This document shows, piece by piece, positions 1 through 64,000 of a DNA stretch of 64,000 nucleotides (its first letter is position 1; each line of letters opens with the position of its first letter). The notes beneath the pieces were generated by a model that was not told the origin of the DNA, made no database searches, and saw only the letters and a list, made by a program, of their open reading frames with translations. This DNA comes from an uncultured Idiomarina sp. (GTDB lineage Bacteria > Pseudomonadota > Gammaproteobacteria > Enterobacterales > Alteromonadaceae). The stretch lies in NCBI GenBank assembly GCA_946885915.1, contig CAMPHF010000008.1, positions 62,001 through 126,000 of the forward strand, read 5' to 3'. A program made the translations under genes and the position numbers.

Positions 1-480
1 ACCATTCGACACAATCCGATGCGCGGCAGTAAGCTCATGCTGGTTCACCCCCATAATGGCGGTGAAATCGACATCTGGCGTACCCGGATGCGAAAACAAC
101 ACCCGCGGTATGCCCAACTGCTGGTAGCGCACGCCATCGGCTTGGCTCCCAAACTTCCCCGTACAATCAATTACTAAATCTAGTTGCAAGTTTTGCCACG
201 GCAAGCTTTCAATACTATCGGCTTGGCTCACCTGCAACGATTCACCCGCTATTTCGATTGCTGCTGCAGTGGCGACCACTTTATGCATAAAACGGCCATG
301 GCTAGAGTCGTAATTGAGCAAATGTGCCATAGCTGCAGGTTCAGCCAAGTCGTTTAATGCCACAATTTGCAATTGCGACCACGGACTATCGGCATGCTCA
401 CGACCTTCGTACCATGCTCTAAGCACGCTGCGACCGATGCGGCCGAAACCATTAATGGCAATGCGCGCTTTGTTATTCAT
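1..480 (-). CDS. epd: D-erythrose-4-phosphate dehydrogenase, N-terminal part (runs off the window)
   Basis: The first 160 codons of a glyceraldehyde-3-phosphate dehydrogenase superfamily protein are present, starting at the ATG at 480 and continuing past base 1. The N-terminus has the NAD-binding Rossmann signature INGFGRIGRSVLRA (about residues 9-22) and later FSHPG, HRIVSN. The FSHPG segment and overall sequence resemble Epd of enterobacteria more than GapA. The catalytic cysteine (SCTTN motif) would lie just beyond the window edge, so it cannot be checked. In this family Epd oxidises erythrose 4-phosphate to 4-phosphoerythronate for pyridoxal phosphate synthesis. The gene follows tkt, whose product makes and uses erythrose 4-phosphate, and pgk and fba would be expected downstream. 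A second GAPDH-type activity is the alternative reading. Confidence 0.85.
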   Translation of the reverse strand, partial: MNNKARIAINGFGRIGRSVLRAWYEGREHADSPWSQLQIVALNDLAEPAAMAHLLNYDSSHGRFMHKVVATAAAIEIAGESLQVSQADSIESLPWQNLQLDLVIDCTGKFGSQADGVRYQQLGIPRVLFSHPGTPDVDFTAIMGVNQHELTAAHRIVSNG

Positions 481-542
481 TCCTGCTACCTTTCAAGCTG
501 ATGGTTGCTCCCACTCCGGGCTCTGGTTGCATGCGCTTACGC

Positions 543-2552
543 CTACAGTAGCTCAGTTGCTGCGGCAATGACGTTGCTAACCGTAAAGCCAAAGTGCTCG
601 AATAAAGCCGGTGCCGGTGCACTTTCACCAAAGCTATGCATGCCCACAATGCGGCCCTCTAAGCCCACATACTTGTACCAGTAATCAGCGGTGGCCGCTT
701 CAATGGCTACCCGCTTGCGAATATGGCTCGGCAATACTTGCTCTTTATAGGCAGCGGTTTGCTTGTCAAAAGTATCCGGCGATGGCATTGACACCACGCG
801 CACGCCAACCGACAGCTGGGCAGCCGCTTGCATGGCTAAGCCCACTTCTGAGCCGGTGGCGATTAAAATTAACTCTGGCTCGTCCTCACAATCTTGCAGA
901 ACGTAGCCACCTTTTTTGATATTGGCTAACTGCGCCGCATCGCGTTGCTGCTGCGGTAAGTTTTGGCGGCTAAACACTAAAGCGCTCGGACCGTCCGCGC
1001 GTTGTAACGCCACCGACCAAGCCACTGCCGACTCCACCTGATCACAAGGACGCCAGGTGCTTAGGTTCGGGGTATAACGCAAGCTGGCCAACTGCTCGAC
1101 CGGCTGGTGGGTTGGGCCATCTTCGCCTAAGCCAATCGAATCGTGGGTGTACACGAAGATGCTGCGTTGTTTCATGAGCGCGGCCATTCGTACCGCGTTG
1201 CGGGCATATTCCATGAACATCAGGAAAGTCGCGCCATAGGGCACAAAGCCTCGATGCAATGCAATGCCATTCATGATGGCGCTCATGGCGAATTCACGCA
1301 CACCGTAATAAACGTAGTTGCCGCTAGCATCGTCCGCCGTGATGCCTTTTGCGCCACCCCATAAGGTTAAATTCGAGCCCGCCAAGTCGGCTGAGCCACC
1401 GAGTAACTCAGGGAGTTTCGGACCAAATTCATTCAGCGCATTTTGTGAGGCCTTGCGGCTGGCGATATCCGCAGGTTTGGCTTGCAGCTGTTCCACATAA
1501 GCCTGGGCGCGTTCGGCAAAATCACTAGGCAAATCACCCCGCTGACGACGCTCAAATTCATCGGCTAAGGCTGGAAACTCGGCCTTATAAGCGGCAAATT
1601 TCTGTTGCCATTGTTGTTCAGTAGCCGCCCCACTTTCACGCGCATCCCACGCCGCATACACATCGTCTGGAATGCTAAAGGCCGGATGTTCCCAGCCTAA
1701 TTGGGTGCGCGCAGCAGCAATTTCATCTACGCCTAAAGGAGCGCCATGACAGCTTTCAGTACCCTGTTTATTGGGCGCACCGAAGCCGATAATAGTTTTA
1801 CACACAATCAGGGTTGGTTTGGTCGTTTCCGCTTGCGCCTGTTCAATCGCCGCGCGAATTTGTGCCGCGTCATGGCCATCAATGGCGGGAATGACTTGCC
1901 AGCCGTAACTTTCGAAGCGTTTCACCGTATCGTCGGTGAACCAGCCTTCTACTTCGCCATCGATAGAAATGCCATTGTCGTCGTAAAACGCCACTAGCTT
2001 GCCAAGGCCTAAGGTGCCGGCGAGCGAACAGGCTTCATGGGAAATACCTTCCATTAAACAACCGTCGCCCAAAAACACATAAGTAAAATGGTCAACAATG
2101 TCGTGTCCCGGACGATTAAATTGCGCAGCTAGGGTTTTCTCGGCCAACGCCATCCCCACACCATTGGCTATGCCCTGACCCAAAGGTCCGGTGGTGGTTT
2201 CAATACCCGGCGCATAGCCATATTCAGGGTGGCCCGGCGTTTTTGAATGTAGCTGACGGAAGTTTTTCAGTTCGCTTAACGGCAACTCGTAACCGGTTAA
2301 ATGCAATAGCGAGTAAATCAGCATGGAACCATGGCCATTCGACAACACGAAGCGATCACGGTCGGCCCACTGAGGGTTGGTCGGGTTATGTTTTAGAAAG
2401 TCGCGCCACAGCACTTCGGCAATGTCGGCCATGCCCATAGGAGCGCCAGGGTGACCTGAATTGGCTTGTTGCACGGCATCCATGCTGAGCGCACGAATAG
2501 CATTGGCAAGATATTTGCGGTCGGTCGCAGGTGAAGCGTTCAGACTAGACAT
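543..2552 (-). CDS. tkt: transketolase
   Basis: A 669-residue thiamine-diphosphate enzyme of the usual transketolase length. It transfers two-carbon ketol units between sugar phosphates in the non-oxidative pentose phosphate pathway, in the cytosol. HPGAP lies at about residues 34-38, the ThDP/Mg signature GDGCLMEG begins at about 162, and [12 protein letters not shown] marks the pyrimidine domain. The ATG at 2552 is preceded by GGGG six bases upstream; this is the only Shine-Dalgarno candidate, and it lies inside a strong stem-loop (2554-2608). The gene follows metK by 68 bases and precedes epd by 62 bases, so a metK-tkt-epd transcription unit with partial termination at the stem-loop is likely. 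The family assignment is secure; the regulation is inferred. Confidence 0.97.
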
Positions 2553-2553
2553 G

Positions 2554-2608
2554 AAAAACCCCGAATTGGTTGCGCGAAAAATGTGCGCGTATTGTCCACA
2601 ATTCGGGG
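2554..2608 (-). promoter_or_regulatory. metK-tkt intergenic stem-loop with T-run (attenuator or terminator-like, hides tkt Shine-Dalgarno)
   Basis: Perfect 10-base inverted repeat: CAATTCGGGG at 2599-2608 on the plus strand against CCCCGAATTG at 2559-2568, separated by 30 bases. The spacer contains a second possible GCGC/GCGC stem. Read on the minus strand, the 3' arm ends in GGGG followed by five T and then, one base later, the tkt ATG. The arm therefore supplies both an intrinsic-terminator-like end and the only visible Shine-Dalgarno for tkt. Folding would end transcription or block ribosome binding. Whether it responds to a ligand is unknown. Confidence 0.6.
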
Positions 2609-2620
2609 CTTACAAGCAAA

Positions 2621-3766
2621 TTAGATATCAGCTTTTAACGCTTCGGCTTTATCCGTTTGCTCCCACGGGAAGCTATCACGACCGAAGTGGCCGTATGCTG
2701 CTGTGGCACGATAAATCGGGCGTTCTAAATCAAGCATTTTGATTAACCCATACGGACGCAAGTCGAAATGACGGCGTACCAAGGCAATTAACTGCTCCTC
2801 AGAATAGCGGCTGGTGCCAAAGGTTTCGATACTTAACGACGTCGGCTCGGCAACCCCAATAGCGTACGACACTTGAATTTCACAGCGCTCAGCTAACCCT
2901 GCGGCAACAATATTTTTTGCTACATAGCGCGCAGCATAAGCAGCACTGCGGTCGACTTTCGAAGGATCTTTACCAGAGAAAGCACCGCCACCGTGGCGCG
3001 CCATCCCACCGTAGGTGTCCACAATAATTTTACGGCCGGTTAAACCACAATCGCCCATAGGCCCGCCAATCACAAAGCGGCCCGTTGGATTAATGTGAAA
3101 CTTGGTATCTTTGGTCACCCACTCTTGCGGCAAAACTGGTTTGATAATTTCGTCCATCACTGCTTCGCGCAACTGCTCAAGAGTCACCGCTTCGCTATGC
3201 TGGGTTGACAGGACCACCGCGTCAATCGCAACTGGTTTGCCATCTTCGTAAACAAAGGTTAGCTGGCTTTTCGCATCCGGGCGTAACCACGGCAAGGTAC
3301 CGTTCTTGCGTACTTCACTTTGGCGTTGTACTAAGCGATGGGCATAGGTAATTGGCGCAGGCATTAACACGTCGGTTTCATTGCTGGCGTAGCCAAACAT
3401 CAAGCCTTGGTCACCGGCACCTTGCAGCTCTGGAGCTTCGCGATCAACGCCTTGATTAATATCTGGTGACTGCTTGCCAATCGCGTTTAGCACGGCACAA
3501 GACGCACCGTCAAAGCCCATATCTGAATGGGTATAGCCAATTTCACGCACGGTGTTACGGGTTAATTCTTCAATATCGACCCAAGCAGTGGTAGAAATTT
3601 CCCCACCCACTAACACCATACCGGTTTTGACGAAGGTTTCGCAGGCCACTCGAGCGCGTGGATCTACGCTTAAGATAGCATCAAGGACGGCATCAGAAAT
3701 CTGATCGGCAATTTTATCTGGATGTCCTTCCGACACCGACTCAGAGGTAAAAACGTGACGTGACAT
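2621..3766 (-). CDS. metK: S-adenosylmethionine synthetase
   Basis: A 381-residue methionine adenosyltransferase, close to the 384 of E. coli. It makes S-adenosylmethionine from methionine and ATP. The N-terminus [17 protein letters not shown] carries the ATP-binding signature; [12 protein letters not shown] and [19 protein letters not shown] are the family's second and third signatures. I take the ATG at 3766, which has GGAAG about eight bases upstream, rather than a TTG 18 bases earlier that would add an unconserved extension. A perfect met box with two weaker neighbours at 3863-3886 suggests repression by MetJ, as in E. coli. A large stem-loop lies between that site and the start. tkt follows after another stem-loop. 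Confidence 0.98.
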
Positions 3767-3805
3767 AGCGTGCTTCCAATTCAAAATTCAAGGCTGGGAT
3801 AAAGT

Positions 3806-3853
3806 AAAGCCAGCAAAAAAGTTCGCGTATTCTAGCGAAGCTTTGCTGGCTTT
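3806..3853 (-). terminator. stem-loop between yahK and metK, probable yahK terminator
   Basis: A 12-base perfect inverted repeat (AAAGCCAGCAAA at 3806-3817, TTTGCTGGCTTT at 3842-3853) encloses a second 5-base stem (TTCGC 3822-3826, GCGAA 3835-3839) with an 8-base loop. On the minus strand the 3' arm continues into a T-rich stretch. It is about 30 bases past the yahK stop and about 40 bases before the metK start. It may end yahK transcription, or lie in the metK leader if the metK promoter is upstream at the met box. Confidence 0.6.
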
Positions 3854-3862
3854 TCCAGTTTT

Positions 3863-3886
3863 AGACGTCTATAGCTCTAGATGATT
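3863..3886 (-). promoter_or_regulatory. candidate MetJ operator (tandem met boxes) for metK
   Basis: AGACGTCT at 3863-3870 is an exact match to the 8-base MetJ met box. It is followed directly by two 8-mers, 3871-3878 and 3879-3886, that each match at 5 of 8 positions. MetJ binds head-to-tail arrays of such boxes cooperatively, and metK is a classical MetJ target in enterobacteria. The site is about 100 bases upstream of the metK start and overlaps the last codon region of yahK. No metJ gene is in the window. Confidence 0.6.
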
Positions 3887-4946
3887 ACGCCGCCTGAGCC
3901 TTTAAGCTCTTCATATCAATCACAAAACGATATTTCACATCGCTTTTCAGCATGCGTTCATAAGCGTCGTTGATGTAATCAATATCAATCATTTCAATGT
4001 CGGACACGATGTTGTGTTCGGCACAAAAATCGAGCATTTCCTGAGTTTCAGCAATGCCACCGATTAACGAACCAGCAATGCTACGACGCTTGAAGATAAG
4101 GTTAAACACCGCTGGCGAAGGATGCGGTTCGGCTGGAACCCCAACTAAGGTCATGGTGCCATCGCGTTTCAGCAAAGTGGTGTAAGCATCGAGGTCGTGC
4201 GCCGCCGCTACGGTATTCAAAATGAAGTCAAAGCTGTTGGTGTGCGCCGCCATTTGCTCTTCATCTTTAGAAATGACCACAGTGTCAGCACCTAAGCGCT
4301 TAGCATCTTCAACCTTGCTCGGTGAGGTGGTAAACAACACCACTTCGGCACCCATGGCTTTCGCCAATTTCACGCCCATGTGGCCTAAACCGCCAAGCCC
4401 AACGATACCGACTTTATGGCCTTTGCTAACACCCCAATGGCGTAACGGTGAATAAGTAGTGATACCCGCACACAATAATGGTGCAACACCGGCTAAATCT
4501 AGCTTTTCCGATACTTTTAAAACAAACGACTCTTTCACCACAATATTGTCTGAGTAGCCGCCAAAAGTAACTCCGCCAGTGTGCTTTTCTTCACCGTTGT
4601 AGGTGCCCACAAAACCGTTTTCACAATATTGCTCATAACCATCGTCACAATTTGAACAATGGCCACAAGAATCAACCATACAGCCAACCCCCACGGTGTC
4701 GCCGACCTTGAATTTGGTGACGCCTGAACCGACTTTGGTGACCTTACCCACGATTTCATGGCCTGGCACAATCGGGAAAATGGTGTTGTGCCACTCGTTA
4801 CGTGCTTGGTGCAGATCTGAGTGACAAACGCCGCAATAAAGGATTTCAATTTCGACATCTTCCGCGGTCACATCGCGACGCTCAAACTTAAAATATTCGA
4901 GGGGTTTATCAGCAGCTTGAGCGGCATAACCTACAGATTTGATCAT
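3885..4946 (-). CDS. yahK: zinc-dependent NADP(H) aldehyde reductase / alcohol dehydrogenase, YahK type
   Basis: A 353-residue medium-chain dehydrogenase of the cinnamyl-alcohol-dehydrogenase group, very similar along its length to E. coli YahK, an NADPH-dependent aldehyde reductase of broad range. Catalytic zinc ligands are in GVCHSDLH (about 38-45) and GHE (about 62-64). The structural zinc cysteines are in CGHCSNCDDGYEQYC. The nucleotide-binding motif GLGGLGHMG is near residue 183. The ATG at 4946 has GGAG seven bases upstream. It is probably monocistronic, between the M1 peptidase (52 bases upstream on the same strand) and metK. The physiological substrate cannot be read from the sequence; detoxification of aldehydes is a reasonable guess. 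Confidence 0.9.
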   Translation of the reverse strand: MIKSVGYAAQAADKPLEYFKFERRDVTAEDVEIEILYCGVCHSDLHQARNEWHNTIFPIVPGHEIVGKVTKVGSGVTKFKVGDTVGVGCMVDSCGHCSNCDDGYEQYCENGFVGTYNGEEKHTGGVTFGGYSDNIVVKESFVLKVSEKLDLAGVAPLLCAGITTYSPLRHWGVSKGHKVGIVGLGGLGHMGVKLAKAMGAEVVLFTTSPSKVEDAKRLGADTVVISKDEEQMAAHTNSFDFILNTVAAAHDLDAYTTLLKRDGTMTLVGVPAEPHPSPAVFNLIFKRRSIAGSLIGGIAETQEMLDFCAEHNIVSDIEMIDIDYINDAYERMLKSDVKYRFVIDMKSLKAQAA

Positions 4947-4998
4947 CTTTAACTCCGTTATTTGCGATTAGTTGTTTGCACAAAAGGTGTACATAATA

Positions 4999-6876
4999 TT
5001 AGTCGCTAGCAGCCAAGGCTGCACTCACCGCGCTCTGGGTCAGGGGGTGATAACCGGCTTTGGCTTGGGCAAAAACCTCAGTCGCCCAAGCTTTGTCGGC
5101 AGGGTTTACTGCCAAGGCTCGGTACAGCGGTACCACTAGTTTGTTGCGACCAATTGTCATGAGATAACTACGCAAGCGATCTCGTGCTGGTTCATATTTT
5201 TTTGTAATGGCTAACTTTAACCAAGCGTGAGCGATTTCACTGTTCTGTGACTCAGTCAGCTGAAATTCCCGGTCTAAGCGCGCCATGTTAGACCGCGAAA
5301 TATCAAGTGGCAGGTTAGTAATAAAGTGCAGCCATTCGTGGGTTGTCCACTCCGCGGATTGCAATACACCACCTTTAAGCCAGCGCTGCATTTGCTGATC
5401 AACTTCTTTAAAAGCGGTTGAGGTTGGTGTGGGTGCGTCCACCGGTAACCCGGGCTGATGCAGCCATTCATTAATTTTGCGCAGGTTCAGCACATCAGGG
5501 TGTTTGTTGATCAAGTTACGTTCTATGTAGGCTTTAAACATGGCGGTATCGATGCTTTGAAAGGCAAAGTCCGCAAAATATTTGCGTAAGAACGCATCGA
5601 AAATCTCACGCCCATATTGTTGTTCTAAGTAGACTAAGAATAGCTGACCTTTCACATAAGGTACTTGCGAAAACACATCATCTGGGTCGCGTTGGCCTAA
5701 CTCAATATTCAATACTGTATCGTTTGGCGCTAAGCGGTCCATGTCGGCAATTAAATCTTGGTAGCCAAGCGCCAACTCCATGCGCGCGCGGCGCTCACCG
5801 AACAACGCTTCCATAATGCGGTTTTCGACGTAACTGGTGAACCCCTCATTAATCCACAAGTCACGCCAACTAGCATTCGTCACCAGATTACCTGACCAAG
5901 AATGCGCTAGTTCATGAGCAATCAGATTGACTAAACTTTTGTCGCCAGCAATGACCGTGGGCGTAATGAAGCTCAAGCGTGGGTTTTCCATGCCCCCAAA
6001 CGGAAAGCTAGGCGGCAACACCAACATATCGTAGCGCTCCCACCGATACGGGCCATACAAGGCTTCAGCAATCTCTATCATCGCCGGAGTATCGGCGAAT
6101 TCAGCGGCTGCTGCATCGGCAATATAAGCTTCAGCAAATACCGCCACGTTATCTGAAATTTCCCGCACCGTTAAATCGCCCGCCGCAATTGCAATCAGAT
6201 AGGGCGGAATCGGTTGTGGCATGGTGAATTGGTACTCACCGTCGCGTTCAGGATTCAGTTCACTATTGGCACTCATCACCGCAATGACATCGGCTGGGGT
6301 GCGGATGGTGGCATCGTAAGTTAAGCGCACCGCCGGCGTGTCCTGAATCGGGATCCAACTGCGCGCATGAATAGCTTGGGATTGCGAGAACATAAAGGGC
6401 TGTTGTTTGCCCGCGGTTTGCTCCGGCGTTAACCACTGCAGCCCTGAAGCTGTTGGCGCCGAGTGATAGTGAATCTTTACTTTAGTTGTTGTGGGAGTTA
6501 CCTCTACCACTAATTCCCGACCTAAAACGGGGTGCGGTAAACCTAACTTAAATTCGGTATCGCGCCAGTTATCCTCAATCAACATTTCCACTCGGCTAAC
6601 GCTTAGTTCGCGAGTGTCAAACGACACTTTGGTCGCGTTGGTACCGGCTTCGGTACGCACCAAATCATAAGTCGCACTGCCGCTCACTTGCCGCTTGGCA
6701 AAATCAACCTCTAGATCGAGTGCTAAATGGCTGGTGCCGATTTCGGCCAGCTTTGCGTAACTGTGGACATCGGTTTCCCGGGTAAGCTCTAGTTCCGACA
6801 CTTGTGCCTGTGCTGACGTTAAACTTAGCAGCCAGGCGAAAGTGAACATCAAGATCCACTGGGTTTTATTTTGCAT
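4999..6876 (-). CDS. secreted M1-family metallo-aminopeptidase (leukotriene A4 hydrolase-like)
   Basis: A 625-residue zinc peptidase with the N-terminal beta domain, the exopeptidase motif GGMENP, and the zinc site HELAH-X18-E (His321, Glu322, His325, Glu344). A long helical C-terminal domain resembles the LTA4H/cold-active aminopeptidase subgroup, not PepN. The N-terminus (basic start, hydrophobic stretch, then SAQA) is a signal peptide, so it acts in the periplasm or outside the cell. I choose the ATG at 6876, which has GAGG about ten bases upstream; an in-frame GTG at 6891 would add five residues. It lies 23 bases after the ribbon-helix-helix gene and appears to be the third gene of the SPFH operon, so it is probably under the same operator. 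The substrate is unknown. Confidence 0.88.
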   Translation of the reverse strand: MQNKTQWILMFTFAWLLSLTSAQAQVSELELTRETDVHSYAKLAEIGTSHLALDLEVDFAKRQVSGSATYDLVRTEAGTNATKVSFDTRELSVSRVEMLIEDNWRDTEFKLGLPHPVLGRELVVEVTPTTTKVKIHYHSAPTASGLQWLTPEQTAGKQQPFMFSQSQAIHARSWIPIQDTPAVRLTYDATIRTPADVIAVMSANSELNPERDGEYQFTMPQPIPPYLIAIAAGDLTVREISDNVAVFAEAYIADAAAAEFADTPAMIEIAEALYGPYRWERYDMLVLPPSFPFGGMENPRLSFITPTVIAGDKSLVNLIAHELAHSWSGNLVTNASWRDLWINEGFTSYVENRIMEALFGERRARMELALGYQDLIADMDRLAPNDTVLNIELGQRDPDDVFSQVPYVKGQLFLVYLEQQYGREIFDAFLRKYFADFAFQSIDTAMFKAYIERNLINKHPDVLNLRKINEWLHQPGLPVDAPTPTSTAFKEVDQQMQRWLKGGVLQSAEWTTHEWLHFITNLPLDISRSNMARLDREFQLTESQNSEIAHAWLKLAITKKYEPARDRLRSYLMTIGRNKLVVPLYRALAVNPADKAWATEVFAQAKAGYHPLTQSAVSAALAASD

Positions 6877-6899
6877 TCGTTCATTCCTCACTCGAACAC

Positions 6900-7088
6900 T
6901 CAGCTATTGTTGTCTTCATTATTGCTGGGAGGCTGTGGTTTAGGGAGTCGCCCCGCTTTGCGCAGGGCGTCACGCAGTACATATTCTATCTGCGCGTTCG
7001 CGCTGCGCAACTCATCGTCTGCCCAGCGCTGAACGGCTAGTAAAATATCTTCCCTAATTCGCAAGGGGTAGGCTTTTTTACTACTCAT
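6900..7088 (-). CDS. Arc-type ribbon-helix-helix DNA-binding protein
   Basis: A 62-residue protein with the Arc/MetJ ribbon-helix-helix layout. A short strand (KAYPLRI) is followed by helix A (REDILLAVQRWADDEL), a turn (RSANAQ) and helix B (IEYVLRDALRKAGR), then a polar proline/asparagine-rich tail. Proteins of this fold bind DNA as dimers on short palindromes through the strand. The ATG at 7088 has GGTGAGGA just upstream. It sits 63 bases downstream of the SPFH gene and 23 bases before the M1 peptidase. The paired TGATATCA palindromes at the operon promoter (8022-8040) are the obvious candidate target, making this the likely autorepressor. No toxin-like partner is present. The fold call is firm; target and role are inferred. 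Confidence 0.85.
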   Translation of the reverse strand: MSSKKAYPLRIREDILLAVQRWADDELRSANAQIEYVLRDALRKAGRLPKPQPPSNNEDNNS

Positions 7089-7151
7089 GTCCTCACCTGA
7101 TTCTGCTGCATCGCTAGCTTAGGTTGCTGACAATAAAGGGGCAGCCGCAAT

Positions 7152-8006
7152 CTAGTTATGCAAGGTGCCGGTGTTGATCACAGGTTGGATCTTTTGGTCA
7201 CCACACAATACCACTAGCAAATTACTTACCATGGCAGCTTTGCGTTCATCATCCAGCTCAATAATTTGCTTGTGCGCAAGCGACTCCAGCGCTGACTCCA
7301 CCATACCCACCGCACCTTCGACAATTTTGGCGCGGGCCGCCACAATAGCCGAGGCTTGTTGACGCTGCAGCATTGCACCGGCAATTTCTTGCGCGTATGC
7401 CAAGTGAGAAATACGCGCTTCAATCACTTCAACACCGGCTTTAGCTAAACGCCCTTGCACTTCAGCTTGTAGCTTTTCGGCAATTTCGTTGCTGTGCGAG
7501 CGTAGTGAAATTTGTGCTTCATCACCATCGTACGGGTAAGACGACGTTAAATTGCGCAATGCCGCCTCACTTTGAATAGCGACGAAAGATTCATAGTCGT
7601 CAACTTCGAACACCGCCTCAGCGCTGTCGACCACCTTCCACACCACCACCGCGGCAATTTCAATCGGATTACCATCAAAATCGTTCACTTTCAGCCGACC
7701 GCTTTCAAAGTTTCGTACCCGTTTGGACACTCGCACTTTGCTATAAAACGGATTGGCCCAGCGTAAACCTTCGCGATTTTCGCTGCCCCGATAAGCACCA
7801 AAGAGCTGCATTACCCGCGACTCGTTTGGGTTCACCATAAAAAATCCGAACAAACAGATAAAGCTGATCACTGTGGTGACAACGGCTACCAACTTTAACA
7901 GTGGGTGTGGCAATAGCACCACCGCCAATGCGCTGAGTATAAGTGCCACTGGCACCCAAACCAGGGCAACAAACCCCGAATGACTTTTAGCTGCGTACTC
8001 ATTCAT
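7152..8006 (-). CDS. SPFH/band 7 (prohibitin-like) membrane protein
   Basis: A 284-residue protein with two adjacent N-terminal membrane segments (about residues 11-57), an SPFH/band-7 domain (about 58-215, with [16 protein letters not shown] at its start), and a C-terminal helical region ending in the conserved-looking [16 protein letters not shown]. Band-7 proteins oligomerise on the inner membrane and scaffold membrane microdomains or associated proteases. The start at 8006 has GAGG about eight bases upstream. It is first in an operon with a ribbon-helix-helix gene and a secreted M1 peptidase. A promoter (8043-8071) and double palindrome (8022-8040) lie directly upstream. It differs from HflK/HflC and QmcA in length and in its double hairpin N-terminus. 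The exact function is unknown. Confidence 0.88.
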
Positions 8007-8021
8007 GACTCAATCCTCATT

Positions 8022-8042
8022 TGATATCACACTGATATCACA
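8022..8042 (-). promoter_or_regulatory. tandem palindromic operator of the SPFH-RHH-M1 operon
   Basis: Two copies of the perfect 8-base palindrome TGATATCA lie at 8022-8029 and 8033-8040, with centres 11 bases apart, so they face the same side of the helix. Each copy is followed by CA, giving a 10-base direct repeat TGATATCACA. The block starts 16 bases upstream of the SPFH start codon and covers the predicted transcription start of the promoter at 8043-8071. Tandem short palindromes at this spacing are typical of ribbon-helix-helix repressors, and such a protein is encoded second in the operon. Confidence 0.7.
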
Positions 8043-8071
8043 TTTTTAGACGAAGCCAGTGATGAATGCAA
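8043..8071 (-). promoter_or_regulatory. candidate sigma-70 promoter of the SPFH operon
   Basis: On the minus strand, TTGCAT (8066-8071) and TAAAAA (8043-8048) are separated by exactly 17 bases. They match the consensus at 3 and 4 of 6 positions. The predicted start falls inside the double palindrome, consistent with repression by blocking RNA polymerase. Confidence 0.45.
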
Positions 8072-8099
8072 ATATTTCGTCCGGCTAAAATGTAACTAA

Positions 8100-8128
8100 T
8101 TGTCAGCGGCAAGCAATATGCCAATGCT
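8100..8128 (+). promoter_or_regulatory. weak candidate promoter for rsmE
   Basis: TTGTCA (5 of 6 matches) is followed after 17 bases by AATGCT (3 of 6). It sits in the 200-base region shared with the divergent SPFH operon, about 80 bases before the rsmE start. The -10 element is poor. Confidence 0.25.
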
Positions 8129-8206
8129 AGGCAAGCGCCATCGCCTGTGGGAGAATGAACGAAAATACAAGACCCGGATAGGACACTTGGGCCAAGGATA
8201 ATCAGG

Positions 8207-8944
8207 ATGCGAGTTCCCAGAATTTTTCACCCAACGAGTTTAGCGGCTGAAACCACCGTTGCCCTTACCGACGAAGCTGCGCAGCACGTTGGCAAAGTAT
8301 TACGCATGCAAGTTGGCCAAGCCGTCGTGTTATTTAATGGCGACGGCTACGACTATGCAGCAGATATTGTTGATGTCGCCAAGCGCGAGGTGCAGGTACA
8401 GATTAACGCCAAGTTACCGAACCAAACCGAGTCACGTCTGCGTATACATTTGGGGCAAGGTATTTCACGCGGCGACCGCATGGATTTTGTATTGCAAAAA
8501 TCGGTAGAGCTTGGGGTGGCCAGCATTACCCCATTATTTACCGAGCGCTGCGGCGTGAAGCTTACGGGCGAGCGCTTAGAGAAAAAGCGCCAACAATGGC
8601 AAAAAATTGTGAATAGCGCTTGTGAGCAATCGGGCCGCGCGGTGGTGCCTGAAGTTTGTGCGCCGCAAGCCTTAACCGATTGGTTAGCGCAACAACCAAC
8701 AGCATCTGTGTGCGTGACGCTTGACCCCCGCGCGCCCCGAGCCCTGCGCGAACTGCCATTAAGTTCGCAGCAAGCCGTTACTTTGCTGATTGGCCCCGAA
8801 GGTGGGCTGAGCGAGCAAGAGATTCAACAAGCTGGGGTGGCAGAGTTTACCCCTGTGCGACTGGGCCCCCGCGTGCTGCGAACTGAAACCGCCGCGTTAA
8901 CCGCCTTGGCGGTCTTACAATATGAATTTGGTGATTTAAGTTAA
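8207..8944 (+). CDS. rsmE: 16S rRNA (uracil(1498)-N(3))-methyltransferase
   Basis: A 245-residue SPOUT-class methyltransferase that methylates N3 of U1498 in 16S rRNA using S-adenosylmethionine. The N-terminal PUA-like domain begins RVPRIFHP. The C-terminal knotted domain carries GPEGGLSEQE (near residue 197) and LGPRVLRTETAAL, which bind the cofactor. The length equals that of E. coli RsmE (243) within two residues. The ATG has AAGGA nine to ten bases upstream. gshB follows after 57 bases on the same strand, the order found in many gammaproteobacteria, so the two are probably co-transcribed up to the terminator at 9972-10003. Confidence 0.97.
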   Translation: MRVPRIFHPTSLAAETTVALTDEAAQHVGKVLRMQVGQAVVLFNGDGYDYAADIVDVAKREVQVQINAKLPNQTESRLRIHLGQGISRGDRMDFVLQKSVELGVASITPLFTERCGVKLTGERLEKKRQQWQKIVNSACEQSGRAVVPEVCAPQALTDWLAQQPTASVCVTLDPRAPRALRELPLSSQQAVTLLIGPEGGLSEQEIQQAGVAEFTPVRLGPRVLRTETAALTALAVLQYEFGDLS

Positions 8945-9001
8945 CCGCCGTGGTGGTGGCTGCAAGCGTCAACCCTATTAAAACTGAGCGAGGATATAGC
9001 A

Positions 9002-9949
9002 ATGAAATTAGCCATGATCATGGACCCCATCGCGACCGTAAAAACCCATAAAGATACGAGTTTTAGATTGTTGTTAGAGGCTCAAGCCCGCGGTTACGAG
9101 CTGTTTTACTTAGAAATGGCTGATTTATCTATTGTGCACGGCGAGCCGATGGCCAATGCCCGTACGGTGAAAGTGGTCGATACCCCGACCGATTTTTACC
9201 AGCTGGGTGAGGTGCAGGAAGTCAGTTTGGCGAGTTTCGACGTGATCATGATGCGCAAAGATCCGCCCTTTGATACCGAATATGTGTATGCCACTTACAT
9301 GCTGGAATTGGCTGAGGAGCGCGGTGCGGTGGTGGTGAACAAGCCCCAAAGCCTGCGTGATTGCAACGAAAAGCTATTTACCTCTTGGTTTGCCGAACAT
9401 ATTCCGCCTACCATCGTAACTCGGCGCGCGGACCAAATTCGGGCCTTTCATCAAACCCATCAAGACATCATTTTGAAGCCTCTCGATGGCATGGGCGGCG
9501 CCTCTATTTTCCGAGTAACCGCGGATGGCAATAACCTTGGCGTGATTATTGAAACGCTCACCGAGCATGGTAGCCGCTATGCGATGGTGCAACGCTACCT
9601 GCCAGCCATTAAAGACGGCGATAAGCGCATTATTATGATTGATGGCGAGGCGATGCCCTACAGTTTGGCGCGAATCCCATCGGCAGGTGAAACCCGCGGT
9701 AACCTTGCGGCGGGTGGCAGTGGCCGGCCACAGCCCTTAAGCGAGAGCGACTGGGCATTGGCAAAAGCGGTGGGGCCAGAGCTGAAAAAACGCGGCTTGT
9801 TGTTAGTCGGCTTAGACGTAATTGGCGACCGGATTACCGAAATTAATGTCACTAGCCCAACTTGCATGCGCGAAATTGAAGCCGCCTTTGATATCAATAT
9901 TGCGGCCAAATTATTCGAAGCTATTGAGGCACGCTTGCCTAAGGCATAA
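9002..9949 (+). CDS. gshB: glutathione synthetase
   Basis: A 315-residue ATP-grasp ligase that joins gamma-glutamylcysteine and glycine to make glutathione in the cytosol. The N-terminus KLAMIMDPIATVKTHKDTSF is diagnostic. ATP-grasp elements include ILKPLDGMGGASIF (about 157-170), and the C-terminus has TEINVTSPTCMREIE. The length is that of the E. coli enzyme (316). The start at 9002 has GAGCGAGGA upstream. It follows rsmE, and a strong stem-loop terminator lies 22 bases beyond its stop codon. Confidence 0.98.
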   Translation: MKLAMIMDPIATVKTHKDTSFRLLLEAQARGYELFYLEMADLSIVHGEPMANARTVKVVDTPTDFYQLGEVQEVSLASFDVIMMRKDPPFDTEYVYATYMLELAEERGAVVVNKPQSLRDCNEKLFTSWFAEHIPPTIVTRRADQIRAFHQTHQDIILKPLDGMGGASIFRVTADGNNLGVIIETLTEHGSRYAMVQRYLPAIKDGDKRIIMIDGEAMPYSLARIPSAGETRGNLAAGGSGRPQPLSESDWALAKAVGPELKKRGLLLVGLDVIGDRITEINVTSPTCMREIEAAFDINIAAKLFEAIEARLPKA

Positions 9950-9971
9950 GTGTTAGCCGTCTAGCCCACCG

Positions 9972-10003
9972 AGTCAGCGTGAATTTTTTCATTCACGCTG
10001 ACT
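9972..10003 (+). terminator. intrinsic terminator after gshB
   Basis: A 13-base perfect stem (AGTCAGCGTGAAT at 9972-9984, ATTCACGCTGACT at 9991-10003) with a 6-base T-rich loop, followed by TTAAATA. It lies 22 bases past the gshB stop and before yqgE, and ends the rsmE-gshB unit. Confidence 0.75.
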
Positions 10004-10085
10004 TTAAATAGCGGCCATGCAACCTCATATCCGAATTAGCGTCTAAGCTATCATTATGATCCTAGTAGAGTCGTCGGGAGTCCAA

Positions 10086-10652
10086 ATGGAAAGTTTATCG
10101 AGTTTGCAGAACCATTTTCTGATCGCCATGCCCAGTTTGGATGATCCCCTGTTCAAACGCACGGTCACTTATATTTGTGAGCATAATCAGGACGGCGCAA
10201 TGGGTTTGATCATCAATCAACCCGTTGATTTAACCGTAAATGCGTTGCTCGAACAGCTTGAAATTGTGGTGCCAACATCACGCCCAGCACTGACCGGGCC
10301 GGTATTTGCTGGCGGGCCCGTTGCCCGTGACCGCGGCTTTGTGCTGCACCATCCGCAAGATGTGTGGCGCAGTAGCCTGCAGCTTAGCGACGACATTATG
10401 ATCACCACCTCAAAAGATATTTTAGAGCAACTAGGTACTGATGCCGCCCCGGATAAATTTCTGCTCACTTTAGGCTATGCCGGTTGGGAAGCTGGACAGC
10501 TGGAGCGTGAGCTTGCCGAAAATAGCTGGCTCACCATTCCCGCAGATGCTGACATTATGTTTAACACCCCAGTGCAAGAGCGCTGGCAAAAGGCCACCGA
10601 AAAGCTTGGTATTGATATTTGGCAACTTGGCCCGGATGTTGGGCACGCATGA
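10086..10652 (+). CDS. yqgE: YqgE/UPF0301 family protein
   Basis: A 188-residue protein of the YqgE family, similar to E. coli YqgE (187 residues). Typical features are [26 protein letters not shown] near the N-terminus (shown here only as the family hallmark region), GLIINQP, and [16 protein letters not shown]. The ATG at 10086, with GGGAGT nine bases upstream, gives the family N-terminus; an ORF opening at 10056 would add ten unconserved residues. The biochemical function of the family is unknown. Its last bases overlap the ruvX start (ATGA), so the two are translationally coupled, as in most gammaproteobacteria. Confidence 0.93.
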
Positions 10653-11068
10653 GTACACTGCTCGGCTTTGACTTTGGTACCAAAAGTATTGGCGTTGCCG
10701 TTGGCCAAACCATTACCGCGCATGCGCAACCGTTAGCTGCCCTGGCCGCGAAAGATGGGCAACCACAATGGTCATTAGTTGAGCAACTGGTCAAAACCTG
10801 GCAGCCCGATTATTTGGTGGTGGGATTACCCCTTAATATGGATGGCACCGAACAACCACTCACGCAATTAGCGCGTAAATTTGGCCAACGCTTGCATGGC
10901 CGGTTTGGCTTACCAGTGCAGTATCAAGACGAGCGGCTGACCACTACCGCGGCGCGCGAGGCGCTGTTTGCGGAAGGCGGGTATCGCAACTTAACGAAAG
11001 GCCAAGTCGATAGCGCGGCTGCCCAACTCATTTTAGCCGACCATCTGCGCGCGATTGACGTCAGCTAG
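10649..11068 (+). CDS. ruvX: YqgF/RuvX family RNase H-fold nuclease
   Basis: A 139-residue RNase H-like protein. [14 protein letters not shown] at the N-terminus holds the first catalytic aspartate, [15 protein letters not shown] the middle motif, and [11 protein letters not shown] plus [13 protein letters not shown] the remaining acidic residues. In E. coli this family is linked to processing the 5' end of pre-16S rRNA and has also been proposed as a Holliday-junction resolvase. The start at 10649 overlaps the yqgE stop by four bases; an ORF opening at 10619 would add an extension not found in the family. A strong promoter for the next genes begins in the base after the stop codon. Confidence 0.95.
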
Positions 11069-11097
11069 TTGGCGAGATGGGAAAGTAAAGGTATAGT
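11069..11097 (+). promoter_or_regulatory. sigma-70 promoter for the 11136-12378 gene pair
   Basis: TTGGCG (11069-11074) and TATAGT (11092-11097) are spaced by 17 bases and match the consensus at 4 and 5 of 6 positions. The -35 box begins immediately after the ruvX stop. Transcription would start near 11104, about 30 bases before the TTG start codon at 11136. Confidence 0.55.
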
Positions 11098-11135
11098 AAG
11101 GCGGATATTTCAACAGCCAGCACGAGGAACTGACT

Positions 11136-11426
11136 TTGTTTGGAAGTGAAGAGCCGTATACCCTAACGGGCAACACCATTACCCTAAAAGACGAATCACG
11201 TCAGCTACTATTGGTGACTAATGACCGTTACCCAAACATTCTCGTAAGTCGCTATGGGGTTGAACTCACCGACTGGGAGCCTATTCGTCGTCCTGGCGTA
11301 AAGAACATTTCATTACAAGAATTGTTCAAGCGCGAAAAGACCTACTTTTTTGTCCGCGCTGGCGGTACAGAATACCAAATCGACCTGAAGTTCACTGAAA
11401 ATCCAGTGACTGAAGTGAAGTTCTAA
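11136..11426 (+). CDS. small protein of unknown function with a TTG start
   Basis: A 96-residue soluble protein that I do not recognise. It contains no methionine after the initiator and no ATG or GTG start is available in frame. The TTG at 11136 is preceded by GAGG with an eight-base spacer, so TTG initiation is well supported. The sequence alternates short hydrophobic strands with charged turns, suggesting a small beta-rich fold (for example DRYPNILVSRYGVEL, KTYFFVRAGGTEYQIDL). There is no signal peptide or membrane segment. A promoter lies directly upstream and a secreted transglutaminase-like protein starts four bases after its stop, so the two probably form an operon. Codon use looks like that of the neighbours. 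Confidence 0.7.
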   Translation: MFGSEEPYTLTGNTITLKDESRQLLLVTNDRYPNILVSRYGVELTDWEPIRRPGVKNISLQELFKREKTYFFVRAGGTEYQIDLKFTENPVTEVKF

Positions 11427-11430
11427 AGCC

Positions 11431-12378
11431 ATGCGACCAATAACCACGGCTGCCTGGCTGTTGTTTGTTGGTTGCAGTCTTTTGAGTGCGCCAATCCTTG
11501 CCGAAACGCGGTTAACCCGCGAGCGTAACGGCGACCATTACCAATTCCAATATGCCTGGCAAACGCCCACTGGTGCTGCTTATGAAATTACCATGGCGCA
11601 AGACATTGAAGCTATTCACCAATCTTTCCGTAAATACCGTGGTTATGAGCTAGAACGCGCCAATCGGGAGCTGCGCTATCGTTTATTACGCTATGCCAAG
11701 CAGCAAGGCTGGCGCGGCGTTGAGGTAACCTTGAGTGCGCGTGAACAGCAGTTGGATATTGTGCGCCGAGGGCGGCGAGCGAGTGACGCAGTGTTAGTTG
11801 ATATGCATGCTGCATACGAGCGTTTGTTCAATGAGTATTTAACTGAGCATTACTACAATCGCATCACCGGGGTGGGTGGCCAAACCGGTATTAAACCCGA
11901 CCATATTGCTATTGCCGAAGCGTCTAGCAACATTATTTTGCCGCTCGCTGATGCGTTTCGCGCAGTGCTTGGCGAAAACACTCAACGCACATATTTAGAA
12001 GCTGTTTTAAGCTTTATGCAAGGTATTCCCTATCAGGATTTGGCCGACCGGCTCGAAAGCGCAGGTGCTGGCTTCAATCCGCCCGCCCGTTTACTGCTTG
12101 AACATCAGGGCGATTGCGACAGCAAAGTAACCTTAATGGGGGCGTTACTACGTGAATTGATGCCCGACGTACCTGTGTATGCGGTGTATGTGCCCAATCA
12201 TGCGTTTTTAGCCCTGCGAATGAGCCAACGGGATGGCGAACAGAGCATTATGATCAATGACCAAAGCTTATTAGTGGTAGAGCCAACCGGGCCGGCATTG
12301 CTGAAAATTGGTGAGCTTGGTGAGACCGCTGCTCGCTATGTGAGCAGCGGCCAATACACGACTGAGCGGTTTCGCTAA
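11431..12378 (+). CDS. secreted transglutaminase-like (papain-fold) protein
   Basis: A 315-residue protein with a clear signal peptide (MRPITTAAWLLFVGCSLLSA, cleavage near LAE). The second half carries a transglutaminase-like catalytic arrangement: Cys229 in QGDCDSKV, His257 in PNHAFLAL, and an acidic third residue, either Asp277 or Glu284 (VVEPTG). Bacterial secreted members of this superfamily are usually cysteine peptidases or act on surface proteins or peptidoglycan. The region before it, about residues 100-200, looks helical and polar. It lies four bases after the 96-residue unknown gene and converges on the phoH-like gene 14 bases beyond. The fold call is reasonable; the substrate is unknown. 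Confidence 0.7.
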   Translation: MRPITTAAWLLFVGCSLLSAPILAETRLTRERNGDHYQFQYAWQTPTGAAYEITMAQDIEAIHQSFRKYRGYELERANRELRYRLLRYAKQQGWRGVEVTLSAREQQLDIVRRGRRASDAVLVDMHAAYERLFNEYLTEHYYNRITGVGGQTGIKPDHIAIAEASSNIILPLADAFRAVLGENTQRTYLEAVLSFMQGIPYQDLADRLESAGAGFNPPARLLLEHQGDCDSKVTLMGALLRELMPDVPVYAVYVPNHAFLALRMSQRDGEQSIMINDQSLLVVEPTGPALLKIGELGETAARYVSSGQYTTERFR

Positions 12379-12392
12379 ACGCGACTACCGAG

Positions 12393-13856
12393 TTAGAGGT
12401 TTTCTTCGGCGTATTGCGCCAAATTACTTCGCACTACGCCATTCAAGTTCACCGTAGCACTGCCCGGATAATCTTTAAAACGCTCCACAATATAAGTAAG
12501 CCCCGAGGTAACTGCGGTTAAGTAGTAGCTATCAATTTGCGCCAAGTTACCCGAACAAATGATTTTGGTGCCGGTACCACAGCGGGTAATAATGGTTTTT
12601 AATTGTGACGCAGTCAGGTTTTGCGCTTCGTCCAAAATAACAATGGCGTTCTGAATACTGCGCCCGCGCATGAAGTTAAGCGATTTCAACTGAATATTGG
12701 CTTTTTTCATGATGAAGTTCAGGCTTGATTCCATACTTTCATCATTTTTATGAAGCACCTCTAAACTATCGGTAATTGCCGCCAACCAAGGCGCCATTTT
12801 CTCTTCTTCGGTGCCCGGTAAATAGCCAATAGACTCGGCAATTTCAGGTGTGTTTCGGGTCACGATTATTTTTTCGTAAATGCCTTGTTCAACCACCATT
12901 TCTAACGCTGCGGCTAGCGCCAGCAAAGTTTTACCGCTGCCGGCCGGCCCCGTTAAAATGACCAAATCAATGCTGGTATCCAACAGCGCATTCATCGCCA
13001 TCGCTTGATAAATGTTCTTCGGTTGCACGCCCCAGGCTTTATAACCCATCATGCGGTCATAGCCGAGGTCGAGTAAACGTACCGACTGGTCGTTGTAATC
13101 GACAACTTTACCGGCGAAGGTTTCATCTTCATCAATAATGTATTGGTTGCGAAATACGCTCGGCAGCGAACTGCGTGATACTTCATGCAGTGCATCACGC
13201 CCTTGCTGAATACTGGTGACTTCTCCCACATGATCCCAGAATTCGCCTTCGACCTCCAAAAAACCCTTACTTAAGAAGCGAATATCATCGATTAATTGGT
13301 CAGTGCGGTAGTCTTCAACATATTTAACACCCGCGCCTTTAGCCTTCAGACGCATATTGATGTCTTTGGTCACCAATACCACTTTGTGGCCGACATATTG
13401 TTTTTGTAGCGCTAACGCGGCCTGAATAATCCGATGGTCATTTTCAGTCAATGACAACGCCGATTCGGTTTGGCGCAGTTGATAATCGGGATAAATAGCC
13501 AAGGTGCCGGCGGCTTGCCGGTTACCTTCTAAACGATTGAGCGACACCCCCGCTAGAATCTGTTCCGGGGTAGCATCTTTAAGGGCATTTTCTAACGAGC
13601 GGATGGCAACTCGCGCATCACGACTGACATCTTTTTGGCGATCTTTAATGGCATCGAGTTCTTCGAGTACCACCATCGGGATCACCACATTGTGTTCGTC
13701 GAAATTCAAAAATGCGAGGGGTTCGTGAAGCAGTATATTGGTATCTAGAATGTAGAATTTAGTGAGTGTTGGGGTACTAGCTTTTTGCTTTTTGGTCATT
13801 TGACTGGCGTTGATGAGTGCGTGTTCGGTGACTTCAGCAGCAAGTTTATCCGGCAT
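12393..13856 (-). CDS. PIN domain-PhoH ATPase fusion (putative ribonuclease/RNA helicase)
   Basis: A 487-residue protein with an N-terminal PIN nuclease domain (FYILDTNILLHEP at about residues 34-46 holds the first catalytic aspartate; VTKDINMRLKAK is further on) and a C-terminal PhoH ATPase. The Walker A is GPAGSGKTLLALA (about 304-316), and the Walker B is NAIVILDEAQN. Proteins of this PIN-PhoH type are thought to be ATP-dependent RNA-unwinding ribonucleases, and are distinct from the shorter YbeZ/PhoH. The ATG at 13856 has ACGAGG eight bases upstream. It is transcribed divergently from rapA across a 192-base region and appears monocistronic. E. coli calls the nearest single-domain relative phoH, so I give no symbol. 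Confidence 0.9.
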   Translation of the reverse strand: MPDKLAAEVTEHALINASQMTKKQKASTPTLTKFYILDTNILLHEPLAFLNFDEHNVVIPMVVLEELDAIKDRQKDVSRDARVAIRSLENALKDATPEQILAGVSLNRLEGNRQAAGTLAIYPDYQLRQTESALSLTENDHRIIQAALALQKQYVGHKVVLVTKDINMRLKAKGAGVKYVEDYRTDQLIDDIRFLSKGFLEVEGEFWDHVGEVTSIQQGRDALHEVSRSSLPSVFRNQYIIDEDETFAGKVVDYNDQSVRLLDLGYDRMMGYKAWGVQPKNIYQAMAMNALLDTSIDLVILTGPAGSGKTLLALAAALEMVVEQGIYEKIIVTRNTPEIAESIGYLPGTEEEKMAPWLAAITDSLEVLHKNDESMESSLNFIMKKANIQLKSLNFMRGRSIQNAIVILDEAQNLTASQLKTIITRCGTGTKIICSGNLAQIDSYYLTAVTSGLTYIVERFKDYPGSATVNLNGVVRSNLAQYAEENL

Positions 13857-14048
13857 AGCGCAGCCTCGTTTTAATAGTAGATTATTATGGTAATTACTTG
13901 TCGTTCAACTGCACTTTTAGCGTAGCCTAGTTTTTGTGACATAGTGGTGACAGTTCGTCGATTTTTACAAAATATTTTTGGTCGCTAGCGTCTATGCTTG
14001 AGTTTCGCTAACATAGCGCCCCTTTGAAATAACGGTGTAACGAGCTAT

Positions 14049-16835
14049 ATGCAAACAAGTAGTCAGGCTGAATTTGCACTTGGCCAACGATGGTTGAGTG
14101 AAAGTGAGACGGAATTGGGGTTGGGCGTGATTACCCAACTCGACGGGCGGCGCATTGCCGTACTTTTCCCAGCGACCGAAGAGGTTCGCTACTATGCCAG
14201 CCATACTGCCCCCCTTGTTCGCTACCAATTACAGCCCGAAGAACGCGGGCTGCACGCCGATGGCTGGGCCTTTGTGGTTGAATCCAGCACTCTTGAGCAA
14301 GGCGTTTTAATCTATCGGGTTCGGCCTGAGCAACAGCCCGACCAAGTCAAATCGGTGGTAGAAACTCAATTAGCCCACCAAGTTGCCGCAGGCCAACCTT
14401 TAACTCGACTCATGGCCGGTAAAACTGATCATGTCGATATGTACCTGCTCCGCCGCGATGCCCAACAGCAATTGCAACGCTTACAGCAAAGCCCGGCAAG
14501 TGGCTTACTGGGCGCTCGCGTACAGTGGTTGCCGCATCAGCTTTATGTGGCAAATGAAGTCGCCAATCGCTACCAGCCACGGGTGTTACTGGCAGATGAA
14601 GTTGGGCTTGGTAAAACCATTGAAGCCGGCCTGATTATGCAGCGGCGCATCCTCAGCGGGCGCGCCAAACGCGTCTTGGTGGTAGTGCCCGAAGCGCTCA
14701 CCCATCAGTGGCTAGTAGAACTGCAACGGCGTTTCTTTCTGAGCTTTAGCTGGTTTGATGAAGAACGCTGCGAACAGGCCGTAGAAAGTGGCGCGACGTC
14801 GGAAACTGTATTTGATACCGAGCAGTTGATTCTGATCAGCCAAGATCTGCTTGCTGATCCGCGCTGGCAACCCGGCTTACAAGCCAGTGAATGGGATTTG
14901 TTGATCGTTGATGAGGCGCATCACTTAACCCCTGAAACTTCTGCATTTGCGACCATTAAAGCGCTTTGCGAGCATAGCTTTGGCTTGTTGCTGTTAACCG
15001 CTACGCCTGAACAAATTGGCGCCGAGGCACACTTTGAGCGTCTACGCCTGCTCGATCCGCAACGCTTTGCCGATTTTGAGCAGTTTCAGCAAGACCAAGC
15101 ACGTTACACTCAGTGGGCTCCGCTTGCCCAAGCCTTGCATAGCGATGCAGCGCTCAGTGAGTCACAGCGCGAGGCGCTTGCCAGCCTTACAGACATACCA
15201 TTACCAAGCACCCCAAGCCGCGCCGAGCGTGACGCGGCCTTGAACGATTTATTAGATCGCTTTGGTACCGGCCGGGTGATGTTCCGCAATACGCGCCAGC
15301 ATGTGGGCGGCTTTGCCCAGCGGCAACTTGAAGTGTATCCGTTGGACCCGCTCACGAATACTGCGGACAGTGCAACTACGAGCTGGTGGCAAACCGACCC
15401 GCGCGTGCCATGGTTGTTGCAACAGCTCAAGCAACTGAAGCCGGCAAAGGCGGTGTTGATTTGCAGCAGTGCGATGATGGCCCAAGATTTAGCCGAAGCA
15501 TTGCGGGTGCAGGCGGGTATTCACGCGGCCCTGTTCCATGAGCACATGAGCCTGGTCGAGCGCGATCGGGCGGCGGCATTTTTTGCCAGCGATGAAGATG
15601 GTTCGCCACTATTGATTTGCTCAGAGATCGGCAGTGAAGGACGTAATTTCCAATTCGTTCAGCATTTGATTTTGTTTGACCTACCCCAGCACCCAGATTT
15701 ACTCGAACAGCGCATTGGTCGCCTCGACCGCATTGGCCAAGCTGCACAAATTACTATTCATGTGCCGGTTTGCGCGGGCAGCGACGCCGCAGTGCTGCTG
15801 CCGTGGTACCACGAGGGCATGCAAGCCTTTGCCGCGCCCAATGCCTGTGGCCATCAGCTTTACCATGAGTTACAAGCTGAACTAGTGGCAGCGTTTGCCG
15901 ATCCAGCAACACAGTTAGCGCCCTTGGTAGACAAAACGCGCCAGCGTGCTGCTGAGATTCGTCAACAACTCGCCGCTGGTCACGACATTTTGCAGGCTCT
16001 AAGTGCCTGTCGCCCAGCCGTGGCCGCGCAGCTATTAACCCAAGTACAAGCAGCCGAACAAGCCAGCGCATTAAGCGATTTCTTAACGCGTTTTTGTGAG
16101 CGATTTGGGGTTGAGCTGGAAGCCTTAAGCGAGGCGATTTACTGGTTGCGGCCGGGTGACCATATGCGCGTCCCGAGTTTAGCGGGCTTGCCCGACGAGG
16201 GCATGCAAGTCAGTTGCGATCGGCAGGTGGCCATGGCTCGCGAAGATGTGGCTTTGTTAAGCTGGGATCACCCATTTATTCGGGGGGCGCTTGAGCTGCT
16301 TAGTTCAGAAAGCTTTGGCAGCACCTGTTTGGTCACCCTGAATAATCACAAACTACCGGCTGGCGCATGGTTTGTTGAAATGTATTTCCGCAGTGATGTG
16401 ACCGCCCCAGCCAAATGGGTTGCAGATGATTTTTATCCGCCACAACGCTATCGGGTGCTGCTCGACAGTCAGGGCCGCGAGTTAACCGACAAAGTGCCGG
16501 GGAGTTTGTTTGATCAGCAGGGCCAAGTGGTGGAGAAAAAACTGGCGCGGCAATTGTTACAACAATTACGCCATGCCGTACAACAGCGGCTGACCGATGC
16601 CTGGCCGCTGGCCGAGCGTGCGCAACAAGATTCGGTTGCGACGGCCAAGCAAGTGGTTGAGCAAACCTTGGCACAAACGCGGACGCGACTGCAGGCGTTG
16701 GCCGCGAAAAACCCGCTGGTGGATAGCGCCGAAATTGCGGCTGTGGATGCCCGCGAACAAGCGTTGTTGAGTGCGCTCAGACAAGCTCAGTTAAGCCTTG
16801 ATGCGGTGCGGATTGTTGTGAATGCACCACAGTAG
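14049..16835 (+). CDS. rapA: RNA polymerase-associated protein RapA (SWI2/SNF2 ATPase)
   Basis: A 928-residue Swi2/Snf2 ATPase, slightly shorter than E. coli RapA (968). RapA binds RNA polymerase core and uses ATP hydrolysis to recycle stalled or post-termination enzyme. The N-terminal Tudor-like region (about 1-110) begins FALGQRWLSESE. Helicase motifs follow: LLADEVGLGKTIEAGLI (about 178-194), LIVDEAHHL, LLLTATPEQ, then in lobe 2 CSEIGSEGRNFQF and QRIGRLDRIGQ. The long C-terminal domain is typical of RapA and absent from other Snf2 proteins. The ATG at 14049 has ACGAG a few bases upstream. rluA follows after 15 bases, the pair order seen in enterobacteria. Confidence 0.97.
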   Translation: MQTSSQAEFALGQRWLSESETELGLGVITQLDGRRIAVLFPATEEVRYYASHTAPLVRYQLQPEERGLHADGWAFVVESSTLEQGVLIYRVRPEQQPDQVKSVVETQLAHQVAAGQPLTRLMAGKTDHVDMYLLRRDAQQQLQRLQQSPASGLLGARVQWLPHQLYVANEVANRYQPRVLLADEVGLGKTIEAGLIMQRRILSGRAKRVLVVVPEALTHQWLVELQRRFFLSFSWFDEERCEQAVESGATSETVFDTEQLILISQDLLADPRWQPGLQASEWDLLIVDEAHHLTPETSAFATIKALCEHSFGLLLLTATPEQIGAEAHFERLRLLDPQRFADFEQFQQDQARYTQWAPLAQALHSDAALSESQREALASLTDIPLPSTPSRAERDAALNDLLDRFGTGRVMFRNTRQHVGGFAQRQLEVYPLDPLTNTADSATTSWWQTDPRVPWLLQQLKQLKPAKAVLICSSAMMAQDLAEALRVQAGIHAALFHEHMSLVERDRAAAFFASDEDGSPLLICSEIGSEGRNFQFVQHLILFDLPQHPDLLEQRIGRLDRIGQAAQITIHVPVCAGSDAAVLLPWYHEGMQAFAAPNACGHQLYHELQAELVAAFADPATQLAPLVDKTRQRAAEIRQQLAAGHDILQALSACRPAVAAQLLTQVQAAEQASALSDFLTRFCERFGVELEALSEAIYWLRPGDHMRVPSLAGLPDEGMQVSCDRQVAMAREDVALLSWDHPFIRGALELLSSESFGSTCLVTLNNHKLPAGAWFVEMYFRSDVTAPAKWVADDFYPPQRYRVLLDSQGRELTDKVPGSLFDQQGQVVEKKLARQLLQQLRHAVQQRLTDAWPLAERAQQDSVATAKQVVEQTLAQTRTRLQALAAKNPLVDSAEIAAVDAREQALLSALRQAQLSLDAVRIVVNAPQ

Positions 16836-16850
16836 CAGCGAGCAGACGGC

Positions 16851-17507
16851 GTGACCTTAAGCCACTATCAACCGCCACGTGAACCTTTTCTGCAGTTGCT
16901 TTATGCCGATGCAGATATAGCCGTGGTCAACAAACCAAGCGGACTGCTGAGTGTGCCGGGTAAAGACCCTGCTCATCGTGATTCGGCCTGGACTCGGCTG
17001 CGCTACGTCTACCCCGATGCGCGCATTGTGCACCGGCTGGATATGGCGACCTCGGGCATTATCTTGTTCGGCTTACACAAACAGGCACAAGCCCATTTAC
17101 AGCGCCAGTTTGAACGCCGGGTGGTGACGAAACAGTACGTCGCTATCGTATGGGGCAAACTGCCAGCTGAGCATGGCTTTATTGACCTTCCACTGCGCTG
17201 TGACTGGCCCAATCGGCCACGCCAAATGGTGTGCTATGAACATGGCCGCCATGCCCAAACCTTTTACCAAGTCGAGCAACAGCAAGGCCCGCAAACGCGG
17301 GTAACTTTGTATCCCCACACCGGTCGATCGCACCAATTGCGAGTACACATGCAAATGCTTGGTACTCCTATTGTCGGCGATAAATTTTATGCCAGCGCTG
17401 AGGCTTTTGCGGCGGCACCACGGTTGTTGCTGCATGCGGAAGCTTTAAGTTGCTATCACCCCAATGATCAGCGCCGGCTGAGCTTTGTTTGTCCGGCGGA
17501 TTTTTAG
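16851..17507 (+). CDS. rluA: dual-specificity 23S rRNA/tRNA pseudouridine synthase RluA
   Basis: A 218-residue pseudouridine synthase of the RluA family without an S4 domain, matching E. coli RluA (219), which modifies U746 of 23S rRNA and U32 of several tRNAs. The catalytic aspartate is in RIVHRLDMATSGI (about residues 58-70). The second signature is PHTGRSHQLRVHM. The substrate loop is KPSGLLSVPGKDP. The start is GTG at 16851, giving the family N-terminus; no ATG is available near it and its Shine-Dalgarno (AGCAGACGG) is weak, suggesting coupling to rapA 15 bases upstream. Confidence 0.95.
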   Translation: MTLSHYQPPREPFLQLLYADADIAVVNKPSGLLSVPGKDPAHRDSAWTRLRYVYPDARIVHRLDMATSGIILFGLHKQAQAHLQRQFERRVVTKQYVAIVWGKLPAEHGFIDLPLRCDWPNRPRQMVCYEHGRHAQTFYQVEQQQGPQTRVTLYPHTGRSHQLRVHMQMLGTPIVGDKFYASAEAFAAAPRLLLHAEALSCYHPNDQRRLSFVCPADF

Positions 17508-17648
17508 CAAGCCGCTTTCACCTTTCCCAGTAACAAGGTTAAAGCCACAGCAAACCGCGCCGATATAAAACTATCTATTTGATTGCGGATATCGCGGTTG
17601 CCCCACATGAGCATTGCTACTGCCAACTTACCTACCTGCAGGCGCGCT

Positions 17649-18473
17649 ATGAAAGCGCTCGGGTTTTGGCTATGTCTGGCCGTCAGCAGCATTGTTCCGG
17701 TTGCCGCACAAACCTTACCCACCGCAGTCCAGGATGATTTAGCCCATTACTTGCCGCCCGGCGAACATCGCTGGCTGACCACCGGGAACGATCGTTACCT
17801 GCTACTTGAGCGCGAAGCCTTGCAACCGCTTGAGCGAGGGGTGGTCATTCATATCGCGGATTGGGGCACGCACCCGCTGCAAAATCCGATCATGCGCACC
17901 CTTTATCAAGAATTGCCGCGCTATGGTTGGCAGACCTTTTCATTGCAACCACCACTCACCCCATTGCATACCGATATGCTGCAACAGCCACCGGTGGATG
18001 AGCGTTACCCAACCGCGGTCGGTGACGAAGTACTGGCACCGTTGCGGGCGCAACTGCGCGCGCGATTACAGTTGGTGATGGACGAACTGGTGGCCTATAG
18101 CGGGTTTGTGATTTTAATTGCGGAAGGGCGCAGTGCCGCGCTGTTGAATCAGGCGCTGTTAGCCGACCTAGCAAGTGATACTAATTTAGCTCAACCTGTG
18201 CGCCCTGATGCGTTAATTGTACTTAATCCACACTTGCCGCAATACAGTCTAAATCAGCAAGTTGCGGTGGAGCTTGCCCAACTGCCATTGCCGGTGTTTG
18301 ACATTACCAGCGCCGATGCCAACAGCTGGGCACTAAGCACCGCCGAACATCGCGCACTGCAAGCGCAGCGATTTCAGCATCGAAGCTATCGAACGCGAAC
18401 TTGGCCTGCCGCAGTGGCACCGACTTTGGCACTACAGAGCGTGCGGGGCTGGCTGCACTATCAAGGTTTCTAA
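17649..18473 (+). CDS. secreted DUF3530 (alpha/beta-hydrolase-like) protein
   Basis: A protein of 274 residues from the ATG at 17649, which gives a clean signal peptide (MKALGFWLCLAVSSIVPVAA). Earlier starts at 17607 (ATG) and 17583 (TTG) would put a polar extension in front of it. The body has the features of the DUF3530 family: an N-terminal block with ERGVVIHIADWGTHP, a segment GFVILIAEGRSAALLNQAL where an alpha/beta hydrolase nucleophile elbow would be, and PDALIVLNPHLPQ. The usual GxSxG is not present (EGRSAA is found instead), so catalysis is uncertain. It lies downstream of rluA by 141 bases and converges on djlA. Function is unknown; family call is moderate. Confidence 0.65.
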   Translation: MKALGFWLCLAVSSIVPVAAQTLPTAVQDDLAHYLPPGEHRWLTTGNDRYLLLEREALQPLERGVVIHIADWGTHPLQNPIMRTLYQELPRYGWQTFSLQPPLTPLHTDMLQQPPVDERYPTAVGDEVLAPLRAQLRARLQLVMDELVAYSGFVILIAEGRSAALLNQALLADLASDTNLAQPVRPDALIVLNPHLPQYSLNQQVAVELAQLPLPVFDITSADANSWALSTAEHRALQAQRFQHRSYRTRTWPAAVAPTLALQSVRGWLHYQGF

Positions 18474-18475
18474 AA

Positions 18476-18549
18476 GCTAGCTTCGCGCAGGGCTTTTAAC
18501 AGCCAGCTTCGCGCCAGGTTTTCAACCGCCAGCGCCATCGCGCCTGCGG
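18476..18549. repeat. degenerate 26-base tandem repeat between convergent genes
   Basis: Two adjacent 26-base units at 18476-18501 and 18502-18527 match at 20 of 26 positions; both contain AGCTTCGCGC followed by a T-run and AAC. A third partial unit with the GCCAGC...CGCGCC pattern begins at 18528 and runs to the end of djlA. The array fills the space between the DUF3530 gene and djlA, which converge here. It may be a small local expansion or part of a terminator region. Confidence 0.6.
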
Positions 18550-19383
18550 CTATTTCATTTGCCGTGCTTGTTTGACGGTTTCGTAAGCAGCTTGAATATT
18601 TTGGGCTTTTGCTTGCGCGGATTTTTTCATTTCTTCGGGCAAGCCTTGTGCTGCTAATTTATCCGGATGATGGCGTGCCATTAGTTTTCGATACGCCTTT
18701 TTTATCTCGGCATCGGTCATACTGGCCTGCACCCCAAGTACTTCGTAGGCATCGGCTAGTTCTGCACGTGGATCAGGTGCTTGCTGGCGTTGTTGCGAGC
18801 GACCTTGTTGCTGGTGAAAACGCCGTGATGCGCCTTGCATTTTCATCCATTGGTCCAACTCCATACGGCTAAAACCCAAAGCTTTGGCAGTGCGCAGCAG
18901 CACGTCATATTCGGCCTTATCGACGCGTCGATCATTCAATACATTGGTGATCAATTGCTCTAAAAATAGCTGCAGAATATCGCGCCGACTCGCAAATGCA
19001 GCGCGAAATTCTTTTACCGCCACTTCCAGCGGGTAGCCGGGATCTTTGCCTTCGCGAAAAGCCTCTTGCGCCTGTTTACGCGCATCACTATCAAGCTCAA
19101 AGACATCCATAAGCGTGCTGGCTTGGGCAATATCAGCCTTGGTGACTTGGCCTTTGGCTTTCGCCACGTGCCCCAATACCGCAAACATGGTGTAGACAAA
19201 ACTAGCATCGTGGCCACTTTGCGCAGCGCCAAAAATAAAACGCCCTAACCCACCAGCGCGGTCAAAATCTTGAGCGTAGGCTTTGTCAAACCAATGACCA
19301 ACGGCGAATCCCAATATAGCGCCCGGCCATTTACCGACTAAAAAGCCCAATCCGGCCGCAATCAGTTTGCCCCAAATCATCAT
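18550..19383 (-). CDS. djlA: co-chaperone DjlA (membrane-anchored DnaJ-like protein)
   Basis: A 277-residue protein with the three parts of DjlA. There is an N-terminal glycine-rich membrane segment (about residues 6-30, with the GKWPGAILGFAVGHWFD pattern), a TerB-like helical domain (about 50-185), and a C-terminal J domain (about 205-272) with the essential HPD in ARHHPDKL. DjlA is an inner-membrane partner of DnaK; in E. coli it acts with the Rcs pathway. A Gln/Arg-rich linker separates TerB from the J domain. Two ATGs in a row start the gene; the first overlaps the murU stop by four bases. This amgK-murU-djlA order is common in gammaproteobacteria. Confidence 0.93.
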   Translation of the reverse strand: MMIWGKLIAAGLGFLVGKWPGAILGFAVGHWFDKAYAQDFDRAGGLGRFIFGAAQSGHDASFVYTMFAVLGHVAKAKGQVTKADIAQASTLMDVFELDSDARKQAQEAFREGKDPGYPLEVAVKEFRAAFASRRDILQLFLEQLITNVLNDRRVDKAEYDVLLRTAKALGFSRMELDQWMKMQGASRRFHQQQGRSQQRQQAPDPRAELADAYEVLGVQASMTDAEIKKAYRKLMARHHPDKLAAQGLPEEMKKSAQAKAQNIQAAYETVKQARQMK

Positions 19384-20069
19384 GTTGCTGACAACTCCTC
19401 ATCTAAGTTCTGTAGGCGCTCCGGCGTACCGACGTCGGTCCAGCGCCCCGGCCACACCGTAGCCGCAATGGTTCCGGCATTCAGTTGCGCATCAAATAAC
19501 GGCCGTAGCGGCACAAAAGCCTCTGTTCCGGCGCGATAATCAGCGAAGAAGCGCGTGGCATAGCGCGCAATGCCAGCAAAGGTATAGCTGGCGCGCTGCT
19601 CGTTAGCTGCCACCAAGGTGCCATTTTCAATGCTAAAGTCACCCTGCGGATGTTGCGGCGGATTCTCGACCAGCACTAACTGGGCCAAATGCCCCGCCAG
19701 CGCTGGTAGCTGCGCCAACTCCAAGTCACAATAAACATCGCCATTGACCACCACAAACTGCTGCGGATCTAATAATGGTAATGCGCGAATAATTCCGCCG
19801 GCCGTTTCTAACCCACCTTCCGGCTCGACCGAATAATGAATGTGCAAACCATACGCTGAACCATCACCCAACACAGCCGGAAACTGTTCCGCCAGGTGCG
19901 CACAGTTGATCACCACTTCTCGGTGACCTGCCCGCGCTAAATTCTCTAAGTGATAAGCAATCAGTGGCTTGCCGGCAACGGTCAGCAGCGGCTTTGGGGT
20001 TGTGTCGCTTAACGGCCGCATGCGCGCACCGCGGCCCGCCGCTAAAATCATTGCGGTTGCGGCAGCCAT
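19380..20069 (-). CDS. murU: N-acetylmuramate-1-phosphate uridylyltransferase
   Basis: A 229-residue nucleotidyltransferase with the signature MILAAGRGARMRPLSDTTPKPLL split across residues 7-29 (AAGRGARMRPL, then TPKPLL) and VVNGDVYCD for metal binding. It belongs to the glucose-1-phosphate thymidylyl/uridylyltransferase family. Directly after amgK (one-base gap), it is best read as MurU, which makes UDP-MurNAc from MurNAc 1-phosphate in the recycling pathway that bypasses de novo MurA/MurB synthesis, first described in Pseudomonas. Its stop overlaps the djlA start. The alternative is a generic sugar nucleotidyltransferase, but the context argues against that. Confidence 0.9.
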   Translation of the reverse strand: MAAATAMILAAGRGARMRPLSDTTPKPLLTVAGKPLIAYHLENLARAGHREVVINCAHLAEQFPAVLGDGSAYGLHIHYSVEPEGGLETAGGIIRALPLLDPQQFVVVNGDVYCDLELAQLPALAGHLAQLVLVENPPQHPQGDFSIENGTLVAANEQRASYTFAGIARYATRFFADYRAGTEAFVPLRPLFDAQLNAGTIAATVWPGRWTDVGTPERLQNLDEELSAT

Positions 20070-20070
20070 A

Positions 20071-21087
20071 TTATGCCGATGCTCGCAGGCGTTGTTGCCA
20101 AGCCGGTAACACGCGCGTCACTAACCAATCATGGTAGTCAGCCAATTGTGGATAAAGACTCGCGACTTGTTGTAAGTAACGCAAGGTCCGTGGAATATCA
20201 TTCAAATAACCATCCTTACCATCGCGATGGTAAAGCCTTGCAAAAATACCTGCCGCTTTGGTGTGACGCTGCAGCCCCATCCAATCAAATTGGTGCTGCC
20301 ACTGCTGGGCGCTTAACTGCGCAGGCAGCAATTGTTCGGCTTGCAATAACTGCCGGGCATACTGTGCTAACTGTTCAACTTGTTCGCGCGGCCAAGCGAC
20401 ATAGCAATCTCGTAACAGCGACACCACGTCATAGCTAATCGGCCCACACACGGCGTCTTGAAAATCAATGGTGGCCAGCGATTCATCGTCCAACACCATA
20501 ATATTGCGCGCATGATAATCGCGATGTACACCTACTTGCGGCTGCGCCAACGCATTATCGACCATTAGCTGACAAAACGACGCCCACAATTGCAGCTCCG
20601 CTTCGCTTAACTCTAGACCCAAGTGGCGCGCCAACAACCAATCGCTAAACAGTGCCAGTTCCCGCCGTAACAAGGCTTCATCATAGGCGGGTAATGGGCC
20701 GCCCGCGGTGCGCGTTACGCGCATAATATTAGGTAACAACTGCAGCGCTTGTTGGTAATAAGCTTGCATGTTGTGCTCACTCAATTTGCTCAACAATAAC
20801 GTGGAGCCTAAATCGCTTAACAACATGAATCCGCGTTTTTCATTCACTGCCAGAACTTCGGGCACCGGAACCCCTGCCGCCGCGTACGCCTCCGCCACCT
20901 CAACAAAAGGTTTGATGGGCTCTTGCTGGGGTGGTGCATCAACCGCAATGACACTCTGATTACCGTCAGTACCGCGAAAATAACGCCGGAAACTGGCGTC
21001 ACCAGACACGGTTTGTAGCGGCCCCTGCGTGTAGCCTGTAGCGGTTTCCACCCACGCTTTTAATTCCACTTCACGTTGATTTTCCAC
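20071..21087 (-). CDS. amgK: N-acetylmuramate/N-acetylglucosamine anomeric kinase
   Basis: A 338-residue member of the aminoglycoside phosphotransferase (APH) fold. The catalytic loop is GVHRDYHARNIMVLD (about residues 188-202), and the metal-binding motif follows as TIDFQDAVCGP. AmgK phosphorylates MurNAc or GlcNAc at C1, feeding MurU encoded immediately downstream. The start is a GTG at 21087, preceded closely by GGGGG; the protein then begins ENQREVELKAWVE, matching the family. It is divergent from lptD with about 100 bases between them. With anmK elsewhere in the window (32674), this genome appears able to recover anhydro-MurNAc as well as MurNAc, though the step linking them (MurNAc 6-phosphate phosphatase) is not in view. 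Confidence 0.9.
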   Translation of the reverse strand: MENQREVELKAWVETATGYTQGPLQTVSGDASFRRYFRGTDGNQSVIAVDAPPQQEPIKPFVEVAEAYAAAGVPVPEVLAVNEKRGFMLLSDLGSTLLLSKLSEHNMQAYYQQALQLLPNIMRVTRTAGGPLPAYDEALLRRELALFSDWLLARHLGLELSEAELQLWASFCQLMVDNALAQPQVGVHRDYHARNIMVLDDESLATIDFQDAVCGPISYDVVSLLRDCYVAWPREQVEQLAQYARQLLQAEQLLPAQLSAQQWQHQFDWMGLQRHTKAAGIFARLYHRDGKDGYLNDIPRTLRYLQQVASLYPQLADYHDWLVTRVLPAWQQRLRASA

Positions 21088-21191
21088 TTTTCCCCCAAAT
21101 CCTCATTTCAAGCGTGTATGCGCATAGCGACAGGCGCCGTTTTGCTTTATCATACCTGACAATTTATCACGTTATGAATCACACCCAAGGC

Positions 21192-23441
21192 ATGAGCAAA
21201 AGAAAATTACGAATCTTTGCCCTCAGCGCTAGCTTGCTTAGTTTACCAAGTTGGGCGCAATCAGCGTATTCATGCGTGGCCAGTCAAGATCTGTTTCCCG
21301 TTTACACCCAGTCCATCAAAAACTTGGACGCGAACACCATTGGGGTTCGCGCCGACCGCTCAGTATTGGACGAAAACACCCAAGTTGCTTCCTTTTTTGG
21401 CAATGTCGAAGTGCAATTTAACGAGCAGCGGCTGTTTACGGATAATGCCGAAGTGAATCAATTGAGCGGCAACATTGTGGCGGCCGGCGCCACCTCATTT
21501 ACCAACGGCTATGTACAAGTGGTGAGTGAGGATTTCCAATTTGCCAGTGCCGCTGAACAAGCCCAACTCGCTGACGCCAAATATTTGATTAACGCCAATG
21601 GCGCGCGGGGCCAAGCTGATGAATTGCGGCTGACTCCGCAATCGTTAGATTTATATGGTGCAACCTTTACCACCTGCCCCGAGCCAGTGCCCGCGTGGCA
21701 ATTAAAAGCCGCGGAAATAAACATTAGCGAAGACGAAGCTTGGGGTGAGGCGTGGCACGCCCGTTTTGAAGTCTTTGGGGTGCCGCTGTTGTATTTACCC
21801 TATATTAACTTCCCCACTAGCGATGCGCGTAAGAGCGGCTTGTTGTTTCCGACCATTAGCTCGTCATCGAATCATGGGTTTGAGTTTGAGTTACCTTATT
21901 ATATTAATATCGCGCCGAATTTAGACGCCACCATTACCCCGCGATATATGGCACGTCGTGGTCTGCAAGGGCTGCTAGAGTTTCGTTATCTAACCGAGCG
22001 CCACGAAGGTCAGTTAAACCTTGAATATTTGCCTGAAGATAAGAGTATAGACACTAATAACTCACGTTATTTGTGGCACGTTGAGCATACCGCTAACCTT
22101 AATCAGAACTGGCGTGGCTACGTCAATAGTACGGTCATTAGTGACGATGATTACTTGAACGATTTCGGCAGTGATTTTGCTGGCCGTGCAGACACTCAGC
22201 TGTATCGTCATCTGCAACTTGATCATGTGAGTGATGCTTGGCACAGCCGCCTGCGGATTGAAGATTTCGATGTGTTAGGTGACTTCCGTTCGCCCTATCG
22301 AACCTTGCCGGCAATTACCACTCGGTTTAGCAAAGGCGATCAGCACTTAAATTATGAAGTATTGGCTGACTTTACCCATTTTCGAAATCAAGCAGACAGC
22401 TCCAATTATGCCAGTCGCGTTCACTTACAGCCGACCTTAAGCTACAGCGATGAGCAACCTGCTTATGATTGGATAGCTGAGCTTGGCTACGCCTTTACTT
22501 ATTACCAGCAAGAAAGTCGCGATTTAGCCATCGCCGACTCAACCACCCGTGCGTTACCGAACTTTCGCTGGCGTGGACGGGTAAATTTCGAGCGTCAGTT
22601 TAACTATGATGGCGAATCGCTGTTGCAAACCCTGCAACCACAAATTCAATATTTATATGTGCCTTACCGTGATCAGTCTAATATTGGCGTTTATGACACC
22701 ACCTTAATGCAAGAAGACTATAACGGTTTATTCCGCGCCCGCCGGTTTACTGGCTTAGATCGGATTGCGGATGCTAACCAAGTCACTATCGGTGCGACCA
22801 CCAGCGTGTTTAACGACCGTGCGCGGGAACTGTTGCGCTTCAGTTTGGCGCAGATTCATTACTTTACCGATAGCCGGACCTTGCTACTAGCGGAACAGAG
22901 CCGCGCGGAGAATAGTGCTTCCGATTTAGCGGCGGAGTTATCGTTTCGTATTAGTGACCGCTGGTCGTTCAATAGCGCGATTCAGTATGACGGGGAACTC
23001 AATAGCACTCGCAAGAGTCAGACTGCCGTAGAATATCGTAAAGATGCGCAAAATCTGATCCAAGTCAGCCACCGTAATGCCACTAATTTATTAGCCGAAG
23101 ATATCGAACAGGTGGGGATGCAAACCGTTTGGTCGCTGAACGAACGCTGGCAAGTAGCTGGTAACTGGTACTACGACCTAAACAACGGCCGCACCAACGA
23201 TGCTATTTTTGGCGTGCAATACACGAATTGCTGCTGGGCGCTAAGGGTCAGTGCTTATCGTCGCATTAATCGAAATCTTGAGCTATTCCCGGGCGCTGGC
23301 ACTATCGGTCGCCCCGAATTTGACAATGGTGTGAGCGTTCAATTTATTATTAAAGGATTGGGCTCGGACCAGCGTGGATTAATTGATATGCTGGAGCAAA
23401 GTTTGTTCGGCTATCGTCGCCCTTTTTACCTGAGCAATTAG
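21192..23441 (+). CDS. lptD: LPS-assembly outer-membrane protein LptD
   Basis: A 749-residue protein from the ATG at 21192, with a signal peptide (MSKRKLRIFALSASLLSLPS, cleavage after WAQ). An N-terminal OstA/LptA-like jellyroll (about 45-190) is followed by a 26-strand barrel rich in aromatic alternation. The four cysteines that form the essential disulphides are present: Cys28, Cys162 and the pair Cys680-Cys681 (TNCCWAL). LptD with LptE inserts lipopolysaccharide into the outer leaflet. An ATG at 21174 would add six residues and cannot be excluded; a GTG at 21114 is unlikely. It heads the lptD-surA-pdxA-rsmA-apaG-apaH cluster, conserved in E. coli. Confidence 0.97.
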   Translation: MSKRKLRIFALSASLLSLPSWAQSAYSCVASQDLFPVYTQSIKNLDANTIGVRADRSVLDENTQVASFFGNVEVQFNEQRLFTDNAEVNQLSGNIVAAGATSFTNGYVQVVSEDFQFASAAEQAQLADAKYLINANGARGQADELRLTPQSLDLYGATFTTCPEPVPAWQLKAAEINISEDEAWGEAWHARFEVFGVPLLYLPYINFPTSDARKSGLLFPTISSSSNHGFEFELPYYINIAPNLDATITPRYMARRGLQGLLEFRYLTERHEGQLNLEYLPEDKSIDTNNSRYLWHVEHTANLNQNWRGYVNSTVISDDDYLNDFGSDFAGRADTQLYRHLQLDHVSDAWHSRLRIEDFDVLGDFRSPYRTLPAITTRFSKGDQHLNYEVLADFTHFRNQADSSNYASRVHLQPTLSYSDEQPAYDWIAELGYAFTYYQQESRDLAIADSTTRALPNFRWRGRVNFERQFNYDGESLLQTLQPQIQYLYVPYRDQSNIGVYDTTLMQEDYNGLFRARRFTGLDRIADANQVTIGATTSVFNDRARELLRFSLAQIHYFTDSRTLLLAEQSRAENSASDLAAELSFRISDRWSFNSAIQYDGELNSTRKSQTAVEYRKDAQNLIQVSHRNATNLLAEDIEQVGMQTVWSLNERWQVAGNWYYDLNNGRTNDAIFGVQYTNCCWALRVSAYRRINRNLELFPGAGTIGRPEFDNGVSVQFIIKGLGSDQRGLIDMLEQSLFGYRRPFYLSN

Positions 23442-23465
23442 GTCGTAAATAACTAGGTTGTAATT

Positions 23466-24770
23466 ATGATGAAGAAAATGATGCAAGCATGGCTGCTCGG
23501 TGCGGTACTTAGCAGTGCAATGATTGCAAGTAATGCTTTCGCCCAAGGTCAGATCATTGACCGAGTTGCCGTCATTGTAAACGATGGTGTGATCACCGAG
23601 AGTTCGGTGGCAGACATGATGCGGATGGTGAAACAACAAGCCACGCAAAGTGGTCAGGCTTTACCTACCGATGAAACTCTGCGCGTTCAGGTGGTGGACC
23701 GTCTGATCGCCCGTGAACTGCAGCTTCAAATGGCACAGCGCTATGGCATTGATGTGAGCGACGCTCAAGTTGAACAAGCGATTAACGGCATTGCAAGTGA
23801 GCAAGGCATGAACGTCGAACAACTGCGGCAGCTAATCGAAACCAACGGCGACAGTTGGTCAGCCTACCGCGACGACATGCGCCAGCAACTGATTGTGCAA
23901 GAAGTTCAGCGTAATGCGGTGCAGCAGCGCGTCTATGTTTCACCCCAAGAAATCGAGGGGCTAGTGCGGGTTATTGACGAATCTAACCAAGCTGAACAGG
24001 AATATCGCTTACGTCATATCTTAGTCCCCTTACCTGACGGCGCTTCGAGTGACACCGTAACCGAAGTTCGCGCCAACGCCGAAAATGTCATCAAATTAGC
24101 TCGTGATGGAACCCGTGAGTTTGCCGATCTGGCTATTTCTGTATCTGCCGGTAGAGAAGCATTAGAAGGCGGCGACATGGGTTGGATGAACATTAACGAA
24201 ATGCCAAGCTTGTTCGCTGATGCCGTGAATAACACGCGCAAAGGTGACATCGTCGGTCCGCTGCGCAGCGGGGTTGGTTTCCACATCTTAAAAGTGGAAG
24301 ATACTCGTGGTATCGAAACGGTTGAAGTCGAAGAGGTACTGGCACGCCACATCCTGATCCAGCCATCGGTGATTCTGTCTGATAAACGCGCCCGTGAAAT
24401 GCTGCAAGGCTTTTACCAACAGCTACAAGCTGGCACCGCTGATTTTGCTGAATTAGCGCGGGAGCATTCAGCTGATCCCGGTTCGGCGGCAAAAGGTGGT
24501 GAGCTCGGCTGGTCACGTCCAGATGTGTATGCAGAAGCCTTCAAAAATACCATTAACCGGCTTGATGTGGGCGAATTGAGCGAACCTTTTGAAAGCCAAT
24601 TCGGCTGGCACATTGTGGAAGTGTTAGACCGTCGCGTGCAAGACAACACCGAAGCCAGCAAGCGTGACCGTGCATATCAACTTCTGTTTCAACGTAAATA
24701 TCGCGAAGAACTCGCAAACTGGCAGCAAGAGATGCGCGATCAAGCCTACGTTGAAATGGTCGCAGAATGA
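23466..24770 (+). CDS. surA: periplasmic peptidyl-prolyl isomerase and chaperone SurA
   Basis: A 434-residue protein with a signal peptide (MMKKMMQAWLLGAVLSSAMI, cleavage after AFA), an N-terminal chaperone domain beginning DRVAVIVNDGVITES, two parvulin domains (about 170-272 with RLRHILVPLP, and 285-385 with LARHILIQPS and GGELGWSRP), and a C-terminal helix. SurA escorts outer-membrane proteins, LptD among them, to the BAM complex. The start region has two ATGs in a row and a third close by; the first, at 23466, is taken. It follows lptD by 24 bases. Its stop overlaps the pdxA start. Confidence 0.97.
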   Translation: MMKKMMQAWLLGAVLSSAMIASNAFAQGQIIDRVAVIVNDGVITESSVADMMRMVKQQATQSGQALPTDETLRVQVVDRLIARELQLQMAQRYGIDVSDAQVEQAINGIASEQGMNVEQLRQLIETNGDSWSAYRDDMRQQLIVQEVQRNAVQQRVYVSPQEIEGLVRVIDESNQAEQEYRLRHILVPLPDGASSDTVTEVRANAENVIKLARDGTREFADLAISVSAGREALEGGDMGWMNINEMPSLFADAVNNTRKGDIVGPLRSGVGFHILKVEDTRGIETVEVEEVLARHILIQPSVILSDKRAREMLQGFYQQLQAGTADFAELAREHSADPGSAAKGGELGWSRPDVYAEAFKNTINRLDVGELSEPFESQFGWHIVEVLDRRVQDNTEASKRDRAYQLLFQRKYREELANWQQEMRDQAYVEMVAE

Positions 24771-25795
24771 TTCCCCGCCTGGCGCTCACAGTCGGTGAGC
24801 CCGCCGGGATAGGCCCTGACGTGCTGTTGCGCGCTTTGCAACAGCACGATTTAGCGGCGACAGCGGCAGAGTGGGTTATTATTGGCTGCCAACAAACCTT
24901 AACGGCACGCGCCGAACAGTTGCAAATTCCGTTACAGCTAAGTCCCTACTCAATGGCGACTGCTGAGCGCACCGCGCACCTTCCCGGACATGCATTCATC
25001 ATTGATATACCTTGCCAGCAACCAGTGCAACCGGGGCAGTTAAATCCTGCCAACAGCGCCAGCGTGATGGCGATGCTTGAGCGAGCGGCTGATGGTGCAC
25101 AACGCAGTGAATTCGATGCGATAGTAACGGCACCGGTGCATAAAGGTGTGATCAACGATGCCGGCTTCTCGTTTTCTGGGCATACAGAGCTCTTCCAAGC
25201 GCGCGCAAAGGTCGCTGAAGTCGTGATGATGTTAGCCACGGACAACCTCCGGGTTGCGCTAGTGACAACTCATCTCCCCTTGCAGCAAGTACCTGCAGCT
25301 ATTACGCCCACCAAGTTGCGCAGTATTCTAGACATTTTAGTTGCTGATTTAGACCGCAAATTTGGCTTGTCGGCACCCCGAATTTTAGTCTGTGGACTGA
25401 ATCCCCATGCCGGCGAACAAGGCCATTTAGGCGAAGAAGAGATCATGGTGATCACGCCGGTTTTAGAGGCGTTTAACGCACAATTTTCGGCTCAGCCTGC
25501 CGCCCAACGGCCAACCTTAATCGGCCCACTTCCCGCTGACACCTTATTTACGCCTAAATATTTAGCGCACGCCGATGCTGTGCTTGCTATGTATCACGAT
25601 CAAGGCTTGCCTGTGTTAAAATATCAGGGCTTTGGCCGGGCGATGAACATCACCCTTGGGCTGCCCTATATTCGCACCTCCGTCGACCATGGCACCGCGT
25701 TGGATATGGCAGGTAACGCAGGGGTGGATGCCGGTAGTATGCAGGTGGCAATTGCCGAAGCCTTGCGCTTAGCTACTCGACGTACGGCTCAGTAA
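24767..25795 (+). CDS. pdxA: 4-hydroxythreonine-4-phosphate dehydrogenase
   Basis: A 342-residue enzyme of the PdxA family. It oxidises 4-phosphohydroxythreonine to a product that condenses with deoxyxylulose phosphate in pyridoxal phosphate synthesis. The N-terminus LALTVGEPAGIGPDV is diagnostic. Metal-binding histidines lie in GHTELFQ (about residue 140), CGLNPHAGEQGHLG, and MYHDQGLPVLKY. The ATG overlaps the surA stop by four bases (ATGA), indicating coupled translation. epd, whose product acts earlier in the same pathway, is at the left edge of the window. Confidence 0.97.
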   Translation: MIPRLALTVGEPAGIGPDVLLRALQQHDLAATAAEWVIIGCQQTLTARAEQLQIPLQLSPYSMATAERTAHLPGHAFIIDIPCQQPVQPGQLNPANSASVMAMLERAADGAQRSEFDAIVTAPVHKGVINDAGFSFSGHTELFQARAKVAEVVMMLATDNLRVALVTTHLPLQQVPAAITPTKLRSILDILVADLDRKFGLSAPRILVCGLNPHAGEQGHLGEEEIMVITPVLEAFNAQFSAQPAAQRPTLIGPLPADTLFTPKYLAHADAVLAMYHDQGLPVLKYQGFGRAMNITLGLPYIRTSVDHGTALDMAGNAGVDAGSMQVAIAEALRLATRRTAQ

Positions 25796-25847
25796 TACCG
25801 ATAGCGGCAGCACCGCGCTAACTTATTTTTGATATGGATATGAGTGA

Positions 25848-26654
25848 ATGACTAAAGCACATCTTGGCCACATTGCGCGCAAACGTTTTGGCCAAAATTT
25901 TCTTCATGATGACCAAGTCATTGGCGACATCGTTGCTGCTATAGCACCACAGCCAGGTGAAGATCTGATTGAAATAGGCCCGGGCTTAGCGGCATTGACT
26001 GAACCTGTTACCGAGCAAATTGATCACCTTACCGTGGTTGAGTTGGATCGCGATTTAGCTGATCGGCTTGAACAGCATCCATTTTTATCGAAAAAACTCA
26101 CGGTATTTCGTGGCGACGCCCTAAAAACTGATTTTCGTCAATTTTACCGCGGCAAACCGTTGCGCGTATTTGGCAACTTGCCGTACAACATCTCAACGCC
26201 GCTTATGTTTCATCTGTTGAGTTTCAGCGACATCATCAGTGACATGCACTTTATGTTGCAAAAAGAGGTCGTTGATCGCCTCACCGCCGACCCTGGGAGC
26301 AAAACTTTTGGTCGACTAAGTGTGACGGTGCAGCAAATTTGTGAAGTCTCGACCATTTTGCACGTTCCACCTGGCGCTTTTAATCCACCGCCAAAGGTGG
26401 AATCTGCGGTGGTACGGCTGGTTCCCTATCAACAGCCGCCGCATCCTGTTGCTGACCGCGCTTTACTGGCAAAAATTTGTTTGCAGGCCTTCAATCAGCG
26501 CCGTAAGACTATTCGTAATAATCTCAAAGACATTTTATCGGATGCGCAATTTGCAGCGCTTGGCATTGACCCGGGCGCTCGACCTGAAACTTTATCAGTG
26601 GCAGACTATGTCGCCATTACCAATTTGATTGCACGCGAGCATGAGGCGTGCTGA
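25848..26654 (+). CDS. rsmA: 16S rRNA (adenine(1518)-N(6)/adenine(1519)-N(6))-dimethyltransferase
   Basis: A 268-residue KsgA-family methyltransferase that dimethylates A1518 and A1519 near the 3' end of 16S rRNA. Motifs include RFGQNFLHD at the N-terminus, the SAM-binding [10 protein letters not shown] (about residues 44-53), NLPYNIS (motif IV, about 114-120), and [11 protein letters not shown] in the C-terminal domain. The ATG at 25848 gives the family N-terminus. An ATG eight codons' length upstream runs straight into a TGA that overlaps this start. apaG begins 20 bases after the stop. Confidence 0.97.
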
Positions 26655-26673
26655 GCAGACGGAAGCAGTAACT

Positions 26674-27057
26674 ATGTCAGACTACGACAACAGCTGGGTA
26701 GCTATTGAGGTGCGTACACAGTATTTGGCGGCGCAATCAAACCCTGAGCAAAACCAATATGTGTTCGCCTACACCATTACCATTACCAATCAAAGTGAAC
26801 AAACGGTGCAGCTGTTGGATCGAGATTGGAAAATTGTCGATGCTGATCACAAAATAACGCGAGTCGCGGGTGATGGCGTGGTCGGTAAACAACCACAAAT
26901 CGCCCCGGGTGAGTCATTCAGTTATACCAGCGGCACGGTTCTAGCAACGCCAATTGGCAGTATGCAGGGACATTACGGCATGCTCGCCGCGACCGGTGAA
27001 GCATTTAAGGCTGAAATACCGTCGTTTCGCCTTGCTGTGCCTAACATTCTGCACTAG
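26674..27057 (+). CDS. apaG: ApaG (Co2+/Mg2+ efflux protein family, DUF525)
   Basis: A 127-residue beta-sandwich protein of the ApaG family (E. coli 125). Hallmarks are VEVRTQYL-like (here EVRTQYLAAQS), the FAYTITITNQSEQTVQL block, and GEGVVG-like (GDGVVGKQPQIAPGESF) followed by SGTVLATPIGSMQGHYGM. The real start is the ATG at 26674, with GGAAG about nine bases upstream; the ORF open from 26629 would overlap rsmA by 26 bases and add a tail not found in the family. Despite its name, the molecular role of ApaG is unsettled. It sits between rsmA and apaH as in E. coli. Confidence 0.95.
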   Translation: MSDYDNSWVAIEVRTQYLAAQSNPEQNQYVFAYTITITNQSEQTVQLLDRDWKIVDADHKITRVAGDGVVGKQPQIAPGESFSYTSGTVLATPIGSMQGHYGMLAATGEAFKAEIPSFRLAVPNILH

Positions 27058-27074
27058 CACGCTCGCCCCCGCGC

Positions 27075-27902
27075 ATGGCTACTTATATTGTTGGTGACTT
27101 ACAGGGTTGTTATCGCGAACTCTGTTCGTTACTTGATCAGGCCGGCTTTACACCACAGTCTGATCGGCTGTTACTAGTTGGCGACATTGTCGCTCGCGGA
27201 CCAGATTCGAAGGCCTGCCTTGACCTAGTCATGCAATTGGGCCCAGCAGCACAGCCGGTACTGGGTAACCATGACCTACATTTGTTAGCCATTCTACTCG
27301 GTCAGCGCACACCCAAACCCGCCGACCACCTCTCCTCAATTGTGAACGCGAGTTCCGCGCAGCGCTTAGACTATATCGACTGGCTTCGCCAGCAACCGCT
27401 GTTGTACGATGGCCGCTATGACATTCGGCCATTTGTCATGACGCATGCGGGTATATATCCTTGGTGGAGTATGGAGCAAGCGGTAAGCTGCGCAACAGAG
27501 CTCAGCGAGCAATTGCGCGGCGATGACTTTGCCGCACTCATTGCCGCCATGTACGGCAATACGCCGACGAATTGGGACTCAAGTTTAGTGGGTTTCGACC
27601 GATATCGATTTAGTATTAACGCTTTTACAAGAATGCGTTTTTGTACGGCAGCGGGACAGCTAGATTTTAGCCACAATGGTGCCCCAGATGAGTGCTCTGA
27701 TACCACACTGAAGCCATGGTTTGATTATCTTGAGCCGCAACCGCATGCACTTATTTTTGGTCACTGGGCAGCGCTTGGTGGGCGCACACAGCGCGCCGAC
27801 ATTATTGGTTTAGATACGGGTTGCGTGTGGGGCGAGCGCTTAACCATGATGAACTGGACTACACAGCAATTTTTGACCGCCGCCAGTAGGCAGGGCGACT
27901 AG
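27075..27902 (+). CDS. apaH: symmetrical bis(5'-nucleosyl)-tetraphosphatase
   Basis: A 275-residue metallophosphoesterase that splits Ap4A into two ADP; it also removes Np4 caps from RNA in E. coli. The metal-binding signature appears in order: GDLQGCYREL (residues 7-16), GDIVARGPDS (37-46), LGNHDLHLLA (64-73). The C-terminal histidine motifs are THAGIYPWW and FGHWAALGG. The ATG at 27075 has almost no Shine-Dalgarno, so coupling to apaG 18 bases upstream is likely. The chemotaxis receptor gene starts 16 bases after its stop and may be co-transcribed. Confidence 0.96.
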   Translation: MATYIVGDLQGCYRELCSLLDQAGFTPQSDRLLLVGDIVARGPDSKACLDLVMQLGPAAQPVLGNHDLHLLAILLGQRTPKPADHLSSIVNASSAQRLDYIDWLRQQPLLYDGRYDIRPFVMTHAGIYPWWSMEQAVSCATELSEQLRGDDFAALIAAMYGNTPTNWDSSLVGFDRYRFSINAFTRMRFCTAAGQLDFSHNGAPDECSDTTLKPWFDYLEPQPHALIFGHWAALGGRTQRADIIGLDTGCVWGERLTMMNWTTQQFLTAASRQGD

Positions 27903-27917
27903 CGTAGAGGATATACT

Positions 27918-29918
27918 ATGAAATTAACGGTGGCACTTCGCGTTATAGGCGGTTTCGCGATCATCACGTTACTACTACTGGTGATCAGCCTTAGTTCTAT
28001 TTTCAACACCAACACCATTGGTAATTCAGCTGAACGGGTGAACCAAGTAGCGGTGCCTGCACTAGACGCGGTGGCCACCATTAAAGTGGAACTCCTTGAG
28101 ATTAGCACGATTAAACTGCAGGCCTACTACGATACCAACCTCGCCAGCGTACAGGCGTTACAAACCCGCTTTGAACAAGCGCGCGATACGCTCAATGCCG
28201 CAGAGGTAAAGCTACGAGGTGCACTTGCGGGCGAAGGCTACGACGCTCAACTTGATGAAAATCGCGAGGCGATTAATAACTATAACCAGCAAGTTGAACA
28301 GTTATTTGGCTTGCAACAACGTTACCTAAATCTGCGTGAAGAAATCACCAGCCGTGTTGAAACCATTGAGTTCGGCTTAGGTGACGCATCCTTCATGATG
28401 CTAGACATCATGGACAACACCGAAGAAACCCAAATTGAACTTGCTGCCGAAACGCTTGAGCGCGAGTTAAACGCGCTTATTTCGTTGCTATATGACATGC
28501 GCGCTGCCAGCGACATGGATCGTGCCAACGTTATCCAAAGTGAAATTGAAATCGGTATTAACGCGATGCAAACTCACATTAATACCTTAGATACACTTGC
28601 TGGTGACAATACCCGTGAGTTGGTCAACGATGCACTGGCTATGATCCGCACCAATACCGCCGCATTGACGGGGCCGAACTCTTACCCCGAGCTGGTCAAA
28701 TCAAGACTTCAAGTACGCGCTGACACCCTAGCTCGTAGTGAACAATCCGAACAAACCATGAATCGGGTGATAGCGCTCACCGACGATTTGCGTATCCGCG
28801 TACAGACCCTTGCCAGCGACGCACAAACCTCGGTAAGTAGCACGATTTCGACGACTAGTTGGATGAACACTTTACTCACCGTTATTTCCATCGCGTTAGC
28901 CATTGTGATTGCCTATATTACCGTTCGGCGCGTTACCGTTCCGCTCAATAAAGTAAACGATATGCTGAACGTGATGGCTGCGGGGAACCTGACTAGACGC
29001 GTTGATTATGACAAACAGGACGAATTTGGCTTACTGGCCGACAATACCAATCAGTTAACCGATAATCTTCGCGATCTGATTAACGGTATCGCCAATCGCG
29101 CTACTCAGCTGGCTGCAGCAGCCGAACAGTCCTCGGCCGTATCAGAACAAACGACGCGGGCCATTGAAGACCAGCGTGGACAAATCGAGCAAGTGGCGAC
29201 CGCCACCCAAGAGATGAATAGCACTTCATCAGAAATGGCGAATGGAGCGGCTGAGGCGCTCGAGCAAATCCAACATTCTGACGATGAAGCGACCCGTGTG
29301 CGGGAAATTTCTAGCAAAAATAAAGCCACCATTGAGGCGCTTGCAACAGAAATTAAAGCCGCTTCGGAAGTAATTAATCAGCTCTACCAAAATAGCACCA
29401 ACATCGGCAGTATTTTGGATGTGATTCGCGGGATCGCGGACCAAACCAACTTACTCGCACTGAACGCGGCCATCGAGGCTGCCCGCGCCGGTGAACAAGG
29501 TCGTGGATTCGCCGTAGTGGCTGACGAGGTGCGTACGCTCGCGAGCCGCACTCAAGAGTCGACCGAAGAAATTCATCAGATGATTGAAAGCTTGCAAGCG
29601 GACGCGCAACGCGCGGTGACCGTGATGAACAAAGGCCGCGAACAAGCAGAAGTGTGTGTCGGCCAAAGTGATGAGGCCGCCGCGGCGCTCCAATCAATTA
29701 CGGACTCGGTGCATCAAGCTGCAGATAGTAGTAACCACATTACCACCGCCGCACTGGAACAAAGCCGGACAGCGCAGGATATTAGCGAACGCTTAGAGCA
29801 AATCGTGGCAATTGCCGAACAAACAGCAGCCGGCTCTCAACAAACCGCAAAAGCCTCCAACGAAGTGGCGAAACTCTCCGAAGAATTACAGGATTCAATC
29901 AAGAGTTTCACCGTATAG
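27918..29918 (+). CDS. methyl-accepting chemotaxis protein
   Basis: A 666-residue receptor. The first membrane segment is at about residues 10-30 ([15 protein letters not shown]), followed by a periplasmic, mostly helical sensor (about 31-314). The second membrane segment is at about 315-337, then a HAMP domain (about 338-392) and a long cytoplasmic signalling coiled coil. The conserved hairpin tip, with [20 protein letters not shown], is at about 503-542. The sensor has predicted four-helix-bundle character and a pattern of repeated acidic residues, but I cannot name its ligand. There is no CheR-tethering pentapeptide at the C-terminus, which ends SIKSFTV. The ATG has GAGGA nine bases upstream. 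Its place directly behind apaH is unusual for a receptor gene. Confidence 0.93.
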
Positions 29919-29940
29919 CCGTTGCTTAGCGACCGTATCG

Positions 29941-29959
29941 CGCTGTCATTATGACAGCG
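29941..29959. other. 19-base near-perfect palindrome between the receptor gene and tyrS
   Basis: CGCTGTCAT and ATGACAGCG flank a single T at 29950. It overlaps the tyrS stop codon (29949-29951) and lies 22 bases beyond the receptor gene stop. As RNA it forms a short hairpin from either strand, so a bidirectional terminator is possible. There is no T-run on either side, and the loop would need at least two pairs to open. Confidence 0.4.
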
Positions 29960-31148
29960 TGATGCGCGCAAATTTACGTTTGCCAACCTGATAAACAGCC
30001 GTACCTGCACTGCATTCAAACTTAGTGTCAGTGACTCGTTCACCATCAATTTTGACGGCTTGCTGCTTGATCATCCGCAAGGCCTCGGAAGTAGAAGCTA
30101 CCAACTCAGCCGCCTTTAAGATGTTCCCAATCCCGCTGCCGGTTTCCGCCAACTTTAACGCTAACTCTGGCATTTCATCAGGCACCGCGTTTTTTTGGAA
30201 ACGCTGAACAAAATCTTGTTCCGCCGCCTCGGCAGCGGCTTCGTCATGGAACCGCGCAATAATCTCTTTTGCCAGTGCCACTTTCACATCACGGGGGTTT
30301 TTACCCGCTGCAACTTCAGCCTGTAACGCCTGAATGTCAGCCAGCGGCCGGAAACTAAGTAATTCGTAATACCGCCACATCAACTCATCGGAAATCGACA
30401 TGATCTTGCCAAACATATCGTTGGCAGGCTCGGTAATACCGATATAGTTGCCCAGCGATTTCGACATTTTTTGTACGCCATCAAGCCCTTCAAGCAGCGG
30501 CACCATCATCACGGTTTGCGGCCGTTGTCCTTCGCTCTTTTGTAACTCACGCCCCATCAACAAGTTAAAACGCTGATCGGTACCACCTAGCTCTACATCA
30601 GCTTTCAGCGCGACGGAATCCCAGCCTTGCACTAATGGGTAAAGAAACTCATGGATGGCAATCGATTGACCATTAGCATAACGCTTTTTGAAATCGTCGC
30701 GCTCGAGCATGCGCGCTACCGTCTGCTGAGCAGCAAGTTTGATCATACCGGCGGCGCCGAGCTGCTCCATCCATTCAGAATTAAAGCGGATCTGAGTTTT
30801 GGCCGGATCGAGAATTTTGAAGACTTGGGTCTGATAAGTTTTAGCGTTCGCGAGCACATCTTCGCGTGTTAACGGCTTACGCGTTACATTTTTGCCGGTG
30901 GGGTCACCAATCATGCCGGTAAAATCACCTATCAAAAACACTACTTGATGGCCCAAATCCTGAAAGGCCTTTAATTTGTTAATGAGAACGGTATGGCCTA
31001 AATGCAAATCTGGCGCCGTTGGATCAAACCCTGCCTTAATCACCAAAGGCTTATTTTCTTTAAGCTTTTCAACTAGTTCGGACTCAAGTAGTACCTCTTC
31101 TGTACCACGCGTGAGTTCCGCAAGTGCGGCAGCTACTGCATCAGACAT
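29949..31148 (-). CDS. tyrS: tyrosyl-tRNA synthetase
   Basis: A 399-residue class I synthetase. The HIGH-type motif is HLGH (residues 49-52), the KMSKS motif is residues 227-231, and a C-terminal S4 RNA-binding domain spans about 335-399. It attaches tyrosine to tRNA-Tyr. The length and the [13 protein letters not shown] block place it in the TyrRS group typified by the shorter TyrZ-like enzymes, not the 424-residue E. coli TyrS. The ATG at 31148 has GAGGA about nine bases upstream. A promoter with a good -10 box lies at 31196-31224. It is divergent from the M23 peptidase gene. Confidence 0.96.
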
Positions 31149-31195
31149 GTGTGATCCTCATTCATTATCGGCACCCAATTGGCGCTAAACCACGT

Positions 31196-31224
31196 ATTGT
31201 AAGGCATTCTTTGCTCTGCTTTAA
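31196..31224 (-). promoter_or_regulatory. candidate promoter of tyrS
   Basis: On the minus strand TTAAAG (31219-31224) and TACAAT (31196-31201) are 17 bases apart; the -10 matches the consensus at 5 of 6 positions, the -35 at 3. It would give a leader of about 40 bases. Confidence 0.4.
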
Positions 31225-31314
31225 GTGTAAACAGACTGGCAAAACGCAAAATTTCATATTATTCTGCGAAATAGTCTGGTGATGCCAAAGAGCAATCACA
31301 GCGAGGTCAGAAAC

Positions 31315-31347
31315 ATGAAGTGCGCTAAATATGAAAGCAGTCTCTAA
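31315..31347 (+). CDS. short upstream ORF overlapping the M23 peptidase start
   Basis: Ten codons, MKCAKYESSL, then TAA. Its ATG at 31315 is eight bases after GAGG (31303-31306), an ideal spacing. The peptidase ATG at 31331 lies inside it in another frame and has no Shine-Dalgarno of its own within range. Ribosomes would load at the short ORF, end at 31347 and may re-initiate 17 bases back at the peptidase start. A leader-peptide role is inferred. Confidence 0.4.
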   Translation: MKCAKYESSL

Positions 31348-32656
31348 AAATATAACAACGATCGTCAAGCAGTTACCGAATTCTCACAAGGTACTTATTT
31401 CCTCAATAAGTGCCGCGGTGTTGCTATTGCTATGGTTGCCCTCGGACGAGGCCACCGCGTCGAAAAATACGCCGGCGGTAGACCAGCTTATTTTGGGTCA
31501 ACGTTATCAATTAGAACTTGAGGTGCCCACACAAACCAGTGAGCAAACCCAAGCAGAGCAGCTGCGTTGGAGCGGTTACGAAGTGCGCACCGGCGATAAT
31601 CTCGCTAAAATTTTTGACAAAGTGGGCCTAACCCCGCGCCAGCTTTATGAAATTACTGAAGCTGGCCCTAATGCCAAGCTATTACGTAAGATCCATCCGG
31701 GCGACACCCTCAGATTTGCCCGCGACACTGCTGGCAACCTTATTCAGTTGGCCTACACCCTAAGCGCCACTGAAACTTTATTGATCACCCAAACAGACGC
31801 CGGCTATGCGGCCGATATTGAAACCAAAGCGGTTGAAACACGAACTGCATTTGCGCGTGCCAGCATTACTAGCAGTTTCTGGAACGCCGGCATCGACGCT
31901 GGGCTAACCAACGGGCAAATCATGAGTCTTGCCAGCATTTTTGGCTGGGATATCGACTTTGCCCTTGATATGCGAGAAGGCGACGAATTTAGCGTGCTGT
32001 TTGAGAAGCAGTATGTAGAAGGTGAGTTTATCGGTTATGGCCGTATTTTGGCGGCTGAATTTATTAACCAAGGCCAGCCTTTTAGTGCTGTATTGAACGA
32101 TAACGGCCAATATTACACGCCGGAAGGGCGCGCCATGCGCAAAACCTTCTTGCGCTCACCGGTAAACTTTACTTACATCAGTTCTAGCTTTAACCCACGC
32201 CGCTTGCATCCAGTGACTGGACGAGTTCGTCCACATAACGGTATTGATTATGCGGCCAATGTGGGTACCCCGATTATGTCAGCGGGTGATGGCAAGGTCA
32301 TTGCCAGTAGCTATAACAACCTCAATGGTCATTACGTGTTTATTCAGCACGGTGAGCGTTACGTGACTAAGTATTTACATCTTAGCAAACGCTTAGTGAA
32401 ACACGGCGACCGGGTGAAACAGGGCGAATTGATTGGCCGCGTGGGCGCCACTGGGCGAGTCACCGGCGCTCACTTACATTACGAATTTTTAGTCGACGGT
32501 GTACACCGCAATCCGCGTACGGTGGAACTACCGCAAGCGAAATCCTTAAGCGCCAGCGAGTTGCCTAGCTTTAGAGCCATCGCAGACCAGCGCTTGGCTA
32601 TGTTGCAAGACAATAAACGTGTGCTCCTAGCGCTTAATACCAATAACGCTAATTGA
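31331..32656 (+). CDS. M23-family peptidoglycan endopeptidase, MepM-like
   Basis: A 441-residue protein with one N-terminal membrane anchor (about residues 20-37), an OapA/LysM-like region (about 75-150, with VRTGDNLAKIFDKVGLT), and a C-terminal M23 zinc endopeptidase domain. The zinc ligands are in HNGIDYAA (about 302-309) and GAHLHYEFLVDG. It would cut peptide cross-links in the periplasm to allow wall growth. The position beside tyrS and before anmK is shared with Shewanella-type genomes. The ATG at 31331 lacks a close Shine-Dalgarno, and a better-initiated short ORF overlaps it. It could equally be called YebA/MepM; I leave the symbol open because several paralogues occur in this order. 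Confidence 0.9.
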   Translation: MKAVSKNITTIVKQLPNSHKVLISSISAAVLLLLWLPSDEATASKNTPAVDQLILGQRYQLELEVPTQTSEQTQAEQLRWSGYEVRTGDNLAKIFDKVGLTPRQLYEITEAGPNAKLLRKIHPGDTLRFARDTAGNLIQLAYTLSATETLLITQTDAGYAADIETKAVETRTAFARASITSSFWNAGIDAGLTNGQIMSLASIFGWDIDFALDMREGDEFSVLFEKQYVEGEFIGYGRILAAEFINQGQPFSAVLNDNGQYYTPEGRAMRKTFLRSPVNFTYISSSFNPRRLHPVTGRVRPHNGIDYAANVGTPIMSAGDGKVIASSYNNLNGHYVFIQHGERYVTKYLHLSKRLVKHGDRVKQGELIGRVGATGRVTGAHLHYEFLVDGVHRNPRTVELPQAKSLSASELPSFRAIADQRLAMLQDNKRVLLALNTNNAN

Positions 32657-32673
32657 GCATGAGGGCACCCGCC

Positions 32674-33822
32674 ATGAGCACCAACGGTTATTATATTGGG
32701 CTAATGTCGGGTACCAGCATGGATGGCCTTGATGCCGCGCTAGTGGAAATGACGGCTGGCACACCGCGGCTAGTGGCCAGCCACTTACAACCCATTCCTA
32801 CCGCGCTGCGCTCGCAACTTGAACAGCTCTGTCAACCACAAGCAGGCGAATTAGCTGCTTATGCAGATGCCGACCAAGCTTTTGCCGAGTTGTGCGCGGA
32901 AGCAGTCGCTCCGTTGTTACAACAATCGGGGTTAAGCGCCGCCGATATTGTGGCGATTGGTAGTCACGGCCAAACCGTGCGCCATCAACCTCACGCACCT
33001 CATCCCTATACGCTGCAGCTTGGCGATCCTAATCGGCTCGCGGCGCTCAGCGGCATTGATGTGATCGCTGATTTTCGCCGCATGGATATGGCACTGGGTG
33101 GCGAAGGCGCCCCACTGGTACCCGCTTTTCATCAGTTTTTGTTCGCCAGCGAGCATGAACCACGTGCACTGGTGAATCTTGGTGGGATTGCCAATATTAC
33201 CTGGCTGCCGGGCAACGCGGATGCCGTCACCGGCTTTGATACTGGTCCCGCCAATACCTTGCTAGATAAATGGTATCAACTGCACCACCCGGCCGCTGGC
33301 TATGGCTTCGATGCAAATGGCGAGTTTGCGCGGCAAGGCAAGCTGCAACCAGAACTCTTGGAATGCCTACTGAACGACCCATTTTTTGCCCGGCAACCGC
33401 CGAAAAGCACAGGTCGAGATGACTTCCATTTGGGGTGGTTGCAACAGCAAGTAACTGACCTTGAAGCCTACGCTCCGGCTGACGTACAACATACGTTGCT
33501 GCATCTTACTGCAAAAAGCCTCGCGCAAGCATGCGAGCGCTTTTTACCTAGTATACCGAAACGGCTTTATTTGTGCGGTGGCGGTGCCTTAAATCCGCTG
33601 TTGTTGCAGACCTGTCAGGCCTACTTGCCGACTACCGAGGTGCTTAGCACTGAGGCCCTTGGGGTTGCCCCTGAATGGTTAGAGGCTATGGCTTTTGCAT
33701 GGTTAGCATGGTGCCACGTGAATCAACAACCGGGTAATCTGCGCGCGGTTACCGGTGCGCGCCAGCCAACGGTGCTAGGTGGCTGGTACCGCGCACCACG
33801 AGCGCAATTTCGCGCCCGTTAA
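32674..33822 (+). CDS. anmK: anhydro-N-acetylmuramic acid kinase
   Basis: A 382-residue sugar kinase that opens and phosphorylates 1,6-anhydro-MurNAc released during wall turnover, giving MurNAc 6-phosphate. Signatures are YYIGLMSGTSMDGLDAAL (residues 5-22), IGSHGQTVRHQP, and the ATP-binding VNLGGIANITWL with GFDTGPANTLLD. The catalytic aspartate is in IADFRRMDMALGGEGAPLV. I take the ATG at 32674, with GAGGG eight bases before it; an ATG at 32659 would add five residues. It begins 17 bases after the M23 peptidase stop, so peptidoglycan cleavage and recycling are encoded together. Confidence 0.96.
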   Translation: MSTNGYYIGLMSGTSMDGLDAALVEMTAGTPRLVASHLQPIPTALRSQLEQLCQPQAGELAAYADADQAFAELCAEAVAPLLQQSGLSAADIVAIGSHGQTVRHQPHAPHPYTLQLGDPNRLAALSGIDVIADFRRMDMALGGEGAPLVPAFHQFLFASEHEPRALVNLGGIANITWLPGNADAVTGFDTGPANTLLDKWYQLHHPAAGYGFDANGEFARQGKLQPELLECLLNDPFFARQPPKSTGRDDFHLGWLQQQVTDLEAYAPADVQHTLLHLTAKSLAQACERFLPSIPKRLYLCGGGALNPLLLQTCQAYLPTTEVLSTEALGVAPEWLEAMAFAWLAWCHVNQQPGNLRAVTGARQPTVLGGWYRAPRAQFRAR

Positions 33823-33832
33823 CCACAACGAC

Positions 33833-35143
33833 TTAAGCTAATGCGGCAAAGGCATCACGGCTTAAGTTTTCGTTGTGCTGCTCACCCACCACAATACTAT
33901 CTTCAATCCGCACGCCGCCAAATGGCCGTAGTGCATCTATTTGCGACCAATTGAAATCCGCGTTACCGGCAAAAGGTTCAAGCAACTGATCAATCACATA
34001 AAGACCAGGCTCAATGGTAAAGACTTGGCCTGCCTCAACCGGACGTAGCAGCCGTAAGAACGGGTGACGCTCGTCGCGCGGATACATATTGCCACGCTCA
34101 TCGCGCTGATGGCCGCCTACGTCATGCACCTGCAAACCGATGAAGTGACCTAAACCATGGGGGAAGAATGGGCTGGTATAACCTTGCTCATAAATAGCCT
34201 CGGCCGTTCCTTTCACTAAATCAAAATCCGCCAATACTTGCGCAATTTTTAAATGCTGGGAAACGTGCAGTTGGTAATAGTCGACGCCCGGTTTAATTTC
34301 ATCAAGTAACGCCTGCTGAGCATTGTCTACCGCCGCCACGATGTCGGCAAAGATACCGCTTTCAGCACGACTATAAGTACGCGTAATATCAGCGCAGTAA
34401 CCTTTGTAAGTAGCACCAGCATCAATCAAGAACGAGCGGCTTTCGGCCGGCGCGTTCACGTCGTACACATCGTAATGCAGCACCGCGCCATGCTCGTTCA
34501 ACGCCACAATATTGTTGTACGGCATTTCACTTTCGCGAAACCCAATACTGGCGAGATAGGCATGCTGAATCTCGAGCTCGCTCTTGCCTGCGTAAAATGC
34601 GTCTCGGGCCGCGTTATGTGCAATCGCCGCCAGCCGGTTAGCATGCCGCATATTGTCAATTTCCCACGGCGTTTTAAGCGCCCGGTGATAATGTAAGTGG
34701 TCAATCAGCGCTTGTGGATTACGCTGCGCGACTGGCCATTGCGCCACTGGTTGCGCGAAATCTTCGCCTAACCAAGCACAATGTTGCAACTTATCACCAA
34801 GTTGAGTGGCGATTTCATCCACACTGCCAACCACTCTTAGGTCGAACTGCGCTTCCCATTCGCGGGTATCGAGGCGAATATCCGAATGCCAAAAATCACG
34901 CGGCTGATGCAAAAATAAGACAGGCTTTTGCCCGGGGCGATAATAAATCGCACTTTTCGGGGCGTTAGTCACGGGAACCCAGTATTTGAATAACGGGTTG
35001 ACCTTGTAAGGTGCTGGGTTGTCGTCTAGAAAAGCGACCCGAGGTTGGCCCGCATAGACCAACACCGCATCAAAATTATTGGCTTGTAGCGCCGCATCGA
35101 AACGTGCGGCAACTGTCGAGATATGTTCTGCGTATAAACTCAT
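33833..35143 (-). CDS. pepQ: Xaa-Pro dipeptidase (prolidase, PepQ / OPAA type)
   Basis: A 436-residue creatinase-fold metallopeptidase very similar in layout to E. coli PepQ and to the Alteromonas prolidase known as organophosphorus acid anhydrolase. The N-terminal domain has FLDDNPAPYKVNP. The dimanganese site residues are in LIDAGATYKGYCADITRTY, FFPHGLGHFIGLQVHDVGG, FTIEPGLYVID and GVRIEDSIV. Its natural role is cleavage of Xaa-Pro dipeptides in the cytosol. The ATG at 35143 has AGAGG seven bases upstream. It converges with anmK and is separated from erpA by 47 bases on the same strand. Confidence 0.95.
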   Translation of the reverse strand: MSLYAEHISTVAARFDAALQANNFDAVLVYAGQPRVAFLDDNPAPYKVNPLFKYWVPVTNAPKSAIYYRPGQKPVLFLHQPRDFWHSDIRLDTREWEAQFDLRVVGSVDEIATQLGDKLQHCAWLGEDFAQPVAQWPVAQRNPQALIDHLHYHRALKTPWEIDNMRHANRLAAIAHNAARDAFYAGKSELEIQHAYLASIGFRESEMPYNNIVALNEHGAVLHYDVYDVNAPAESRSFLIDAGATYKGYCADITRTYSRAESGIFADIVAAVDNAQQALLDEIKPGVDYYQLHVSQHLKIAQVLADFDLVKGTAEAIYEQGYTSPFFPHGLGHFIGLQVHDVGGHQRDERGNMYPRDERHPFLRLLRPVEAGQVFTIEPGLYVIDQLLEPFAGNADFNWSQIDALRPFGGVRIEDSIVVGEQHNENLSRDAFAALA

Positions 35144-35190
35144 AACGACCTCTGCAACGAAATGAGGCCATAGTTTACCTGATGTGCTGC

Positions 35191-35532
35191 TTAAACGCTA
35201 AAGCTGGCACCACAGCCGCAGGTGGTTGAGGCGTTGGGGTTGTCAACAAAAAAGCGCGCGCCTTGCAAACCCTCTTCATAGTTCACAGTGCCGCCCACGA
35301 GATATTGTAAGCTCATGGGGTCGACCACTAAGCTCACGCCGTTGCGCTCAACTTCCATATCACCATCGTTCACGGCTTCGTCAAAGGTGAATCCGTATTG
35401 AAAGCCGGAACAGCCGCCGCCAGTGACGTAAACACGCAGCTTGAGATTCGGATTTTCTTCCTCCGAAATAAGCGTTTTTACTTTGTTTGCAGCCGCCTCG
35501 GTAAATTGAATCGGCATTGGGGCGTCAGACAT
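35191..35532 (-). CDS. erpA: A-type iron-sulfur cluster insertion protein ErpA
   Basis: A 113-residue A-type carrier that delivers iron-sulfur clusters to apo-proteins such as IspG/IspH. The three cluster cysteines are Cys41 (GGGCSGF) and Cys105/Cys107 (CGCG). The sequence [19 protein letters not shown] and the length match ErpA (114 in E. coli), not IscA. The start at 35532 has GAGG ten bases upstream. A strong promoter (35595-35623) overlaps the end of the upstream gene. A stem-loop (35553-35571) lies in the leader. In E. coli erpA is controlled by IscR; I see no convincing IscR site here. Confidence 0.96.
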
Positions 35533-35552
35533 GATTACTCAACCTCGTTTGC

Positions 35553-35571
35553 AACTGTCGCTCGGACAGTT
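35553..35571 (-). promoter_or_regulatory. stem-loop in the erpA leader
   Basis: Seven-base inverted repeat AACTGTC (35553-35559) and GACAGTT (35565-35571) around GCTCG. It lies just downstream of the predicted transcription start and ends about 20 bases before the erpA ATG, leaving the Shine-Dalgarno free. It could be an operator palindrome or an mRNA hairpin; no T-run follows. Confidence 0.4.
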
Positions 35572-35594
35572 TAGTGATTTGATACTACCCGTCT

Positions 35595-35623
35595 ATTGTC
35601 GCTTACCCGAGTAAAAGGGTCAA
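35595..35623 (-). promoter_or_regulatory. sigma-70 promoter of erpA
   Basis: On the minus strand TTGACC (35618-35623, 5 of 6) and GACAAT (35595-35600, 4 of 6) are exactly 17 bases apart. The -35 box overlaps the stop codon of the DUF6776 gene, so erpA has its own promoter embedded in the 3' end of the preceding gene. Confidence 0.6.
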
Positions 35624-36372
35624 GTATTAGGGCTGGTGACTGGGCCGGGTTCGCGACTGGGTTCTGGGCTCTGCCGCAGCTGCTGCCAAAAGAAGCTCTG
35701 CTCAATGGCGTTACGCCGACCGGAAACAGCAACACTCACGTCAATCCGCTCGGGTAAAAAGCCCTCTGGCATCAAAAAGTCACCCGCAAATACATTAAAG
35801 TAGCGCATATTGAACGCCCGCGAGTCATTCTCAATCATCGCTAATTCAAATAGGTCATAGGTGGCGCGCTCACCATTACGGCGACCCACTAAGGTTAGAC
35901 TTACGCGACCACTCACCAAATCCCGCTGCCGCTCTAAATGCACTAGTGCTAAATTAAAGTGGTAATGACCAGCCCGCTGATTAGCCGATACTTCTAGTGA
36001 GTCTATAATCACGCCGTTGGCTTCCAGCTCTGGCGCCATAATTTTCTGATAGAACGCGATTTCTCGGCGCAGCGCAAAGGTTTCATCCTGCGCCATTGCC
36101 ATTTCTTGTTGCAAGCTGGCGTTCGCCGCTTTTTCAATATCCAACTCCACTTGTAAAATGTGGGTTCGATATTCAAGCTGCTCAATCTGTCGGTACATAC
36201 CATCGATACGTTGGGACTGCCGCGCAGTTTCCGCGGCAAGATAATGCAAATGCCAGTGACCGAGGCCATAACCCGCCCACACTAAGCCGAGCAGTCCTGC
36301 CACAATCACTAACGTGACGGGGAGCTTGCCGTACTTGTGTTGCCAATACTGGATATTCAACTTCTCTTTCAT
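35620..36372 (-). CDS. DUF6776-type membrane protein with coiled coil
   Basis: A 250-residue protein from the ATG at 36372 (AGAG upstream). A short cytoplasmic start is followed by one membrane segment (about residues 18-36, LPVTLVIVAGLLGLVWAGY), a coiled coil (about 45-115, heptads rich in Gln/Glu/Leu), and a C-terminal periplasmic domain ending in a proline/serine tail. The family is of unknown function and is commonly found next to erpA and hemJ in gammaproteobacteria. An ORF start at 36420 would add 16 residues without conservation. It is divergent from hemJ with a 76-base gap. Confidence 0.75.
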   Translation of the reverse strand: MKEKLNIQYWQHKYGKLPVTLVIVAGLLGLVWAGYGLGHWHLHYLAAETARQSQRIDGMYRQIEQLEYRTHILQVELDIEKAANASLQQEMAMAQDETFALRREIAFYQKIMAPELEANGVIIDSLEVSANQRAGHYHFNLALVHLERQRDLVSGRVSLTLVGRRNGERATYDLFELAMIENDSRAFNMRYFNVFAGDFLMPEGFLPERIDVSVAVSGRRNAIEQSFFWQQLRQSPEPSREPGPVTSPNT

Positions 36373-36448
36373 CGCAACTCTTTCTATGATGGTGGCCGAT
36401 GATGATCGCGGTTTAATCAATCGGCAATGCTAAGGGAGCACAGGCGCA

Positions 36449-36877
36449 GTGTCCATACTTTGGTTTAAAGCATTACACTTAATTTTCATGGTGGCATGGT
36501 TCGCCGGCATCTTTTATTTGCCGCGATTGTTTGTTTATCATGCGCAAACCACTGAGCCCAAGGTTAGCGAACAATTGAAGATTATGGAGCGCCGCCTGCT
36601 CTTGTTCGTCACCCCGTTTGCCATACTTACAGTGGTCTTTGGCGCGCTGCTGCTGTGGCAATATGGTACCGCTTGGTTAGCCCAAAGTGGCTGGATGCAC
36701 GCCAAACTTGTGCTGGTGCTAGGGTTACTTGGTTATCATGGTTATTGCTTTAAGCTGCTGGCGGATTTTAAACACGACCGTAATCAGCGGTCGCATAAGT
36801 TTTACCGATGGTTTAACGAAGCCCCAGTACTCGCATTATTTGCGATTATTTTGTTGGCGGTCTTGAAGCCCTTCTGA
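36449..36877 (+). CDS. hemJ: protoporphyrinogen IX oxidase HemJ
   Basis: A 142-residue integral membrane protein with four predicted membrane helices, of the HemJ (formerly UPF0093) family. It oxidises protoporphyrinogen IX to protoporphyrin IX in haem synthesis. The conserved N-terminal histidine lies in KALHLIFMVAWFAGIFYLPR. The loop histidine region KHDRNQRSHKFYRWFNE precedes the last helix, ending VLKPF. The start is GTG at 36449; no ATG preserves the N-terminal helix. AGGGAG lies 14 bases upstream, which is far for a Shine-Dalgarno. The haem gene hemL is about 1.1 kb downstream on the same strand with pyrB between. Confidence 0.93.
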   Translation: MSILWFKALHLIFMVAWFAGIFYLPRLFVYHAQTTEPKVSEQLKIMERRLLLFVTPFAILTVVFGALLLWQYGTAWLAQSGWMHAKLVLVLGLLGYHGYCFKLLADFKHDRNQRSHKFYRWFNEAPVLALFAIILLAVLKPF

Positions 36878-37007
36878 GCACTTGCTGATGATGCTCAGCG
36901 ATTCTCAACCGCAGCAGTTTTTGCTAGACTAGCGCCCCAGTGCAAGCAGACCAGAGCCAAGCTTGGTGGCGCACAACGGGTCATCTTCTCCTGCAAGGAC
37001 ATAACCT

Positions 37008-38024
37008 ATGCTGCAATTCACGGGTGCCAACATACTCTCGGTTGATCAATTTGATCTCGACAGTATCGAATACATTTTTCAGGTCGCCGACACCATGTTG
37101 CCTTACGCACGCCGGCAAAAGCGCACGCGAGTTCTGGATGGCGCCATTTTAGGTAATTTGTTTTTCGAAGCATCAACCCGCACCCGGGTAAGCTTTGGCA
37201 CTGCATTCAACTTACTCGGCGGCGAAGTTCGCGAAACCACCGGAATGGAATCGTCGGCTCTAGCCAAAGGCGAATCGCTATACGACACCGCACGGGTACT
37301 ATCTAGTTACAGCGACGTAATTGCCATGCGCCACCCACGCTCAGGGTCAGTCGCGGAATTCGCCGAAGGCAGCCGGGTGCCAGTCATTAACGGCGGTGAC
37401 GGCGCCAACGAGCATCCAACCCAAGCTTTGCTGGATTTATACACCATCAGAAAAGAATTGGCCTACCATGGGCAAAGCGTTGATGGCATGCATATTTGCA
37501 TGATTGGCGACCTAAAATATGGCCGCACAGTACATTCGCTGTCACGCCTACTCGCCATGTATAAAAATGTGCGCTTCACCTTAATTTCACCACGCGAATT
37601 GGCGATGCCGGAGAGCGTGTTGCAAGCACTTGACCAAGCAGGACACAGTTTTACCGTTACTGATCAACTGAGCGGTTCGTCCGATGCCGACATTGTCTAT
37701 CAAACCCGAATTCAACAAGAAAGGTTTACCTCGCCAGCCGAGGCCGATCTTTATCGCGGTAAATTTCGTTTAAATAGCGAAATTTACACCAAGCACTACA
37801 AGCCCAATACCGTCATCATGCATCCGTTACCGCGAGATTCGCGCGCGGAAGCGAACGAATTGGATAACGATTTAAACCACAACCCGAATCTTGCCATCTT
37901 CCGCCAAGCGGATAATGGTGTATTGATTCGTATGGCGCTATTTGCTCTCACCCTCGGCGTGGCCGACCAAGTCCGAAATTATGAGTGTGAAGTGAACTGG
38001 TATAGCGACAAACGTAACGTCTAA
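37008..38024 (+). CDS. pyrB: aspartate carbamoyltransferase catalytic subunit
   Basis: A 338-residue transcarbamoylase of de novo pyrimidine synthesis. The carbamoyl-phosphate motif is ASTRTR (about residues 57-62). The aspartate-specific features are EHPTQALLDLYTI, GDLKYGRTVHSL and HPLPRDSR, which separate it from ornithine carbamoyltransferase. It is about 27 residues longer than E. coli PyrB (311), with the extra length spread through the second half and a C-terminal extension. No pyrI regulatory subunit follows; hemL begins 10 bases downstream. The ATG has AAGGA eleven bases upstream. I saw no pyrimidine attenuator in the 130 bases before it. Confidence 0.95.
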   Translation: MLQFTGANILSVDQFDLDSIEYIFQVADTMLPYARRQKRTRVLDGAILGNLFFEASTRTRVSFGTAFNLLGGEVRETTGMESSALAKGESLYDTARVLSSYSDVIAMRHPRSGSVAEFAEGSRVPVINGGDGANEHPTQALLDLYTIRKELAYHGQSVDGMHICMIGDLKYGRTVHSLSRLLAMYKNVRFTLISPRELAMPESVLQALDQAGHSFTVTDQLSGSSDADIVYQTRIQQERFTSPAEADLYRGKFRLNSEIYTKHYKPNTVIMHPLPRDSRAEANELDNDLNHNPNLAIFRQADNGVLIRMALFALTLGVADQVRNYECEVNWYSDKRNV

Positions 38025-38034
38025 GAGGTAACTG

Positions 38035-39315
38035 ATGTCTCGTTCGGAAGATTTATTTACACAAGCCCAACTTAGCATTCCTGGTGGCGTCAATTCGCCT
38101 GTGCGCGCATTCAATGGCGTTGGCGGGCATCCTATTTTCATTGAGAGCGCCGATGGTGCCTATATGTTCGATGCTGATGGGCAGCGTTACATCGACTATA
38201 TCGGTTCCTGGGGACCGATGATTCTCGGCCACAACCATCCAGCTATTCGCGAAGCCACCATTGCCGCCGTACAACGCGGTACCAGCTATGGCACCCCCAC
38301 CGCCATTGAAGTGACCATGGCGGAAAAAATTAAGAGCATCATTCCGTCGATTGAAAAAGTACGGATGGTTAATAGCGGCACCGAAGCCACCATGACCGCG
38401 ATCCGCTTAGCCCGCGGTTATACCGGCCGTGACAAAATTTTGAAGTTTGAAGGAAATTACCATGGCCATGCCGATGCGCTATTGGTCAAAGCCGGCTCTG
38501 GCGCGTTAACTTTAGGTGTTCCTAATTCACCGGGGATTCCGGCTGATGTCGCAAAACATACACTCACGGTCACCTATAACGACCTAGATTCAGTCGCCGA
38601 AATCTTTGCTGAAGTCGGTGATCAAATTGCCTGTATTATTGTTGAACCTGTGGCCGGCAATATGAACTGCATTCCGCCAGTACCTGGGTTTTTAGAGGGC
38701 TTACGGCGTATTTGTGACGACTACGGCAGCGTGCTGATTTTTGATGAAGTCATGACCGGCTTCCGCGTAGCGCCCGGTGGCGCACAAGAGCGTTACAACG
38801 TGCTTCCCGACCTGACCACCTTAGGTAAAGTTATCGGTGGCGGTATGCCCGTCGGTGCGTTTGGTGGTAAACGCGAAATCATGGATTACATTGCGCCGGT
38901 AGGTCCGGTCTATCAAGCGGGCACGCTTTCCGGTAATCCGGTCGCCATGGCCGCGGGTTTGGCCGCGTTAACTCAGTTGAGCACCCCAGGCTTGTACGAA
39001 CGCCTGTATGCGAATGTCGATCGGTTGCTAAGTGGCTTACAACGTGAAGCGGATGCGGCGGGAATTCCGCTCACGACCAATCGTGCTGGCTCGATGTTCG
39101 GGTTCTTCTTCACCGATGCAAAGCAGGTGACGACTTATCAGCAAGCCACCGAGTGCAATATGGCGCAATTTAAAGCCTTCTATCACCACATGCTGAAAGC
39201 GGGCATTTACTTAGCGCCATCGGCGTTTGAAGCCGGCTTTATGTCAGCTGCGCATAGCGATGCCGACATCGATGCCACCATTGCGGCAGCGAAAGCGGCG
39301 TTTGCCAAGCTCTAA
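38035..39315 (+). CDS. hemL: glutamate-1-semialdehyde 2,1-aminomutase
   Basis: A 426-residue PLP enzyme that converts glutamate 1-semialdehyde to 5-aminolevulinate, the first committed step of C5-pathway haem synthesis. Typical features are [42 protein letters not shown], and the PLP lysine in [18 protein letters not shown] (about residue 265). The length is exactly that of E. coli HemL. The ATG at 38035 has AGAGG six bases upstream. It sits 10 bases after pyrB. A strong hairpin overlapping the end of the convergent mrcB (39362-39393) may terminate it. Confidence 0.98.
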
Positions 39316-39361
39316 GCGTCTCATTAAGCTTGTCAGTGTTTAGCTAACTACACAGCAAACC

Positions 39362-39393
39362 GGCAGCGCGTTAGTTTCCAAACACGCGCTGCC
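39362..39393. terminator. hairpin at the hemL/mrcB junction, possibly bidirectional terminator
   Basis: GGCAGCGCGT (39362-39371) and ACGCGCTGCC (39384-39393) form a 10-base perfect stem. An inner GTTT/AAAC pair extends it, with TA bulged. It covers the mrcB stop codon. On the plus strand a run of five T follows seven bases after the stem, which suits hemL termination; on the minus strand the following sequence is only weakly T-rich. Confidence 0.5.
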
Positions 39394-41665
39394 ACCAAGA
39401 TTTTTCTTCCAACTCACCTTCGCAGTTAATATTTTCTGGCAATGGCTGGGCTACCGCCGGAAACCGCCGGGCATTATCACAAGTAAGGGGTACTCGCTCA
39501 CCCGTATCAGACTGATAAGCTTGCATACTAATAGTGGCCGGAGCCTGCGTGCGCAACGGTTGTACGCCCACTTGCTGGTAGTAATCTCGAAGTACTGGCA
39601 AAGCACCTGAGCTACCGGTTAAGCCCATCGGTTGATTATCATCACGTCCCAGCCATACGGTGGCGACATGCTGTTGATCAAAAGTAACGAACCAGCTATC
39701 ACGAAAGTCGTTGGTGGTACCGCTTTTACCAGCGAGTTGATGCTCGCCAACGGCGGCCGCTAACGCGCGGCCCGTCCCCTCATTAATGACCCCTTGCAAG
39801 CCGTGCTGCACTAAATAGCCGGCTTCCGCCGGTAACCAACGCTCACCGCGCGCTAGCGGGCGGTCATAAATACGCAGTCCATCATGGGTGGTGATCGCTT
39901 GTATCGCGCGCAGTGGCCGGTAGTTACCTTGCTGGGCAAAACTACTATAAAGTCGGGTAATACCAAGCGGTGACATGGAAACTGCACCAAGCGTGAGCGA
40001 CGGGTACATCGGGATTGGGGTGGTCACGCCGTTGTGCTCTAACGCTTGCGCTATTGCTTCTAATCCCAGCGCCAGCCCCAGATGCACCGCCGGTAAATTG
40101 CGCGATGAGACAAAGGCGTCATAGAGCGCCATCGGTTCGCCGTACTCGCCACTATAATTCTGGGGAGTCCAAGTTTTACCGTTGGCTTCGGTGAGCGTAA
40201 GCGGCGCATCACTCAGCGGTGTGGCAAGACTATATTGCTGGGGCTTTGCTAAAGCGAGTCCATAAATAACTGGTTTAAGCAAAGAGCCCACCTGCCGCTG
40301 AGCATAAAGCGCGCGATTAAATCCCGCTAACTCGCTATTACGACCGCCGACAATTGCACTAATACCTGCCTGTTGATGATCGGCAACCACTATCGCCGCT
40401 TCTAATGCCTCGGCTTGGGGTAATTGTGGCACGATCCGCTGCAGTGCTTGCTCAGCCGCCACCTGCCGGTGTGGATCAAGATAAGTGAAGACCCGCAAGC
40501 CATCCTGCTGCCACTGTTTGGGAAGCGGGATTTGCGCCATTTCTGCTGCGACCAGATCCATGTAATGAGGCCGCACGCGAGTCACTAACCCACTCTGTTC
40601 ATAGGTCGGTAACGGCGACTCTAGTGCAGCTAAGTAATCGGGCTTGCTGATCATATTTTGGCTGAACATCAGTTGCAGGATCATATCGCGCCGCTGCTGT
40701 GCTCGCTCAGGATAACGCCGTGGATCGTAATAAGACGGGCCTTTAATAATACCAACCAGCAGCGCGACTTCAGCGGCATCTAATTCTTGTACCTGCTTGC
40801 CGTAATAGAACATGCTGGCCAAACCAATTCCATGAATAGCAGAGCCGCGATCCTGGCCAAAATAAACCTCGTTTAAATAGGTTTCGAGGATCTCATTTTT
40901 GCTAAAGCGATAATCAATCACCAAGGCCATTAATGCTTCCCGTGCTTTGCGCCAAAGATTCTGCTCCCGGGTGAGATACAGATTTTTGACTAACTGCTGG
41001 GTGAGCGTGCTGCCGCCTTGTACCGTGCGGCCTGCGGCTAAATTGGCGAGTGCTGCTCGGCCAATGGAGGTGATTGAAATCCCTTGGTGGTGATAGAAAT
41101 CTTGGTCTTCAACCAACAATAAGGTTTCCACCAGCAAATTCGGGATCAGCTCTAACCCAACCAATAAGCGGTCTTCATTATTACTGGGCGTGAGTCGACC
41201 AACTAACGGCGGCTCGAGTTTAAATTCGGGTAACTGACGGCCATCGGGCCAGCTAATGACTTGAGTGATTGCGTTGTCGTTAAAGCGTACCTTCACTTGG
41301 CGCGCCATCGCCGGGCCGTCAGCAAAATCGAACGGGCGTCGATAAATGTGCAGAATAGCCGTCTGGCCATTACGCTCTAGGCTAAACTGGCCGGTATCCG
41401 TAACCCGTTCGACCGGACGATAACGTAATTGGGTGAGTTCTTGCTGTAGTGCAGCAGGACTAATATTGGCGGCCGGATGCAACATCAGTGCACGGCCATA
41501 AATAATAGCGGGTGCCTGATAACGATTACTGGCAAAGCGCTCAGATAACACGCCATCCAAATAAATGACATAAAAGCACAGCAACACCAGCACTGCCAAA
41601 CCCAGCTTGATGCTGGTCCAAAACAGATAGCCTAACCCCTGCCGCCAATTCATTGCTAACTTCAT
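39371..41665 (-). CDS. mrcB: penicillin-binding protein 1B (bifunctional glycosyltransferase/transpeptidase)
   Basis: A 764-residue class A PBP. Order: a cytoplasmic tail, a membrane helix (about 14-38), a UB2H domain (about 60-145) that distinguishes PBP1B from PBP1A, a GT51 glycosyltransferase (about 150-320, with EDQDFYHHQG and QGGSTLTQQLVKNLYL), and a transpeptidase domain. The transpeptidase motifs are SLLK (SxxK), SRN (SxN) and KSGTT. The protein is shorter at the N-terminus than E. coli PBP1B (844). It polymerises and cross-links peptidoglycan. The ATG at 41665 has AGAGAAAG upstream. A 12-base triplicate repeat separates it from hrpB; E. coli also has hrpB followed by mrcB. Confidence 0.96.
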   Translation of the reverse strand: MKLAMNWRQGLGYLFWTSIKLGLAVLVLLCFYVIYLDGVLSERFASNRYQAPAIIYGRALMLHPAANISPAALQQELTQLRYRPVERVTDTGQFSLERNGQTAILHIYRRPFDFADGPAMARQVKVRFNDNAITQVISWPDGRQLPEFKLEPPLVGRLTPSNNEDRLLVGLELIPNLLVETLLLVEDQDFYHHQGISITSIGRAALANLAAGRTVQGGSTLTQQLVKNLYLTREQNLWRKAREALMALVIDYRFSKNEILETYLNEVYFGQDRGSAIHGIGLASMFYYGKQVQELDAAEVALLVGIIKGPSYYDPRRYPERAQQRRDMILQLMFSQNMISKPDYLAALESPLPTYEQSGLVTRVRPHYMDLVAAEMAQIPLPKQWQQDGLRVFTYLDPHRQVAAEQALQRIVPQLPQAEALEAAIVVADHQQAGISAIVGGRNSELAGFNRALYAQRQVGSLLKPVIYGLALAKPQQYSLATPLSDAPLTLTEANGKTWTPQNYSGEYGEPMALYDAFVSSRNLPAVHLGLALGLEAIAQALEHNGVTTPIPMYPSLTLGAVSMSPLGITRLYSSFAQQGNYRPLRAIQAITTHDGLRIYDRPLARGERWLPAEAGYLVQHGLQGVINEGTGRALAAAVGEHQLAGKSGTTNDFRDSWFVTFDQQHVATVWLGRDDNQPMGLTGSSGALPVLRDYYQQVGVQPLRTQAPATISMQAYQSDTGERVPLTCDNARRFPAVAQPLPENINCEGELEEKSWWQRVFGN

Positions 41666-41674
41666 TTGCTTTCT

Positions 41675-41710
41675 CTATTAGTGACGCTATAAGTAACGCT
41701 ATAAGTGACG
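41675..41710 (-). repeat. three tandem 12-base repeats spanning the hrpB stop codon
   Basis: On the minus strand the units are CGTCACTTATAG (41699-41710), CGTTACTTATAG (41687-41698) and CGTCACTAATAG (41675-41686), each differing by one base from the first. The first contains the last codons and TAG stop of hrpB; the copies repeat that stop in frame twice more. They fill most of the hrpB-mrcB gap. Confidence 0.85.
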
Positions 41711-44230
41711 CTTGGTTTTATGGGTTGCCACCGCCGTTAACGGATCATCAGGCCAAGGATGTTTCGGGTAGCGACCCCGCATTTCCTTTTTCACTGCGGC
41801 ATACCCATTGTGCCAGAAACTGGCTAAATCTTGGGTGCGCTGCAACAGCCGCCCTGCCGGTGAGAGTAACTCAAGTGTCAGCGGCACCTGCGCTTGCAAC
41901 AATCGAGGCGAGACGGGCGTGCCGAACACCTCTTGCAACTTAATCGCCGCGACAATGGCATCGTCGCGATACTCAATGCTGACAGCGCGACCACTTGGCG
42001 CCAACCATTGGGTTGGACAGGCTTGCTGCAACTGCTGCTGCCGACTATATCCCAAACGCACTTGCAAGGCGTCAAGGGCTGACCACTGCTGCAACTGCTT
42101 CACACTGCCGATCTGTTGCCAATAAGGTAACGCCCACTCGCGCAACTCTGCGCTGAGCTTCGCAATCGAAAAATCAGGCCAATCCGTTGGCTGTAACACC
42201 CTCTGATACCAGTTAACGCGCGCGAGCCAAGCCGCCACCGCTGGTTGCTCTAACCATGTCGGTAGTGCTGCCGTTGGCGCAATGGCCAGTAAAGCCTCCG
42301 CGACCTCCGTCGCGGTCACCTCACCGACCAACGTCTGCTCTTGCCATAAGGCTTGCCCCAGCCACTGTTGCTTTACCTTCACCAGGCGCTGTTGTGGGCC
42401 TTGCCAAGTTGCGCTGGTGCGGGTGGTTAACGACACCGCAGGATGCGCCAAGGCTTGCTCGGTTAAAGGTAACCACCAGCGCCACGTTGCATCGACCTGC
42501 TGAGCTTGTGCGCTCAGTATCGGTACCAGCACCAACCGCGGCCAAGTTCGCGGCGCTTGGCTGCGCTCGCCGGCCTTGGCGCCACCACCATAGGCCATTT
42601 TATACAGCGGCACGCTCCCAGCACTAACCTCATCGCTACGCTTCACACCCAAGCGGTCGGGATATCCCCAGAGCAGCAGCTCTGCCACTTGCGCCGCATC
42701 TATTTGCGCCCAATTGGGCGGTTGCTTAGTCGGCTCAACCTGTAACCGCCGCTGCCAGTATCGCCAGCGCAATGAGGCCGGCGGGTAACGGGATAAACCA
42801 AGCAATAAATCGTGCTCGGTTTGCTGTGGCGGTTGCTCTAACCACGCCAGCAAGTATGCGGCCAGTGTGCGGATTGGCGCCGACTGTTCCGTCACCTGTT
42901 CCGCAACAAATAATGCAATACGGGCTAGGCGCGGCTCCACGCCATATTGTGCCATCGCTTTGCCAGTTGCGGTTAAGCTACCCGTGTCAGTAAGCGCACC
43001 GAGCGCGTGCAGCTGTGCTTCGGCTTGGTGTAAATGGGCGCGATTAGGCGCACTAAAAAACGCTAGCTCACTCGGTTCAGCACCCCACAGTTTGGCCTCA
43101 AGCAGCAAGCCCGTGAGATCCTGCACCTCGATATCAGCAGGCGCATACTCGGCGCGACCATGCCAACTCGAGGCTGGCCAAACGCGAATACAAGTTCCAG
43201 GCCCTAAGCGACCGGCACGCCCAGCACGCTGGGTGGCTTCAGCTCGACTTACCCGCTTCGAGGTTAATTGGCTCAAGCCATGTTGCGGAATAAATTCCGC
43301 GCGGCGAACCTCGCCGCTATCAACCACCACGTCAATATTGGCCAAGGTTAAACTGGTCTCGGCCACATTGGTTGCCAACACCACCCGAACTTCTGTGGTT
43401 GCCGGCGCCACTGCCTGCCGCTGTGCAGCAAGCGGCAATTGTCCGTGTAATGGCCATACCGGCACGCCCGCGGGCAGATTTAAGCGTTCTGTAACGGCTC
43501 GAATTTCAGCTTGGCCCGGCAAAAACACTAACACCCCGCGTTCCGCCCGAGCCACTGCAGCCTCGGTAGCTCTCGCCCAGGCATTTATTCGTTCTGACCA
43601 GGGCGCAGTTAAATCAACCGGTCGGTATTCAAGCGTTACGGGGTGTTGCCGCCCCTCACTTTGCAACACCGCACATGGCGCTTCAGCGGCATCACTTGCC
43701 GTGGTTAACCATTGGGCTAAGGCCGTTGCGGGCAAGGTGGCCGACATCACTAACAACTTCAACTCTGGGCGTAATTGCATAGCATCCAGCAACATCGCCA
43801 AGCCTAAATCGCTATGCAAATTACGTTCATGGAATTCATCGAATATGACCAAGCCTACCCCTGCTAATTCGGGATCGGCTTGTAAATATCGCGTAAACAT
43901 TCCCTCAGTCACGATCAGTAAGCGCGTTTTTGCGCCAAACTTTTGCTCGCCACGAATATGATAACCAACCTGTTCGCCAAGGGGAGACTGCAGTTGTTCT
44001 GCTAAAAAATGTGCAATATTGACAGCGGCAACACGCCGCGGTTGCAGTAATAAAATGCGTTGACCCGCAAATTGCGGGTCATTAAGCAGATGAAGTGGTA
44101 ATTGAGTAGATTTACCGGCGCCGGGTGGTGCCTGCAGCACCACCTTACGCGTGCGCAGAAAGGCAGTGCTTAATTCCGGTAAGATAGCGGCAATCGGTAA
44201 TTCAACAGATTGCGTTGCGGCAGCACTCAC
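41699..44230 (-). CDS. hrpB: ATP-dependent RNA helicase HrpB
   Basis: An 843-residue DExH-box helicase of the HrpB family (E. coli 809). Motif I is APPGAGKSTQLPLHLL (about 35-50), motif II DEFHERN, motif III MSATLP, motif VI QRAGRAGRLGPG. The helicase-associated and DUF1605/HrpB C-terminal domains follow, with the characteristic C-terminal RGRYPKHPWPDDP. The cellular role is poorly defined; it is a putative RNA helicase. The start is GTG at 44230, four bases after the pepB stop; ribosomes may couple from pepB, as the nearest purine stretch is 12 bases upstream. The final codons are part of a 12-base tandem repeat. Confidence 0.96.
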   Translation of the reverse strand: MSAAATQSVELPIAAILPELSTAFLRTRKVVLQAPPGAGKSTQLPLHLLNDPQFAGQRILLLQPRRVAAVNIAHFLAEQLQSPLGEQVGYHIRGEQKFGAKTRLLIVTEGMFTRYLQADPELAGVGLVIFDEFHERNLHSDLGLAMLLDAMQLRPELKLLVMSATLPATALAQWLTTASDAAEAPCAVLQSEGRQHPVTLEYRPVDLTAPWSERINAWARATEAAVARAERGVLVFLPGQAEIRAVTERLNLPAGVPVWPLHGQLPLAAQRQAVAPATTEVRVVLATNVAETSLTLANIDVVVDSGEVRRAEFIPQHGLSQLTSKRVSRAEATQRAGRAGRLGPGTCIRVWPASSWHGRAEYAPADIEVQDLTGLLLEAKLWGAEPSELAFFSAPNRAHLHQAEAQLHALGALTDTGSLTATGKAMAQYGVEPRLARIALFVAEQVTEQSAPIRTLAAYLLAWLEQPPQQTEHDLLLGLSRYPPASLRWRYWQRRLQVEPTKQPPNWAQIDAAQVAELLLWGYPDRLGVKRSDEVSAGSVPLYKMAYGGGAKAGERSQAPRTWPRLVLVPILSAQAQQVDATWRWWLPLTEQALAHPAVSLTTRTSATWQGPQQRLVKVKQQWLGQALWQEQTLVGEVTATEVAEALLAIAPTAALPTWLEQPAVAAWLARVNWYQRVLQPTDWPDFSIAKLSAELREWALPYWQQIGSVKQLQQWSALDALQVRLGYSRQQQLQQACPTQWLAPSGRAVSIEYRDDAIVAAIKLQEVFGTPVSPRLLQAQVPLTLELLSPAGRLLQRTQDLASFWHNGYAAVKKEMRGRYPKHPWPDDPLTAVATHKTKRHL

Positions 44231-44233
44231 GCG

Positions 44234-45565
44234 TTATGACTGCCCCTGCGTCAAGCAGGCTGCGATAGTACGAACCCCCAGCGCCGTTGCGCCAGCTGCC
44301 CACATACTGTTGGCACTACCGTGGTAGGCAGCCGCGATATCGAAGTGCAGCCAGCCTTGCCCTTGGTTTGGCGCAAACCTTAATAAGAAGCCTGCAGCAT
44401 TGCTGGCACCACCGGTGCCACCACCTTTTTGCGGCCGGCTGTTCGCGGTATCGGCAAATGGTGACGGGCAGGCATCCATATGGAAGCTGGCTAACGGCAA
44501 GCGCCACACCGCTTCTTGTTCTTGCGCCGCACACTGCAATGCTTGTGCAGCAAAGGTCTCGTCAACGCTGAATAAGGCGTTGTATTCAGTGCCCACCGCG
44601 ACTTGCGCAGCACCAGTTAAAGTGGCGGCATCAATTACCCGTTGTGCGCCTACTTCGCCGGCATAAAGGAGCCCATCGGCTAGCACCAAACGACCCTCGG
44701 CATCGGTATTGACCACTTCAACCGTGGTGCCATTTTTATAGGTAATAATGTCGCCGAGTTTGTAAGCCGAGCCATCGACTAAGTTCTCAGCACAGCACAG
44801 TACCAGTTGCACACGTCGTTGTAGACCACGCTGAATCGCGAGTGCTAAAGCGCCAGCAACGGTAGCTGCACCGCCCATGTCGCATTTCATCGCCAACATG
44901 CCTTCGCTTGATTTCAAGCTGTAACCACCACTATCGAAGGTAATGCCCTTACCCACTAATACGGTGTCGATGGGAGCGTTTTTATCACCACTTGGGTTGT
45001 AGTCAATAATCGCCAGCAACGGTGGGCGCTTACTGGCGCGACCAACGGTGTGAATGCCCATCCATCCCTGTTCTAGGAGCGCATCACCTTTTACAATTTG
45101 GGTACTAACAGACTCGGGCGCGAGCGCTTCAAGCTTCTCGCTCACCCGCTCAGCTAATACTTCTGGATACATGTCGGCTGGAGCTAAGTTAATCAGCTCC
45201 CGCGTCCAACTTGCCACTTCTTGCAATTGCTGCAGACGGCTCGCAGCATCAGGCTCGGCCTCATGCCAGCTAATTTTATTAGTGCTCGCGGTATTGGTAT
45301 AACCCTGTGCTAAGGCCCATTGGCGCGCTTCATCCCAGCCTTTCCCCGCCGGTTGAATGTGCTGTAAACCGAGCTGGTCAAGCTGGCGTCCCGCGGCTTG
45401 CACTTTACGAAGTAAGTCACGACCTGCCAAATCCAGGTGTAATTCGATGCGGCCTTCGGCAAATCGCACCACACTATTGGCGCGCCATGCTGAGGCGTTG
45501 GGCTCACTGGTGGCGGTAGTTGGAGCTTGTTTGGCAATTAAATAGATTGGCATAGCGGTAGACAT
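44234..45565 (-). CDS. pepB: peptidase B (M17 leucyl aminopeptidase family)
   Basis: A 443-residue M17 zinc/manganese aminopeptidase close to E. coli PepB (427). The catalytic lysine is in VGKGITFDSGGYS and the catalytic arginine in NTDAEGRLVLADGL. Other metal ligands are in MKCDMGGAATV. These proteins form hexamers in the cytosol and remove N-terminal residues. The N-terminal domain is shorter than in PepA. The ATG at 45565 is preceded by AAGGAG with a good spacing. hrpB follows after four bases. It is divergent from sfsA with about 140 bases of unremarkable sequence between them. Confidence 0.95.
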   Translation of the reverse strand: MSTAMPIYLIAKQAPTTATSEPNASAWRANSVVRFAEGRIELHLDLAGRDLLRKVQAAGRQLDQLGLQHIQPAGKGWDEARQWALAQGYTNTASTNKISWHEAEPDAASRLQQLQEVASWTRELINLAPADMYPEVLAERVSEKLEALAPESVSTQIVKGDALLEQGWMGIHTVGRASKRPPLLAIIDYNPSGDKNAPIDTVLVGKGITFDSGGYSLKSSEGMLAMKCDMGGAATVAGALALAIQRGLQRRVQLVLCCAENLVDGSAYKLGDIITYKNGTTVEVVNTDAEGRLVLADGLLYAGEVGAQRVIDAATLTGAAQVAVGTEYNALFSVDETFAAQALQCAAQEQEAVWRLPLASFHMDACPSPFADTANSRPQKGGGTGGASNAAGFLLRFAPNQGQGWLHFDIAAAYHGSANSMWAAGATALGVRTIAACLTQGQS

Positions 45566-45706
45566 CAGAACACTCCTTCGTATACTCAGCGGTTGCGCTT
45601 TGGTCGGTCACTTTTTTGCTGACAGCGCCTGCGACCAGCGTTCAACATCGTGCGGAAAAGTTACTCTAGCACTGTTTTTACATTAGCACAGGATATATGG
45701 ATTAAA

Positions 45707-46438
45707 ATGCGTTATCACAAGCCCCTCGCGAGCGCGATTTTGCAGCGCCGCTACCAACGTTTTCTAGCAGACGTACAAATAGCCGGGGCTGACGGCGAGC
45801 CCTTTACCATTCATTGCCCTAACACCGGCGCTATGACTGGCTGTGCCGAACCGGGGTATCGGGTGTGGTATCAAACCAGCGATAACCCCAAACGCAAATA
45901 TCAACATAGCTGGGAATTAACCGAAACAGACCGTGGTGACTTTATTTGCGTGAATACGCAACGGGCCAACCAAGTTGCCGGAGAGGCACTTACTAACGGC
46001 TTGTTTGAAGAGTTCTACGGGGCGCAACTAGAATCAGAAGTTGGTTATGGTGAACAAAACGCCAAAGGTCGCTACTTAAGCCGGATTGATTGGCTGGCTA
46101 CCCAAGCGGATGGCTCGCGCTGCTTTATTGAATGCAAATCGGTGACTTTACATGCGGGTGCTGGAATCGGGATGTTTCCCGACACCCGCAGCGAGCGAGC
46201 CCACAAACACTTACGTACGCTAATGGCGCAAGTGGCTGAGGGACATCAGGCTATGGTGCTGTATGTCGTGATGCATAGTGCGATTGAATCAGTGCAAGCC
46301 GCGGCAGAAATTGATCCAACTTACGCGGAACTCTGTAATCAAGCATCAGCCAGTGGGGTTCGCTTTAAGGCCTTGAAAGCCCAGCTTAGCCCCACTGAAA
46401 TTATCCCTAAGCAAATCATTCCGGTACATTTTTTGTAG
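45707..46438 (+). CDS. sfsA: SfsA family DNA-binding / sugar fermentation stimulation protein
   Basis: A 243-residue protein of the SfsA family (E. coli 234). Family blocks seen are RYQRFLADV, HCPNTGAMTGC, SRIDWLA and ECKSVTL. SfsA has an OB-like N-terminal domain and a PD-(D/E)xK nuclease-like C-terminal fold; in E. coli it was described as a DNA-binding factor that increases maltose gene expression, but its true role is unclear. The ATG at 45707 matches the family start; an ORF open from 45650 would add 19 residues. sfsA next to dksA is conserved in enterobacteria. The Shine-Dalgarno (AGGA) is about 13 bases upstream, so expression may be low. Confidence 0.93.
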   Translation: MRYHKPLASAILQRRYQRFLADVQIAGADGEPFTIHCPNTGAMTGCAEPGYRVWYQTSDNPKRKYQHSWELTETDRGDFICVNTQRANQVAGEALTNGLFEEFYGAQLESEVGYGEQNAKGRYLSRIDWLATQADGSRCFIECKSVTLHAGAGIGMFPDTRSERAHKHLRTLMAQVAEGHQAMVLYVVMHSAIESVQAAAEIDPTYAELCNQASASGVRFKALKAQLSPTEIIPKQIIPVHFL

Positions 46439-46449
46439 CGAATTGAGCG

Positions 46450-46478
46450 TTGCACGCTAGTTGCCTTTCTGGTATATG
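46450..46478 (+). promoter_or_regulatory. candidate promoter of dksA
   Basis: TTGCAC (46450-46455) and TATATG (46473-46478) are 17 bases apart, and a TG one base before the -10 box makes it an extended -10 promoter. Transcription would start near 46485, leaving a leader of about 38 bases. Confidence 0.45.
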
Positions 46479-46522
46479 TAGCGGCCTTTTTAGGGAATAG
46501 ACGTCTCAATAGGAGATCCACG

Positions 46523-46975
46523 ATGCCTGAAGGCAATACACAAAAGACCCGCGGTATCTTGGCTTTAGCCGGTTTAGCTCCATATGAGGAGAAGGCGGGC
46601 GAAGAGTACATGAATGAGAAACAGCGTGCGCATTTCAAACGGATTTTAGAAGCGTGGCGCAACCAATTGCGTGAAGAAGTTGATCGCACCGTGCACCATA
46701 TGAAGGACGAGGCCGCTAACTTCCCCGATCCGGTGGATCGCGCTGCGCAAGAGGAAGAATTTAGTCTCGAACTACGCACCCGTGATCGTGAGCGTAAGTT
46801 AATCAAGAAGATTGAAAAAACCTTACAAAAAATCGAAGCAGATGACTTTGGGTTCTGTGACTCGTGCGGTATCGAAATTGGGATTCGCCGATTAGAAGCG
46901 CGGCCTACCGCTGACCAGTGCGTAGACTGTAAAACCTTAGCTGAGATCAAAGAAAAGCAAATGACTGGCGCTTAA
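46523..46975 (+). CDS. dksA: RNA polymerase-binding transcription factor DksA
   Basis: A 150-residue protein (E. coli 151). It binds the secondary channel of RNA polymerase and, with ppGpp, adjusts rRNA and amino-acid promoters. The coiled-coil tip carries the required acidic residues Asp69 and Asp72 with Ala74 (DPVDRA). The zinc finger cysteines are Cys112, Cys115, Cys133 and Cys136. The ATG at 46523 has AGGAG eight bases upstream. gluQ follows after 44 bases, as in E. coli. A single AGACGTCT in the leader is considered chance. Confidence 0.98.
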
Positions 46976-47019
46976 GCATAGCGCCAAGCCAAGTTGCGAT
47001 TCTTTCAACTCAGGCTTGG

Positions 47020-47913
47020 ATGACACCCAACGCCATGACCTCACAACCTTACGTTGGTCGTTTTGCCCCCACACCTTCGGGCCCGCTTCATGCGGGCTCT
47101 TTGGTGGCCGCACTCGGCAGTTACTTAGATGCTAAAGCGCACCAAGGGCATTGGTTAGTTCGTATTGAAGATGTGGACACCCCCCGCTGCCAACCGCAAG
47201 CCGCTGTTACCATTCTTGAACAACTAGCTGCGCACGGGCTGAAATGGGATGGAGACGTCATTTATCAATCCCAACAAACCGGTCACTACCAAGAGTATTT
47301 CGATCAATTATACGACCAAGGGTTACTCTACCGTTGTAACTGTACCCGCCAACAAATTAAAGCGGCTGGGGGTATATATAGCGGCCATTGCCGCGTTCAT
47401 CCGCCAGCGGCAAACGCCCGCTGTGCTTGGCGCTACCGAAATAATCAGCCCATATTGCACTGGCACGACCTAGGTTGTGGCGCTACGGACATCGACCCGG
47501 CGTTTGCTCGCGAAGATTTTATCCTGCGCCGTCGTGACGGTTTATTTGCCTATCAACTGGCGGTGGTTGCCGACGATATTGCCCAACAAGTAACGCATAT
47601 AGTTCGGGGCCGCGATTTGCTCACCGCCAGTGCTTGGCAACTCACGTTGTGGCAGCAACTCGCCGGGCGCTTACCCCAACTCTATCATTTACCGCTGGTG
47701 GTCGATGCCGACGGCCGTAAGCTCAGTAAGCAAAATCATGCGCCTGCACTGCGTCATGATGAGGTGGTGGCGCAGCTGCTAATGGCGGCACAGGCGCTCG
47801 GCTTGCATCTCCCTGCTCAGCTCACATCGCCAGCAGCAGTGCTTGAGTCTGCACTCAATGCATGGATAACACAGGGTTACTCTTCCTTCGCTCGCAGCAG
47901 CAAGCTACAATAA
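47020..47913 (+). CDS. gluQ: glutamyl-Q tRNA(Asp) synthetase
   Basis: A 297-residue class I synthetase fragment paralogue lacking the anticodon-binding domain. It attaches glutamate to queuosine at position 34 of tRNA-Asp. Motifs are RFAPTPSGPLHAGSL (HIGH-type), RIEDVDTPR, the zinc cluster YRCNCTRQQ with C at SGHC, and RKLSKQN (KMSKS-type). Either the ATG at 47020 or the one at 47035 could start it; the first has AGG six bases upstream and is kept. The pcnB start follows after about 70 bases. dksA-gluQ-pcnB-folK is the enterobacterial order. Confidence 0.96.
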   Translation: MTPNAMTSQPYVGRFAPTPSGPLHAGSLVAALGSYLDAKAHQGHWLVRIEDVDTPRCQPQAAVTILEQLAAHGLKWDGDVIYQSQQTGHYQEYFDQLYDQGLLYRCNCTRQQIKAAGGIYSGHCRVHPPAANARCAWRYRNNQPILHWHDLGCGATDIDPAFAREDFILRRRDGLFAYQLAVVADDIAQQVTHIVRGRDLLTASAWQLTLWQQLAGRLPQLYHLPLVVDADGRKLSKQNHAPALRHDEVVAQLLMAAQALGLHLPAQLTSPAAVLESALNAWITQGYSSFARSSKLQ

Positions 47914-47971
47914 CGGCTAGATTCTAGGCAGTATGTAGCGACAGCGCCTAGGTAGCCATATCAGCCCGCTT

Positions 47972-47986
47972 GGAGAAGCAGTTATT
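47972..47986 (+). promoter_or_regulatory. pcnB: ribosome binding site and AUU start codon of pcnB
   Basis: GGAG at 47972-47975, an eight-base spacer, then ATT at 47984-47986 in frame with the conserved PcnB N-terminus. Between the in-frame TAG at 47936 and this ATT there is no ATG, GTG or TTG codon in frame. Confidence 0.75.
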
Positions 47987-49453
47987 ATTAAACGCATCAA
48001 GGACTTTGCCCGCAAAGCACTGACACTAGGTCAGCGCCAAGGTGAGCAGCGCAGCGCAACCGTTCAAACGCTTACTCAGCCGATTGTGATACCGCGCGAC
48101 AAGCACCCTATCTCACGCAAAGACATCAGTCCAGAAGCGCTTAAAGTGCTGTATCGACTGCATAATAATGGTTTTGATGCGTACTTAGTCGGCGGCTGTG
48201 TTCGCGATTTACTGCTTGGCATTCAACCCAAAGACTTCGATGTTGTCACTAATGCTAAGCCCGAGCAGGTACAAAAATTGTTTCGTAACTGCCGCTTGGT
48301 CGGCCGCCGTTTTCGGCTAGCTCATGTGGTGTTTGGACGCGAGTTTATTGAGGTCGCAACCTTCCGCGGTCACCACCAACTCGATGATGACGATAGCCAA
48401 GATACTAAACGTGCTAAAACTAGTGATGCTGGCATGTTATTGCGCGACAACGTGTACGGCACCATTGAAGAAGATGCCGCGCGACGCGACTTCACCGTGA
48501 ATGCGCTGTATTACAGCATTGCCGATTTTGCGATTTATGATTATGCCAATGGCGCCAAAGATTTAGAGCGCGGTGTGCTACGGATGATTGGGGATTGTGC
48601 CGAACGCTATCGTGAAGATCCGGTGCGGATGTTACGTGCGGTGCGCTTTGCCACTAAGCTCAATATGCGCTTAGATCCTGCGGTGAGTGGCCCCATTAAA
48701 GAACTTGCGTCGTTGCTTGCCAGTATTCCGCCAGCACGCTTGTTCGATGAAAGTTTAAAGTTATTTGCGGCGGGCAAAGGCTTGGCGAATTTCGATATGC
48801 TGAGTGAGTTTGGCCTATTCCAACAGCTATTCCCGTTGCTCAAAGTGTATTTAAAAGCACCAAGTGAGCCGCCGGCGCAAATGATCCGTCAAACCTTTGC
48901 CGACACCGACGCGCGCATTAAAGCCGACCTGCGTATTACCCCAGCTTACTTGTTCGCAGCCTTATTATGGTGGCCGATGCAAGCACGCCAAGAGCAACTC
49001 CTTAGTGAAGGTGGATTAGCGCCAGCGGATGCGATGAATTTAGCGGCGGCAGATGTGTTTGGTAAGCAAGTACAAACTATTGCTATTCCGAAACGCTTTA
49101 GTATTCCTGCTCGCGAGATTTGGCAGTTACAAAGCCGCCTAGCGCGCTATCAGGGTAAGCGAGCGCTTACCCTCGTTGGCCATCCGCGGTTCCGGGCCGC
49201 CTACGATTTCTTACAGCTGCGTGCCAGCACCGCCGCCAGCGATAAACCCACGCTCGACAAACTGGTGGCGTACTGGACCAAGGTGCAGCAGGACCCCAAT
49301 GCGGCGGCACCAAGTTCTCACCGCGGTCGTGATCCTGATGCCGACAACGAGCAAGTAGCGCCTGCAGGTGACAAGCCCAAGCGGGCGCGCCGACGCGGCG
49401 GTCGCGGTGGCCGTAAGCGCCATAGTAGTTCGCGTAAACCTGATTCAGCATGA
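47984..49453 (+). CDS. pcnB: poly(A) polymerase I, probable AUU start
   Basis: A 489-residue protein if started at ATT 47984. PcnB adds poly(A) tails to RNA 3' ends, promoting decay. The catalytic core has LVGGCVRDLLLG and the metal-binding KDFDVVT (Asp84, Asp86), then RFRLAHVVFG and EDAARRDFTVNALYY. A basic Arg/Gly-rich tail ends the protein. The only standard start in frame is GTG 48086, which has no Shine-Dalgarno and removes 34 residues. Those residues (IKRIKDFARKAL and IVIPRDKHPISRKD) align well with the E. coli N-terminus. E. coli pcnB is known to start at AUU, so the same is likely here. The TGA overlaps the folK ATG. Confidence 0.93.
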   Translation: MIKRIKDFARKALTLGQRQGEQRSATVQTLTQPIVIPRDKHPISRKDISPEALKVLYRLHNNGFDAYLVGGCVRDLLLGIQPKDFDVVTNAKPEQVQKLFRNCRLVGRRFRLAHVVFGREFIEVATFRGHHQLDDDDSQDTKRAKTSDAGMLLRDNVYGTIEEDAARRDFTVNALYYSIADFAIYDYANGAKDLERGVLRMIGDCAERYREDPVRMLRAVRFATKLNMRLDPAVSGPIKELASLLASIPPARLFDESLKLFAAGKGLANFDMLSEFGLFQQLFPLLKVYLKAPSEPPAQMIRQTFADTDARIKADLRITPAYLFAALLWWPMQARQEQLLSEGGLAPADAMNLAAADVFGKQVQTIAIPKRFSIPAREIWQLQSRLARYQGKRALTLVGHPRFRAAYDFLQLRASTAASDKPTLDKLVAYWTKVQQDPNAAAPSSHRGRDPDADNEQVAPAGDKPKRARRRGGRGGRKRHSSSRKPDSA

Positions 49454-49968
49454 GCAGTCGGGTGTATATTGGGTTAGGGGGGAATCTGGGCGATGTTTGC
49501 CAAACCCTAACCGCTGCACTGAACGCCATTAACCAACTCCCGCACACTGCGGTTGAGTCGGTGTCGTCATTTTATCAAAGTGTGCCACTTGGACCTACTG
49601 ATCAACCCGATTTTATCAATGCGGTAGCGTTATTGCGCACCGCACAATCGCCACTGTCGCTACTGCGCCTGCTGCAACAAATCGAGCTCGATTTTGGTCG
49701 AGAGCGCAAACGGCACTGGGGTGAGCGCACGCTGGATCTTGATATTTTAAGTTTCGACAATCTGCAGCAATTCGATCCTGTGCTAACATTGCCTCACCCA
49801 GGTATTTGTGAGCGTGAATTTGTGGTGTTACCGCTTGCTGAAATCGCAGCGGATTTGGTCTTGCCCGACGGTACTATGGTGGCAACCCTCGCCAACACGC
49901 TGGGTGCTGACCCAGAGCGCCCGCTGCGAATTGTGGCGCCGGCCCCCGACTTATCAAGAGGAATCTAA
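49450..49968 (+). CDS. folK: 2-amino-4-hydroxy-6-hydroxymethyldihydropteridine pyrophosphokinase
   Basis: A 172-residue HPPK of folate synthesis, transferring pyrophosphate from ATP to 6-hydroxymethyl-dihydropterin. Signatures are [11 protein letters not shown] at the N-terminus, [10 protein letters not shown], and [12 protein letters not shown] with the metal-binding aspartates, then [16 protein letters not shown]. The ATG overlaps the pcnB stop by four bases, and its TAA shares its last A with the panB ATG. pcnB-folK-panB-panC is therefore one tightly coupled unit. Confidence 0.97.
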
Positions 49969-50762
49969 TGGCTAAAATGACGATTTCCGGCTTACAGAAA
50001 ATGAAAGCCAACGGCGAAAAGATCGCCTCGATCACCGCTTATGATGCAAGTTTCGCCAAAACTTTTGTCGCCGCCGGCATTGATTTTATGCTGGTTGGGG
50101 ACTCGCTCGGAATGACCTTGCAAGGCCATGACTCTACAGTTCCTGTGACAGTGGCTGAAGTGGCTTACCATACCCGCGCTGTCCGCCAAGGTGCGCCCGA
50201 GGCGTTTGTGATTGCTGACATGCCATTTATGTCCTACGCCACCCCGACCGAAGCTTACCAGCATGCCGCTACGCTTATGCGCGCCGGTGCCAATATGGTG
50301 AAATTAGAAGGTGGTGACTGGTTACTCGAAACCATTGCCGGTTTGCAGCAACGCGGGGTACCAGTGTGTGCTCACCTTGGTTTACTGCCGCAAACGGTGA
50401 ACGTGCTAGGCGGCTATAAAGTACAAGGGCGTGAACAAGCCCAAGCAGAAAGCACAGTGCGGCAAGCGCTAGCATTGCAAGAAGCTGGTGCGCAGTTGTT
50501 AGTGCTGGAATGTGTACCATCGAGCTTGGCTGAATTGATCACGCAAAAATTGCACATCCCCACCATCGGGATTGGTGCCGGCCCACAAACTGACGGTCAA
50601 ATCCTGGTGATGCATGACATGCTCGGGCTCACGACAGATTACTTACCCAAGTTTGTGAAGAACTATTTGGCGCTCAGTGACAGCATTCAGAGCGCTATTG
50701 AGTTGTACGTTAGTGAAGTAAAAAGCGGCGCATTTCCGAGCGCTGAGCATGAGTTTGCCTAA
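49968..50762 (+). CDS. panB: 3-methyl-2-oxobutanoate hydroxymethyltransferase
   Basis: A 264-residue enzyme, identical in length to the E. coli one. It transfers a hydroxymethyl group from methylene-tetrahydrofolate to 2-oxoisovalerate, giving ketopantoate. Motifs are [21 protein letters not shown] (metal binding), and [12 protein letters not shown] with the catalytic glutamate region in [10 protein letters not shown]. The ATG overlaps the folK stop by one base and has GAGGA upstream. panC follows with the same one-base overlap. Confidence 0.98.
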
Positions 50763-51595
50763 TGCGGATTTTATCGTCAGTTACTGAATTACGTGCTTGG
50801 CGTGCCCAGCAAGGTGAAGTTGCTTTAGTGCCGACCATGGGCAACTTACATGCCGGTCATTTACACTTGGTTGAACAAGCAAAAGTCCGAGCCGAGTGCG
50901 TGGTCGTCAGCATTTTTGTCAACCCCATGCAATTTGGCGCTCACGAAGACTTAGACAGATACCCGCGTACTTTTAGGGAAGACTGCGAACAACTCGAGCG
51001 TTTAGGTACCGATGCTGTGTTCGCGCCTGCCGTTGATGAAATATACCCGCGGGGGCTGGCCGAGCAAACCGCGATAACCGTCCCCCATATTTCCGACATT
51101 CTATGCGGCGCCAGCCGCCCTGGCCATTTTACCGGGGTTGCGACTGTGGTCTGTAAACTCTTTAATATGGTGCAGCCAACGCTAGCTTGCTTCGGCGAGA
51201 AAGATTACCAGCAGTTACAAGTTATTAAACTGATGACCCAAGACTTAGCGCTGCCGGTTGAGGTAGTAGGCATTCCAACGGTACGGGCGACCGATGGCCT
51301 CGCGTTGAGTTCACGTAATGGTTACCTAAACTCGACGGAACGTGAACAAGCGCCGGCGATTTACGCTGCCATACAAGCCGCTGCTCATGCAGTTCAGCAG
51401 GGACAAGCGGTTGCCGACGTTGAAGCACAGTTGGCTCAATTGCTAGAACAGGCGCAGTTACGGGTGGACTATGTGGCTATTCGGCGCCAGCTTGATTTGG
51501 CCGAGCCGCAGCAAGACGACCACCAGCTAGTGGTGTTAGTCGCCGCCTATGCCGGCACCACGCGGTTGATCGACAACCTGCAGTTTCAACGCTAA
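50762..51595 (+). CDS. panC: pantothenate synthetase
   Basis: A 277-residue ligase joining pantoate and beta-alanine with ATP. The N-terminal block LVPTMGNLHAGHLHLV holds the HIGH-like motif; VVSIFVNPMQFGAHEDLDRYPRT is split here as the family's second block; GEKDYQQLQVI and LALSSRNGYL (KMSKS-like) follow. The ATG shares a base with the panB stop. The beta-alanine it needs would come from PanP, encoded convergently 28 bases beyond its stop. Confidence 0.97.
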   Translation: MRILSSVTELRAWRAQQGEVALVPTMGNLHAGHLHLVEQAKVRAECVVVSIFVNPMQFGAHEDLDRYPRTFREDCEQLERLGTDAVFAPAVDEIYPRGLAEQTAITVPHISDILCGASRPGHFTGVATVVCKLFNMVQPTLACFGEKDYQQLQVIKLMTQDLALPVEVVGIPTVRATDGLALSSRNGYLNSTEREQAPAIYAAIQAAAHAVQQGQAVADVEAQLAQLLEQAQLRVDYVAIRRQLDLAEPQQDDHQLVVLVAAYAGTTRLIDNLQFQR

Positions 51596-51623
51596 TTCAC
51601 CACTCTACTAAGGCTATCCGAAG

Positions 51624-53282
51624 TTAATCGCGCGGTAATCCGAGTTCGCGTAATTCAGTGTGCAGCGCGCCCATCAAGCTCGTCGCTTGGCGCGCAATAT
51701 CACGTTGTTCGGCCAGCACTTCAGCCAGCATAGCTTCGGTCGTCAGCGGGTTCGCAAGTACCACCCGAAAGACCACGGTTGGCTCACGATGATATTGGGC
51801 TGGCGTTAATTTGGTTCGAGACACAAACGATTGGCCAGTTTCACGTTGCCGCTTTTGAATAAACCGCGTAAGCGCGTTTAAGTGTGGGGTAAGACGCTGC
51901 ACTTGCTCCCGTGTTGCGGTCTGCAATGCTTGCTTGATTTTCTTCGGCACATAACGGTAGGTTAAAATGCACAATTCAGGGTCGGTAATCACCTCGAAGT
52001 CATCTTGCGCACGAATCAAATCGGCAAAGTAACGTGCTTTTGCCAAACTACCATCGATCAGTAATTCATAACCGCGCCGCCCCATCACGTGCAACGCAGA
52101 AAATACCATCATCGCCATACCCGGCCGCGAACCCTCGAGCGTGTGTGCGCCCAAATCTTTCGAGCCATGCCGAATGATGTACTCGGCATGATGTTCAATG
52201 GCCCGCACCATGGCTGGATCGCGAAATAAGACCATGCCAGCGCCCATCGGCACATACATTTGTTTATGCGCATCTATGGTGACGCTATCGGCTCGTTCAA
52301 TACCTTGCAGTAGCTGCCGATGGGTATTCGACAGCAAAGTCGCACCACCCCAGGCAGCATCTACATGAAAATGCGCACCAATTTCGCTCGCCACGTCGGC
52401 TAACCCCACCAAATCGTCAATATGGCCCGTTTCTGTCGTGCCGGCAACGCCGACAATCGCCATCACTTTACCGCCTTCAGCTGCAACCTTAGCGCACGCC
52501 TCACGCAGGGCATCGATACGAATACGATTGTGACTATCGGTGGCCACCGCTACCAAGTTACGGCGCCCAATACCCAGCACATCAGCGGCTTTACTTAACG
52601 AATAGTGGCCGCGTTCGGACACCATGACGGTTAATTTTTGATAGTTATAGTGCGCTAAACCAGCGGCTAAACCATCGGCAGCGATGCCTTGGAACTCGCC
52701 TTGGGGGCGCAACAAACGATTCCGTGCCACCCACAGCGCCGTCAGGTTGGCCACCGTGCCGCCAGAGCACATGGCACCAAGCGAGTGTTCCGCACTATGC
52801 ATCCAGCGCTGATAAAAGTCGCCCGGCTGTTGATACACCAAGTGGTGTAACATGCCGAGCACGTTGCGCTCTAGGGGTGTGAAAGCCTTCGAAGTTTCAA
52901 TCTTGACCAGATTTTGGTTCAAGCCCACCATTAATTTGGCAAGTGGTAATAAAAAATACGGCAGCGCCGAGGTCATGTGGCCAATAAATCGTGGTGACGC
53001 GGTATGCACCGAATGCGCCACTAAGTTATCGAGCAAGAATTCGGTGTGATCCGACACATATACGGGTTCATCCGGAATCGCACTGCCCTGAAAGTTTTGC
53101 TCAATCTCATGCAGGGGCTTTTCTTTGGCCACAATATGAGCGCCGAGAAAATCCATAAGATTCTCGGACAAATGCCGCTCGATTTTCCCCAAGGTCGAAT
53201 CCGGCGCTTCCGGAATGGTGAAAATTTTGAGTAAGGCTTCTTGGCTTACTTCCGCATACTGCGGTGAGGTCGGTTCGCTCAT
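51624..53282 (-). CDS. panP: PLP-dependent aspartate 1-decarboxylase PanP
   Basis: A 552-residue group II PLP decarboxylase (glutamate-decarboxylase-like fold). The PLP lysine is in VTIDAHKQMYVP. The block HVDAAWGGATLLSNTHR binds the cofactor ring. Family members next to panBC and absent panD are the known alternative to pyruvoyl PanD, making beta-alanine from aspartate. This is the only beta-alanine-forming gene in the window. Start ATG 53282; weak Shine-Dalgarno (GCGAG). It converges with panC. A sulfinoalanine or glutamate decarboxylase is the alternative reading, but the genetic context favours PanP. Confidence 0.9.
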   Translation of the reverse strand: MSEPTSPQYAEVSQEALLKIFTIPEAPDSTLGKIERHLSENLMDFLGAHIVAKEKPLHEIEQNFQGSAIPDEPVYVSDHTEFLLDNLVAHSVHTASPRFIGHMTSALPYFLLPLAKLMVGLNQNLVKIETSKAFTPLERNVLGMLHHLVYQQPGDFYQRWMHSAEHSLGAMCSGGTVANLTALWVARNRLLRPQGEFQGIAADGLAAGLAHYNYQKLTVMVSERGHYSLSKAADVLGIGRRNLVAVATDSHNRIRIDALREACAKVAAEGGKVMAIVGVAGTTETGHIDDLVGLADVASEIGAHFHVDAAWGGATLLSNTHRQLLQGIERADSVTIDAHKQMYVPMGAGMVLFRDPAMVRAIEHHAEYIIRHGSKDLGAHTLEGSRPGMAMMVFSALHVMGRRGYELLIDGSLAKARYFADLIRAQDDFEVITDPELCILTYRYVPKKIKQALQTATREQVQRLTPHLNALTRFIQKRQRETGQSFVSRTKLTPAQYHREPTVVFRVVLANPLTTEAMLAEVLAEQRDIARQATSLMGALHTELRELGLPRD

Positions 53283-53318
53283 AGCACTCGCTAACGCACG
53301 ATTAAATAGAAACGGCGC

Positions 53319-54023
53319 TTATTCTGCCTCGATCGCCGCAAAATAGCGACTATCGATTGGTAATTGCGCCGCTAGCTGCCACAACTGTTGGCCGCTGGCC
53401 TGATATTTACGTTCAAAAGGCGTGACTGGCTCATGTTGGGCGAGCAAAGGTTGTACTTGGGCGGCACAATTGATGAGCGCTAAACTTGCCGCAACCTCGG
53501 TTAAATAAGTAACCCAGTTGGAGCGCATCACTAACTCGCCGCCAAGTGCCATCACGTATGGCCAGACCGGAGAACCATGCCAGCGCCGACTCAAATGCGC
53601 GCTCTTCGGCCAGGGATTTGGATACAAAATATAATGCTTGTGGAGCTGCCAATTCGCCGCTACCGCCAGCCGCCAAAAATCGTTGAGGTCGGCCCGCACC
53701 AGCAAATAGCGCTGGCCTGCCGCCGCCGTTTGATAACTCGCGTGGCGCTGGAGCCGGTGGGATGATTTATCGACCCCAATCACCAGCGCATCCGGATACT
53801 GCTCTGCCAACCACGCCGTCGATTCACCAACCCCACAGCAAGAATCCAAAATAATAGGACCTGCCCACTCAGCCACCACGGCTTGAGCTTGGGCAAAAGC
53901 CTCTTGATTGTGGTCTTGCAGCGGCTTTTGAAAAGGCTTGCGCAAATGCCGCATCACTACCGCGGTTAAATCTTCATGATTACCATGTTGATTGGTGGTA
54001 ACCGGCCGCGAGTTTTGCTTCAC
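53319..54023 (-). CDS. TrmB-like SAM-dependent methyltransferase (not the housekeeping TrmB)
   Basis: A 234-residue Rossmann methyltransferase with a TrmB (tRNA m7G46) look. The SAM motif is ILDSCCGVGEST (about 59-70), followed by IGVDKS. The block HYILYPNPWPKSAHLSRRWHG parallels the TrmB motif (FPDPWPKKRHNKRR) but has Asn in place of the usual Asp. The C-terminal TPFERKYQASGQ parallels TrmB TEFE/KFE.R. The start is a GTG at 54023 overlapping the yadH stop. It is the last gene of the mpl-ubiX-yadG-yadH unit. Substrate unknown; tRNA is a guess. Confidence 0.75.
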   Translation of the reverse strand: MKQNSRPVTTNQHGNHEDLTAVVMRHLRKPFQKPLQDHNQEAFAQAQAVVAEWAGPIILDSCCGVGESTAWLAEQYPDALVIGVDKSSHRLQRHASYQTAAAGQRYLLVRADLNDFWRLAVAANWQLHKHYILYPNPWPKSAHLSRRWHGSPVWPYVMALGGELVMRSNWVTYLTEVAASLALINCAAQVQPLLAQHEPVTPFERKYQASGQQLWQLAAQLPIDSRYFAAIEAE

Positions 54024-54793
54024 GAACGAATACCCACACCGCGATTCAATAGGCTATAGGCCACCGCAAAGAACAAAATATTGAAGCCGATAATAACCCC
54101 CATGGCGACGCCAATATTGACGTCTGAATAGCCTAAAAAGCCATAGCGGAAGGCATTCACCATGTACAAAATAGGGTTCAGTTTAGCAATTGTTTGCCAG
54201 ACGTCGCCTAACATGGTGACAGAGAAGAATACGCCGCCAAGATAAGTAAGCGGTGTCAGCACGAAAGTCGGCACGATGGAGATATCGTCGAAGGTTTTCG
54301 CGTAGACCGCATTAATTAAGCCACCGAGCGAGAATAAGGTAGAGGTAAGCAGGACGCTCACAAAAAGAATGCCGGCGTGATGTAAGTGCACACTTTCAAC
54401 GAACTGTGCGGCAACAATAGTCACGATCACGGCAACAATGAGTGAACGCGCTAAGCCGCCGCCCACATAACCGGCGATGATCACGGATGTCGAAACCGGC
54501 GCCACCAACATTTCTTCAATATTGCGCTGAAATTTGGCGCCAAAGAACGACGAGGCCACATTCGAGTATGAGTTAGTAATGACCGACATCATAATGAGTC
54601 CCGGAACGATGAACTCCATGTAGCTAAAGCCAGCCATACTCCCGATGCGTTCACCAACGATGCTGCCAAAAATCACAAAATAGAGCGACATAGTAATAGC
54701 AGGTGGCACTAAGGTTTGTACCCAAATCCGCAAGAACCGAGTGCACTCCTTGATCCAGATCGTTTTCAATGCAACGACGTTATATCCGCTCAT
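54020..54793 (-). CDS. yadH: ABC-2 type transport permease
   Basis: A 257-residue six-helix ABC-2 permease similar to E. coli YadH (256). The ABC-2 signature region (FGGVFFS-like, here YLGGVFFSVTMLGD) and the helix GLIMMSVITNSYSNVASSFFGAKFQR are recognisable. It works with YadG, encoded immediately upstream with a four-base overlap. The exported substrate is not known for the family. The next gene overlaps its stop by four bases. Confidence 0.93.
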   Translation of the reverse strand: MSGYNVVALKTIWIKECTRFLRIWVQTLVPPAITMSLYFVIFGSIVGERIGSMAGFSYMEFIVPGLIMMSVITNSYSNVASSFFGAKFQRNIEEMLVAPVSTSVIIAGYVGGGLARSLIVAVIVTIVAAQFVESVHLHHAGILFVSVLLTSTLFSLGGLINAVYAKTFDDISIVPTFVLTPLTYLGGVFFSVTMLGDVWQTIAKLNPILYMVNAFRYGFLGYSDVNIGVAMGVIIGFNILFFAVAYSLLNRGVGIRS

Positions 54794-55731
54794 GCTTTCA
54801 CTCCTTGCTGTTCCTTTTGCCGGCCCTGCTCCACCATTTTGACGAACAATTCTTCTAATCGATTGGCTTTGTTACGCATCGACAGCACCTGAATACCTTG
54901 CGCACTTAATTGCTCAAATACCTTGTTAAGGCCAGCACTTTTTTCGACATCAACTTCTAAGGTGTGCTCATCCACTAACCGGTATTGATAACCTTGTAAT
55001 TCCGGCTGAGGCTGTTCTGGAGCGAGATCAAAAATAAAGGTTTCCATATTCAAGGTCGCCAACAAGCGCTTCATCGAGGTGTTTTCCACAATTTGCCCTT
55101 TATCAATGATGGCGATGTTGCGACACAAGCTCTCCGCTTCCTCTAAATAGTGGGTGGTCAAAATAATTGTAATGCCCGACTTGTTAATCTTCTCGAGGTA
55201 TTCCCACATCGACCGGCGCACTTCAATGTCCACACCCGCGGTCGGCTCATCCAGAATCAACAAGCGCGGTTCATGCAATAACGCCCGCGCAATCATCAAA
55301 CGGCGCTTCATCCCGCCCGATAAAGCACGTGCGCGCTCATCGCGCTTCTCCCACAGCGCTAACTGCTTCAAATACTTCTCGGCACGCTCGTGCGCTAACT
55401 GTCGCGGAACGCCATAGTAGCCGGCCTGATTCACCACAATCTGCCGCACCGTCTCGAATTGATTGAAGTTAAATTCCTGCGGGACAATGCCGATTTGCTT
55501 CTTCAACTCTACTAATTGGGTGTCGAGATCGTAATCAAACACCCGCACCTTGCCCGCCGTTTTGTTCACTAGCGAGGCAATAATGCCGATGGTAGTGGAT
55601 TTACCCGCGCCATTGGGGCCGAGCAACGCAAAGAAGTCGCCTTCATTCACTTCTAAATCAATACCTTTGAGCGCTTCAAAACCACCTTTGTAGGTTTTCT
55701 TCAAGCCTGAAATTGAGAGTGCTTTGGTCAC
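54790..55731 (-). CDS. yadG: ABC transporter ATP-binding protein
   Basis: A 313-residue ATPase very close to E. coli YadG (308). Walker A GPNGAGKST (about residues 38-46), signature LSGGMKRR, Walker B LLILDEPTAGVD, and the switch histidine in TTHYLEEAE. A C-terminal extension (about 220-313) ends in a coiled region typical of this subfamily. Start is GTG 55731, with AGGAG eight bases upstream, two bases after the ubiX stop. Pairs with the permease downstream. Confidence 0.95.
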   Translation of the reverse strand: MTKALSISGLKKTYKGGFEALKGIDLEVNEGDFFALLGPNGAGKSTTIGIIASLVNKTAGKVRVFDYDLDTQLVELKKQIGIVPQEFNFNQFETVRQIVVNQAGYYGVPRQLAHERAEKYLKQLALWEKRDERARALSGGMKRRLMIARALLHEPRLLILDEPTAGVDIEVRRSMWEYLEKINKSGITIILTTHYLEEAESLCRNIAIIDKGQIVENTSMKRLLATLNMETFIFDLAPEQPQPELQGYQYRLVDEHTLEVDVEKSAGLNKVFEQLSAQGIQVLSMRNKANRLEELFVKMVEQGRQKEQQGVKA

Positions 55732-55733
55732 CC

Positions 55734-56384
55734 CTAAGACTCCTGTGTTGTTGGGTTTTGGTCCGCCTGACTGTAGCCCCAGCGTGGCACTAAGGTTTGT
55801 GCTAAGCCGAGCTGGTCCAAAATGCGGGCCACGACAAAATCGATTAAATCATCAATGCTGCTGGGCTGATGATAAAAACCCGGCGCAGCTGGCATCATGG
55901 TGACGCCTAACCGGCTAAGTTTAAGCATATTTTCTAAGTGAATCGCCGATAGTGGCATTTCGCGCGGCACCATGATCAGCCGGCCACCTTCTTTCAGCAC
56001 CACATCCGCCGCTCGTTCAATTAAGTTATCGCTGGCACCCTGCGCTACCGCGGATAAGGTGCCAGTTGAGCATGGCACGATCACCATTCGCTTGGGGGCG
56101 GCCGAGCCAGATGCGACCGGTGCAAACCAATCATCTTTGCCAAACGCTTGTAGTTGCGCAGGGCTCGTATTGAACCGCTCACACCATGCACTGGTTAAGC
56201 GCTCGGGGTGCGCAGGGAGTTGCCATTGCAATTCGGTGGCAAACACCACGCGGGCAGCACTCGACATCAGAACGTAGACGTGCTGCTGTTGCGCCAATAA
56301 ACATTCTACCAAACGCAGTGCATAAGGTGCACCCGAGGCGCCGGCAATGGCGACCGTTACCGCATTGGACGCGTCAAACTTCAT
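55734..56384 (-). CDS. ubiX: flavin prenyltransferase UbiX
   Basis: A 216-residue enzyme that makes prenylated FMN, the cofactor of the UbiD decarboxylase in ubiquinone synthesis. The N-terminal Rossmann-like motif is [40 protein letters not shown] and [11 protein letters not shown] are other family blocks. The ATG at 56384 overlaps the mpl 3' end by 11 bases and has AAAGGGG upstream. It is followed two bases later by yadG. Confidence 0.96.
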
Positions 56385-57744
56385 GGTTCACCCCTTTGAG
56401 CTCATTAATGAAGCGCTGTGATAAATTCTCAAAACCACCATTACTCATGAGCACCACATGGCAGGGTTGCTGCGCATCGGCTGGCTGTACTTGCTTGACT
56501 AGGCGCTGCAATAACTCCGTTACGGTTAACGCAACCTGCGCATTCGGTACATGGGTTTTCACATCCCACTGTAAGCCGGCCGGTTGTAACATATAGACGG
56601 CATCGGCGGACGCTAGGGCAGCCGCCAATTGATCCGCATGGACACCCGCTTTCATGGTGTTCGACCGCGGCTCTAACACCGCTATCACCCGCTCGTTACC
56701 CACCTTAGCGCGCAGCCCGGCTAACGTTGTCGCAATCGCGGTGGGGTGATGAGCAAAATCGTCATAAACCGCGCAATGATTCACCTCGGCTAACAATTCA
56801 AGGCGCCGCTTTGGACTTTGAAAATCACTCAGGGCCGCACAACTAGCACTTGCTAACACGCCAACATGATGGGCCGCGGCAATGGCCATCAGCGCGTTAT
56901 CAACGTTATGTTGACCTACCAGCGACCAGCGCACCACACCTTGTAGTTCATCCTTCCAATACACTTCAAATTCACTGCCAGCCGCGTCACGAAGGCGCGC
57001 CTGCCAATGACCATCAGCGCCAGCGACGCTTTCTCGCTCACTCCAACAGCCTTGCGCCAGCACCTCCTGCACCGCGGTATGACTCGGATTATGGAGCACT
57101 TGCCCATGGCCGGGCACGACGCGTAACAAATGCTGGAACTGACGCTGGATTGCCGCTAAGTCAGGGAAGATGTCGGCGTGATCAAATTCTAAATTATTAA
57201 TGATTAAGGTGGATGGACAGTAATGCACAAACTTGGAGCGCTTATCGAAAAACGCGGTATCGTACTCATCGGCCTCAATCACGAAAAAGTCGGTTTCACC
57301 GAGCCGTGCGGAACAGCCAAAGTTGCGCAGCAAGCCGCCGACCAGAAAGCCAGGTTTTAACCCCGCCGCCTCTAACAACCAGCTCAACATACTGGCAGTG
57401 GTGGTTTTGCCATGAGTACCCGCTACCGCCAATACCCAGCGCGATTGGAGGACTTCATCATGCAACCATTGTGCGCCCGACTTATATGGCATGTGCCGTT
57501 CGAGCACGGCTTCCACCGCAGGGTTGCCGCGACTTAAGGCATTGCCAATTAATACCAAATCGGCGGCAGGCACGTCCGCTGCAGCATAGCCTTCAGTTAA
57601 TTTGATCCCGAGCCGCTCCAATTCAGAGCTCATTGGCGGGTACACTTGTTGATCGGCGCCCGTCACTTGATGACCAAGCTGTTTTGCCAACGCTGCAACG
57701 CCCGCCATAAAGGTGCCGCAAATGCCCAGAATATGTATGTGCAT
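56374..57744 (-). CDS. mpl: UDP-N-acetylmuramate:L-alanyl-gamma-D-glutamyl-meso-diaminopimelate ligase
   Basis: A 456-residue Mur ligase that re-attaches recovered murein tripeptide to UDP-MurNAc. The N-terminus [16 protein letters not shown] is diagnostic of Mpl. The P-loop is [12 protein letters not shown] (about 111-122), with [16 protein letters not shown] and the C-terminal [11 protein letters not shown] use ATG 57744, with GAGGG upstream; a TTG nine bases earlier is less likely. It is divergent from fbp across about 140 bases. Together with AmgK-MurU it implies recovery of both the sugar and the peptide of old wall. Confidence 0.96.
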
Positions 57745-57886
57745 GTAACGCAAACCCTCGTCACGTATGAAATAAAAGCGCAGTGTAACATGTGTGCGAA
57801 TGTGGGCAGCATTTTAGCTGAAATTGCGGTAAACTTTAGCGCGTTTTTTACACCCCTTTTGTTCAACCACGTCTGACGAGGATTGC

Positions 57887-58858
57887 ATGCAACGTTTATT
57901 ACCGACCCTACGCCGCGATGAGGTCGATGAAGCGCTCATTTCAGTCATTAACACGCTGCAAATTTGCGCCAAAGAGATATCCTTTCGACTGCATCAAGGT
58001 GCGCTGGCTGGTGTCTTAGGCTCAACCCTCGATGAAAACGTGCAAGGGGAAACGCAAAAAAAACTCGACGTAGTGGCAAACCAGCTTCTGAAAGATATTT
58101 TACTTGAAAACCGCCACGTTCGCGCTATCGCTTCAGAAGAAGAAGACGACATTGTATTGGGGCATGCGGATGGCGAGTATATGATTGCCTTTGATCCGCT
58201 CGATGGCAGCTCCAACATCGATATTAACGGCCTAGTCGGCACCATTTTCTCCATCCTACCGGCGCCAACAGATGGTCGCACGGGTGCCGATATGTTTCTG
58301 CAACCCGGTCGTGATCAGGTCGCTGCCGGTTATGTGGTCTACGGTCCATCGACCATGATGGCACTTACCACTTGCCGTGGCGTCAATATGTTTACCCTTG
58401 ACCAAACCATTGGCGAATTTTTGCTGACCCACGCAAACATCCAAATTCCAACGACCACCCAAGAATTTGCCATTAACATGTCGAATCAACGTCATTGGTC
58501 GCCTGCGATGCAAGCTTACATTGCCGATTTACTTAAGGGTAAAGAAGGGCCACGCGGCAAAAACTTTAATATGCGCTGGATTGCCGCGATGGTTGCCGAT
58601 GTTCATCGATTGCTTTGCCGTGGCGGCATTTTTACCTACCCATGGGATAGCCGCAAGCCAGATAAACCATACAAACTGCGATTACTCTATGAAGCCAACC
58701 CGATGGGGTTACTCGTAGAGCAAGCCGGTGGTAAAGCAACCACAGGCACAGAAGCGATTTTAACCATACAACCCACCGAGATACATCAACGCGTGGGGGT
58801 AGTTTTAGGTTCGGCAGAAGAAGTGGATGTGTGTTTAGGCTATCACCACCAAGCCTAA
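57887..58858 (+). CDS. fbp: fructose-1,6-bisphosphatase, class I
   Basis: A 323-residue class I FBPase of gluconeogenesis. Metal-site motifs are ASEEEDD (about residues 80-86) and [15 protein letters not shown] (about 102-116). [13 protein letters not shown] and [15 protein letters not shown] form the sugar-phosphate site. The ATG at 57887 has GAGGA seven bases upstream. ppa follows 88 bases downstream, and mpl is divergent, the same arrangement as in E. coli and relatives. Inhibition by AMP is known for the family; the N-terminal site is not assessed here. Confidence 0.97.
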
Positions 58859-58946
58859 CCAAGCACGACTTTGTCTTGGGCGCGAAAGCGCTTATAATCG
58901 CCAACATTATTATTTTGTGATTCACTTAAATTAAATAGGAACTGTC

Positions 58947-59474
58947 ATGAGCTTAGGTGCTGTAGCTGCAGGCAAAAACTTGCCTGATGAAATTAACGTC
59001 ATCATTGAAATTCCTGCGCAAGCAGACCCCATTAAGTACGAAGTCGATAAAGACACCGGTACCTTATGGGTGGACCGCTTCATGTCTACACCAATGTTTT
59101 ATCCGTGCAATTATGGCTTTGTGAATCAAACCTTATCGTTAGATGGCGACCCGGTTGACGTATTAGTACCGACCCCATACCCATTGCAGCCTGGTTCAGT
59201 GATCAAGTGTCGCCCAGTTGGCGTACTGAAAATGACTGACGAGGCCGGTGCTGATGCAAAAGTTATCGCAGTACCCGTATCTAAACTGACGAAAGAATAT
59301 GACCATATTCAAGACGTAAACGACTTACCAGAATTGTTGCGTGCGCAAATTACGCACTTTTTTGAGCGTTATAAAGAGCTCGAAAAAGGCAAATGGGTGA
59401 AAGTAGAGGGCTGGGGTGACATTAACGAAGCCAAAGCAGAAATCGTCAGCTCATTCGAGCGCGCGAAAAAGTAA
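58947..59474 (+). CDS. ppa: inorganic pyrophosphatase
   Basis: A 175-residue family I soluble pyrophosphatase, the length of E. coli Ppa. It hydrolyses pyrophosphate, pulling biosynthetic reactions forward. Key motifs are [24 protein letters not shown], and DGDPVDVLV with the three metal-binding aspartates; KVEGWGD is C-terminal. The ATG at 58947 has AGGAA nine bases upstream. An ABC transporter gene starts five bases after its stop. Confidence 0.98.
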
Positions 59475-59478
59475 TCCG

Positions 59479-60183
59479 ATGGCGAGCCGCCCCTGCATAC
59501 GCATCCACAACCTACAGTTTGCGTGGCCGGGCGCGGCGGCGCCGTTACTCAATATTCCCAGCTTTGAACTCGCCCCGGGCGAGCGGGTAATGTTGCGCGG
59601 CCCCAGTGGCAGTGGCAAATCGACATTACTCAGTTTAATTGCGGGTATTGCAACACCACCACCAGCCAGCGTATTTGTGCTTGAGCAAGACTTAGCTCGT
59701 TGTTCAGCACGTCAACGTGATCGGCTTCGAGCCGACCATATCGGTTATATTTTCCAGCAATTCAACTTACTCCCCTATTTAAGCGCCCGCGCCAATGTGG
59801 AGTTAGGCGTGAAGTTTTCGCCGGCGCGCAGGGCGCGACTACACGCGAATGGCGAAACCGTGACTGCAGCCGCCATCCGGCTGTTATCAGGACTTGGAAT
59901 TGCTGATGTTGAACAATCCGCTGCCGCTCTCAGTGTTGGGCAGCAGCAGCGTGTGGCAGCTGCACGGGCGCTGATTGGCGCGCCAGAGTTGTTAATTGCA
60001 GATGAACCCACCTCCGCACTCGATAGCGACCGTCGTGACGAATTTATCGCGTTACTGATGCAAGAGTGTGCCGCCCAACAGACCGCGTTGTTGTTTGTGA
60101 CCCACGACCAGCAACTGGCGAAGCATTTCGATCGTGACTTGAGTTTGGCAGCGCTAACCGCAACTGAGGTGGCCGATGTTTAA
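59479..60183 (+). CDS. ABC transporter ATP-binding protein (LolD/MacB type)
   Basis: A 234-residue ATPase. Walker A is GPSGSGKST (about 41-49), Q-loop FQQFNLL, the signature is LSVGQQQRVAAARAL (VGQQQ in place of SGGQQ), Walker B LLIADEPTSALD, and the switch histidine is in VTHDQQLA. It is typical of MacB/LolD transporters that work with FtsX-fold permeases. The ATG at 59479 follows the ppa stop by four bases with no Shine-Dalgarno, so coupled translation from ppa is likely; an ORF from 59416 would overlap ppa. The permease gene overlaps by eight bases. In Vibrio the similar zrg gene set takes part in zinc uptake; the homology is an inference from the three-gene pattern. Confidence 0.92.
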   Translation: MASRPCIRIHNLQFAWPGAAAPLLNIPSFELAPGERVMLRGPSGSGKSTLLSLIAGIATPPPASVFVLEQDLARCSARQRDRLRADHIGYIFQQFNLLPYLSARANVELGVKFSPARRARLHANGETVTAAAIRLLSGLGIADVEQSAAALSVGQQQRVAAARALIGAPELLIADEPTSALDSDRRDEFIALLMQECAAQQTALLFVTHDQQLAKHFDRDLSLAALTATEVADV

Positions 60184-61444
60184 GCTTGCTTGGGCCAGTT
60201 TATGGAATCGGCGCAGCAGTGCCTTACTTACCGTGGTGGCAATTGCTGTAAGCGTCATGCTGCTATTAGGTGTTGAACGACTGCGCGACAATGTGCGCAG
60301 CAGCTTTGCAAACACCATATCCGGCACCGATTTAATTGTTGGCGCGCGCACCGGGCAGGTGCAGCTTCTGCTTAGTTCAGTATTTCACATCGGCAACATG
60401 TCAAACACCTTAAGTGCCGACAGTTATGCCTATATTGCTGATTTACCAGCTGTTACCTGGACAATTCCAATAGCGTTAGGTGACAGCGTTCAGGGCGCAC
60501 CTGTGGTCGCCACCAACACCACAATGTTTGAGCAGTTTCAGTATGGTGCTCGCAAGCCACTTAGCTTTGCCGCCGGCGTGCCTTTTGTTGCAGCCACCGA
60601 CGCCGTACTTGGCGCACAATTTGCGCGTGAACATGGCTATCAGGTAGGTTCCAAATTAGTGGTTGCGCATGGCTCCGGGGGGATCAGTTTTAGTCAACAC
60701 GACGCTCACCCATTTACCGTTACCGGCATTTTGGCCGCGACCGGTACCCCCGTCGATAAAGCTGTCTATATTCCACTGGCTGGGCTTGCGCAAGTTCATG
60801 GTGAGCTCTCGTCGGCAGCAGAATCGCCGCACGACCATGATCATGACGATCATGAACATGAACACGCGAGCACTGAGCCAATGGCGGTCACTACCTCGCT
60901 CAGCGCTGTACTCGTTGGCTTACAAGCCAAACCATTGGCTCTGCGCCTACAACGCCAACTCAACACCTACGATGGCGAGCCACTTACGGCCATTATGCCG
61001 GGACTCACCTTGCAACAGCTGTGGCAAACGCTGAATGTATTTGAGCAGGCATTGCTGGCCATTAGTGCGCTGGTGGTGGTGACCGGGTTAGTCGGTATGC
61101 TCACCAGCCTATTGGCAAGCTTGCGCGAACGGCGCCGCGAAATGGCGGTGCTAAGAGCGGTTGGTGCTGGCCCTAGCATGATTTTTGGCTTACTCGTGAG
61201 TGAGGCTTTGCTACTTACTTTACTCGGCTGCATCGCCGGGATTGCGTTACTTTATGCGACCACTAGCTTGGCAGCCCCGATAATCAACACCGAGTTTGGC
61301 ATTCAACTCAGCCTAGGTGCGTTACAATGGGGCGAGTGGAAGTTACTCGGTTTAGTCTGCATTGGCGGCTTGCTGATCAGTCTATGGCCGGCCTGGCGTG
61401 CATATCGCAACGCCCTTAGCGATGGATTAAAGGTATCAATATGA
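60176..61444 (+). CDS. FtsX/MacB-type ABC permease with a histidine-rich loop
   Basis: A 422-residue permease with four predicted membrane helices: one near the N-terminus (about 17-35) and three in the C-terminal half (about 288-415, with the FtsX domain RRREMAVLRAVGAGPSMIFG). The large extracytoplasmic domain between them contains a metal-chelating-like stretch, His219 to His230, with six histidines and six acidic residues alternating (H-D-H-D-H-D-D-H-E-H-E-H). The start at 60176 overlaps the ATPase gene. Its stop overlaps the DUF3299 gene start. The loop suggests binding of zinc or another divalent metal. Export of lipoprotein or a macrolide-type substrate is the alternative. Confidence 0.88.
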   Translation: MFKLAWASLWNRRSSALLTVVAIAVSVMLLLGVERLRDNVRSSFANTISGTDLIVGARTGQVQLLLSSVFHIGNMSNTLSADSYAYIADLPAVTWTIPIALGDSVQGAPVVATNTTMFEQFQYGARKPLSFAAGVPFVAATDAVLGAQFAREHGYQVGSKLVVAHGSGGISFSQHDAHPFTVTGILAATGTPVDKAVYIPLAGLAQVHGELSSAAESPHDHDHDDHEHEHASTEPMAVTTSLSAVLVGLQAKPLALRLQRQLNTYDGEPLTAIMPGLTLQQLWQTLNVFEQALLAISALVVVTGLVGMLTSLLASLRERRREMAVLRAVGAGPSMIFGLLVSEALLLTLLGCIAGIALLYATTSLAAPIINTEFGIQLSLGALQWGEWKLLGLVCIGGLLISLWPAWRAYRNALSDGLKVSI

Positions 61445-61926
61445 AGTTGTTGTTAGCCCTCTTTACAAGCACATTATTGCTCAGTTCCTCTGTGCTTGCG
61501 CAAGAATATCCTGATACGAAATGGAGTGACTTAGTACCTCCTGGCTATGAACCACCACCGGTGCGCACCCAGGCTTATTATGATCAAAATCCTGATGAGG
61601 CCGTGCAGACTGAATTAGACGCGCCAATGGTTGAAGCATTAGATGGCAAGAAAATTCGTATTCCCGGTTATGTTGTTCAGCTGGAAGGTGACGCAGACAA
61701 AGTCACTGAATTCTTGTTAGTTCCTTATTTTGGCGCTTGTATTCATGTGCCACCACCACCACCGAATCAGATCATTTTAGTGCGTTTTCCTGAAGGGGCG
61801 CCTTATCAAATCACTTATGACGCAGTATGGGTTGAGGGAACGATTAAAGTAGAGCGTGATGAAGGCGAATTAGCCGTGGTTGGCTATCAGATGGACGCCG
61901 CCACTGTGACCTCCTACTACCAATAG
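61441..61926 (+). CDS. secreted DUF3299 protein
   Basis: A 161-residue protein with a signal peptide (MKLLLALFTSTLLLSSSVLA, cleavage before QEYP). The DUF3299 hallmark YFGACIHVPPPPPNQ is present (about residues 97-111), preceded by GKKIRIPGYVVQLE. Function of the family is unknown; it is regularly found beside ABC ATPase/permease pairs in marine gammaproteobacteria. The ATG overlaps the permease stop by four bases, so all three are co-translated. A cysteine and histidine in the hallmark (CIH) might bind a metal. The Vibrio DUF2796 partner (ZrgA) is not in the window. Confidence 0.85.
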   Translation: MKLLLALFTSTLLLSSSVLAQEYPDTKWSDLVPPGYEPPPVRTQAYYDQNPDEAVQTELDAPMVEALDGKKIRIPGYVVQLEGDADKVTEFLLVPYFGACIHVPPPPPNQIILVRFPEGAPYQITYDAVWVEGTIKVERDEGELAVVGYQMDAATVTSYYQ

Positions 61927-61936
61927 CCAAGTGAGT

Positions 61937-61968
61937 AGCGCCGCCGCATACTTGGTATTAGCGGCGCT
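61937..61968. terminator. GC-rich hairpin between convergent DUF3299 and EAL genes
   Basis: AGCGCCGC (61937-61944) and GCGGCGCT (61961-61968) form an 8-base stem around 16 bases, covering the stop codon of the EAL gene. A competing 6-base pair CCAAGT/ACTTGG (61927-61932, 61950-61955) overlaps it. No T-run follows on either side. Confidence 0.4.
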
Positions 61969-64000
61969 GCTTCAACCATTCTACTAAATCATCGGCCGGC
62001 ATCGGCTTCGCGTATTTATACCCTTGTGCCTCTTCACAACCCAAAGCTTGGAAATAACTGGCCTGCTCATCTGTTTCAATACCTTCTGCCAAGGTTTTCA
62101 AGCCCAAGCGCTGCCCCATATTCACAATAGTTTCAATGATCACCCGGCCACTATCAGTATTGGAATCTTGGACAAATGAACGATCAATTTTCAGCCGGTC
62201 AAGGGGCAACTTCTGAATGTAACTGAGTGACGAAAAACCAACCCCAAAATCATCAATTGCCACTTGTATGCCGTGGCTTTTCAGTCGCCGGAGGATATCG
62301 GCCACTAAATCGGGATCTTCCATCACAATACTTTCAGTAATTTCGAGCTCCACCCGATCTGGCGCTAAACCGCAGCAGCTCAAGGTAGTGAGTACTTGCT
62401 CAGGGAATTGGCTTGCACGGAATTGCGGTACCGATACATTCACCGCAATACGTACTTGATCAAAACCGAGCGCATCGATTTTTTTCAACTCAACGCAAGC
62501 TTGATTTAATACCCACTGACCAATTTCAACGATCAGGCCTGAATATTCAGCCAGGGGAATAAATACTGCCGGAGAAATGTAAGTTCCATCGGCCTGTGGC
62601 CACCGCAATAAGGCCTCAGCGCCGACCACTTCATTCGTCGTAAGATTCACTTGCGGTTGGAACCAGACTTGTAAACGCCCTTCAGCAAAATCACTGCGTA
62701 ACCGGCGGACCAAGTCTAATCGTCTTAAGGTTTCTTCTTCCATGCTGGGGTGATAATAATCATGGCGAAGTTGGGCACTGTTTTTAGCATTCTTCAGGGC
62801 AATATAGGCGTACTTTAACAAATGAGCGCCGGTCTTACCCGGATAGTTCTGAGTGAAACCAGTAGTGATAGAGAGCGGAATATAATGCTCCCCGGCGCGA
62901 AACGGTAGATGAAACAAGCTATCTAAATGCTTCGGGTTCACCTGCAACTCTGGCCCAATGACACCATAAACGTCAGCGCCTAAACGGGCCACAAAAACGT
63001 CGCTGGCTAACTGCGCTCGCAATCGCCGAGCCACTGAAATCAGTAATTCATTCCCGACATCTTGGCCTAAGCCGTCGTTCACATCAGAGAAGTGGTCAAT
63101 ATCAATAATTGCGGCCACCGCAGACTCTTCAGATTTGGTCACCCGATCCAAGTTGCGGATGAACTCGGCCCGATTCGGCTGCCCGGTGAGCGGATCTAGG
63201 TAAGCCGCTGTGCGCAATTCTTCAAATAAATTCGCGTTTTCAAAGCCAATCGCAATATTTGCCAGAAAGACTTCAATTAGCTCTTGATCAAACTCGCGCA
63301 ACGGTTGGGCTGTTTCAATAAATGCCGCGGCTTCATGCTCCAAGCCGTCGATAAAAAATACTGTGGCATCATTTAATAACTGGTGCTTACGCTCACGCAA
63401 ACAGGCCTCTACGGCTCGCACTACGCGCTCATCGTCAACGGCCCGTAACGAATTGTTAATGGTGCTTGCATAGCGCCCAGCGGCTCCTAGCACCACAATG
63501 TCATCAGCTTGTGCGTCATCGACCATGACTTTGTTGCGCCGTGCACCAACAATACCTTCCGCACGTAAACCAAGCAGTGACGCAATTTGGGTTACCACAC
63601 CTTCGGAAAAGTTAATGATGGAATGGCGTTCCATTAAGTTCGCGGCAGAATGAATGATTTTACGTAAACCACGTCGATTTTCGTTAATGGTACGAATTTG
63701 CTGGTAGGACCGAATCGCAGAATAGACGGTGGTCATTAAGCGGCTACGTGTCAGCTCTGTTTTGGTTTTGTAGTCGTTGATGTCGTAATATTTAACAACG
63801 CTTTCTTCCGGAGCGTAGCCAGGCTGGCCAGTCCGCAACACAATACGAATTTCATCGTTTTCTAGGTCATCTCGAATGGCTTTGACGACTTTTAATCCAG
63901 CATCGTCGGTCTCCATCACGACATCAAGCAATACCATCGCCACATCGCTATGATCGCGCAGGTAGTCCACCGCCTCGACGCCACTATAGGCATGCGCAAA
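61958..64000 (-). CDS. response regulator with DUF3369, degenerate GGDEF and EAL domains (5' part beyond window)
   Basis: At least 680 residues; the reading frame stays open to the right edge, so the gene is incomplete and the GTG at 63970 is internal. The visible part opens inside a receiver domain (the phospho-acceptor Asp is in MVLLDVVMETD), then a DUF3369 region, a GGDEF domain whose motif is changed to GADVY (inactive as a cyclase), and an EAL domain. The EAL domain keeps EALLRW, LEITESIV, AIDDFGVGFSSL, KIDRSF and LAEGIET, so it should hydrolyse cyclic di-GMP. The protein would be a phosphorylation-controlled phosphodiesterase in the cytosol. A partner histidine kinase is expected upstream. 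Confidence 0.93.
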   Translation of the reverse strand, partial: FAHAYSGVEAVDYLRDHSDVAMVLLDVVMETDDAGLKVVKAIRDDLENDEIRIVLRTGQPGYAPEESVVKYYDINDYKTKTELTRSRLMTTVYSAIRSYQQIRTINENRRGLRKIIHSAANLMERHSIINFSEGVVTQIASLLGLRAEGIVGARRNKVMVDDAQADDIVVLGAAGRYASTINNSLRAVDDERVVRAVEACLRERKHQLLNDATVFFIDGLEHEAAAFIETAQPLREFDQELIEVFLANIAIGFENANLFEELRTAAYLDPLTGQPNRAEFIRNLDRVTKSEESAVAAIIDIDHFSDVNDGLGQDVGNELLISVARRLRAQLASDVFVARLGADVYGVIGPELQVNPKHLDSLFHLPFRAGEHYIPLSITTGFTQNYPGKTGAHLLKYAYIALKNAKNSAQLRHDYYHPSMEEETLRRLDLVRRLRSDFAEGRLQVWFQPQVNLTTNEVVGAEALLRWPQADGTYISPAVFIPLAEYSGLIVEIGQWVLNQACVELKKIDALGFDQVRIAVNVSVPQFRASQFPEQVLTTLSCCGLAPDRVELEITESIVMEDPDLVADILRRLKSHGIQVAIDDFGVGFSSLSYIQKLPLDRLKIDRSFVQDSNTDSGRVIIETIVNMGQRLGLKTLAEGIETDEQASYFQALGCEEAQGYKYAKPMPADDLVEWLKQRR

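Follow-up and report, generated by a model that had tools for sequence, protein, structure and literature searches.

Where does translation of pcnB, the gene of poly(A) polymerase I, begin in the window, the stretch of 64,000 nucleotides from an uncultured Idiomarina sp. that was analysed here? The AUU start of pcnB in Escherichia coli is already known; the accessible parts of PMC9764084, PMC4245954 and PMC9410913 attribute it to Binns & Masters 2002, and those of PMC9410913 and PMC1780047 name only infC and pcnB as AUU-started genes in E. coli. An earlier note on this DNA had proposed that pcnB of the window starts at AUU as well, a reading now backed by the same alignment column, a conserved codon and Shine-Dalgarno (SD) element and a codon-position pattern. 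With a probability of about 0.8, we conclude that the gene is AUU-started, with 47984 as the likeliest and 47987 as a possible start, that its enzyme would hence be scarce, and that the start is old and probably kept by selection.

The pcnB gene and its neighbourhood

Begun at 47984, pcnB (47984..49453, + strand) encodes a protein of 489 aa. In profile searches the protein scored 506 bits against TIGR01942, which passes the cut-off of 305.65. The form begun at ATT scored 576.5 bits against NF008634, below the cut-off of 702 for this narrower equivalog, which is still the best-scoring family in the table. The NF008634 match covers the ATT form from residue 1 to residue 472; the 34 residues lost by a start at GTG thus align with PcnB N-termini, as the earlier note had suggested for that of E. 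coli. The TIGR01942 match begins at residue 35 of the ATT form, the residue of GTG 48086.

The gene is flanked by gluQ, coding for tRNA glutamyl-Q34 synthetase (47020..47913, + strand; TIGR03838, 343.9 bits, cut-off 276.7), on its upstream side and by folK (49450..49968, + strand; TIGR01498, 131.8 bits, cut-off 54.1) on its downstream side. Both neighbours are those of E. coli, and the order dksA-gluQ-pcnB-folK in the window is the E. coli order. The next two frames beyond folK are presumably panB and panC. The nearest named pcnB locus that was found belongs to Pseudidiomarina planktonica, with 74% identity over the best segment, which assigns the window to an Idiomarinaceae bacterium.

It is the first residue of the TIGR01942 model itself that falls on the residue of GTG 48086, past the AUU-encoded N-terminus, and the model may thus reflect truncated gene calls.

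The start region and its counterpart in E. coli

The pcnB frame is bounded upstream by an in-frame TAG (47936..47938, + strand). From there it runs through CGA CAG CGC CTA GGT, then AGC CAT ATC AGC CCG and CTT GGA GAA GCA GTT, to ATT ATT AAA CGC; the start region reads GGAGAAGCAGTT ATT ATT AAA CGC ATC, with the frame counted from 47984. Between the TAG and the GTG at 48086..48088 (+ strand) the window holds no in-frame ATG, GTG or TTG, as had been claimed before. This GTG, the first canonical codon, lies 34 codons 3' of ATT 47984 and opens a listed ORF of 455 aa; on the present reading it is internal to the translated sequence. Exactly eight bases (47976-47983) separate the SD-like element GGAG (47972..47975, + strand) from the most likely start codon, ATT at 47984..47986 (+ strand), which confirms the coordinates given in the earlier note. 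What the note overlooked is that the ATT is repeated in frame at 47987..47989 (+ strand), so that there are two adjacent AUU candidates and the exact start codon, 47984 or 47987, is ambiguous.

In E. coli (locus L010) the corresponding region reads GAGGTGTACT ATT TTT ACC CGA GTC, and its ATT, at which the RefSeq CDS begins (L010 position 2411), falls into the same aligned column as ATT 47984. Among 5426 E. coli genomes, 5374 contained the 90 bases around this start; identity was at least 99% in 5355 records and 95-99% in 19, values that describe the whole stretch and not the ATT itself. The two genes share the AUU at the same column, an upstream SD element and the neighbours dksA, gluQ and folK. 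They differ in that E. coli has ATT TTT behind GAGGTG, whereas the window has the tandem ATT ATT behind GGAG. The window gene carries an AUU at the E. coli column, its frame there is open and offers no canonical codon that is nearer, and its GGAG stands at a working SD distance (aligned spacing 7).

Conservation of the start in close relatives

For close relatives, a denser family sample of 395 genomes gave 77 matches at a strict limit, and the best 30 of the 77 were taken as loci. Together with the loci collected earlier, and after five duplicates had been dropped, this resulted in 36 distinct loci including the window (L330 was missed by the motif script), which we call Idiomarinaceae-type, a label assigned from similarity. 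At the first codon, 33 of the 36 have ATT and three have ATC; at the second, 21 have ATT and 15 have ATC. GGAG precedes the first ATT/ATC by 7-9 nt in 34 of the 36 loci (8 nt in 21, 7 nt in 12 and 9 nt in one). The comparison that the earlier note had called for therefore came out in its favour for the codon, for GGAG and for the upstream frame, which is conserved. Its expectation that no ATG appears upstream stood for most relatives and failed for seven, none of whose ATGs is common to the other close relatives: in L004, L005, L018 and L312 an ATG precedes the start column by 5-6 codons, and in L313, L315 and L324 ATGs precede it by 41-52 codons.

The N-terminal stretch, which was taken to begin at the third codon and to end before the core, differed between relatives by 0.18, 0.10 and 0.34 per site at codon positions 1, 2 and 3, and the stretch from -45 to -17, read in the same register, by 0.45, 0.42 and 0.40. 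Both sets of values come from 25 pairs of equal N-terminal length, which are not independent of each other. A codon-position pattern that is present after the ATT and absent upstream is to be expected if the N-terminus is translated.

The start column in a wider gammaproteobacterial set

Searches around a Pseudidiomarina genome covered 79 genomes of the family, 148 of the order and 151 of the class and found matches in 79, 141 and 142 of them, respectively; the match in G032, from the family search, was weak and no larger than those that tRNA nucleotidyltransferases give. A subset of the matches was read, namely the loci returned by the searches and regions for 40 places from the family, 100 from the order and 40 from the class search. 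Without eight duplicates, the 276 sequences left 268 for a midpoint-rooted FastTree tree of the core. The part of the tree that holds both the window and E. coli comprises 193 loci, of which 168 have alignable N-termini and 25 were set aside as unalignable. As the scoring matrix misplaced the start column in some loci, 16 (including L197) were placed by hand, 13 of them within the 193-locus set.

An AUU, AUC or AUA codon stands at the column that holds the start in E. coli or at the next one in 159 of the 168 alignable loci, and in 147 of 155 without the 13 hand-placed ones. It occupies the first column only in 70, both columns in 65 and the second only in 20, and in four (L203, L208, L100, L108) it has a GTG directly upstream; apart from the 20, two loci with the AUN at the second column only also have a GTG upstream. 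L179 was counted as AUU despite a weak SD and an ATG 17 codons downstream. Six loci have an ATG (L125, L150, L153, L158) or a GTG (L033, L035) one codon upstream of the column and no AUN, two carry GTG (L190) or TTG (L038) at the first column itself, and the last, L274, shows an AUU two codons upstream by eye. ATG was found at neither the first nor the second column in any of the 168 alignable loci, and 22 of 167 loci are devoid of any ATG, GTG or TTG from the stop to the core. Among the 25 unalignable loci an in-frame ATG, GTG or TTG occurs in 24 and an ATG in 21, L223 having none; examples of those with a canonical codon are L193-L196 and L198, in which the N-terminal segment is missing. Some lineages would thus have escaped to ATG, GTG or TTG, which they use or may use, and the weak start is common, not obligatory.

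Comparison shows the putative AUU start of the window to be homologous to that of E. coli, with the translated frame, the codon and the SD conserved and no AUG at the two columns. A control on neighbouring genes was too rough to weigh: dksA was readable in three loci only (ATG in 3/3); within 25 codons before the motif, gluQ had an ATG in 98 of 123 loci, GTG/TTG without ATG in 12 and none of the three codons in 13; the figures for folK were 40, 6 and 3 of 49, and those for pcnB itself, over 45 codons, 79, 75 and 39 of 193.

Position of the start codon

An SD match was defined as at least 4 bases matching the complement of the 16S tail at an aligned spacing of 4-10. Such a match precedes the first-column AUN in 124 of 135 loci (GTG-flanked ones excluded) and internal ATT/ATC codons of the alignable loci in 461 of 2534 cases; the SD before the first-column AUN is more frequent than expected by chance. 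Among the first-column-only loci with an SD match, 56 of 71 have an aligned spacing of 6; among tandem loci, 51 of 61 have one of 6-8. The first ATT of the window has an aligned spacing of 7 and the second hence, by arithmetic, one of 10. When 41 long frames of the window were examined at their leftmost ATG, 6 was the commonest spacing (7 of the 24 with a match).

Translation might also begin at one of two other places. In the first case the ribosome would start at the second ATT, 47987, and the first ATT would be leader. In favour of this, the 20 second-column-only loci have ACC, GCT, ACT, CTC, CTT, AGT or GTT at the first column, none of them known as a start codon, which makes the second column a usable start in relatives. 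The spacing of 10 in the window, against 7 to the first ATT and mostly 6 in first-column-only loci, speaks against it, as does the NCBI protein of Idiomarina tyrosinivorans (P0033), which is annotated, not experimentally shown, to begin at the first ATT of ATT ATT AAG CGC in L307. SD spacing thus favours 47984 without proving it, and we consider a start at 47987 rather improbable. In the second case translation would begin at GTG 48086, and the similarity upstream of it would be untranslated. This codon is the first canonical one, TIGR01942 begins there, and so does the database protein identical to that of the window (P0001, 455 aa), which is without the 34 residues, just as the earlier note had predicted for gene callers. 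The codon-position pattern, however, is present upstream of the GTG, the annotated E. coli start is ATT, and the GTG is not conserved: eight of the 36 Idiomarinaceae-type loci lack canonical codons from the stop almost up to the core, and the others have theirs at differing sites, the commonest (+7) in 11 of 36. We rejected this start on the codon-position pattern and conservation and see hardly any chance for it.

A canonical start further upstream was likewise rejected, there being none in the window and scattered ones in some relatives. Among the 120 relatives listed, the starts of the database proteins vary widely over many different sites. According to the accessible text of PMC3091656, infC with ATT is often mispredicted as well.

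A possible shift of the start by one codon

On the tree, the inferred changes between start arrangements were six from tandem to second-only, two from first-only to tandem, and one each from first-only to second-only and from second-only to tandem, counts that rest on one tree and one parsimony resolution. In the simplest reading, the tandem AUU-AUU would let the start move by one codon while remaining weak.

Probable selection against AUG and the possible role of IF3

Each AUN codon is one base away from AUG. At the third base of the first column we inferred 18 changes (14 T to C, three C to T and one C to A), and none to G, whereas G is the outcome of 327 of the 1366 changes from T or C at 42 four-fold columns in these loci. 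By our arithmetic, on one tree, 18 changes would include no G with a chance of about 0.007. Since the unaligned loci could conceal reversions, the evidence of selection against AUG at the pcnB start is modest. The proposal of the earlier note that the weak start is under selection is hence carried to this modest degree by the absence of changes to G and weakened by the lineages that use or may use ATG, GTG or TTG.

The AUU start might also be real and nevertheless an inherited relic, for which a good SD suffices, with neither selection nor control by IF3. That several lineages replaced AUU, which is thus not obligatory, would fit such a relic, and so would the fact that the selection test has just 18 inferred changes. 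On the other hand, a single substitution turns AUU into AUG and leaves the protein unchanged, yet neither column holds ATG in the 168 loci, and the third base shows 18 changes where four-fold columns average 54 each. A mere relic is in our view unlikely, and a start retained probably by selection against AUG is preferred.

As a control with a gene of the same kind, infC was searched for in 40 genomes; 39 matched and 30 loci (L277-L306) were obtained, of which 29 were readable and one (L291) was unresolved. Read by eye from the codons, the infC start of these relatives is ATT in 22 of 29, ATA in seven and ATG in none. Two genomes with an upstream ATG at pcnB (G159, G123) retain ATT at infC. The seven ATA codons indicate that the AUN start of infC drifts too while staying non-AUG. 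Like pcnB, infC has a near-cognate AUN start behind an SD that is conserved across the same genomes; judged from the accessible part of PMC5472188, its regulator is its own product (IF3 autoregulation), whereas the putative control of pcnB by IF3 would act on another gene.

Similar cases are described in the available portions of two reports. IF3 represses the GTC start of sigR in Streptomyces, a non-canonical start that, like that of pcnB, is conserved in most members of its group and overlooked by gene callers (PMC5472188); sigR differs in gene, codon and phylum, and the IF3 effect is shown for sigR and inferred for pcnB of the window. In Staphylococcus, the AUU start of cvfC1 and the AUA start of ccpN are conserved and gave about 10% of the AUG output in poor medium in reporters (PMC13009471). 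These two resemble pcnB of the window in having conserved near-cognate starts and differ in gene, phylum and their extended SDs.

A proposed mechanism would run as follows. GGAG would place the ribosome at AUU, most likely at 47984 and possibly at 47987. The initiator tRNA would read this codon poorly and IF3 would tend to reject it, and through both effects initiation is proposed to be slow and poly(A) polymerase scarce. Low PcnB output, IF3 as its agent and the avoidance of excess polyadenylation as the benefit are what we infer. The AUU/AUC start would be old in a large gammaproteobacterial group and kept in most of the sampled lineages. We give even odds to the broader idea that the weak AUU/AUC start of pcnB is an ancient, selected trait of a large gammaproteobacterial group, with a start that in several lineages shifted one codon downstream via the tandem, which the window still shows, and stayed AUU or AUC, and that the gene would be a second widely conserved target of IF3 beside infC.

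If this is true, RNA decay would be tied to the levels of an initiation factor through pcnB. AUU/AUC at pcnB in many genomes, at a column free of AUG, would make of a curiosity of E. coli a case in which selected weak initiation can be tested. Annotation is concerned as well, since the database entry that matches the protein of the window exactly is 34 residues short. The spread of the pcnB AUU, the tandem AUU-AUU and a start that shifts by one codon and stays AUU/AUC are possibly new; in a literature search that left subscription papers mostly outside we recognised no report of pcnB AUU conservation, and Binns & Masters 2002 may contain a comparison.

Loci outside the 193-locus set

Of the 75 loci outside the 193-locus set, which were read by eye, L209, L243, L247, L246 and L221 look AUN-started behind an SD-like stretch, and many, uncounted, carry ATG, GTG or TTG. 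Four divergent PcnB relatives from the order search (L212, L213, L214, L215) share a conserved ATT, followed by ACC or TCN. A GAGG-like stretch precedes this ATT by about 8-9 nt in L212, L213 and L215, whereas L214 has, besides the ATT, an upstream ATG in frame. In 12 of the 75 loci (L071, L078, L091, L093, L094, L095, L216, L222, L226, L227, L230, L236) the stretch TATTATAC, which resembles an extended -10 promoter element, stands just 5' of the pcnB core. Two of the 12, L091 and L236, have an in-frame ATG 6 nt after the end of TATTAT, an arrangement that would give an mRNA that is leaderless or has a very short leader.
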